DNA of 36,708 nucleotides from an uncultured Pseudomonadales bacterium (GTDB lineage: Bacteria > Pseudomonadota > Gammaproteobacteria > Pseudomonadales > Porticoccaceae), in the NCBI GenBank assembly GCA_905478975.1, contig CAJQKW010000030.1, positions 1-36,708 of the forward strand. The letters run 5' to 3'. Below, piece by piece: positions 1 to 36,708 of the stretch. A program made the translations under genes and the position numbers. The notes below the pieces were generated by a model. That model saw only the letters and a program-made list of their open reading frames with translations, ran no database searches and had not been told where the DNA came from. Positions within the stretch are counted from its first letter, which is position 1. Each line of letters starts with the position of its first letter.

Positions 1-797
1 GAGTAGAGATCAAAGCCAAAATCCTGACAGTCATAGACCGCATCAGATATCTCACGAGCAGTATTGCCCTCCACCATCCAAGCAGCCATATCAGCCGTTT
101 GCTCTGTAGCACTACTCCAGAAGTTGGCCCGAACAAACTGAAACCCCTGTATAGACCCTCCGGCAGTCGCCGGATCAAACTGAGGGATATGTAAATAGGA
201 CATATAGTTCATGCCACGGCCAACCGTTCGCTGATCGGCAATCCAGCCAGTAAACGCGGCTGCAGCTGCAGCACCATCCGCCTGAGTCTTACCCTCTTTA
301 AAGGAACAAAAGTTATAGGTAGCTTGGAACGGTTCTTCTGCATCCCATTCCTGCACTGGCGCTGTTACTGCCATTGATTCAAAAAGGAATCGCTTCTCAG
401 GATTACAAACCATAGTGCTATTAAACTCTGCACCAAAGGCTTCAGCTTGATTTTCTGCCCAATCTTTCCAGCCAGCATCGCGGGCTTCAACAGAAGACCA
501 GACATTCGCCCACATACCGTCATAGCGATCATTTTTGATCTTCGGCACAATGGCAAATGCCCCTGCCAAAGGCGCAGCACTTTGCCTATCGAGCTCGTTC
601 CATGCCGCTGTCAGCTTGGCATAGTTCTCTGGGCTAAAGTCAGCCCCGGCATCGCAATACATATATTCGACAAACATTGATGTTGGCTCGGCGGCTGGTG
701 CCATATCCTTTTCAGCCACTGGGTTACTCTCGACATTTTGTTCCCCACAGCCTGTTAATAAAACTGCTGATAAGGCTAGTCCTGTGATTAATTTCAT
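1..797 (-). CDS. Putative lipoprotein, partial (C-terminus beyond window edge)
   Basis: The frame is open from an ATG at 795-797 to the window edge, giving 265 visible residues and no stop, so the gene is cut. An AGGGG ribosome-binding site lies about 8 nt upstream. Residues 1-17 are a lipoprotein signal: a short basic start, a hydrophobic stretch, then the lipobox L-L-T-G-C with Cys17; Gly at +2 favours the outer membrane under E. coli rules. An acidic, alanine/proline-rich linker follows. The rest looks like two copies of one domain (about 42-135 and 158-262), each starting with an aromatic-Cys segment, carrying A-N-x-W-S-S (97-102 and 224-229), and ending near a second Cys. I do not recognise the family. 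No function is assigned. Confidence 0.8.
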   Translation of the reverse strand, partial: MKLITGLALSAVLLTGCGEQNVESNPVAEKDMAPAAEPTSMFVEYMYCDAGADFSPENYAKLTAAWNELDRQSAAPLAGAFAIVPKIKNDRYDGMWANVWSSVEARDAGWKDWAENQAEAFGAEFNSTMVCNPEKRFLFESMAVTAPVQEWDAEEPFQATYNFCSFKEGKTQADGAAAAAAFTGWIADQRTVGRGMNYMSYLHIPQFDPATAGGSIQGFQFVRANFWSSATEQTADMAAWMVEGNTAREISDAVYDCQDFGFDLY

Positions 798-1005
798 ATT
801 TAATACCCCTAGATAATGATCGTTAAATTTATTGTTATATTTACGCTTGATTCAATCAGGTAGCAGCAGAAAACCGCAGGTTATTAGTCCACCCTCTATT
901 CAAATTCGACTAGATTGGATCTGTTATACAGCCTTAAAATGCATTAATCAAAATTAGATCCTATTATTAGTAACCGTAATCCGCGCTTTAAACATTTTGC
1001 CAGTA

Positions 1006-1040
1006 TTTAAATCTACTGGCTTTTCGCTATAATGCCCGCG
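1006..1040 (+). promoter_or_regulatory. Promoter of tRNA-Arg (and probably rsmE)
   Basis: A perfect TATAAT -10 box lies at 1028-1033. A weak -35 (TTTAAA, 1006-1011) is 16 bp upstream. The stretch after the -10 is GC-rich (GCCCGCG), the discriminator type typical of stringently controlled stable-RNA promoters. Transcription would start only a few bases before the tRNA 5' end. Confidence 0.6.
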
Positions 1041-1041
1041 C

Positions 1042-1117
1042 CTCCCCTTGGTGAAATTGGATATCACGCTAGCCTCCTAAGCTTGAATTTCAGGTTCGAC
1101 TCCTGAAGGGGAGACCA
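1042..1117 (+). tRNA. tRNA-Arg (anticodon CCT)
   Basis: A 76-nt cloverleaf with encoded CCA (1115-1117). Acceptor stem 1042-1048 pairs fully with 1107-1113. D stem is GTGA/TCAC, with GG in the D loop. The anticodon loop is 1074-1080 with CCT at 1076-1078. The T arm is 1090-1106 with loop TTCGACT. The sequence closely resembles E. coli tRNA-Arg(CCU), which reads AGG. The anticodon stem has one T-T mismatch (1070/1084). The acceptor begins with a C1-G72 pair where the E. coli homologue has G1-C72. Confidence 0.93.
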
Positions 1118-1131
1118 TTACAATCCCCGCC

Positions 1132-1842
1132 ATGAACCTACTCCTCCTAAAACCCGAACAAGTCTCTCAGCAGGTCGCTATCGTTAGCGGCCGCCAGCTT
1201 GAGAATTTACTCGCCGTTCAACGAGCCCAGGTGGGTGATTCAGTGCGCATTGGCTTAATTAACGGCCTGATGGGCCAAGCGATTATCAAAAGCCTGAGCG
1301 CCGAGCAGGCAACCCTTGAGATCAACCTTGATACCCCGCCACCGCCGGTGACGCCACTCTGCCTAATACTGGCACTGCCGCGACCGAAGATGTTGCGCAG
1401 AACCTTACAGAGCGTTGCTGCTATGGGAGTTAAAGAAATCTATCTGGTGAATTCACGCCGTGTGGAGAAGAGCTTTTGGCAGTCACCTTTTTTGCAGCCT
1501 CAGGCCATTGAAGAGCAGCTTATGCTGGGACTGGAACAGGCGCGAGATACGCTGATGCCCACACTGCATATGCGCAAACGCTTTAAACCCTTTGTTGAAG
1601 ACGAACTGGGGGAGATTATTAAAGGCAGTCAGGCTTTGCTAGCCCATCCAGTAACTGATGCACCCTGCCCTATCCATTGCGAGTCAGCAGTGACCTTGGC
1701 GATTGGCCCTGAAGGCGGATTCATTCCCTACGAGGTTGAGCTATTGAGCTCTGTAGGCTTTAAAGCAGTGCATATCGGCCCGCGAATCCTCAGGGTTGAG
1801 GTCGCGGTGCCAGCACTGATATCGAGATTGTTCCCCGCCTAG
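1132..1842 (+). CDS. rsmE: 16S rRNA (uracil1498-N3)-methyltransferase RsmE
   Basis: SAM-dependent methyltransferase of the SPOUT class that methylates N3 of U1498 in 16S rRNA of the 30S subunit. At 236 aa it has family length. The N-terminal PUA-like part is followed by the SPOUT fold with the signature I-G-P-E-G-G-F at about 191-197 and a G-P-R-I-L-R-V-E segment near 216. Homologues usually have E-T-A at that last motif; here it is E-V-A. The ATG is 14 nt after the tRNA-Arg CCA with no Shine-Dalgarno sequence and no terminator between, so co-transcription with the tRNA is likely. The stop overlaps the convergent ygiQ stop. Confidence 0.93.
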
Positions 1843-4040
1843 CGACGACGGGGCTTGGTACGTGATGAGCGCGGCTGCGCTTTCACTTTAGGACGCGCCT
1901 TAGTACTCTCGCGGCGAATCACTTCTTTCTCGCGACGAGACTCACCCGGCACTAAGAAGCCATCTCCACTACCAATCAAATCCGAACGGCCCATACGGCG
2001 CAACGCTTTGCGCAACATGGGCCAGTTTTCCGCGTCGTGATAACGCAAGAAGGCTTTGTGCAGGGTTCGCTGCTCTTGGGTTTTGGCGGTGAAAATCTGC
2101 TCAGTATTGTTCTTGCCCAGGGGCTTGAGCGGGTTTTTCTCGGTGTAATACATGGTTGTAGCCGAGGCCATGGGCGAGGGATAAAAACTCTGCACCTGAT
2201 CGACACGGAAGCCATTAGCCTTCAACCACAGACCCAGAGCCATCATATCTTCATTGGTTGATCCCGGATGAGCGGATATAAAGTAGGGAATCAAATACTG
2301 CTTTTTGCCCGCTTCTTTGGAGAAGCGCTCAAACATTTCTTTAAATTCGTAGTAGCTGCCCATGCCCGGCTTCATCATCTTCGATAGCGGGCCATCTTCC
2401 GAGTGTTCTGGGGCAATCTTTAGGTAGCCTCCCACATGATGGGTTACCAGCTCTTTAACATATTCTGGATCCAGCACAGCCAGGTCATAACGCAGACCGG
2501 AAGCCACAACCACTTTCTTCACCCCAGGCAAGGCACGGGTTTTGCGATACAGCTGGGTGGTGTGCTTATGGTCGGTTTCCAAATTGACACAGATCGACGG
2601 ATAGACGCAGGATGGACGTCTACAGGTCGCCTCAATCTTTTTATCTTTACAGTTGAGACGATACATATTGGCAGTGGGACCGCCAAGATCCGAGATCACG
2701 CCGGTAAAGCCTGGGGTCAAATCACGGATTTTTTCAACTTCATTCAAAATCGACTCTTCCGAACGACTCTGGATCACACGGCCTTCGTGCTCGGTGATCG
2801 AACAGAAGGTACAGCCGCCAAAACAACCGCGCATAATATTCACCGAGAAGCGGATCATATCGTAGGCGGGAATCTTGGCATCGCCGTAAGTCGGATGCGG
2901 AACACGCTTGTAGGGTTGGTCAAAGACCCAATCCAGCTCTTCAGTTTCCAATGGAATCGGCGGCGGATTGACCCAAATGTCGTTGCGCCCCTGCCTCTGC
3001 ACCAATGGTCGAGCATTGCCGGGATTGGTTTCACGGTGAAAAATACGGTCAGCGTGGGCGTAGAGCACTGGGTCTGCCGTCACTTCATCGAAGGACGGCA
3101 TGCGAATATAGGTAGAGCTGGGATCAGTCTTGATCGCCTGAGTGTCGGGAATAATCGACAGCACCTGCTCTTCGCTGCTAGAACCTACAGCAGCCGTTTC
3201 TGCACTGGCACAGGCCTCAGCTTTCATCGACTGCATACGAATCTCTTTGGCATCGGCATTGTCCGAGGCCTTAGACATCTCATAAGGATTTTTTTGTTTC
3301 TTAAGCCGACCAGGCTGATCCACTTTGGTGGAATCGATCTCTTTCCAGCCTTCGGGAATCGTTCGGCACATAAAGGCGGTGCCGCGGAGATCGGTAATAT
3401 CTCGAATATTCTCGCCCTTGGCCAATCTGTGGGTCAGATCAATCATGGCTCGCTCGGCGTTACCGTAGAGCAGGATATCGGCGGTGGAATCAATCAATAC
3501 TGAACGCTTTACCGACTCAGACCAATAATCATAGTGGGCCAAGCGTCGCAGACTGGCTTCGATACCACCGGCAACCACTGGCACATCATTGTAGGCTTCG
3601 CGACATTTTTGCGCGTAGACCGTCACCGCACGGTCCGGACGCTTGCCACCCAGGTCGCCAGCGGTGTAGGCATCATCGTGACGCAGACGGCGATCAGCGG
3701 TGTAGCGATTGATCATCGAGTCCATATTGCCGGCGGTGACACCAAAGTAGAGGTTAGGCTTGCCCAGTGCTCTAAAGCTCTCGGCATCGCGCCAGTCCGG
3801 CTGCGAGATAATTCCCACTCGGTAGCCCTGAGCCTCAAGCACCCGGCCGATTACCGCCATACCAAAGCTAGGGTGGTCGACGTATGCATCCCCTGTTACC
3901 AGGATCACATCGCAGCTGTCCCAGCCGAGCTGATCCATCTCTTGGCGAGACATCGGCAGGAAAGGCGTTGGCAGCAGACATTCCGCCCAGTATTTAGGGT
4001 AGTCATAAAGTGCTGTCGGTGGTCTGGGAGCTGCTGCCAT
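1839..4040 (-). CDS. ygiQ: YgiQ family radical SAM protein
   Basis: 733-aa member of the YgiQ (UPF0313) radical SAM family; the molecular function is not established. The N-terminal B12-binding-like region contains the family's [19 protein letters not shown] block. The radical SAM cluster motif is C406-x3-C410-x2-C413. The C-terminus is a basic Lys/Arg/Pro tail typical of this family. The start is chosen by alignment with the E. coli N-terminus (P-K/Q-Y-W-A-x-C). A hydrophilic, low-complexity insert lies around residues 250-310. It converges with rsmE; the two stop codons share the palindrome CTAG at 1839-1842. Confidence 0.93.
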
Positions 4041-4192
4041 GGCGTATATAGTCTTCTATATGAGGGTTTTAATGGCGGCATTGTACCGGAATTTAGGCTA
4101 TCAAGAACTACTGATTTGAAACTGAGTAAAAGTCAGGCTACGTCGACTCTATGGTTCTGTTTCAACCAGGTCTAGACAGACCTAATATTTTT

Positions 4193-4211
4193 GTAAATGA
4201 TAACGATTCTT
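4193..4211 (+). promoter_or_regulatory. Fur box upstream of feoAB
   Basis: This 19-mer matches the classical Fur consensus (GATAATGATAATCATTATC) at 13 of 19 positions, including AATGATAA and ATT. It abuts the -35 box of the feo promoter, so Fe(II)-Fur binding would block RNA polymerase. Iron repression of feoAB is established in other gammaproteobacteria; here it is inferred from the site. Confidence 0.7.
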
Positions 4212-4212
4212 A

Positions 4213-4241
4213 TTAACATTTAGCCGATATCGGCGTACACT
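4213..4241 (+). promoter_or_regulatory. Sigma70 promoter of feoAB with a palindrome in the spacer
   Basis: The -35 is TTAACA (4213-4218) and the -10 is TACACT (4236-4241), with a 17-bp spacer. The spacer holds a perfect 12-bp palindrome, GCCGATATCGGC (4223-4234). The expected start near 4248 leaves a short leader before the first small reading frame at 4277. Confidence 0.55.
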
Positions 4242-4276
4242 TAACCCCTGACCAGCTATGGGAAAGAAGAGAAGCA

Positions 4277-4345
4277 ATGAGACTCTCATATCTAACAACA
4301 TGACATTAAGGGATCTAACAGCATGACATTATGGGATCTAAAACA
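4277..4345 (+). repeat. Three tandem 23-bp units spanning the feoA start; two leader ORFs
   Basis: Units begin at ATGA 4277, 4300 and 4323. Units 2 and 3 agree at 19 of 23 positions in this register (21 of 23 if the register is moved to 4290/4313); units 1 and 2 agree at 15 of 23. The third unit is the true feoA start. Because 23 is not a multiple of 3, each upstream ATG opens an 8-codon frame (MRLSYLTT, 4277-4303; MTLRDLTA, 4300-4326) whose TGA overlaps the next ATG as ATGA. A purine-rich ribosome-binding stretch (GGGAAAGAAGAG) precedes only the first unit. Translation of feoA therefore probably depends on successive termination-reinitiation. Confidence 0.7.
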
Positions 4346-4547
4346 AGGCACCTCGGCCACCGTTGAAAGCTTTTGCGCAGCACTGCAAGGTGACTATCGC
4401 ACCCGCCTCAGCGAACTGGGCTTTCACCCTGGTGAGCAAATTGCCTGTGTGCTCTCTCCCAGTCTTGGTGCCCCTAAGCTCTACCGAGTTAACAATACGG
4501 TTTATTCCCTGGATGACAGCGTCGCCTCGCTGATTACCGTTGCCTAA
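4323..4547 (+). CDS. feoA: Ferrous iron transport protein A
   Basis: Small cytosolic 74-aa SH3-like FeoA protein that works with FeoB in Fe(II) uptake. The start M-T-L-W-D-L and the R-L-S-E-L-G-F-x-P-G-E core are typical. The reading frame starts at the third copy of the 23-bp repeat, at 4323, and its ATG overlaps the stop of the preceding leader ORF. feoB follows after 15 nt. A Fur box lies upstream at 4193-4211. No feoC follows feoB. Confidence 0.9.
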   Translation: MTLWDLKQGTSATVESFCAALQGDYRTRLSELGFHPGEQIACVLSPSLGAPKLYRVNNTVYSLDDSVASLITVA

Positions 4548-4562
4548 AAGAGCCCTCTCCCT

Positions 4563-6416
4563 TTGACCTCTAAAACAATCCTTATCGGCAGCCCCAATTC
4601 AGGCAAGAGCTTACTGTTTAATCGGCTCACCGGTCTCAATCAAAAAGTCGCCAACTTCCCCGGCATCACCGTGAATATCAGTTCCGGCAAAAGCATTGCC
4701 GATCCAGATCAGTTGGTGATGGATTTTCCCGGGGTCTATTCCCTCCGTGCGATTTCTGCCGAAGAAACAGTTTCTGTGGATGCCTTTTATGCCGGTATTA
4801 AAGACCCAGAGATAAGCTCGGTGGTCTGCGTCGTGGATACTACCCGACTTGAGAAGGGACTGATTTTTGCCCTTCAGGTCATCAATGCCTGTGCTGAACA
4901 CAACAAACCGGTGGTGATTGCCGCCAATATGATTGATGTGCTCAATAGTCACGGCATGACCATGGATATCGACGGCCTTGCCACAGCACTCAAGGTGCCG
5001 GTAGTGGCCATCTCGGCTAAATCCGGCCTCGGGCTGGACCAGCTTCAAGAGCTGATCGCCAATCATCGGCAAAGCCCTGAACCCTTTTCTAGCAATGTGC
5101 TGCCCCGCGACATGATTGCAACTGACGATTCAGTGGTTCATCGTCAGGCGCAACAGCTGGCCGCCAGTTTTGGCCCCAAGGGCGATCTATTAATTAACTC
5201 CCAAACCCGTCTCGACCAATTTTTCCTCCACTCCTGGTTTGGTGGCATCAGCTTTGTCCTGATCATGTTTCTGCTGTTTCAAAGTATTTTTACCTGGGCC
5301 GCACCGATTATGGATGGCGTCGAAGCCATTTTGCAATTCGCTGCCGGCGTGGTTATTCCACTGCTGCCTGCCGGTGCTATCAGTGACTTTGTCTCCGACG
5401 CTCTGTTTGGTGGCATAGGTGCCTTTCTGGTGTTTGTACCGCAGATATTTATTCTCACACTGGTTGTCGGCATGCTCGAAGACAGTGGCTATTTGGCTCG
5501 CGCCGCGGTTATCTGTCACAAGCCCCTGCGCATATTTGGCCTTACCGGCAAGAGCTTTATCCCCATGCTCTCGAGTGTCGCCTGTGCTATTCCCGGCATT
5601 TACGCTGCCCGCACCGTAGACTCTCCACGCAAGCGCTGGCTCACCTATCTGGCAATTCCTTTAATGCCCTGCTCCGCTCGACTGCCGGTTTACAGCTTGC
5701 TGATTGCGGCGTTTATTCCCGCCACTGGCGTCTTTGGCGGTGTGGTGGGCTGGCAGGGTTTGGCCATGGTCAGCATCTATCTATTTGGTATTCTCTGCGG
5801 TCTCTTAGTCACCGCTCTGGTATCCCGATCCAGTGCAGCACTGCAAACTGATCTGCCCTTTGTGTTAGAAATGCCCCCCTACCGTCTGCCCTCATGGAAG
5901 CCGTTGTTGCGCAATGCCTGGGATCGCAGCAAACACTTTGTCACCAAGGCCGGTAAAGTTATCTTTATGGTCACTGTGGTGATCTGGGTGCTCGGTTACT
6001 TCCCCAATCAGGGCGCGGATTTAGGCGAGTCCTGGCTCGGCTATATGGGCAAGTTAATCGAACCTGCCTTTGCCCCCTTTGGTCTCGACTGGAAATACGG
6101 TGTCGCCATACTGACGTCCTTTCTTGCCCGTGAAGTCTTTGTCGGTACTCTAGGAACATTGTTTGGCATTGAAGGCGGTGAGGAAAATGTGATCTCACTG
6201 GTCACCCATATCCAAAATAGCGGCCTGCCAATCGGTGCTGGCTTCGCCTTGCTGGTGTTCTTTTCCATTGCCCTGCAATGTGTCTCAACACTGGCGGTAT
6301 TGCGCCGAGAGACCGGCTCCTGGAGACTGCCAGCGCAACTCTTTATCAGCTACAGTATTTTTGCCTACGCCGCGGCCTGGCTCACCTTCATCATCGTTCA
6401 GAGTATCGCCGGTTAA
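4563..6416 (+). CDS. feoB: Ferrous iron transporter FeoB
   Basis: Inner-membrane Fe(II) permease with a cytosolic N-terminal GTPase. Visible G motifs: G1 G-S-P-N-S-G-K-S (9-16), G3 D-F-P-G (54-57), G4 N-M-I-D (122-125), G5 S-A-K-S near 150. The membrane half starts near 220 and contains the two gate regions (S-S-V-A-C-A-I-P-G and the S-F-L-A-R-E-V-F-V segment). The start codon is TTG; no ATG or GTG precedes the G1 loop, so this start is well supported. At 617 aa it is clearly shorter than E. coli FeoB (773 aa), with a compact linker after the G domain, but all key motifs are present, so this is a short form and not a fragment. Confidence 0.93.
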   Translation: MTSKTILIGSPNSGKSLLFNRLTGLNQKVANFPGITVNISSGKSIADPDQLVMDFPGVYSLRAISAEETVSVDAFYAGIKDPEISSVVCVVDTTRLEKGLIFALQVINACAEHNKPVVIAANMIDVLNSHGMTMDIDGLATALKVPVVAISAKSGLGLDQLQELIANHRQSPEPFSSNVLPRDMIATDDSVVHRQAQQLAASFGPKGDLLINSQTRLDQFFLHSWFGGISFVLIMFLLFQSIFTWAAPIMDGVEAILQFAAGVVIPLLPAGAISDFVSDALFGGIGAFLVFVPQIFILTLVVGMLEDSGYLARAAVICHKPLRIFGLTGKSFIPMLSSVACAIPGIYAARTVDSPRKRWLTYLAIPLMPCSARLPVYSLLIAAFIPATGVFGGVVGWQGLAMVSIYLFGILCGLLVTALVSRSSAALQTDLPFVLEMPPYRLPSWKPLLRNAWDRSKHFVTKAGKVIFMVTVVIWVLGYFPNQGADLGESWLGYMGKLIEPAFAPFGLDWKYGVAILTSFLAREVFVGTLGTLFGIEGGEENVISLVTHIQNSGLPIGAGFALLVFFSIALQCVSTLAVLRRETGSWRLPAQLFISYSIFAYAAAWLTFIIVQSIAG

Positions 6417-6445
6417 CTCTGTTGAGTTCTCTCGACAGGGTTAAC
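6412..6445 (+). other. 15-bp hairpin covering the feoB stop codon
   Basis: Positions 6412-6426 pair with 6431-6445 over 15 consecutive pairs (two are G-U) around a TTCT loop. The arm contains the feoB TAA (6414-6416). No T-run follows, so it is not a standard intrinsic terminator. It may protect the feo mRNA 3' end or influence the pabB leader, which starts 13 nt downstream. Confidence 0.6.
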
Positions 6446-6458
6446 TAAAGCGCCTAAA

Positions 6459-7844
6459 GTGTCGCCCATAATGGCAAACCTAAGTATTCAAGAAATACCC
6501 TATCAGGCTAGCAGCGAAACTCTCTTCGCTGCTATTCGCGATCTGCCGGATGCGGTTTGGCTGGACAGTGGCACAGCCCACTCAATTCAAGGGCGCTTTG
6601 ATATTATCTCCGCCTGCCCTGACGCGACTATCGAGACCCATGGCGCCGTTTCCACCATTGTCGATACTGATGGCAGTCGCAGCAGTGAAGAAGACCCATT
6701 TAGTCTAGCCCAGCAGCTTCTTGAGCCCCTTGAGGATAAGACTCTTAGCAGTGACTATCCCTTTGTTGGGGGGTTAATTGGTTACTTTGCTTACGATCTC
6801 GGCCGCCGCTTAATCGATATTGCCGATACCGCAGAGCAAATCACTCAGCTGCCGGATATGCGGATAGGCCGTTTTCTATGGGCCTTAATCGTTGATCACC
6901 AAGAACAGCGCAGCGAACTGGTATTTCACGTCCACTGCCCTGATGAGTTAAGGGCATTGATTGGCTCAAGGCTGAGCGATGCAAAAACCGTCAATAACCC
7001 AGACAATTTTAAGCTCAATGAAATATTCGCCGCCACCCTTTCCGAGGCCGAATATAAACAGTCGATTCGCGCAATTAAGCGCTATATAGAGTCTGGAGAC
7101 TGTTACCAAACCAATTTTACCCAGCACTTCTCGGCAACCTTTTCCGGCGATCTCTGGCCCGCCTATCTGGCACTGCGTCGGGCGGTGGGATCACCCTACT
7201 CGGCCTTTTGGCAGTGGCGTGATCAGGCGCTGCTCTGTGTCTCACCAGAGCGCTTTATTAAACTTAAGGACAAGCAGGCTGAGACCAAGCCGATCAAAGG
7301 CACGATTAAACGTGGCAGCAATCAGGAGCAGGATCAGCAGCGCGCCGAGCAGCTTATTGCCAGTAGCAAAGACCGTGCGGAAAACTTGATGATTGTGGAT
7401 CTGTTGCGCAATGATTTAAGCCGCAACGCTGAGCCCGGCAGTATTCGGGTACCCAAGCTTTTTGAATTGGAAAGCTTTGCCAATGTACACCATCTGGTGA
7501 GCACTGTTACCGGCATTCTGGCTGAAGGTTCAACGCCCCTGGATATGCTTCGAGATAGCTTTCCCGGTGGTTCTATTACCGGCGCGCCAAAAAAGCGCGC
7601 TATGGAAATTATTGACGAATTAGAGCCGGTGCGACGCTCTGTCTACTGCGGTAGCATCGGCTATATCAGCGCCAATCAAAATATGGACAGTAATATCGCT
7701 ATTCGCACGCTGATCGCCGATGGCGATACTCTGCACTGCTGGGGCGGCGGCGGCATAGTTGCCGACTCGGAGGAAAATCAGGAATACCAAGAGTCTATTG
7801 ATAAGATCAAAGCCCTATTGGACGCGCTGGAGCGCTTTATCTAG
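6459..7844 (+). CDS. pabB: Aminodeoxychorismate synthase component I
   Basis: Converts chorismate plus ammonia to 4-amino-4-deoxychorismate for folate synthesis, with a PabA glutaminase encoded elsewhere. The 461-aa protein has the chorismate-binding fold. P-I-K-G-T at 278-282 carries the lysine (K280) that separates PabB from anthranilate synthase (P-I-A-G-T). Also visible are E-N-L-M-I-V-D-L-L-R-N-D-L and F-P-G-G-S-I-T-G-A-P-K. The GTG at 6459 is used; an in-frame ATG at 6471 is an equally possible start and neither has a strong ribosome-binding site. It ends 10 bp from the convergent avtA stop. Confidence 0.9.
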   Translation: MSPIMANLSIQEIPYQASSETLFAAIRDLPDAVWLDSGTAHSIQGRFDIISACPDATIETHGAVSTIVDTDGSRSSEEDPFSLAQQLLEPLEDKTLSSDYPFVGGLIGYFAYDLGRRLIDIADTAEQITQLPDMRIGRFLWALIVDHQEQRSELVFHVHCPDELRALIGSRLSDAKTVNNPDNFKLNEIFAATLSEAEYKQSIRAIKRYIESGDCYQTNFTQHFSATFSGDLWPAYLALRRAVGSPYSAFWQWRDQALLCVSPERFIKLKDKQAETKPIKGTIKRGSNQEQDQQRAEQLIASSKDRAENLMIVDLLRNDLSRNAEPGSIRVPKLFELESFANVHHLVSTVTGILAEGSTPLDMLRDSFPGGSITGAPKKRAMEIIDELEPVRRSVYCGSIGYISANQNMDSNIAIRTLIADGDTLHCWGGGGIVADSEENQEYQESIDKIKALLDALERFI

Positions 7845-7854
7845 CTGTTCTGGC

Positions 7855-9111
7855 TTAACTGTTCGAATAAGCCCGCGCAACCTCTTCGGCAATAATCTCC
7901 ACACCCGCTTTCACCACTGCATCATCCTGAGCATAAGACACGCGAATACACTCCTGTTGATGACGCCAGTCGTCGGTAATTCCAGGGAAAAAATCATGTC
8001 CAGGCACCACGAGTACACCGCGGGTTTTAAGCCGCTGGTAGAGTTCCTTGCTGGTGATCGGCAGGTTCTTAAACCATAGCCACAGGAAGATTGCTCCCTC
8101 TGGCCGGTGAATACGATAAGGCAGATCCCCCAGAGACTCTCTAAACCACTTTACTGTCTGATGGGCGCGCTGGCGATAAAACGGCGCTATACGCTGCTGA
8201 CTAAGGGCCATTATCTCACCGCTGCTGACCAGCTCTCGAGCCACTGCGGGGCCGAGATTACCGCAGGCCAGACTGACAATAGTGTTGGCTCGAGTATAGG
8301 CTTGAATGATCTCTTCACTGGCGACAATGATGCCGGTGCGCACGCCGGGCAGGCCCAACTTGGAGAGGCTCAACACTAAAATGGTATTACTATTCCAGTG
8401 CGCTTTGGCGTCATTAAAGATAATTCCCGGGAATGGCAAGCCATAGGCACCGTCAAGAATAAAGGGAATATCTTGCTCGGCAGCAATGGCATCCAACTGC
8501 TCAACTTCACCGTCGGTAAGTACATTCCCGGTAGGATTAGTCGGCCGCGAGACACAGAGCGCAGCGCTCTGTTGGTCGATATTCAATCGCGAGAAATCCA
8601 CATGGTATTTAAACAGATTGTCGTCCAGCAGCTCGATCTCTGGTCGGGTGGCGGTAAATAGATTATCGGTCAGTCCTATATCCCGGTAGCCAATATATTC
8701 CGGCGCTAGCGGCAGGTGAATCGAGCGCTGGCTACCATCGGCCATCTCTCCGGCAAACATGTTGTAGAGCACAAAAAACGCCGACTGGCTGCCATTGGAG
8801 ACGGCAATATTGCGTTCCGACAGATCCCAGCCAAACTGCTGTTTGAGCAGACCGGCGATCTGCTCGCGAAAGTCTTTGTCTCCCTGAGGTGACTGATAGA
8901 CACCCAGCAAAGTATGCAACTGGGCAGGATCCGCCAGCACAGTTTCCAGGCGCGCCTTAAAGATTTGCTCGACTTCTGGGATGCGACCGGGATTGCCGCC
9001 CCCCATAAAGATCATCTCGGGGTTTTCATTTAGCGCCGTACCCAGGTCATCCATAAGCTCGACTATGCCGGACTGACCTGAAAACTTTTCACCAAATTTT
9101 GATAATTTCAC
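7855..9111 (-). CDS. avtA: Valine--pyruvate aminotransferase AvtA
   Basis: PLP enzyme of fold type I that transfers an amino group between valine (or related amino acids) and pyruvate/alanine. The 418-aa protein matches AvtA through its N-terminal F-G-x-K-F-x-x-x-S-G-I segment and the M-G-G-G-N-P block. The PLP lysine is K251 in S-L-S-K-L-G-L-P-G. The start is GTG, with AAGGAG 9 nt upstream and no ATG alternative. It lies 93 bp downstream of alkB on the same strand and converges with pabB. Confidence 0.9.
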   Translation of the reverse strand: MKLSKFGEKFSGQSGIVELMDDLGTALNENPEMIFMGGGNPGRIPEVEQIFKARLETVLADPAQLHTLLGVYQSPQGDKDFREQIAGLLKQQFGWDLSERNIAVSNGSQSAFFVLYNMFAGEMADGSQRSIHLPLAPEYIGYRDIGLTDNLFTATRPEIELLDDNLFKYHVDFSRLNIDQQSAALCVSRPTNPTGNVLTDGEVEQLDAIAAEQDIPFILDGAYGLPFPGIIFNDAKAHWNSNTILVLSLSKLGLPGVRTGIIVASEEIIQAYTRANTIVSLACGNLGPAVARELVSSGEIMALSQQRIAPFYRQRAHQTVKWFRESLGDLPYRIHRPEGAIFLWLWFKNLPITSKELYQRLKTRGVLVVPGHDFFPGITDDWRHQQECIRVSYAQDDAVVKAGVEIIAEEVARAYSNS

Positions 9112-9204
9112 CGAGTGTTTCTCCTTGTGGGGTTACAGATTAATGACGATTACCTGCATCTGCGCTTGGCGAATGCTCCATACAATATAGCCCTTAGGTA
9201 TGGA

Positions 9205-9813
9205 CTACTTGGCCATATAGCGAAAGGTGAAGTTCACCCGCGGCTGGTCAATTTTCTTGCTTTTCGCTATTCGATGCTGCCAGTGTGTCTGGATGCCAGG
9301 GCCCATAACCAATAGCGAGCCATGGGGCAGTGAAATATCCAGGCGTTCTTGAGTGATGTTGTGGCGCAACTGAAACACCCGTTCAGCACCCAGACTCAGA
9401 GATGCGACCAGGGGCTCAAAGCCTAATTCGGCTTCGTCATCCGCATGCCAGTCGACGCTATCCGAGCCATCGCGATAATAGTTCACCAGGGCCCGATTAA
9501 AGCGCTCACCGGATTGATCTTCAACCTGTTTGCGCAGCTCGTCGATCCAGCCGGGAAAGGCCACTGCCTGAAGTCGAATATTGGAATAGGTGTAACTGGT
9601 ATCAGGATCGCCAAACCATTGTTGTAACCGTGGAATGGGAATTGTCTTACCCGCTATCCTGATGCGATCACTGCGCCAGTCGATATGATTTATAGACTGA
9701 CGGAGTAGGCTATCTGCACTCTCTCCATTGAACCAATTAGGCCAGAAGGCGATCTGGCTGTGGCGCTCTTCAGTCAAGCGGACCGGTATCAATTGCTGAT
9801 CAAATAGATCCAT
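9205..9813 (-). CDS. alkB: AlkB-family 2-oxoglutarate/Fe(II) dioxygenase
   Basis: Predicted oxidative demethylase for alkylated bases in DNA or RNA. At 202 aa it resembles the ALKBH2/3 branch more than E. coli AlkB. Iron ligands are H123-x-D125 (W-H-A-D-D-E) and H180 (T-H-W-Q-H-R). The 2-oxoglutarate-binding arginine motif R-V-N-F-T-F-R follows near 195-201. The ATG lies 2 nt after the murB stop, so it is probably the last gene of the envelope operon. No adaptive-response regulator (ada) is nearby. Substrate is not inferable from sequence. Confidence 0.88.
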   Translation of the reverse strand: MDLFDQQLIPVRLTEERHSQIAFWPNWFNGESADSLLRQSINHIDWRSDRIRIAGKTIPIPRLQQWFGDPDTSYTYSNIRLQAVAFPGWIDELRKQVEDQSGERFNRALVNYYRDGSDSVDWHADDEAELGFEPLVASLSLGAERVFQLRHNITQERLDISLPHGSLLVMGPGIQTHWQHRIAKSKKIDQPRVNFTFRYMAK

Positions 9814-9815
9814 AT

Positions 9816-10844
9816 CTAGCCATAGACCCTTGGTTCAATCTCTAACTCAATGCTAAAGCGCTCTAGTACTGCAGCGCGTACCTCTTCCGCTAACGCCAGT
9901 AACTGGGCGCCACTGCCAGCGCCAAAATTAACCAGTACCAATGCCTGCCGTTTATGCACGCCAACGGGACCCCGCACAGCACCCTTAAAGCCGCACTGCT
10001 CGATAAGCCAGCCAGCTGGCACTTTGCACTCGCCATTGGCCTGCTGATAACAGGGCATCTGGGGATGCTGTAGGGACAGTTCGGCGGCTTGAGTCTGGGC
10101 AATAATCGGGTTCTTAAAAAAACTGCCAGCATTGGGAATAACGCTGGGATCGGGAAGTTTCTCTGATCGAATCTGACAGACCATAGCACTCACCAGCTCT
10201 GGAGTGATCGACCCGCCGCTGGCGAGATGATGATCGAAGGCCACTTGCAGTGCTGGGTACTGGATATTGAGCTGCGGCTCGAGACTGAGACTCAGGCAGA
10301 TGTCAGTAATAATATAGCGGTCGCGACCAGCATTTTTAAACAGACTGTCACGGTAGCCAAACTCACAGGCGGCTTTATCGAACACTACCTGCTCTCCCGA
10401 GAGCTTGTCGATGGCGGTCAGGGAGACAAATAGATCCGCTAACTCAACACCGTAGGCACCGATATTTTGAATCGCTGCGGCACCCATATTGCCGGGAATC
10501 AATGAGAGATTCTCCAGACCATACCAGCCCTGTTGCAGACAATGCTGTACCTGTTTATGCCAGTTTTCACCGGCGGCAAAGGTGACCTCGACAGTATCTT
10601 TTACCAGGCGATGACTTACTCCCTTGAGATCCACAAGCAGCACCAGGCCCGCTATATTCCCTGCCAGGACTATATTGCTGCCGCCGCCCAGGGGCGTTAC
10701 GGCTATATTTCGGGCGCTAGCAAACTCCAGTGTGGTCAATAAATCTGCACCATTATTGACAGCGCAGAAATACTCCGCCTCAGCTGGCAGTGCCAGACTG
10801 TTATAGGGTTGCAGTGAAATTTTTTCGAGAATACTCAGGGTCAA
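9816..10844 (-). CDS. murB: UDP-N-acetylenolpyruvoylglucosamine reductase MurB
   Basis: FAD/NADPH enzyme making UDP-MurNAc, the second committed step of peptidoglycan synthesis in the cytosol. The 342-aa E. coli-type (type I) MurB shows the FAD-binding G-G-G-S-N, the Y-R-D-S arginine, the catalytic serine in N-A-G-S-F-F-K-N-P and the C-terminal glutamate in E-I-E-P-R-V. The start is TTG and overlaps the TGA of the upstream phosphatase gene (TTGA), indicating translational coupling. In Pseudomonas murB also follows kdsB and ptpA. Confidence 0.93.
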   Translation of the reverse strand: MTLSILEKISLQPYNSLALPAEAEYFCAVNNGADLLTTLEFASARNIAVTPLGGGSNIVLAGNIAGLVLLVDLKGVSHRLVKDTVEVTFAAGENWHKQVQHCLQQGWYGLENLSLIPGNMGAAAIQNIGAYGVELADLFVSLTAIDKLSGEQVVFDKAACEFGYRDSLFKNAGRDRYIITDICLSLSLEPQLNIQYPALQVAFDHHLASGGSITPELVSAMVCQIRSEKLPDPSVIPNAGSFFKNPIIAQTQAAELSLQHPQMPCYQQANGECKVPAGWLIEQCGFKGAVRGPVGVHKRQALVLVNFGAGSGAQLLALAEEVRAAVLERFSIELEIEPRVYG

Positions 10845-11344
10845 GAAGACAGTGCCTCGGAGTGACTGAGTTCAATATGCTGGAGCAAACCTATAGAGGC
10901 CTCTTCAACCAGGCCGAAGACCAGCTCGAAGCCACCTTCACCACCATAGTAAGGATCTGGCACTTCGTGCAGTGAATTCTCAGAAAAATCCAAAAACAAA
11001 CCCAGATGACCGCTGTAGCCCTGGGGCTGCATCTCCTGTAGCTCCCTGAGGTTGGCCCTGTCCATCGCAATAATATAGTCAAATTGCTCGAAGTCGGCAG
11101 GGGTAACTAGTCGCGCCCGCAGTTGACTTAGATCGTAGCCTTTGGAGGCGGCTACATAAGTGGTACGCTTATCCGGGGCATGGTCGAGATGCCAATCTCC
11201 GGTACCGGCTGAATCAACAGCGATTAATCGGCCGTAACCGCTCTCTTCCAGCAATTTGGCAAATACGCCATGGGCTGTGGGCGAGCGACAGATATTGCCG
11301 AGGCAGACAAATAACACCGATAGTTTAGCTTCTGCAATAGTCAT
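10841..11344 (-). CDS. Low-molecular-weight protein-tyrosine phosphatase
   Basis: The P-loop C14-L-G-N-I-C-R20-S is the C-x5-R-S active site of LMW-PTP. The general acid region V-P-D-P-Y-Y-G lies near residue 125. Length (167 aa) is normal. In bacteria these enzymes often dephosphorylate tyrosine kinases controlling polysaccharide export, but no kinase is encoded here. The position between kdsB and murB matches Pseudomonas ptpA. The 103-bp gap upstream is AT-rich and may hold a promoter for ptp-murB-alkB. Confidence 0.92.
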   Translation of the reverse strand: MTIAEAKLSVLFVCLGNICRSPTAHGVFAKLLEESGYGRLIAVDSAGTGDWHLDHAPDKRTTYVAASKGYDLSQLRARLVTPADFEQFDYIIAMDRANLRELQEMQPQGYSGHLGLFLDFSENSLHEVPDPYYGGEGGFELVFGLVEEASIGLLQHIELSHSEALSS

Positions 11345-11447
11345 GAAAATCTCTGTATTTTTATGATGCCGCTTTAAACTAGTGCTCTAATATAAAGCTA
11401 ATTTATTATTTAAGTATCTTCCGTAACTAACTGTTAATATTCGTTTT

Positions 11448-12215
11448 TCATATGGTTTCAAGCGACCTAATTACAGCCTGTAAATCCACTTCCGTATCAA
11501 TTCCACCCGGCACTGGCTGTAGTGCGGGAGCCGCGTGAATGGCGACACCCTGCCACATAAAACGTAACTGTTCGAGCTTCTCGGTGGCCTCAATCGGCGC
11601 CACAGGCCAGGTAACAAAGTCATTTAGTTCCTTAACCCTGTAAGCATAGATACCAATATGACGAATAAATGCATAGTCTTTGGGCAATAACGCTTCGGCG
11701 TTAGCCCCGTCGATCAAATCCCGTGGCCAGGGAATCGGGGCACGACTAAAATACAGGGCCATGGATTGCTGGTTGGTCACTAGCTTAACCACATTGGGGT
11801 TGCGCAAGTCGGCATAGGTTTCGATTGGCTCTGCCAGTGTCGCCACGCCAGCCTCGGGATTGGCGGCGAGATTGCTCGCCACCTGATTGATCACGGCTGG
11901 AGGTATCAGGGGTTCATCCCCCTGTACATTGACCACGATGGCATCGTCGGCCAGACCCAATAGCGCTGCAACCTCTTGCAATCGATCGGTGCCCGAGGGA
12001 TGGTCGGCTCGGGTCATACAGACTTCTGCACCAAACTCTAGAGCTGCTGCTTCAATGCGCGGGTCGTCAGTGGCAATCACTACCCGCTCAGCGGCACTTT
12101 TGCCCGCCTGTTCCCAGACTCGCTGAATCATTGGCTTGCCGACAATATCACGCAGCGGCTTGCCTGGCAGGCGCGTGGAGCCAAATCGCGCCGGAATAAT
12201 CACTGTAAATTGCAT
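11448..12215 (-). CDS. kdsB: 3-deoxy-manno-octulosonate cytidylyltransferase
   Basis: Activates Kdo with CTP to CMP-Kdo, the donor for Kdo addition to lipid A. The 255-aa protein begins with the nucleotide-binding [14 protein letters not shown] motif (9-22). It also shows N-V-Q-G-D-E-P-L-I and the C-terminal G-I-D-T-E-V-D-L block. The ATG has AGAGG 4 nt upstream. It sits 42 bp downstream of lpxK. A Trm112-like small gene that I recall between lpxK and kdsB in Pseudomonas is absent, as 42 bp is too short to hold it. Confidence 0.95.
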
Positions 12216-12257
12216 AGAACCTCTATTCTAATTGGCTTGCTACCCTTATTCTTCTTA

Positions 12258-13337
12258 TTAATCGGCTGTCTTTACGCTCTGTAACTGAGCTGCCAGCCGA
12301 TCTATAAAGTGGTTATCAATTTCCGCTTCAATCTCAAGTACCCAGATATTATCGGCAATGGCGCTGTTGTCATCGGCGACCAATTTAACCCCATCTTTAG
12401 CGGTAATAATCACTGGCAAATTATCCTCGAAAGCCAGGTCAGCTGTGGTCAAAGCCTGATGGTCATCATGGCCGTGAAGCTCTACGTCTAAGCCCAGCTG
12501 TTCAAGGGTATTGGCAAAGCGTTGCGGGTTGCCAATGGCGGCTACTGCATGCACGCGCTTGACTGACTGATCTGTTAACAAATGCTCTTTTAACAACAGC
12601 TCTGTCAAAAAGTGCTCTTGCACCCACTGCTCAATCGGCTGGCTCTCACCAGAACCGAGATGGGTCATTCTGCGCGGCGCTATATGCATCTGTTGACTTG
12701 AGATATCCCCGAGATCAGGAGCCATGCTTGGGCTGCCATTCATCACCACAAAATCCGCCTGAGCTAATCGCTCTGGCCCTTCACGAAGAGGTCCAGCAGG
12801 CAGACAGCGGCCATTGCCGAAACCGCGCTGGCCATCAATAACCACTATTTCTATATCTCGATGTAACCGATAATGCTGTAATCCATCGTCGCTCAACACC
12901 ACATCACAGTCATGGTGACTCAGCAGGTAAGAGACTGCAGCGCGGCGATCAGCGCCGACCACCATCGGGCATTGAGCCAGCTGAGCGATCAAAAGGGGTT
13001 CATCGCCGCTTTCAGCTACGGCAGTCTGAGCAGTAACCATTAGCGGGTAGCTAACAGCCTTGCCGCCATAACCGCGGCTGACTACCCCTGGCTTAAAACC
13101 GCGCTGCTTGAGCGCCTTTACTAGAGCAACAATTAATGGCGTCTTGCCACTGCCACCCACAGAAATATTACCCACAATAACCACCGGGGCAGTAAAACTC
13201 TGACCCTGATAACGGGACTGTAAATAACCACGGCGCAAGCCTGAAACGACGCGGAATAACCAAGACAGGGGCAGCAGCAGTTTCAACCACAGACTATCCC
13301 GCTGCCAGGCATGGGTTATGCGCTGCTCGAGAGACAA
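12258..13337 (-). CDS. lpxK: Tetraacyldisaccharide 4'-kinase LpxK
   Basis: Membrane-associated kinase phosphorylating the 4' position of the lipid A precursor. The N-terminal amphipathic helix region is followed by the Walker A-like G-N-I-S-V-G-G-S-G-K-T (about 56-66) and D-D-G-L-Q-H. The 359-aa protein is about 30 residues longer than E. coli LpxK; part of the excess is an imperfect duplication (E-H-F-L-T-E-L and E-H-L-L-T-D-Q) encoded by a 30-bp-period repeat at 12572-12619. The start is TTG, 2 nt after the msbA stop, with GAGGT about 9 nt upstream inside msbA. Confidence 0.92.
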   Translation of the reverse strand: MSLEQRITHAWQRDSLWLKLLLPLSWLFRVVSGLRRGYLQSRYQGQSFTAPVVIVGNISVGGSGKTPLIVALVKALKQRGFKPGVVSRGYGGKAVSYPLMVTAQTAVAESGDEPLLIAQLAQCPMVVGADRRAAVSYLLSHHDCDVVLSDDGLQHYRLHRDIEIVVIDGQRGFGNGRCLPAGPLREGPERLAQADFVVMNGSPSMAPDLGDISSQQMHIAPRRMTHLGSGESQPIEQWVQEHFLTELLLKEHLLTDQSVKRVHAVAAIGNPQRFANTLEQLGLDVELHGHDDHQALTTADLAFEDNLPVIITAKDGVKLVADDNSAIADNIWVLEIEAEIDNHFIDRLAAQLQSVKTAD

Positions 13338-13339
13338 GC

Positions 13340-15196
13340 CTAGGTGACCTCTGGCTCATTAAACTGTTGACGGTAGAGCTGGGAATAGCGGCCCTCTAGG
13401 GCCAACAGCTCAGTGTGACTACCCTGCTCAATAATACGACCGCTCTCCATCACCAAAATACGGTCGGCTTTTTCAATAGTGCTGAGACGGTGGGCGATAA
13501 CAAAGGTGGTGCGCGACTTCATCAACTCTTCCAATGCTGCCTGAATATAGCGCTCTGAATCTGTATCCAAGGCCGAGGTGGCCTCGTCGAGAATCAATAC
13601 CGGCGCATCTTTGAGCAGTGCTCGGGCAATCGCCAGACGTTGCCGTTGGCCCCCAGACAGCATCACGCCGTCATCGCCGATCATGGTGTCGTAGCCATCT
13701 GACATTTTCTCAATAAACTTATCCGCGTAAGCTATCTCAGCCGCCGCCTTCACCTGTTCGAGAGAGCGATCCGACAGCTCACCATAGGCAATATTGTTGC
13801 GCACTCTGTCATTAAAAAGAGTGACGTTCTGGCTTACTTGGGCAATATGCTGGCGTAAATTAGGCAGCTTAAAGTCATTAACATCTACGCCATCGAGAAG
13901 AATATGGCCCTCGCCGTGGTTATAAAAACGGGTAATCAAGCTCGCCAATGTGGTCTTGCCACTTCCGGAGGAACCCACCAGGGCAACGGTCTCCCCGGGT
14001 TTAACGGTAAAGTTAATATCCTCAAGAATCAGCGGGCCACTCTCGTTGTAGCGGAAATTAATATCCTTAAACTCAACCCCGCCAGTGACCGACTCCAGCT
14101 CAACGGTGCCGTCATCCCGCTCTGGGGTGGCGTCGAGAATCTCAAAAATGGATTCAGCGGCGGCAATACCTTTCTGGATATCGCTGTTCACTTCAGTGAT
14201 TTGGCGAATGGGCTTGATCAACATACCTGAGGCCACCAGGAAGGTAATAAAACTGCCGGTGCTCATAGTCTCCAAAATCGCCGGGCTGAGCATAAAGCTA
14301 GTGATCCCAGCAAAGGCCAGAGACACCAACAACATCACCAAAGGATTACTGATGCCCTCGGTCAAGGCCATCTTCATATTTTGTCGGCGGTTGCTCTGGC
14401 TGGCGGAGAAAATGCGCTGGCGCTCATTCTCCATGCCGCCAAACATGCGCACCTCTTGGTAGCCATTGACCACCTCTTGGGTGACATGGGTAACATCTCC
14501 CATGGCCCCCTGAATTCTTGTGCTGATCATTCTAAAACGTTTGCTCACCAGTGTGACCACCAGGGCCACAAAGGGCATTACCGCGAGAAAGAACAATGTT
14601 AGCTTCCAGTTCACATAGAACAGATAGCTCATCAGACCCAAGACCAAACTACCCTGCTGGAGCAGTGTTTTAAGCGCCTTGGTGCTGGCTTGAGTGACTT
14701 GCTGGACATTGAATGTGACCACTGAAACCAGATGGCCAGACATAGAGCGGTCGAAAAACTCGAAGGGTAAAAGCAGGTACTTTTCAAAGATGTCGATGCG
14801 CAGTGCATGAACCAGATAGTTGGACACATAGGCTAAGCCATAACTGCCAATCAGGTAACCGATGCCGCGGAGCACACTAATAATGACCAGAAAAATGGGT
14901 ATCACCAACCAGGGCTTTTCCTGCATCAGATCACCCAGCAGCGCCTCGGCAAACATGGCGGTCATGCCGGTCTGTGGCATTTTGACTGCCTGAGCCTCAG
15001 CATTGGTCGCCCCAGCATTGGTAAGTGTACCGACGGTATCAGTGATAAAGCCGAGCAGGTCGACAAAGGCCACCTCGGCAAAAGAGTGCAGCACCAAGCC
15101 AAATATACTGACCATAAAGGCCAGCCAGTAACGGCGAACATATTTTAACAGGCGCAGATAAGTGGAGGCACCGGTCGGGACAATCGTGTCGCTCAT
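13340..15196 (-). CDS. msbA: Lipid A export ATP-binding/permease protein MsbA
   Basis: Homodimeric ABC flippase moving lipid A-core across the inner membrane. The six-helix transmembrane domain is in the first half. The nucleotide-binding domain has Walker A G-S-S-G-S-G-K-T-T near 407, Q-loop Q-V-S-Q, signature L-S-G-G-Q-R-Q-R near 512, and Walker B V-L-I-L-D-E-A-T-S-A-L-D. I place the start at the ATG 15194-15196 (M-S-D-T, 618 aa), 4 nt after the exbD stop with AAGAG upstream; an ATG at 15229 would add 11 residues and overlap exbD by 29 nt. A Thr/Ala-rich periplasmic loop around 65-85 makes it longer than E. coli MsbA (582 aa). Confidence 0.93.
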   Translation of the reverse strand: MSDTIVPTGASTYLRLLKYVRRYWLAFMVSIFGLVLHSFAEVAFVDLLGFITDTVGTLTNAGATNAEAQAVKMPQTGMTAMFAEALLGDLMQEKPWLVIPIFLVIISVLRGIGYLIGSYGLAYVSNYLVHALRIDIFEKYLLLPFEFFDRSMSGHLVSVVTFNVQQVTQASTKALKTLLQQGSLVLGLMSYLFYVNWKLTLFFLAVMPFVALVVTLVSKRFRMISTRIQGAMGDVTHVTQEVVNGYQEVRMFGGMENERQRIFSASQSNRRQNMKMALTEGISNPLVMLLVSLAFAGITSFMLSPAILETMSTGSFITFLVASGMLIKPIRQITEVNSDIQKGIAAAESIFEILDATPERDDGTVELESVTGGVEFKDINFRYNESGPLILEDINFTVKPGETVALVGSSGSGKTTLASLITRFYNHGEGHILLDGVDVNDFKLPNLRQHIAQVSQNVTLFNDRVRNNIAYGELSDRSLEQVKAAAEIAYADKFIEKMSDGYDTMIGDDGVMLSGGQRQRLAIARALLKDAPVLILDEATSALDTDSERYIQAALEELMKSRTTFVIAHRLSTIEKADRILVMESGRIIEQGSHTELLALEGRYSQLYRQQFNEPEVT

Positions 15197-15200
15197 ATTG

Positions 15201-15620
15201 TTATGGCTCTTGTGGCTGTTGCGTTGCAATATTTAATGTTTCAAATCCTAACCTGCCGGCAGCGTCCATGGCGGTAATCACCGCCTGGTGTGTCGACTCA
15301 GCATCGGCTGTAATCACCAATGGCATCGCGCTATCACCCGCCGAAGCATCCTTTAAGGCAGCCATAATGGTCTTGATATCGCGATTTATCAAACTTTTGC
15401 CGTTGACTGCATAACTGCCGTCTTTGGAGATCATCAATTCCACAGTTGTCTGCTCACTGGCCATGGCATCGGCCTCGGCTTCCGGCAAGCTGATCAACAT
15501 GCGCGTCTCGCGGGTAAAGGTGGTGGTCACCATAAAGAAAATCAGCAGCAAAAACACCACATCGATCAGTGGTGTCAGATTGATACTGTTATCGCGCTGA
15601 GCGCGGCGGCGGAATTTCAC
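15201..15620 (-). CDS. exbD: Biopolymer transport protein ExbD/TolR family
   Basis: A 139-aa protein with one N-terminal transmembrane helix (about 16-36) preceded by the conserved N-L-T-P-L-I-D-V-V-F-L-L segment. The Asp there is the proton-channel residue of this family. The rest is periplasmic. The start is GTG with TAGGTAGG just upstream. It pairs with the adjacent exbB 10 nt upstream. Its partner is probably a motor serving the envelope, but no tonB or tolA lies nearby; the same exbBD pair lies between comEC and lpxK in Pseudomonas. Confidence 0.9.
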   Translation of the reverse strand: MKFRRRAQRDNSINLTPLIDVVFLLLIFFMVTTTFTRETRMLISLPEAEADAMASEQTTVELMISKDGSYAVNGKSLINRDIKTIMAALKDASAGDSAMPLVITADAESTHQAVITAMDAAGRLGFETLNIATQQPQEP

Positions 15621-15630
15621 GGTGACCTAC

Positions 15631-16293
15631 CTAGGACTGCCGAAACAGGTCGCTGTGCATGGCATCCACCAGCTTGGTGGCCTGGCCCTCTAACTGCACA
15701 ACCAGAGATTCCACATGACGTTCAAAATAGCGGTGTGACATCATTGCCGGAATGGCGATAGTCAGCCCTGCGGCGGTAGTGATCAGCGCCTGAGAGATAC
15801 CCCCGGCCAGATCCGCGGCATTGCCGGTGCCGAACAGCATAATATCGGCAAATACCTGAATCATTCCCAATACCGTGCCCAGCAGTCCGATCAGCGGTGC
15901 CATATTGGCAATCGTACTCAATAGCGTCAGAAAGCGCTCAAGCTCGTGAACCACCTGAGCAGCAGCCTCTTCGATACTGTCTTTCATGATTTCCCGACCA
16001 TGGCCAGAGTTGCTGATACCAGCGGCGAGAATATAGCCCAGGGGTGATGCATCCCGCAGGTCTTTTAGCCTCTCACCGACCAATTCGCGATCCCGCAGCT
16101 GTTGCCATACTCGGGTTAACAGGCCGCTGGGAACAATGCGATCCGCTTGCAGTGTAATCAAGCGTTCGATTGAAATTGCCACAACGATAATCGAACAGAT
16201 AAGTAGTGGCCACATAAGCCAGCCGCCGGTAAGAAAAATTTGATACACAGGGTCTTCCGTTGAGTCGATTAAAGTTGTTGGTGACCTTACCAT
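15631..16293 (-). CDS. exbB: MotA/TolQ/ExbB proton channel family protein
   Basis: A 220-aa inner-membrane protein with three transmembrane regions: G-G-W-L-M-W-P-L-L-I-C-S-I (about 23-42), and two more around residues 105-130 and 155-180, including the family's G-L-L-G-T-V-L-G-M and A-L-I-T-T-A-A-G-L-T-I-A-I-P. It forms the channel with ExbD. The ATG start at 16293 is given, but a GTG at 16246-16248 (codon 16) has GGAAGA 4 nt upstream and would fit the usual short N-terminus (205 aa). Confidence 0.9.
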   Translation of the reverse strand: MVRSPTTLIDSTEDPVYQIFLTGGWLMWPLLICSIIVVAISIERLITLQADRIVPSGLLTRVWQQLRDRELVGERLKDLRDASPLGYILAAGISNSGHGREIMKDSIEEAAAQVVHELERFLTLLSTIANMAPLIGLLGTVLGMIQVFADIMLFGTGNAADLAGGISQALITTAAGLTIAIPAMMSHRYFERHVESLVVQLEGQATKLVDAMHSDLFRQS

Positions 16294-16326
16294 AAAAGGG
16301 CTTCAGGCAAAATCTACAATCCCAGA

Positions 16327-18720
16327 TTAGCGCCACCAGCGCTGAGTTTCGCGACGAGCGGCGGTAATTTTTAATTCTCCAGACAGCAGCCATTCAAAGG
16401 TTATAGCGCCCTGCTCCGCAGTATTCCAAATTCCACTGCCAGCATCGACATAGCGCTTTGATACGGATGGATGGGGATGGCCAAACTGATGTTGATAACC
16501 GGCGGAAAATACCACCTGTTTGGGCCGCAGCTGCCGGACAAATCTAGGGGTCGAGGAGGTTTTGCTGCCGTGATGAGGTGCGACTAATAAATCCAATGAC
16601 GGACTCTCTTGTAACGACCTATCCACCAAACTGCCGGAGTCTAGCAACTGATATTCCGCAGTGCTTTCGATATCACCAGGCAGCAGCACGCTGATATCCT
16701 GCCAGCGAATATGTAAAACACAGGAGCTGTTATTGCCACTTATCCTAGCGCCTTGCTCAAGCGCTTCGGCCGGAGCCAAGACCTCGAACAGCACATTATC
16801 CCAGCGCCACTGAGCCCCTGCGCTACAAATATCCACAGCCTGCCCAGCGATAATCCCTGGCGGATAGTCCACTCCCGGCCCGGTCATAATCTGGCGACTG
16901 GGCAACACCTGCTGCAGCCCAGCAAAGCCGCCACTGTGATCGCCGTCTTCATGGCTAATAATTGTCATATCAATGGCGCGCCAGCCCCGCTGCCACAAAT
17001 AGGGGGCAATAATGCCGCTGCCAGCACTAAAAGCTGGGCTGTATTGCGCAGCGCTATCATAGAGCAGGCTATGACCCTTGGTTTCAACCACCACTGCCAA
17101 CCCCTGCCCCACGTCCAAGACCGTTACCCGCAGGCCAAATTTGGGCTTATCACTGCAGAGTACTAATAGTGTCAGGGGCAACACCCCGAGCCATCGCTCA
17201 CAGAGATATCGAGGCAACATTAAACAGAGGCCCGCCAGCAAAGCCGCCGCCAACACTAAACTGGACGCACCCACCGGTGAGACCAGAAACCCCAGATCTC
17301 TTGGCAACAGATAGAGGAATTTCCACAGCAGCTGAACAGACCAGTCAGATAGCTGCCATATTGCCCCCGCCGCCTGCTCTGAGATAGGCAGCAACAGACA
17401 GCCGAGCAACGTGCTGGGCACGGTCACCAGGGAGACCCAGGGCACCGCCACCAGGTTCACAATAGGTGCCAGCCATGACAGTCTTCCGATAAAAAACAAC
17501 AGGGGCACTGACATAACCACTAGCAAGGCAAGCTGAGCACTGACTGTGCGTTTCTTAGGCCACCAGCGATCCCGAGACTGCCAGGGTGAAAACCACAGAA
17601 TCAAAATAGCCACCGCAGTAAACGACAGCCAAAAGCCAGCACTGAGAACTGCCAAGGGTTGCAGTAACGCAATTAGGCACAGGGCCCAGACCAGACAGAC
17701 AAAGGGTTGAATACGACGAAAGCAGAGTTTCGCCAGCACCACCACTGCCACCGCGATCAAGGCCCGCTGTGTCGGCAGAGAGAACCCCGCCAGTAGGCTG
17801 TATGCGCCAGCAGCTAGCAGCCCCGTGACTGGCGGCAACCAATGCAAGCTGACAGTTGACTGACGCCATGCAAAGCCCCTAAACCCCCTAAAGAGCTTAT
17901 TAAAGAGTACGGAAAAGACAATACACAAACGCACCAGCCCTTTGCCAAACAACCCGCCCAACAGCGCCATCAGACCTATATGTAGTCCAGAGATCACCAG
18001 CAGATGAACTATCCCCAAGCGCGCCAGGTCTTTCCACCAGCTGGCCAACTGGCGCTTATCGCCAATACTCAAGGCCAGCAGCACCGCGCGACCCCGGGGC
18101 GAGAGATCGGCCTGTTCTATCGCGCTCTGAATCAACGACCGCAGGCGCAATGGCTGGGCCATAAGATAATTAATACCCAGCTCTTCGGGCAACCGCTGGG
18201 CCAGCGTCGCCGAGCGCACATAACCGGTCGCGGTGTAACCCTGCTGTAGCAGCCAACTTTGATAATCAAAGGCACCGGGATTGACAAAGCCCCGAGGGCG
18301 TCGCAAACGCAGAACCAGCTGCCAACGCTGCCCAGGCTCAAGATTCTCTGCCGCGTACCAGCTGAGCAGCAATTTGCCGCTACCCAACTGTAGCTCAGGA
18401 TCCTCACGTCTCTGAATAGTCTCGGCGGCAAAACTAAAGCGACTGCGCACAGCATTGCTATCCACTAAACTGACAATTCGTCCCGAGACTAAAAACTCTT
18501 CGCCGCCCAATGGCTCCGGCAGACTCCTATCTAGAAGCTGATGACCACAGAATATTCCCCAGAGCATGCCCGCGGCGAGAAAGACTATTCCTCTCAGACG
18601 GGCAACTATCCATAGAGGTAAGAGGCTGGCAACTACAGCACAGCTGACCCAGAAACTAGGAAGCCAGGGCCACCAAGCAACAGAGAAAATACCCAGGGTT
18701 AGCATAATCAAATAGGGCAA
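16327..18720 (-). CDS. comEC: DNA internalization competence protein ComEC/Rec2
   Basis: Inner-membrane channel carrying single-stranded DNA into the cytoplasm during natural transformation. The 797-aa protein has N-terminal hydrophobic helices, a DUF4131-like OB region, the Competence domain (about 200-480, with L-L-V-I-S-G-L-H-I-G), and a C-terminal metallo-beta-lactamase domain with H-E-D-G-D-H-S-G-G and A-P-H-H-G-S-K-T-S-S. The start is TTG with AAGGA 6 nt upstream; an ATG at codon 6 is the alternative. It is the first gene of the minus-strand envelope operon, 33 bp before exbB. No pilus genes are in the window. Confidence 0.93.
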   Translation of the reverse strand: MPYLIMLTLGIFSVAWWPWLPSFWVSCAVVASLLPLWIVARLRGIVFLAAGMLWGIFCGHQLLDRSLPEPLGGEEFLVSGRIVSLVDSNAVRSRFSFAAETIQRREDPELQLGSGKLLLSWYAAENLEPGQRWQLVLRLRRPRGFVNPGAFDYQSWLLQQGYTATGYVRSATLAQRLPEELGINYLMAQPLRLRSLIQSAIEQADLSPRGRAVLLALSIGDKRQLASWWKDLARLGIVHLLVISGLHIGLMALLGGLFGKGLVRLCIVFSVLFNKLFRGFRGFAWRQSTVSLHWLPPVTGLLAAGAYSLLAGFSLPTQRALIAVAVVVLAKLCFRRIQPFVCLVWALCLIALLQPLAVLSAGFWLSFTAVAILILWFSPWQSRDRWWPKKRTVSAQLALLVVMSVPLLFFIGRLSWLAPIVNLVAVPWVSLVTVPSTLLGCLLLPISEQAAGAIWQLSDWSVQLLWKFLYLLPRDLGFLVSPVGASSLVLAAALLAGLCLMLPRYLCERWLGVLPLTLLVLCSDKPKFGLRVTVLDVGQGLAVVVETKGHSLLYDSAAQYSPAFSAGSGIIAPYLWQRGWRAIDMTIISHEDGDHSGGFAGLQQVLPSRQIMTGPGVDYPPGIIAGQAVDICSAGAQWRWDNVLFEVLAPAEALEQGARISGNNSSCVLHIRWQDISVLLPGDIESTAEYQLLDSGSLVDRSLQESPSLDLLVAPHHGSKTSSTPRFVRQLRPKQVVFSAGYQHQFGHPHPSVSKRYVDAGSGIWNTAEQGAITFEWLLSGELKITAARRETQRWWR

Positions 18721-18872
18721 GATGAATCCTTCTATAAATATATCCGTTACACTGACGACAGGCTAAAATTTGGCTCTGGGCATAGACACTGCAACCCAGA
18801 GGCACTGTACCTCTGGCTGGCGCGAAAAAAATGTAACCGCGCCTCACTGCGGTCGAACAATGGTTTTAATCG

Positions 18873-19331
18873 ATGAACAAGCACCTGCTGATTATCTATC
18901 ACACACAGTCAGGCAATACTGGCCAGATGGCGGCCGCCGTGATGGCTGGTTGTCAGCAGGAAGTGGACATAGAAACCCGACTATTAAGTGCCTTTGATGC
19001 CGGACTGGAGGATTTGCGCTGGGCTGATGGCCTGCTGTTTGGCACCCCAGAAAATTTTGGCACTATGAGCGGTGCCCTAAAAGACTTCTTTGATCGCACC
19101 TATTACCCGGCAGAGCCCTACCAGCTGAATTTGCCCTACGCCCTGTTTATCAGTGCTGGCAATGACGGCAGCGGCGCGGTGCGCGACATTGACCGCATTG
19201 CCAAGGGTTACCCCCTGCGCAAAATAAGCGAACCACTGATCGCCAAAGGGGATATCACCCCAGAGCACCTCCAACAGTCTGAAGAATTTGGCCTGGCCAT
19301 GGCCGCCGGTCTATCAATAGGAATATTTTAA
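18873..19331 (+). CDS. Flavodoxin / NAD(P)H-quinone oxidoreductase-like FMN protein
   Basis: A 152-aa flavodoxin-fold protein. The FMN phosphate loop is H-T-Q-S-G-N-T (10-16). The segment G-T-P-E-N-F-G-T-M-S-G-A-L-K-D-F-F-D-R-T resembles WrbA and NADPH-dependent reductase families. It lacks the longer C-terminus of WrbA. The exact electron partner is unknown. No strong ribosome-binding site is seen at the ATG. It is divergent from comEC across a 152-bp gap and separated by 2 nt from the patatin gene, so the two form an operon. Confidence 0.82.
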   Translation: MNKHLLIIYHTQSGNTGQMAAAVMAGCQQEVDIETRLLSAFDAGLEDLRWADGLLFGTPENFGTMSGALKDFFDRTYYPAEPYQLNLPYALFISAGNDGSGAVRDIDRIAKGYPLRKISEPLIAKGDITPEHLQQSEEFGLAMAAGLSIGIF

Positions 19332-19333
19332 CC

Positions 19334-20467
19334 ATGAGTAAAGGCTTAGTGTTAACCGGAGGCGGCGCACGAGCGGCCTACCAAGTGGGTGTTTTAAAAG
19401 GCATTGCCAGCATATTGCCAAGATCCGTATACAACCCCTTTCCGATTATCTGCGGCACCTCTGCCGGTGCAATTAATGCCCTCTCCATTGCTGGGCGCGC
19501 CGGTCCATTCCGACTGCGCACCAGCAAATTAGAGCGCATCTGGACTGAACTAACACCAGCGGACGTCTATCGCACCGATGCCATCGGCGTATTAAAAAAC
19601 ACCTTTCATATTTTGGCCTCATTTGTCCACAGTGGTTATGGCATCGGCAAACCCATCTCCCTGCTGGACAACAGTCCCCTGCGCAAGATGATGGAGAACT
19701 ATGTCAAATTTGACTACCTGGACACAGCGATCAGCAACGGTGAGCTTGAGGCCATAGCCATAACTGCTATGAGCTATGCCAGTGGTCAATCAGTGACTTT
19801 TTATCAGGGACAGGAACGACTGGCATCATGGAATCGATCGCGGCGACGGGGGGAGAATATTCCACTCACCATCGACCATCTGATGGCCTCAACCGCCATT
19901 CCCGGACTTTTTCCGGCGGTGAAAATAGACCGTGATTATTTTGGCGATGGAGCGGTGCGTCAACTCAAGCCGATCAGCCCGGCGCTGCATATGGGCGCCA
20001 CCAAACTCTTAATTGTCGGTGTCAGTGACAACGCCACCCGCAGCAAACTCCCCGATGGGCTTGAACACAGCCCCTCAACCGCACAGATTGTCGGGCATAT
20101 GTTTAACAGCGCCTTTATCGATGCAGTGGAAAGTGACCTTGAAACCCTGAGCAATATCAATCGCCTGGCCAGCGCCCTGCCCCAGTCCCTGCGGGAGAAA
20201 AACAATATCACCGACCTTAACCCGGTTGAGGTGCTGTCAATTTCCCCCACCGAATCCATCGACAGTATCGCCGAAGAGCACTTACACCAGCTGCCTAAGT
20301 CTCTGCGTATCTTTTTAAGCCTCACCGGCGCCACCGCTCAGGGTGGCGGTTCCAGTGCCGCAAGCTATCTACTGTTTGAACCGGGATTTTGTAGCAAGCT
20401 GATTGCCATGGGCATACGCGATGCGCTGGCCAAAGAAGATGAGATAAAGCAATTTTTTGATATTTAG
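19334..20467 (+). CDS. Patatin-like phospholipase family protein
   Basis: Predicted serine lipid acyl hydrolase. The 377-aa protein has the oxyanion loop G-G-G-A-R (9-13), the nucleophile elbow G-T-S43-A-G, and the dyad aspartate D205 in G-D-G-A. The rest of the C-terminal half, after about 240, has no motif I recognise. No signal peptide is visible, so it is likely cytosolic or peripherally membrane bound. It is downstream of the flavodoxin gene by 2 nt. The 3' flank holds two tandem-repeat arrays. Confidence 0.9.
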   Translation: MSKGLVLTGGGARAAYQVGVLKGIASILPRSVYNPFPIICGTSAGAINALSIAGRAGPFRLRTSKLERIWTELTPADVYRTDAIGVLKNTFHILASFVHSGYGIGKPISLLDNSPLRKMMENYVKFDYLDTAISNGELEAIAITAMSYASGQSVTFYQGQERLASWNRSRRRGENIPLTIDHLMASTAIPGLFPAVKIDRDYFGDGAVRQLKPISPALHMGATKLLIVGVSDNATRSKLPDGLEHSPSTAQIVGHMFNSAFIDAVESDLETLSNINRLASALPQSLREKNNITDLNPVEVLSISPTESIDSIAEEHLHQLPKSLRIFLSLTGATAQGGGSSAASYLLFEPGFCSKLIAMGIRDALAKEDEIKQFFDI

Positions 20468-20476
20468 ATAAACCGC

Positions 20477-20546
20477 GCTAGGATAGGCTGCTCTAGATAG
20501 GCGGCTCTAGATAAGCGACTCTAGATAGGCAGCTCTGGATAGACAT
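20477..20546. repeat. 14-bp tandem repeat array (five units)
   Basis: Units start at 20477, 20491, 20505, 20519 and 20533. The consensus is CTCTAGATAGGCGG; the three central units differ from it at 0-3 positions and the outer two are more diverged. It starts 10 bp after the patatin stop. Each unit contains TAG or TAA, and since 14 is not a multiple of 3 the array closes all three plus-strand frames. Confidence 0.85.
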
Positions 20547-20593
20547 GCCCCAAGCCCTGTCATAGAATCTATGGCCGGTAGGATTTTGACGCC

Positions 20594-20641
20594 TAACTGC
20601 TCGTCTAACTGCTCTACTATCTGCTCTACTATCTGCTCTAC
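20594..20641. repeat. 12-bp tandem repeat array (four units)
   Basis: Four head-to-tail units, consensus TATCTGCTCTAC, with the last two identical. It differs in period and sequence from the 14-bp array 50 bp upstream. It lies just beyond the tRNA terminator on the minus strand. Confidence 0.85.
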
Positions 20642-20653
20642 TAAAAAGCAGGC

Positions 20654-20684
20654 ATAAAAAAACGCAAAACCGAAGTTTTGCGTT
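20654..20684 (-). terminator. Intrinsic terminator of the tRNA-Glu/tRNA-Gly operon
   Basis: On the minus strand a perfect 10-bp stem (AACGCAAAAC / GTTTTGCGTT) closes a TTCG tetraloop and runs into a T-tract (20662-20656). It begins 6 nt after the tRNA-Gly 3' end. Confidence 0.88.
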
Positions 20685-20690
20685 TAGTAT

Positions 20691-20765
20691 TGGAGCGGGA
20701 AACGAGGTTCGAACTCGCGACCCCAACCTTGGCAAGGTTGTGCTCTACCACTGAGCTATTCCCGC
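20691..20765 (-). tRNA. tRNA-Gly (anticodon GCC)
   Basis: 75 nt, with encoded CCA at the 3' end. Acceptor stem GCGGGAA pairs with TTCCCGC. The anticodon GCC (plus-strand 20731-20733) lies in loop TTGCCAA, and the T loop is TTCGAAC. It is nearly identical to E. coli tRNA-Gly(GCC) with one base less in the D loop. It is the second gene of the tRNA operon, 30 bp after tRNA-Glu. Confidence 0.95.
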
Positions 20766-20795
20766 AAACACTTATCCATAAGTGCCTTTTTAAAA

Positions 20796-20871
20796 TGGCG
20801 TCCCGTAGGGGAGTCGAACCCCTGTTACCGCCGTGAAAGGGCGGTGTCCTAGGCCTCTAGACGAACGGGAC
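20796..20871 (-). tRNA. tRNA-Glu (anticodon TTC)
   Basis: 76 nt with encoded CCA. Acceptor GTCCCGT pairs with ACGGGAC. The anticodon TTC (plus-strand 20835-20837) lies in loop CTTTCAC. The sequence differs from E. coli tRNA-Glu mainly in the acceptor stem. It is the first gene after the promoter at 20886-20921. Confidence 0.96.
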
Positions 20872-20885
20872 GGTACTGGCTAGGA

Positions 20886-20921
20886 GGCGCGCATTCTATT
20901 GAGCTACAGATAAACTGTCAA
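20886..20921 (-). promoter_or_regulatory. Promoter of the tRNA-Glu/tRNA-Gly operon
   Basis: On the minus strand a perfect -35 TTGACA (20921-20916), a 17-bp spacer and -10 TAGAAT (20898-20893) are followed by a GC-rich GCGCGCC discriminator. This is a strong stable-RNA promoter of the stringently controlled type. The expected start leaves about 15 nt before tRNA-Glu. Confidence 0.85.
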
Positions 20922-20939
20922 GCCTAATGGCGCTTATTT

Positions 20940-21689
20940 TTACGTCCTTTTAAGATTAATTAATTCTTCCTCAAGCTTGTCGAAAAAAAGTCGTATGCGT
21001 TTTGCATTGGCGCCGATGTCAGAGACTCCCACTCTTGATACAGAGCGAATGTCAATGGCACTGGATTGCTCGTCCAGCGGTGTAATACGCACCACGATAT
21101 CATCGACAAATCCAAATAACGGTGTGATTGCCAGCGCTTCAAAATGGAGCATCGCTGCATCCTGCGCGGAGATATTCCAGCCCAGCACATTGCCGACAAA
21201 CAAAGCCTTTTGATATATCTTGCGCGCCGGTAATTGAACAGTCATGGTGCGGATATCGGGATAGGCGTCAAGCTGGATGGCCCCCAACTGTTCCGGACTG
21301 AGATCGTCGCCCCCATAGACCAGAGAGTTCTCGCGGAAACCCTCATCCTGCCGAGTAAACAGAAACACCGGAGGATTGGCCCTGTCAGTGGTTATATCGT
21401 GAATCATCGGCGCCTTGATACCGTCGAGACCGACAATGTAAAAGGAGAGGCAAGGCCCGATAGCACAGACCACAGCTAGCAGCAGATAATCTAGCCGCAA
21501 AGGCCTTTTCTTGGCCACAGCCACACTTAATAGAACCAGCTCCACTAATGCGACCAGGCTACAGAGCAGCAGCCCCACAACCAACACGAATAAAGCCAAC
21601 CTAAACGGCAATAGACCAATACGATGTCCCGCCGTGCTGATTAACAGCATAAGCACAGCACCCTGGCCTCCCCAGCTTATTAATTTCAT
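20940..21689 (-). CDS. DUF1499 domain membrane protein
   Basis: The 249-aa protein has three hydrophobic N-terminal segments (about 10-25, 32-60 and 68-90), followed by a soluble DUF1499 domain recognised by I-H-D-I-T-T-D, the Y-P-D-I segment, and the C-terminal F-V-D-D-I-V-V-R-I...R-S-x-S-R-V-G-x-S-D-I-G-x-N-A-x-R-I block. Function unknown. The ATG at 21687-21689 has GGGGGAGG 5 nt upstream; an upstream TTG at 21704 lies before that site and is rejected. It is 69 bp upstream of the tRNA-Glu gene on the same strand, but the tRNA has its own promoter. Confidence 0.85.
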   Translation of the reverse strand: MKLISWGGQGAVLMLLISTAGHRIGLLPFRLALFVLVVGLLLCSLVALVELVLLSVAVAKKRPLRLDYLLLAVVCAIGPCLSFYIVGLDGIKAPMIHDITTDRANPPVFLFTRQDEGFRENSLVYGGDDLSPEQLGAIQLDAYPDIRTMTVQLPARKIYQKALFVGNVLGWNISAQDAAMLHFEALAITPLFGFVDDIVVRITPLDEQSSAIDIRSVSRVGVSDIGANAKRIRLFFDKLEEELINLKRT

Positions 21690-21822
21690 TAAAGCCTCCC
21701 CCAAGAAGATATTATTTAGCTACAATGATGCTCGTTTAAAAAAAGCTCAGCAGCCGCGCGATCTATATGCCGCGCTTAAAATTTTAACCACTTAATTGAC
21801 TGACCATTAACTGAAGTGCCAC

Positions 21823-23097
21823 ATGCCTGAATTAAAGAAATCACTCAAGCTTGCCAATGTCTGTTATGACATCCGCGGCCCCGTTCTCGATCATGCTAAC
21901 CTGCTTGAAGAGGAAGGCCAACGGATAATTAAGCTAAATATCGGCAACCCCGGTGCCTTTGGCTTTGATGCCCCAGACGAAATTATGCACGACGTGATTC
22001 ACAACCTTCGTGAAGCTCAGGGTTACTGCCACTCCAAAGGCCTGTTCTCAGCCCGCAAAGCGGTGATGCAAAGAGCTCAGACCCAGGGCATTGAAAACGT
22101 AATTGTGGATGATGTGATTATGGGCAATGGCGTCAGTGAGCTGATTGTCATGTCGATGCAGGCGCTGCTCAATAATGGTGACGAGGTGTTGATCCCCTCC
22201 CCCGACTATCCACTGTGGACCGCTGCGGTGTCCATGGCCGGAGGCACGCCGCGGCACTATCAGTGCAATGAAATTGATAACTGGCAGCCCAATGTTGCCG
22301 ATATAGAAAGCAAGATCACCGCCAATACCCGCGGCATCGTAGTGATCAACCCGAACAATCCAACCGGTGCGGTGTACAGCGAAGATAACCTCAAGCAAAT
22401 TGTCGCCCTGGCGGAGAAATACAATCTAGTGGTCTTTGCCGACGAGATTTACGACCGTATCCTCTACGACGATGCCGTGCATATTCCCCTGGCGACTCTG
22501 GTTAAGAACGTTCTCTGCCTAACCTTTAACGGCCTGTCCAAAACCTATCGACTGGCGGGATTCCGCTCTGGCTGGGTGGTGACCTCCGGGGCCAAGGACA
22601 ATGCCAGGAGTTATATAGAGGGGCTGGAAATGCTTGCCTCTATGCGTCTCTGCGCCAATGTGCCAGCGATGCTGGCAGTGCAGACCGCACTCGGCGGCTA
22701 TCAAAGCATCAATGACCTGATACTGCCCAGCGGCCGCCTGTTGGCCCAGCGCGATCTGGCCTATGAGCTGATTACCCAGATTCCCGGGGTCAGCTGTGTG
22801 AAACCCAAGTCAGCGATGTATCTGTTTCCCAAGCTGGATCCGGAGATCTATCCCATAGCTGATGATGAGAATATGGTGCTTGAGTTACTTAAGCAGGAGC
22901 GGGTTTTACTGGTTCAGGGCAGTGCCTTTAATATGTTCGGCACTCAGCACTTCCGCATTGTATTTTTACCGGACAAGGACCAGTTGATTGAGGCGGTTGG
23001 ACGCTTGGCCAATTTTCTTCAGCGACTGCGAGAAGGCGAGTTTAATGAAAGCCCAACTTTAACGCCTGATCTCTCAATTCAGCCTGCGCCGCTGTAG
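21823..23097 (+). CDS. alaA: Glutamate--pyruvate (alanine) aminotransferase AlaA
   Basis: PLP aminotransferase making alanine from pyruvate with glutamate as donor. The 424-aa protein matches E. coli AlaA closely along its length (for example N-V-C-Y-D-I-R-G-P-V-L and I-G-N-G-V-S-E-L-I-V). The PLP lysine is K240 in G-L-S-K-T-Y-R. A 15-20 residue C-terminal extension (P-T-L-T-P-D-L-S-I-Q) is absent from the E. coli protein and is encoded in the stretch that overlaps pdxB on the opposite strand (23042-23097). Confidence 0.93.
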   Translation: MPELKKSLKLANVCYDIRGPVLDHANLLEEEGQRIIKLNIGNPGAFGFDAPDEIMHDVIHNLREAQGYCHSKGLFSARKAVMQRAQTQGIENVIVDDVIMGNGVSELIVMSMQALLNNGDEVLIPSPDYPLWTAAVSMAGGTPRHYQCNEIDNWQPNVADIESKITANTRGIVVINPNNPTGAVYSEDNLKQIVALAEKYNLVVFADEIYDRILYDDAVHIPLATLVKNVLCLTFNGLSKTYRLAGFRSGWVVTSGAKDNARSYIEGLEMLASMRLCANVPAMLAVQTALGGYQSINDLILPSGRLLAQRDLAYELITQIPGVSCVKPKSAMYLFPKLDPEIYPIADDENMVLELLKQERVLLVQGSAFNMFGTQHFRIVFLPDKDQLIEAVGRLANFLQRLREGEFNESPTLTPDLSIQPAPL

Positions 23098-24205
23098 CCG
23101 CTTCGCCGAGTTCCCCGCCACTGGATAGACAGCCACTAGATAGATAGCCACTGGATAGATAGCCACTGAATTTGTAACAACTGAACTCATGGCGCTCGGG
23201 ATACTGTTTGCGCAGTAGATCGAAGGACTGGCCTATATCGGAGCTGGCAGCCAAGGCGTTACGCATTCTTAGATCATCTTCCGCCACATCGTAGCTAGCC
23301 AGTATCAGTTCACTAATAGTGTCAGCAGCTACGGTAGAGAGCTTAGATGAGGTTTTAGCCTCTCCTCCAAGCTTCTCTGCATGTGGTCCGGTTATTTCTT
23401 TAAAAGCCTCAGCGAGCATCTCCGTGCCTCTGGCCTTGCCCTCGACGCTGTAACCAGCAATATGCGGCGTTGCCAGTGAGACCTTATTCATAAGCGGCAG
23501 ACTAATGGCCGGTTCGCCTTCCCAGACATCCAGCGCCACCCTTAACGATGACCCGCCCTCTAGCAGCTGCAACAGTGCGGCATTATCAATCACCCCACCG
23601 CGACCAGCGTTGATTAACAAGCTTCGCGGATCAATCTGCGCCAACACCTCGGCGCTAAAAAGATGTTTCGTTGGATAGCGGCCCGACGTGGTCAATGGGG
23701 TATGCACACAGATAATATCGCTAGCCAGCACTGTTTCAAAATCCACCAGATTAAAGCCTGAATCCGCACTTAGGAATGGATCGTAAACTGAGCAGCTGAC
23801 ACCGAGATTGGTCAGCGCCCGATAGAGTCGACCGCCAACATTGCCGCAACCGACGATGCCAACGGTACAGTTCAACCAATTGGCTTCCAAGCGACTGAGC
23901 ACCGACAAATCATATTGCACGACGGCGTCGGCATTGCACCCCGGCGCATAGGCGAAGGCAATGCCCCGCTCGGCTAAATAGTCGCGATCTATATGGTCAG
24001 TGCCAATAGTGGCGGAGCCGACAAATGAAACAGAGGAATTCTCCAACAAGGCTTTGTTAACCTGAGTCACCGAGCGCACCAAGAGGATATCCGCATCGAC
24101 AATATCCGCCGCACAGATCGACCGACCAGGCACATAGGTGATACTTCCGTATTCGGCGAACAAAGGCTCTACCATCAACATATTTTGATCAGCGACTATT
24201 TTCAA
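23042..24205 (-). CDS. pdxB: 4-phosphoerythronate dehydrogenase PdxB
   Basis: NAD-dependent D-2-hydroxyacid dehydrogenase of the DXP-dependent PLP pathway. The NAD loop is G-C-G-N-V-G-G, and the catalytic Arg/Glu/His lie in N-A-G-R-G-G, D-V-W-E-G-E-P and T-P-H-I-A-G-Y-S. The TTG at 24203-24205 gives the usual start (L-K-I-V-A-D-Q-N) with AGGA 8 nt upstream; GTG at 24230-24232 would add nine residues. The dimerisation domain is shorter or diverged, and the C-terminus carries a 15-bp in-frame repeat (S-G-Y-L-S) followed by an Ala/Glu-rich tail that overlaps alaA by 56 bp. Confidence 0.9.
   Translation of the reverse strand: MKIVADQNMLMVEPLFAEYGSITYVPGRSICAADIVDADILLVRSVTQVNKALLENSSVSFVGSATIGTDHIDRDYLAERGIAFAYAPGCNADAVVQYDLSVLSRLEANWLNCTVGIVGCGNVGGRLYRALTNLGVSCSVYDPFLSADSGFNLVDFETVLASDIICVHTPLTTSGRYPTKHLFSAEVLAQIDPRSLLINAGRGGVIDNAALLQLLEGGSSLRVALDVWEGEPAISLPLMNKVSLATPHIAGYSVEGKARGTEMLAEAFKEITGPHAEKLGGEAKTSSKLSTVAADTISELILASYDVAEDDLRMRNALAASSDIGQSFDLLRKQYPERHEFSCYKFSGYLSSGYLSSGCLSSGGELGEAATAAQAELRDQALKLGFH
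23117..23176. repeat. 15-bp tandem repeat inside pdxB
   Basis: Four units at 23117, 23132, 23147 and 23162; the first three agree at 13-14 of 15 positions and the fourth is half conserved. The period is a multiple of three, so on the minus strand it encodes repeated S-G-Y/C-L-S near the PdxB C-terminus. Confidence 0.85.
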
Positions 24206-24247
24206 ACCTCTGTTCCTCTGGGTTAACAACACCGATTTTTAATACGC

Positions 24248-25153
24248 CTACCAGCTTGGAGAAAGCTGCCGCGCCTTTAACTGTTTGGCGCGATCCTGAA
24301 ACTTACCGGCGAAACCCATCTCCTCGCAGAACAGATCAAAGGCATCGAGATTAATTCCCTGCCAACTAATTTGTTCAAGACTCGGTGCTTCGTCTATATC
24401 CGTACAAATAGTGGTCAGCTTTCGCGCCAGCAACAGCTGTTCTCTGTGGGTATCAATTTTGTCCGCAAGCTTGCCAGCGCCGCGAATGGGTAAATCCTGC
24501 AACTGATCTAGATGATCCAAAATCGCATCGATATCAGGGAAATGCAGCAGCAACTGCTTTGCCGTCTTGGCCCCCACTCCCGGCACGCCAGCTATATTAT
24601 CACTGCTGTCGCCGGTCAAGGCCAAAAAGTCTGCCATCTGCTGACAGCCAATTTCCAAGTCTTTTTCTACCTGGCGCTGGGTTTTCGGCGGCGCCTTGCC
24701 AAAGTCCCAATAGAGATCATCCGCTTCAATTAACTGCATTAAGTCTTTATCCCGAGTCACCACCACTGGCTGACCATTGGCGGCTCGCGTGTGCTTGGCA
24801 ACTGCGCCAATCAAGTCATCAGCTTCATAGATCTCTGATGCCATCTCAGCAACCCCCAACACTCGACAGAGCTGGCGACAGGCATTCAGCTGAAACGCCA
24901 GTGCCTCATCTGGAAGTTCACGATTGGCTTTGTAATCTGGGCACAGCTGATGGCGAAAACCACTGCGCAAACTTTCATCAAAGGCGCAGAATAAATAATC
25001 GGGGTTCTTGTTGCGCAACATATCCAGCATAAAGGCGGTAAAGCCGTAGACAGCATGGGTCGAATATCCCGAGTCGAGAGCCTGCCAATTCTCAGGCAAA
25101 GTAAAATAGCTGCGAAAAATATAGATTGATGAATCGATTAGATATGCTTGCAT
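24248..25153 (-). CDS. 5'-3' exonuclease (PolA-type 5' nuclease domain), stand-alone
   Basis: A 301-aa flap endonuclease/5'-3' exonuclease, homologous to the N-terminal domain of DNA polymerase I. Conserved acidic positions appear intact: F-D-E-S-L-R, E-A-D-D-L, T-R-D-K-D-L, and G-D-S-S-D-N-I-A-G-V-P-G-V-G. The helix-hairpin-helix G-V-G-A-K-T-A is visible. E. coli Xni (251 aa) has lost some of these residues; this protein keeps them, so I do not use that name. Role: likely RNA primer or flap removal. It is 16 bp upstream of the pdxB extended start on the same strand. Confidence 0.85.
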   Translation of the reverse strand: MQAYLIDSSIYIFRSYFTLPENWQALDSGYSTHAVYGFTAFMLDMLRNKNPDYLFCAFDESLRSGFRHQLCPDYKANRELPDEALAFQLNACRQLCRVLGVAEMASEIYEADDLIGAVAKHTRAANGQPVVVTRDKDLMQLIEADDLYWDFGKAPPKTQRQVEKDLEIGCQQMADFLALTGDSSDNIAGVPGVGAKTAKQLLLHFPDIDAILDHLDQLQDLPIRGAGKLADKIDTHREQLLLARKLTTICTDIDEAPSLEQISWQGINLDAFDLFCEEMGFAGKFQDRAKQLKARQLSPSW

Positions 25154-25225
25154 AATAAACCCGTTGCGCTCCTGCGTAATGATAAAAAAACTGGCGATAT
25201 AAACTGCTAGCGAAATAAATAAATG

Positions 25226-25296
25226 CTCTTAAGTAAGCACCGCTAAATGAGCACCTCTAATTAAGCGCCTCTAAGTAAGCGCCTCTAACTGATAAT
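25226..25296. repeat. 14-bp tandem repeat array overlapping the epmC 3' end
   Basis: Five units at 25226 (15 bp), 25241, 25255, 25269 and 25283. The consensus is CTCTAAGTAAGCGC. It covers the intergenic gap and the last codons of epmC, whose stop lies at 25271-25273. The units resemble the 14-bp array at 20477-20546 (10-11 of 14 positions). Confidence 0.8.
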
Positions 25297-25873
25297 GCTC
25301 TCGAGACAGTGGCGCGGCACAGCCGAATTGATCTGCCAGGGCATCAATCATCAGCCGCCCTCTCGGCGGCAAGTCACTCTGACTTAAAATGCCACTGGCA
25401 CTGCCACTGCACCAGTATCGAACCTGTTCAACAACCGCCTGACAAAACACGGCGCTGGCACCCTGGTCAGAAGCCAGGTTATCAGCACTGATGCGAAAGC
25501 GTTGACCCGAGGCCACAGAGAACATCCACTCTAGTGCCTGAGGTTTTACCTCCGCCTGCTCAAATAATGTCTGCTGCTGCGCCGAGCGGCCATCAGGACT
25601 ATACCAGTAGCCAAAGTCGAGCTGTTCGCGGCGCTGGGTGCCGGCGATACACCAATGGGCCGACTCGTGCAGGGCACTGGACAGGTAGTCATGGCGAAAG
25701 TACAGGCGGTGATACTCAGCAACGGTTTCAAAGCCCGGTTCCTGTGGATCTACTCCCGCGGGAATATAAATCGGCTCTTCCGCAGCTCCTAGCAGACGGG
25801 TGTTAAATTGCTTAAAAAACAGCGTTTCAAACAGCGCAGTAATGGTCGCCAAGGGCAGATTCTCGATTAACAA
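25271..25873 (-). CDS. epmC: Elongation factor P hydroxylase EpmC
   Basis: Hydroxylates the beta-lysylated lysine of EF-P, the last step of the modification that helps ribosomes through polyproline. The 200-aa protein matches E. coli EpmC (YfcM): F-N-T-R-L, E-P-I-Y-I-P-A, S-A-L-H-E-S-A-H-W-C-I-A-G, D-F-G-Y-W-Y-x-P-D-G-R, and V-K-P-Q-A-L-E-W. The metal-binding H69-E-x2-H73 is intact. The start is TTG with GGGGG 6 nt upstream. EpmA and EpmB are not in the window. The last residues (E-A-L-T) are encoded within the 14-bp repeat array. Confidence 0.9.
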   Translation of the reverse strand: MLIENLPLATITALFETLFFKQFNTRLLGAAEEPIYIPAGVDPQEPGFETVAEYHRLYFRHDYLSSALHESAHWCIAGTQRREQLDFGYWYSPDGRSAQQQTLFEQAEVKPQALEWMFSVASGQRFRISADNLASDQGASAVFCQAVVEQVRYWCSGSASGILSQSDLPPRGRLMIDALADQFGCAAPLSREHYQLEALT

Positions 25874-25966
25874 TGATTACCCCCTGTGCTCAAGCGCTGC
25901 AAAGGCCGAATTATATCGTCATTTCGAATCCACAACACCGGCTAATATCAGCTCAATTTATTGTAC

Positions 25967-25996
25967 TTTACATAGATCTGGAGTACCTTTAATACT
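25967..25996 (+). promoter_or_regulatory. Possible promoter of the 252-aa protein gene
   Basis: A TTTACA -35 (25967-25972) and an AATACT -10-like box (25991-25996) are separated by 18 bp. The match is moderate. It lies 43 bp before the start codon. Confidence 0.35.
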
Positions 25997-26038
25997 GTAA
26001 GACGCGTTTCCTGCCAAACCCTTTAAGGAGATGTACCT

Positions 26039-26797
26039 ATGAGCAAAGTAATCGATTTCAAATCTGCCTCAAAAGCACGTTCAAAAGCTGGTTCTAAATC
26101 TGACACAAGGCCCAAGACAACATCTCAACCTAGTACTGTTATCGACATTTTCACCCGCAAGCCCCTCGCCGAAAGTTTAAGTAACAAACTGATTCGCATT
26201 GCACCCGAGCTTGATGGGCTTGAAATGCTGTACTGCAATTCAGAAAACCAGGACAAACTTTTTTCAATCAAAGTTCTCGCCTGGGGACTGCGTTCCAGCG
26301 GTGAGGTTATTGGTTTAGTGCCCTGGCTCGACGAGCTGGTGCCCTGCGACGAAATCAACGACCCCCTAAATGGCGCCTGGCAGGGTTATTACGATGCCGG
26401 CGTTGACGAACTTTTTTACAATGCGCCACTGCACAAGATTGTCGAACTGGAGACGGCAGCTGATTACTATGAATATCAATGTGAATCCGATCGCGAGATT
26501 ATTCAGGAAATTCCCGACACCATAGGCACCCATGCGGTGCTGTCCGCAGACCGCTTTAAGAGTATTACTCTCAAGGAAGTGGTGAGCTGGCGGCTGTATC
26601 AGGACGGAGTGGTAAGCGCCATGTTGATCGACGACAGCAAGATGCTCAGCACCCCTGTGCTGCCTGGTGATGACTGTCTGTTTGGCACCGATGAGTGCGA
26701 TGACTTCTGCTATTTTTTCCAGCACCATATTGCCAATAAAATTAAGGCCCAGGACCCTGAGGCGCTGGCGGCCATCTCCACCCTGTCGGAGAATTAA
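26039..26797 (+). CDS. Hypothetical protein, 252 aa
   Basis: Not recognised. The ATG has an excellent ribosome-binding site (TAAGGAG, 8 nt spacing), and a terminator follows 50 bp after the stop, so this is a single-gene unit. The N-terminal 45 residues are basic, Ser/Lys-rich and likely disordered, with two similar motifs: K-V-I-D-F (3-7) and T-V-I-D-I-F (33-38). The body (about 46-240) is globular and acidic, with a W-L-D-E-L-V-P-C-D segment, many tyrosines around 128-145, and a Cys/Asp-rich stretch (C-L-F-G-T-D-E-C-D-D-F-C) near 218-229. No signal peptide or membrane segment. It is divergent from epmC. Confidence 0.85.
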   Translation: MSKVIDFKSASKARSKAGSKSDTRPKTTSQPSTVIDIFTRKPLAESLSNKLIRIAPELDGLEMLYCNSENQDKLFSIKVLAWGLRSSGEVIGLVPWLDELVPCDEINDPLNGAWQGYYDAGVDELFYNAPLHKIVELETAADYYEYQCESDREIIQEIPDTIGTHAVLSADRFKSITLKEVVSWRLYQDGVVSAMLIDDSKMLSTPVLPGDDCLFGTDECDDFCYFFQHHIANKIKAQDPEALAAISTLSEN

Positions 26798-26846
26798 ACA
26801 AAAGAGTCAAATGGCAAATCGCTAAAGCGTTTTGATCTACAGGTAC

Positions 26847-26884
26847 AAAAAAGCCGCCGCTCCTATGGAGTTGGCGGCTTTTTT
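26847..26884. terminator. Bidirectional intrinsic terminator
   Basis: A perfect 12-bp stem (AAAAAAGCCGCC with GGCGGCTTTTTT) with an inner CTCC/GGAG stem. A/T-runs on both sides let it work for the 252-aa protein gene (+) and for the convergent HCCA-isomerase-like gene (-), which ends at 26908. Confidence 0.9.
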
Positions 26885-26907
26885 AAGTACGGTGAATTGC
26901 TAAGCTC

Positions 26908-27585
26908 TTACTTGGACTCCCGCTGACGTTGAACGCCTTCAGGCAAATTATCTATACGCCTCATCTGCTGGTCATTAAACAGATCCGGCGAGGCCATAAA
27001 GTCCAACAGCATATCCATGGCATCGAAACCCCAAAAGTTTTCATACGAGGATGCGGGTGTGGGTGTGGGTGTGGGTGCAGATTGCACAACTGAAAAAGTC
27101 GGTACGCCAAAAACATTTCGCTCTGCTGCCTGCTGGGTATTCTCTTTGAGCCTGTCTTTAACCCCCTGGTCCGCTATCAGCTCCGCGAGATTGCCGATAG
27201 ACAGTTGATTTTCAAGATGATAAATGGCCTGTTCCGACTCTAAATCAAGCCCCAATTTCCAAATGGTTTCAAAAATGGTGCGAATAGCATGGGGCTCACA
27301 GTCACAGGCTATGGCCAGTCGCAAGGCACTGAGGGATTTAAACGGGTGTGCAGGTGGCATCTTAAAGGCGATACCATTTTTCTTAGCCAGCCAATAACAA
27401 TATTTGTAGGTAAAAATACGTTTTGGCGCAATTTCAGCTGGCCCCACATTGCCCCAATGATTGAGTAATCCGGCAAACAGGATGGGCCTGTAGTGAACCT
27501 CAGTGCCTTTAGGCAAACGATCGAACTGGCAATGCTGGAGGTAAGCAAAGGGGGATATAAAGTCAAAATACCAATCAAGTTTCAT
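26908..27585 (-). CDS. DsbA-family / 2-hydroxychromene-2-carboxylate isomerase-like protein
   Basis: A 225-aa thioredoxin-fold protein of the kappa-GST/HCCA-isomerase branch. It starts W-Y-F-D-F-I-S-P-F-A-Y with Ser in place of the DsbA Cys. Also visible are the R-P-I-L-F-A-G segment, H-P-F-K-S-L-S-A-L-R, and G-V-P-T-F-S-V near 170. It probably acts as a glutathione-dependent isomerase or transferase; the substrate is unknown. A P-T-P-T-P-T-P run, encoded by four 6-bp repeats (27055-27078), interrupts the fold between the G-V-P-T-F strand and the final helix. It is in line with accA, 61 bp downstream. Confidence 0.85.
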   Translation of the reverse strand: MKLDWYFDFISPFAYLQHCQFDRLPKGTEVHYRPILFAGLLNHWGNVGPAEIAPKRIFTYKYCYWLAKKNGIAFKMPPAHPFKSLSALRLAIACDCEPHAIRTIFETIWKLGLDLESEQAIYHLENQLSIGNLAELIADQGVKDRLKENTQQAAERNVFGVPTFSVVQSAPTPTPTPASSYENFWGFDAMDMLLDFMASPDLFNDQQMRRIDNLPEGVQRQRESK

Positions 27586-27646
27586 TAGTTTCGAATCCGA
27601 TCCCCGCAGCTTTTAGAAGGCCCCGAGCTAGCAGCAAAGAGCCAAA

Positions 27647-28600
27647 TTAATCCGATCGCCCATAAGACATTAAACGCTCAAAACGGGTTTCAAGTAGCTC
27701 GTCCATGGGTACCGCTGACAACTCTTCGAGCTGGCGGCTAAGGCTGGCTTTTAGGGTCTCACACATGCTGTCTATATCACGGTGAGCGCCACCCATTGGT
27801 TCGGGGATGGTCTCGTCAACTATACCCAGCTTTTCCAGATTGTCCGAGGTCACACCCATGGCTTCAGCAGCCAGTGGTGCTTTCTCGCTGGTCTTCCAAA
27901 TAATATTGGCGCAGCCTTCCGGTGAGATAACAAAGTAGGTGCTGTACTGGAGCATATTGGTCTTATCACCAACGCCAATTGCCAGAGCACCACCAGAACT
28001 GCCCTCACCTATCACGGTGCAGATAATCGGTGTTTTCAGTCGTGACATGGTCGCCAGATTCCGGGCGATGGCCTCGGAGATATTGCGCTCTTCGGAGTCG
28101 ATACCAGGATAGGCTCCTGGCGTATCAATTAGCGTCAACACAGGCAGCTTAAAACGCTCGGCGGTTTCCATTAAGCGCAGAGCTTTGCGGTAACCTTCGG
28201 GTTTTGGCATGCCAAAGTTGCGCATCACTTTTTCATTGACGCCGCGTCCCTTCTCTTCGCCGATAACCATTACTGGCACACCGTTTAAGCGCGCCACACC
28301 ACCGACAATGGCATTGTCATCACCAAAGTGACGATCACCATGCATCTCTTCGAAATCGGTAAAGACTCGCTTGATGTAGTCCAGGGCATAGGGACGATGG
28401 GGATGACGGGCTACCTGAACAACCTGCCAGGGGGTTAGCTTGGCATAGATACCTTCGGTGAGCTTGCGGGATTTGTCGCGGAGTTTGGTCACTTCGTCGG
28501 CAATATTCAGATCATTATCATTGCCAACTAGCTGGAGTTCTTCGATCTTTGCTTCGAGTTCGGCTATGGGCTGTTCGAAAGAGAGATAGTTTAAATTCAT
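27647..28600 (-). CDS. accA: Acetyl-CoA carboxylase carboxyltransferase subunit alpha
   Basis: Transfers carboxyl from biotin-BCCP to acetyl-CoA, forming malonyl-CoA, as an alpha2-beta2 complex with AccD. The 317-aa protein has family length. Motifs: [12 protein letters not shown] at the N-terminus, the crotonase-fold R-H-P-x-R-P segment, D-T-P-G-A-Y-P-G, and [12 protein letters not shown]. It follows dnaE as in E. coli and Pseudomonas. The 162-bp gap holds inverted and direct repeats, so accA may have its own promoter. Confidence 0.96.
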
Positions 28601-28693
28601 GGATAGAGAAATCTCGTGTCTTGGGATAAAACCGGGTCGGGGCGCATTCTAACACTAATACAAATCTACGCTAGGGCCGATTAAGCTTGGGCG

Positions 28694-28752
28694 CTCAGGG
28701 CCAAAAACAGCCAGTACCTTTTTAGTACTGTTTAGTACTGTCTAGCCCTGAG
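28694..28752. other. Inverted repeat with nested AGTACT direct repeats in the dnaE-accA gap
   Basis: CTCAGGGC (28694-28701) and GCCCTGAG (28745-28752) form an 8-bp perfect inverted repeat. Inside are two identical 10-bp direct repeats, TTTAGTACTG (28721-28730, 28731-28740), and CAGTAC/GTACTG arms. On the minus strand a CAGTAC...GTACTG hairpin is followed by GCTGTTTTT, a possible weak terminator after dnaE. Confidence 0.5.
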
Positions 28753-28762
28753 GGCGAACCTT

Positions 28763-31700
28763 TTAATCATAGTGCAAAGTAACGCTATTTTTTCCGAATT
28801 GTTCCCGCAGCTGGCCAATCAACTCATCCCGCGGCTGCACTCGCCACTGATTGCCCAGTTTCAGGCGTCCACTGGCGCTGGCCCCAATATAATCAACCTC
28901 CAGGGGACAGTTGCCATCTTTGTAGTTATTGACCGACCGTTGCAAGCTGTCGACCCAGGGGCTGCCGTTTGCCGTGCCATCCGCTGAGTTGCTATCGATG
29001 GTGAGCGCCAGGCGCTTGAGCTTGCTACAGCGCGCTTCATAGATTGACTGCACTGATTCGGCGAGCATTTTAAGGCCGCCGGTAAAACTGTCTTCCGAGA
29101 CCACTCCCTGTACCACGAGCAGGGCATCTTTAACCAAAATCTCGCGGTAGACATTGTATTTTTCGGCAAATATCGACAGCTCAAGACGGCCACTTTTGTC
29201 GTCGAGGGTGATAAAGGCAAAGTTCTCACCGCGTTTATTCTTCATCACCCGCATGGCGATAACCATCCCGGAGATCGTCGCCAGCACCTTGGCCGGGCGC
29301 AGCTTGGAGATACGATTGGGATGCATCATCCGCAACTCGTCTTCGTATTCGTCGATGGGGTGCCCGGTCAGATAGAGCCCGAGGGTATCGCGCTCGCCAT
29401 TCAACCGTTCTCTGCCGGACAGACTGCGGGCCGCACCATAGCTGGTGTAATTAATATCTGAGGCGCTCTCAACAATGGATTCGCCAAACAGGTCGCCCAT
29501 ACCGCTGCTGGTATTGCGGGCATGTTGTTCGGCGAGCTTCACCGCCTGATCCATGGCCGCCAGCATCACCGCACGGCGATAGCCGATCTCGCCCTCTGGA
29601 CCAATGAGATCAAAGGCGCCACTGCGAATCAGCGCTTCGATGGCACGTTTATTAACCTTGCGACCATCCACCCGAGCACAGAAGTCGAAGAGATCCTTAA
29701 AGGCACCACCTTCCTCCCGTGCCGCGAGAATATTACCCACTGGGCCTTCACCCAAACCTTTAATGGCACCCAAGCCATAGATCACACTATTTTGCTTGTC
29801 GACACTAAAGTGGAACTGACCGCCATTCACATCCGGCGGCAATAGTTCAAGATTCATGGCCCGGCATTCGTCGATAAAGGTTACGACCTTATCGGTCTTG
29901 TCCATGTCCGAGGAGATGGTCGCCGCCATAAACTGGGCGGGATAGTGCTGCTTTAGCCAGGCGGTCTGATAGGCCACCAGAGCATAGGCGGCGGAGTGAG
30001 ATTTGTTAAAACCGTAGCCGGCAAACTTCTCCATCAGGTCGAATATATTTGAGGCCAGCTCTTTGGTAAAGCCCTTGCCTATGGCGCCGTCAATAAACAA
30101 CATGCGCTGTTTGGCCATTTCGTCAGCGTTCTTTTTACCCATGGCGCGACGGAGTAAATCGGCGCCACCCAATGTAAAGCCGCCCATCTCCTGAGCGATC
30201 TGCATCACCTGTTCCTGATAGAGAATAATGCCGTAGGTCGGTTCTAAGGCTGGCTTCAGGCACTCGTGCTGATACTGGGAATGGGGGTAACTAACCTCGG
30301 CACGGCCTTTTTTACGATTGATAAAATCGTCGACCATGCCGGACTGCAGTGGTCCCGGGCGGAACAGGGCCACCAATGCAATAATATCTTCAAAGCGGTC
30401 GGGCCCGAGCTTCTTGATCAGCTCTTTCATGCCCCGGGACTCAAGCTGGAACACCGCGGTGGTTTCGGCGCGCTGCATCAAACCATAGGTAGGCTGATCG
30501 TCGAGGGGGATCTTGTCGATCTCGAGGGGCGCTTCCCCAGCAATACTGCGGTCCGCATTAATCATGCGCACCGCCCAATCAATAATCGTCAGTGTGCGCA
30601 GGCCCAAGAAGTCGAACTTAACCAGACCGGCATCTTCCACATCGTTTTTATCAAACTGGGTCACCACACCGCCGCCGGTCTCATCGCAATAGATCGGCGA
30701 GAAATCGGTGATCTTGGTCGGTGCAATCACTACACCACCCGCGTGCTTACCACAGTTGCGGGCAACACCTTCGAGCTGCACGGCCATGCCCCAAATCTCG
30801 GCGGCTTCTTCGTCATCATCCAAAAACTGTTTTAGCGACTCTTCCTGCTCGACTGCCTTCTCCAGAGTCATGCCCACTTCGAAGGGAATTAATTTGGAGA
30901 GTTTATCGGCGAGGCCATAGGACTTGCCCTGCACTCGCGCCACATCGCGAACCACCGCCTTGGCCGCCATGGTGCCGAAGGTGACAATCTGTGATACGGC
31001 GTCGCGACCGTACTGCTCGGCCACATAGGCGATCACCCGATCGCGCCCTTCCATACAGAAATCGATATCGAAATCCGGCATGGAGACACGCTCTGGATTG
31101 AGAAAGCGCTCAAACAGTAGATCGTATTCCAGAGGGTCGAGATCGGTAATCAGTAGTGAGTAGGCGACTAGAGAGCCGGCACCGGAACCCCGTCCGGGCC
31201 CTACAGGGATAAGATTGGTTTTTGCCCAGCGGATAAAGTCCATCACAATCAGGAAGTAGCCGGGAAATTCCATCTGGATAATAATTTTAAGCTCGAATTC
31301 CAAACGCTCGGTATAGCGCTTTTGGATCTCAGGAAAATCAGCGGCACTGGTATCGTAGAGTACCTCGAGACGATCTTGCAGGCCTTTCTCAGATTCCAGG
31401 ATAAAGAATTCATTGATGGTCATGCCATCGGGAATCGGGTAATCCGGTAGAAAGTACTCTCCCAGACGCAGCTCTATAGAACAGCGACGGGCGATCTCAA
31501 CGGTGTTTTCCAGAGCTTCGGGGATATCAGCGAACAACTCCGCCATCTCGTCAGCACTGCGCAGATACTGCTGCTCCGAGAAGCGGCGCTCGCGACGGGG
31601 GTCATCTAGGGCACGACCCTCATGGATACAGACTCGGGCTTCATGGGCTTCAAACTCGCCCTTGCCGATAAAGCGCACATCGTTGGTGGCCACCACTGGG

Positions 31701-32281
31701 CAGTTGTAGCGAGCGGCTAGGTCAACCGCGGCATGCAGGTAATCCTCTTCTTCGACACGACCGGTGCGCTGCAACTCAAGGTAGAAGCGATCGCCAAACA
31801 GGGCGATAAATTCTTCCAGCGCGGTGGCCGCATCATCGAGACGACTGGACACCAGCGCTACACCGATCTCGCCGTTGCGACCGCCAGACAGCGCGATCAG
31901 TCCATCACTGAACTCCGCCAGCCACGACCTTTTAATATGCGGCACGCCTTGGCGCTGGCCCTCTTGATAGGCCTTAGAGATTAATTTGGTGAGATTGGCA
32001 TAGCCGGCCTGGTCTTTAACCAGCAATACCAGCTGCGTGGGACTGCCCTCACCGCTCTCATCGAGCACCAGCAGATCAGCACCGAGAATCGGCTTTACGC
32101 CAGAACCCTGGGTGGCTTTGTAAAACTTTACCGCAGCAAAGAAATTATTGAAGTCGGTGAGCGCCACCGCGGGCATGCCCAGATCGGCGACGGCCTTGGC
32201 CAGTGGCTTTATTCTCACCAACCCATCGACTAATGAGTATTCAGAATGCAGCCGCAGATGAACAAATGATGCAGTAGTTAT
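28763..32281 (-). CDS. dnaE: DNA polymerase III subunit alpha, probable ATA start
   Basis: Replicative polymerase. Domains: PHP (1-280), polymerase palm with P-D403-F-D405-I-D-F, fingers, helix-hairpin-helix, OB fold near 1010-1090 and tail. The first standard start in the frame is TTG at 32219-32221, but 20 codons upstream of it the frame encodes the conserved start S-F-V-H-L-R-L-H-S-E-Y-S-L-V-D-G with the PHP His-x3-His element. Between the upstream in-frame TAA and that segment there is no ATG, GTG, TTG or CTG. ATA at 32279-32281 (I/M-T-T-A-S-F-V-H) lies 7 nt after AAAGGG and 4 nt after the fabH-type stop. This gives 1172 aa; the catalytic Asp numbering then differs from E. coli (401/403) by only 2. 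Confidence 0.88.
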   Translation of the reverse strand: MTTASFVHLRLHSEYSLVDGLVRIKPLAKAVADLGMPAVALTDFNNFFAAVKFYKATQGSGVKPILGADLLVLDESGEGSPTQLVLLVKDQAGYANLTKLISKAYQEGQRQGVPHIKRSWLAEFSDGLIALSGGRNGEIGVALVSSRLDDAATALEEFIALFGDRFYLELQRTGRVEEEDYLHAAVDLAARYNCPVVATNDVRFIGKGEFEAHEARVCIHEGRALDDPRRERRFSEQQYLRSADEMAELFADIPEALENTVEIARRCSIELRLGEYFLPDYPIPDGMTINEFFILESEKGLQDRLEVLYDTSAADFPEIQKRYTERLEFELKIIIQMEFPGYFLIVMDFIRWAKTNLIPVGPGRGSGAGSLVAYSLLITDLDPLEYDLLFERFLNPERVSMPDFDIDFCMEGRDRVIAYVAEQYGRDAVSQIVTFGTMAAKAVVRDVARVQGKSYGLADKLSKLIPFEVGMTLEKAVEQEESLKQFLDDDEEAAEIWGMAVQLEGVARNCGKHAGGVVIAPTKITDFSPIYCDETGGGVVTQFDKNDVEDAGLVKFDFLGLRTLTIIDWAVRMINADRSIAGEAPLEIDKIPLDDQPTYGLMQRAETTAVFQLESRGMKELIKKLGPDRFEDIIALVALFRPGPLQSGMVDDFINRKKGRAEVSYPHSQYQHECLKPALEPTYGIILYQEQVMQIAQEMGGFTLGGADLLRRAMGKKNADEMAKQRMLFIDGAIGKGFTKELASNIFDLMEKFAGYGFNKSHSAAYALVAYQTAWLKQHYPAQFMAATISSDMDKTDKVVTFIDECRAMNLELLPPDVNGGQFHFSVDKQNSVIYGLGAIKGLGEGPVGNILAAREEGGAFKDLFDFCARVDGRKVNKRAIEALIRSGAFDLIGPEGEIGYRRAVMLAAMDQAVKLAEQHARNTSSGMGDLFGESIVESASDINYTSYGAARSLSGRERLNGERDTLGLYLTGHPIDEYEDELRMMHPNRISKLRPAKVLATISGMVIAMRVMKNKRGENFAFITLDDKSGRLELSIFAEKYNVYREILVKDALLVVQGVVSEDSFTGGLKMLAESVQSIYEARCSKLKRLALTIDSNSADGTANGSPWVDSLQRSVNNYKDGNCPLEVDYIGASASGRLKLGNQWRVQPRDELIGQLREQFGKNSVTLHYD

Positions 32282-32294
32282 TGGATTACCCTTT
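32282..32294 (-). promoter_or_regulatory. Ribosome-binding site supporting the ATA start of dnaE
   Basis: On the minus strand AAAGGG (32294-32289) precedes the ATA by 7 nt (TAATCCA). It lies inside the last codons of the upstream ketosynthase gene, whose TAA is part of the spacer, so coupled reinitiation is likely. Confidence 0.6.
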
Positions 32295-33386
32295 GCCTTT
32301 AGTTAGCAGATGGCTGGCATCAACACCGTAGTGTGTAAAGCTATCTTTCATTAGATCAAACACCGTGCCCTCATATTCAGGAATCGATTTATCCGACTCT
32401 GATATGGGTTCTATGCGATCACCCCATTTAATAATTCCGGCGCCACAGGTTAAGCCAGCACCAAAAGTTGCGGTGAGAATCGTCATACCCGGCTTCACCC
32501 GGCCATCTTCCAAGGCGTCACAGAGTGCCAGGGGAATCGACGCTGCCGATGTGTTGGCATATTTATCAATCGCCACAACCACTTTTTCCATGGGAAAATC
32601 GAGGCGTTTAGCCAGTGATTGGATGATTCGAATATTCGCCTGATGGGGAATAAACAGATCTATATCGGCTGCCGTCAAACCCTGCTTCTCGAGCACATCA
32701 TTGATCGCGTCAGACATGCCTTTGACCGCACTCTTAAATATTTCCGCGCCATCAAAGTCCAGTGAAACATACATGTCGCCGGTAAGATGGGCAGGAGACA
32801 TACCCCAAGTAGGCAGGCGCAAGCAATCGCGACTATCGGGAACACAGCTCATTTTTGCCGTTAACAGGCCGCACTCTTCCTCGACCGCTTCAATAACCAC
32901 CGAGCCAGCACCATCGCCAAACAGGAAGCAGGACTCGCGCTTCTGCCAGTCCATAGCCAGAGAGATACGCTCTGAGCCAATCACTAGGGCTTTATTAATT
33001 GAGCCGGCTTTAACCATATCCGTGGCACTGTTAAGGGCATAGAACCAGCTGGTGCAGGCGGAGTTGAGATCAAATGCAGCGGCTTTTTTGGCACCGAGTT
33101 TATTCTTAATATAACTGGCAGTATTGGGGCAAATTTCTTCAGGGGTAGTGGAGCCGAGAATAATCAGATCTATATCATCGGCATCGACACCGGCAGCTGC
33201 CAGTGCTCGCTCAGCAGAGAGCCAGGCCATTTCACCGGTGGAAACGTGACTGTAATGGCGCTGACGGATACCCGAGCGAGAGAAAATCCACTCATCGCTG
33301 GTATCGACAATTTTGGCCATATCATCGTTTGTCATCAGCAGCGGCGGAGCATATTTTCCCCAACCGGTTATCTGTGCATATCTCAA
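32286..33386 (-). CDS. Beta-ketoacyl-ACP synthase III family protein (FabH-like)
   Basis: A thiolase-fold condensing enzyme with the KAS III triad: C111 (N-S-A-C-T-S-W), H248 (P-H-Q-A-N-I-R) and N278 (Y-A-N-T-S-A-A-S). These condense an acyl-CoA with malonyl-ACP. The 366-aa protein is about 45 residues longer than E. coli FabH (317 aa): after the usual end (G-A-G-I-I-K-W-G, to 322) it has an acidic tail of unknown role. The start is TTG with GAGGGG 6 nt upstream. Its position between rnhB and dnaE is not the usual fabH locus (plsX-fabH-fabD), so it may be a paralogue with another acyl preference. Confidence 0.87.
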   Translation of the reverse strand: MRYAQITGWGKYAPPLLMTNDDMAKIVDTSDEWIFSRSGIRQRHYSHVSTGEMAWLSAERALAAAGVDADDIDLIILGSTTPEEICPNTASYIKNKLGAKKAAAFDLNSACTSWFYALNSATDMVKAGSINKALVIGSERISLAMDWQKRESCFLFGDGAGSVVIEAVEEECGLLTAKMSCVPDSRDCLRLPTWGMSPAHLTGDMYVSLDFDGAEIFKSAVKGMSDAINDVLEKQGLTAADIDLFIPHQANIRIIQSLAKRLDFPMEKVVVAIDKYANTSAASIPLALCDALEDGRVKPGMTILTATFGAGLTCGAGIIKWGDRIEPISESDKSIPEYEGTVFDLMKDSFTHYGVDASHLLTKGKG

Positions 33387-33504
33387 GACAATCCCCTCAA
33401 ATGCAAAAGTAATTATTTTTATTCGAATGCTCGGGCAGGCATCAAGATCAATAATCTGCCCCCGCTTTTATGGCTAATAGTATATCGACTAACCGCGAGG
33501 CTAC

Positions 33505-34119
33505 CTAATCAAAAAGGCCAGATTGTGTCAGTTCTAGTTGCTCCCGCACTGGCGCAAAAGTTTTGCGATGAATAGGCGATGCCCCAATGCGAGCGAGTGC
33601 TTCAAGGTGCTGTGGCGTGCCATACCCTTTATTGGCGGCAAAGCCGTAACCGGGATAGGTGGTATCGAAAGCTTTCATTTCTGCATCGCGCACTACTTTG
33701 GCAATAATCGATGCCGCACTGATGCATTCGACACGGCCATCACCCTTGACCACCGCTTCGCCACGATACTCCCACTGGGGCAGTCGGTTGCCGTCCACAG
33801 CCACATAATCCGGCTGCTGACTCAGGCCCATCACCGCCCGGCGCATGGCCATCAAGGTTGCCTGCAAAATATTAAAGCGATCTATCTCAGCTACCGAAGA
33901 GCGAGCAACACACCAGCTAATAGCGCGACTGGTGATATCTCCATAGAGGTTCTCGCGCTGGCGACTAGACAGTGCTTTTGAGTCAGCCAAGCCTTCAATG
34001 CCATGATTGGCCGGCAGAATAACTGCGGCGGTAACCACATCGCCCGCCAGAGGGCCGCGTCCTACTTCGTCGACGCCGGCAAGAAATTGGATATTGGCTG
34101 GGGGGCTCCAAGGCTTCAT
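33505..34119 (-). CDS. rnhB: Ribonuclease HII
   Basis: Cleaves RNA in RNA/DNA hybrids and single ribonucleotides in DNA. The 204-aa protein shows the active-site G-V-D17-E18-V-G-R-G-P-L-A-G, a D-S-K-x-L-S segment and the V-A-V-D-G-N strand, plus C-I-S-A-A-S-I-I-A-K-V. Length is normal. It follows lpxB by 30 bp as in E. coli. A 118-bp gap separates it from the ketosynthase gene. Confidence 0.95.
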   Translation of the reverse strand: MKPWSPPANIQFLAGVDEVGRGPLAGDVVTAAVILPANHGIEGLADSKALSSRQRENLYGDITSRAISWCVARSSVAEIDRFNILQATLMAMRRAVMGLSQQPDYVAVDGNRLPQWEYRGEAVVKGDGRVECISAASIIAKVVRDAEMKAFDTTYPGYGFAANKGYGTPQHLEALARIGASPIHRKTFAPVREQLELTQSGLFD

Positions 34120-34149
34120 CGTTTTGACAGTTTCATAATTTAGAGGCCT

Positions 34150-35319
34150 TCATAGACTGATCAACTTGCTAATGGCCGCCGCGGCAGTGTCACCGGATGG
34201 CCGGTTAATCTGTTCATAGAGCTGATTAAAGCGCTGCTCCACAAGATGCCGAGCATTCTGATCTAGAGCCACAGTGACCGCGGCACTGAGACTTTTCACA
34301 GTGGCCGCATCCTGAATCAATTCAGGCACCAGCATTTCTCCGGCCAATAAATTCGGGATCGACGCAAAGGGCGTCTTGATAAACGGTCTCACCAATTTAT
34401 AAGTTAGGTTGCCCAGTTTGTAACTCACCACCATGGGCTTCTGCAATAGCATGGCTTCCAACGCTGTAGTGCCAGACGCGAGCAATACTGCATCCGCGGC
34501 TTCCATGGCCAGTAGCGACTGCTGTTCAATCAACGTCACAGGCAGTTGTGGATACTCTTCGAGAATCTCAGTTAGCTGTCTGTGACGATCGCCATTGGCG
34601 GCGGGGATCAAGAATTGCAGCTGGGCGTTTGACTCAAGCAGACGTTCAGCAACCATCAGGAACAGTTCGCCCATCAGCGCCACCTCACCGCCGCGACTGC
34701 CGGGCATAATGCATAGCACGGGCCTACTGGTATCGAGCCCCAGCTGCTGACGCGCCGCGGCACTGTCTGGTGCGCGACTAATCTGCCCCGCTAGAGGATG
34801 ACCAACGAAGGTCACGGGAACCTCATGTTGCTGATAAAAGGCCTCCTCAAAGGGCAGCAGCGTGAGCATCAAATCAACACAGCGTTTGATCCCTTTGATA
34901 CGACCCTGACGCCAGGCCCAAACCGAGGGGCTGACATAGTGAACGGTTTTTATACCGTCATTATGTAAGGCCTTTTCGATACCCAGATTGAAGTCTGGGG
35001 AATCTATGCCGATAAAGGCCGCAGGGTTGCTCTGCTTGTAGCGGCGAATAATATCCCGGCGTATGGACAGCAGTTCCGGCAAACGTTTAAAAGGCTCGAC
35101 AAAGCCCATCACTGACAGTCGATCCATCTGATGATGGGAGACAAAGCCCTCGGCAATCATCTTCGGACCGCCAATACCCTCGAACTGAGCATCGGGATAA
35201 AGGCGTTTTAGCGCGCGAATTAAATCGGCACCCAGTGTATCGCCGGAGGCTTCTCCAGCGACTATGGCAAAGATTGGGGAGGTCATATCAGCACTTAGAT
35301 TGTCAGGTGAGCCAGGCAT
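34150..35319 (-). CDS. lpxB: Lipid-A-disaccharide synthase LpxB
   Basis: GT19 glycosyltransferase joining UDP-diacylglucosamine and lipid X. The 389-aa protein has A-G-E-A-S-G-D-T-L-G-A near the N-terminus, the Y-V-S-P-S-V-W-A-W-R-Q-G-R segment, L-P-F-E, and M-P-G-S-R-G-G-E-V. The given ATG lies 3 nt after the lpxA stop; an internal ATG at 35286 (codon 12) would match shorter homologues. Neither has a clear ribosome-binding site, so translation is probably coupled to lpxA. Confidence 0.95.
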   Translation of the reverse strand: MPGSPDNLSADMTSPIFAIVAGEASGDTLGADLIRALKRLYPDAQFEGIGGPKMIAEGFVSHHQMDRLSVMGFVEPFKRLPELLSIRRDIIRRYKQSNPAAFIGIDSPDFNLGIEKALHNDGIKTVHYVSPSVWAWRQGRIKGIKRCVDLMLTLLPFEEAFYQQHEVPVTFVGHPLAGQISRAPDSAAARQQLGLDTSRPVLCIMPGSRGGEVALMGELFLMVAERLLESNAQLQFLIPAANGDRHRQLTEILEEYPQLPVTLIEQQSLLAMEAADAVLLASGTTALEAMLLQKPMVVSYKLGNLTYKLVRPFIKTPFASIPNLLAGEMLVPELIQDAATVKSLSAAVTVALDQNARHLVEQRFNQLYEQINRPSGDTAAAAISKLISL

Positions 35320-35322
35320 GGC

Positions 35323-36090
35323 TTAGCGAATAATACCGCGAGTGGACTTTTCGATAGAGCTTAGGAACTGGGCTATTGCCGGGTCATCGCCGAGCTTGGC
35401 AATCGCCTCGATAGCTTCGTTGAGCTTCAGACCGCGGCGGTATAGAAGTTTGTAAGCCTGATTGGCCAGGGCAATTTGCTCTGCGCTATAGCCGCGACGT
35501 TTGAGACCTTCGCGATTAATCGTGCGCGGCTCTGCGGGGCTGCCAAAGGCGGTTATAAACGCTGGAACATCGTGATAGACAAAGGCCGCAGGAGCAATAA
35601 AGCAGTGAGCCCCGACATGGACAAACTGATGTACCAGAGCGTAGCCGCTCAAAATTGCCCAGTCGCCAACATAGACATGGCCGGCAACACTAGCATTGTT
35701 GCCCATAATAACGTTGTCGCCAATCACGCAGTCATGGCCCACATGGACGTAGGCCATTAATAAATTGTTGCTGCCGATAACCGTTTCACTATTGTCCTGA
35801 ACCGTGCCACGGTGAATGGTCACGCCTTCGCGAATCACATTGTTGTCGCCAATAAGTAACCGGGTGGGTTCACCGTTGTATTTAAGGTCAGGAGTGTCAT
35901 CGCCAATAGTTGAAAACTGATAAATCTTATTGCCGGAACCGATTTTGGTCGGCCCTTTGACCACCACATGGGAGCTGATATCACAGCCCTCGCCTATTTC
36001 AACATCGGCGCCAATCAGGGTCCACGGCCCAATATTAACCTTGTCGGCTATTTTCGCGGAGGGATCTATAACGGCACTGGGATGAATCAC
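35323..36090 (-). CDS. lpxA: UDP-N-acetylglucosamine acyltransferase LpxA
   Basis: First enzyme of lipid A synthesis; it adds a 3-hydroxyacyl chain from ACP to UDP-GlcNAc. The 255-aa protein shows left-handed beta-helix hexapeptide repeats (I-H-P-S-A-V-I, then I/V/L at every sixth residue) and the catalytic His region in [10 protein letters not shown]. The GTG start overlaps the fabZ TGA (GTGA), so the two genes are translationally coupled. Chain length preference cannot be read here. Confidence 0.96.
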
Positions 36091-36608
36091 TTAACTTTAT
36101 CTCGATCCTGATAGGCGCAGAGTAAGGTGGCTTCGCAGACCAGTTTATCGTTGACCGTAGCACGGGTTTGGAAACGCCAAATATTGCGCTTCACGGCAAC
36201 CACTCGGGATTCCAACATCAACTGATCACCTGGTGTGACGGGCTTTTTAAAGCGTGCTTTATCGACGCCAGCAAACAGATAGAGTTTGCCATCATCTGCT
36301 GTGGTATTGGTGGTCCTAAATCCAAGAATGCCCGAGGCCTGAGCCAGAGCTTCAATAATCATCACCCCGGGGAAAATCGGTGCGCCGGGAAAGTGACCGT
36401 TAAACACATCTTCATTGCCGGTAACATTTTTCATCGCCAGAATACGCTCACCCTCAACCAACTCCAGCACGCGATCAACCAGTAAAAAAGGATAGCGGTG
36501 GGGCAAGATGCTCATGATTTCAGTTATCGTCATTGAGCTGTCAACTACGGGGCTGGCAGTTGCAGTGTTGGCGGTATCGGGTGTGCCTTCAGTCATTGTT
36601 CCATCCAT
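36087..36608 (-). CDS. fabZ: 3-hydroxyacyl-ACP dehydratase FabZ
   Basis: Hot-dog dehydratase of fatty acid elongation. Core motifs are [12 protein letters not shown], the catalytic His in [12 protein letters not shown], and Glu in I-I-E-A-L-A-Q. The 173-aa form carries a 25-residue Thr/Ala-rich N-terminal extension before M-T-I-T-E-I-M, where most homologues begin. Possible starts are ATG at 36608, ATG at 36596 (GGATGG 4 nt upstream, preferred by ribosome-binding site), and ATG at 36533 (no site). Confidence 0.94.
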
Positions 36609-36662
36609 AAAATTCTTTAGGTCTTGGTATATCGCTCGCTCAAGTTCATCTGAGTTTGCGGT

Positions 36663-36708
36663 GCTCTTTGTCTGGCTCTTTGCCTAGCTATTTATCCAGC
36701 TCTCTATC
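36663..36708. repeat. 12-bp imperfect tandem repeat at the window edge
   Basis: Units at 36663, 36675, 36687 and 36699 (cut by the edge), consensus near GCTCTTTGCCTA. It lies 55 bp upstream of fabZ. On the minus strand one frame reads D-R-E-L-D-K then TAG (36708-36688), which could be the end of the expected upstream gene lpxD; this is too short to call. Confidence 0.6.

Follow-up and report, generated by a model that had tools for sequence, protein, structure and literature searches.

Two genes of Escherichia coli, infC and pcnB, are known to start with AUU. With its near-cognate start on an enzyme gene, pcnB resembles the locus described here, the dnaE gene of an uncultured Pseudomonadales bacterium, although gene and codon are not the same. 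Like this dnaE, infC combines an AUH start codon with a Shine-Dalgarno motif, but infC autoregulates via IF3, a loop that dnaE lacks. In Staphylococcus aureus, infC, ccpN, and citZ start with AUA (PMC13009471). Reporters of cvfC1 (AUU), ccpN, and citZ reached about 10% of the AUG level in poor medium, and in rich medium ccpN reached as much as 30% (PMC13009471). The AUA starts of ccpN in S. aureus and Bacillus subtilis and of citZ in the S. aureus NCTC 8325 lineage are accompanied by Shine-Dalgarno pairing, as in dnaE, and the AUA of ccpN is conserved between species, as is the ATA of dnaE reported below (PMC13009471). However, ccpN and citZ are metabolic genes of another phylum whose starts were proven by profiling and reporters, whereas dnaE encodes a gammaproteobacterial replicase whose start is proposed from comparison between genomes. 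Among 61,358 AUG starts that were ancestral, 363 have switched to GUG, 113 to UUG, two to CUG, and one to AUU, and non-AUG starts are described as accompanying stronger Shine-Dalgarno motifs (PMC5622118). The codon-anticodon preference of IF3 in vitro is the subject of PMC10158994, which was not found to bear directly on AUA read by a CAU anticodon. A literature search, mainly at the level of titles and abstracts, found no replicase or dnaE gene with an AUA start.

The window, i.e., the whole stretch of 36,708 nucleotides that was analyzed, carries dnaE for the DNA polymerase III alpha subunit on its minus strand (28763..32281, 1172 codons if counted from the ATA). From the in-frame stop TAA that closes the frame upstream (32303..32305), the dnaE frame reads TAA CTA AAG GCA AAG GGT AAT CCA ATA ACT ACT GCA TCA TTT GTT CAT CTG, and between this stop and FVHLRLHSEYS we found no ATG, GTG, TTG, or CTG in the window sequence. 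The proposed start codon is the ATA at 32279..32281 (minus strand). It lies 7 nt after AAAGGG (32289..32294, minus strand), a Shine-Dalgarno core located within the last codons and stop of the upstream gene, with a predicted duplex energy of -6.4 kcal/mol with the anti-Shine-Dalgarno sequence. This upstream gene (32286..33386, minus strand) encodes a FabH-like beta-ketoacyl-ACP synthase III (NF006829, 385.8 bits, cut-off 249; TIGR00747, 345.1 bits, cut-off 292.1), and its stop TAA (32288-32286) ends 4 nt before the ATA. The first ATG, GTG, or TTG in the dnaE frame is the TTG at 32221-32219, the start expected from automatic annotation, followed by a GTG at 32218-32216. The open reading frame comprises 1152 amino acids from the TTG and 1172 from the ATA, so that annotation from the TTG would clip 20 residues. 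The original prediction had described the open frame free of canonical starts, the spacing of the ATA from AAAGGG and from the preceding stop, and the loss of 20 residues to automatic annotation; the same codons were read again, and coordinates and lengths agree.

Translated from the ATA, DnaE matches NF004226, the NCBIfam model for the alpha subunit, over its full length with 1539.2 bits (cut-off 1002), as a replicative DnaE should, and residue 3 falls on profile position 3. The error-prone model NF004225 gave 635.3 bits, below its cut-off of 939. A protein that begins at the ATA matches the PHP domain from profile position 1 (157 bits), one that begins at the TTG from position 15 (131 bits). 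In an alignment with the E. coli alpha subunit (5fku_A), the two proteins are in register at residue 5, which makes the ATA residue 1. The N-terminal PHP block lost under the TTG annotation, FVHLRLHSEYSLVDG (32222..32266, minus strand), changes mostly synonymously within the clade of related species introduced below. The clipped residues had been proposed to include metal-site histidines of the PHP domain. Residue 10, however, is Arg, as in E. coli DnaE, so that the clipped stretch contains part of a degenerate metal site and not the full histidine set. In E. coli DnaE, R10H is one of the mutations used for restoring PHP metal binding (PMC3666897).

To compare the start within the genus, we searched 50 genomes, and the dnaE start was readable in 46 of them (G006, G012, G069, and G070 had no usable N-terminus). 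The nearest canonical start is an ATG four codons before FVHLR in 32 of these 46 congeners. The other 14 (G000, G001, G032, G023, G057, G065, G056, G002, G062, G061, G017, G018, G034, and G016) have ATA at the homologous place in 12 cases, the window's genome included, ATC in one (G018), and in one (G016) an ATA that stands as third codon after an upstream ATG. Apart from this ATG in G016 and two ATGs in the extended N-terminus of G018, a canonical start before the conserved N-terminus is absent from the clade relatives. In a DnaE tree of 45 rows (41 genus genomes and four outgroups; five genus rows shorter than 480 amino acids, all ATG, were left out), the 14 genomes form one side of a branch with an SH-aLRT support of 99, and the 13 without G016 are supported by 89. 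The start type changes once on this tree, versus 12.2 times on shuffled labels. The closest named outgroup in the tree is Cellvibrionales bacterium UBA3090 (L102, 68%). The recurrence of ATA at this position in 12 congeners and its alignment with E. coli residue 1 agree with the original prediction that this codon is the dnaE start, and we hold it very probable that AUA is the start of dnaE in the window and in roughly a dozen related species.

Of 80 more distant loci taken from genome contigs, 76 have the motif together with an upstream canonical start, located within 12 codons in 75 of them and at 19 codons in L054; four loci lacked the motif, of which L103 proved to have ATG and L056, L058, and L081 stayed unread. 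Eighteen of 20 stretches from other families of the order could be read, all with ATG or GTG, and two (G051 and G052) lacked the motif. Within the clade, the distance from the start to FVHLR, start codon counted, is 5 codons in eleven genomes (with the ATA of G016 taken as start), 12 in G034, 16 in G017, and 29 in G018. These are whole codons in every case, whereas the spacing between ketosynthase stop and start differs in frame from genome to genome. The extension of G017 needs caution, since its rnhB and ketosynthase matches lie in pieces, probably owing to assembly errors. On the tree, the three ATA columns require 0, 0, and 1 changes, as against 0 to 7 for the rest of the 36 columns compared, and some neighboring columns, e.g., parts of the Shine-Dalgarno core, are also invariant; the upstream columns of G000 are out of register by one base in this comparison due to a 1-nt deletion in G000.

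Two genomes of the clade deviate from this pattern. G016, the earliest branch, reads ATG GCG ATA, and its ATG overlaps the ketosynthase stop as TAATG. With an ATG two codons upstream, G016 may never have used ATA, and this ATG may be either ancestral or a later gain. In G018, two in-frame ATGs lie between the ATC and FVHLR, and the start may therefore have moved there; no Shine-Dalgarno core is visible by eye for these ATGs.

An AAGG core is present 7-9 nt before the start place in all 14 clade genomes, and thus a Shine-Dalgarno motif stands at a usable distance. Its duplex energy lies between -3.9 and -6.4 in the 13 ATA/ATC genomes and is -3.2 in G016, whereas the 32 ATG congeners average -1.7, with the best pairings sometimes 11-16 nt off. 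Control genes from G023 (n=101) have a median energy of -4.2, and 23 of them reach -6.4. The Shine-Dalgarno strength at the window's dnaE is good but ordinary, and its -6.4 is no exception. A search for the initiator tRNA matched seven of eight genomes, G002 with two partial matches on two contigs, and gave no match in the window's own genome, which is 79.86% complete. ARAGORN, run on six loci with a 76-nt match, read the anticodon as CAU in all six genomes. No altered initiator is thus seen, and with near-complete matches in these six genomes a changed initiator tRNA is disfavored as an explanation.

In each of the 14 clade genomes, a match to the ketosynthase gene lies upstream of dnaE. Measured between the first bases of its stop and of the start codon, the spacing amounts to 7 nt in G000 and to 8 or 2 nt in eleven genomes; it widens to 37 nt in G018 and to 63 nt in G034. 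Stop and start overlap as TAATA in G002 and as TGATA in G061 and G062, and in these three genomes coupling to the ketosynthase gene may help initiation. The proposed coupling of dnaE to this gene fits the distance of 2-8 nt in 12 of the 14 genomes but not the wider spacing of the other two. As G018 and G034 keep the Shine-Dalgarno core and the ATC or ATA despite the greater distance, tight coupling cannot be essential.

These observations also allow other readings of the locus to be weighed. A sequencing or assembly error that turned ATG into ATA might be suspected in a genome that consists of 142 contigs and is 79.86% complete. Yet 11 other genomes share the ATA, including the single-contig G023 and the four-contig G057, and the single-contig G018 has ATC, which rules out the single-base error that would have undone the original prediction; we regard an error as practically inconceivable. 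Hardly more credible is a start inside the gene, at the TTG (32221) or GTG (32218), with the upstream block untranslated. These are the first canonical starts in frame, but the TTG is conserved in only 10 of the 14 clade genomes (TTA in two, CTG in two), and starting there costs the PHP match 26 bits and 14 profile positions. Moreover, FVHLRLHSEYSLVDGL shows 585 synonymous versus 24 non-synonymous pairwise differences over the 16 codons from FVHLR in the 14 clade genomes, a near-exclusively synonymous change which argues that the block after the ATA is translated, and the block is included in the sequence of E. coli alpha chains from solved structures. The TTG start is thus best seen as a clipping error, as had been proposed. 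That a near-cognate neighbor of the ATA serves as start is very unlikely for the clade as a whole, even though CTG directly precedes the ATA in G061 and G062 and could be the start in these two genomes: the preceding codon varies (CCA, CTA, CTG, or GCG), as does the following one (ACT, GCT, GTT, AGC, or AAC), whereas the ATA is constant save for one ATC. The AAAGGG before the stop codon is reminiscent of prfB-type frameshifting, and with the two genes abutting, a ribosomal frameshift at the end of the ketosynthase gene could be imagined to yield a ketosynthase-DnaE fusion. A fixed fusion needs one frame relation, but the distances of 7, 8, 2, 37, and 63 nt cover all three within the clade, and we give a programmed frameshift virtually no credence. 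We therefore rejected sequencing error, internal TTG start, and frameshift fusion.

A more serious alternative accepts the AUA start but regards it as neutral. The alpha subunit is needed in few copies per cell, and a low requirement for dnaE might have tolerated a weak start that arose by drift and was propped up by the Shine-Dalgarno core. The clade exceeds the ATG congeners in Shine-Dalgarno strength, as expected from such compensation. We compared the start with the first 590 DnaE codons of the 13 ATA/ATC genomes. At 31 sites that always encode Ile, ATA accounts for 22 of 403 codons, and no site has ATA in at least 12 of the 13 genomes. Of 67 two-fold A/G sites, 22 are mostly A, and only one of these 22 is free of G throughout. 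The four-fold sites number 198, with 12 invariant and seven mostly A, and G is absent from one of these seven. The third base of the start codon is G in none of the 13 genomes, though a single A-to-G change would give ATG, a contrast with the A/G sites that concerns one site and is not decisive. Given the rarity of ATA at Ile sites and the G-free start place, the ATA looks selected, as far as one codon in related genomes can tell, and the idea of weak initiation contained in the original prediction gains indirect support. We lean toward the view that the ATA was kept by selection rather than as a tolerated weakness, and consider the neutral reading the less probable one, albeit with a substantial chance of being right.

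We also screened the surroundings of dnaE for other genes with odd starts, flagging genes with similarity to a homologue (<93% identity) upstream of the first canonical start after filtering against presumed antisense and overlapping shadow frames. Over 220 kb around dnaE in G023, 14 of 145 genes with a homologue were flagged, and dnaE was the only one flagged against two genomes (G018 and G011). In G057, 13 of 124 genes were flagged, again only dnaE against two genomes. In the window, five of 31 genes were flagged; dnaE was flagged against G018 and G011, and three others, the comEC-, pabB-, and rsmE-like frames, had flags solely from G023 and G057. G018 gave nine flags among 133 genes, five of them against two or more genomes, including pdxB, which likely starts with CTG; dnaE, with its in-frame ATGs, was not flagged there. 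The remaining flags presumably reflect conserved leaders. The infC gene reads ATT in the three genomes of the genus in which it is readable. It is present in the G023, G018, and G057 stretches, with ATT read in G018, but was not flagged, so that the screen cannot show dnaE to be unique and does not give a full count of odd starts.

We consider it likely that translation of dnaE in this lineage begins at AUA, a weak codon that has been kept by selection. The AAGG(G) core, located where the ketosynthase gene ends, would place the 30S subunit, and the ordinary initiator tRNA with its CAU anticodon would pair with the first two bases of AUA, leaving a mismatch at the third. The product would be the full-length fMet-TTASFVHLR... 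protein. This weak codon most probably arose a single time, after the G016 branch had split off, and the simplest reason for selection to have kept it would be that a low, initiation-factor-sensitive supply of replicase suffices or is favored. As for the AUA genes of S. aureus, the likeliest course would be low output and sensitivity to IF3, and a low output of DnaE would plausibly suit a protein needed in few copies. The sequences themselves show the start region, its conservation within one clade, the Shine-Dalgarno core, and an unchanged initiator tRNA; use of AUA by the cell, a lowering of DnaE synthesis by it, and the reason for its retention are inferred.

A bolder possibility is that the AUA acts as a selected, IF3-responsive throttle which ties the supply of replicative polymerase to the state of the translation-initiation machinery. 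With near-cognate starts on both genes, AUA on dnaE and AUU on infC in the congeners that were read, the two would co-vary with initiation stringency. We regard this as rather unlikely, but if it were true, replisome number would be linked to growth.

Although AUA starts are known, they are rare; one on so essential a gene is surprising and would be missed by automatic annotation. Annotation limited to ATG, GTG, and TTG would leave the species of this clade with a DnaE that lacks the start of its PHP domain. The genus, with ATA, ATC (G018), ATG followed by ATA (G016), and ATG in 32 congeners, offers a ready comparison for the co-evolution of start codon and Shine-Dalgarno motif. If an essential gene is held on one of the weakest start codons in about a dozen species, selected near-cognate starts would no longer be limited to regulators but would include the replisome.

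The gene directly upstream of dnaE in the window encodes a FabH-like beta-ketoacyl-ACP synthase III (32286-33386, minus strand). Comparison of the upstream flanks of dnaE revealed the order rnhB, FabH-like ketosynthase, dnaE in most of the genus, and no match to the ketosynthase was found in the flanks examined from the congeners G005, G008, G010, G014, G063, and G064. In the congener G017 (locus L132), the rnhB and ketosynthase matches are broken into several pieces, which probably reflects assembly indels.

The distance from ATC or ATA to the conserved FVHLR motif is 29 codons in G018 (L008), 12 in G034 (L120), and 16 in G017 (L007), whereas it is 5 codons otherwise; in these three genomes, DnaE carries a Ser/Thr/Pro/Ala-rich N-terminal extension, and that of G018 includes two ATGs. 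A second DnaE-type polymerase frame in the genome of the window (L002, contig 55, 7397-9862; 31% identity over query residues 7-845) is presumably the error-prone DnaE2.

The pdxB frame of G018 (contig C1) reads GAT TCC ACT CTG AAA ATT GTA GCC, and the window has TTG AAA ATA GTC at the corresponding place; CTG appears to be the G018 pdxB start. For infC, our motif search caught three of six loci, in G019 (L139), G016 (L142), and G018 (L144), all reading GGA GTA AAG TTT/CTT ATT AAA AAA, with ATT as expected for the classical AUU start.

G016 (L121) is sister to the ATA/ATC species. Its dnaE start region reads ATG GCG ATA AAC, and the ketosynthase stop and the dnaE ATG overlap as TAATG. This genome offers a natural test case for the origin of the AUA start.
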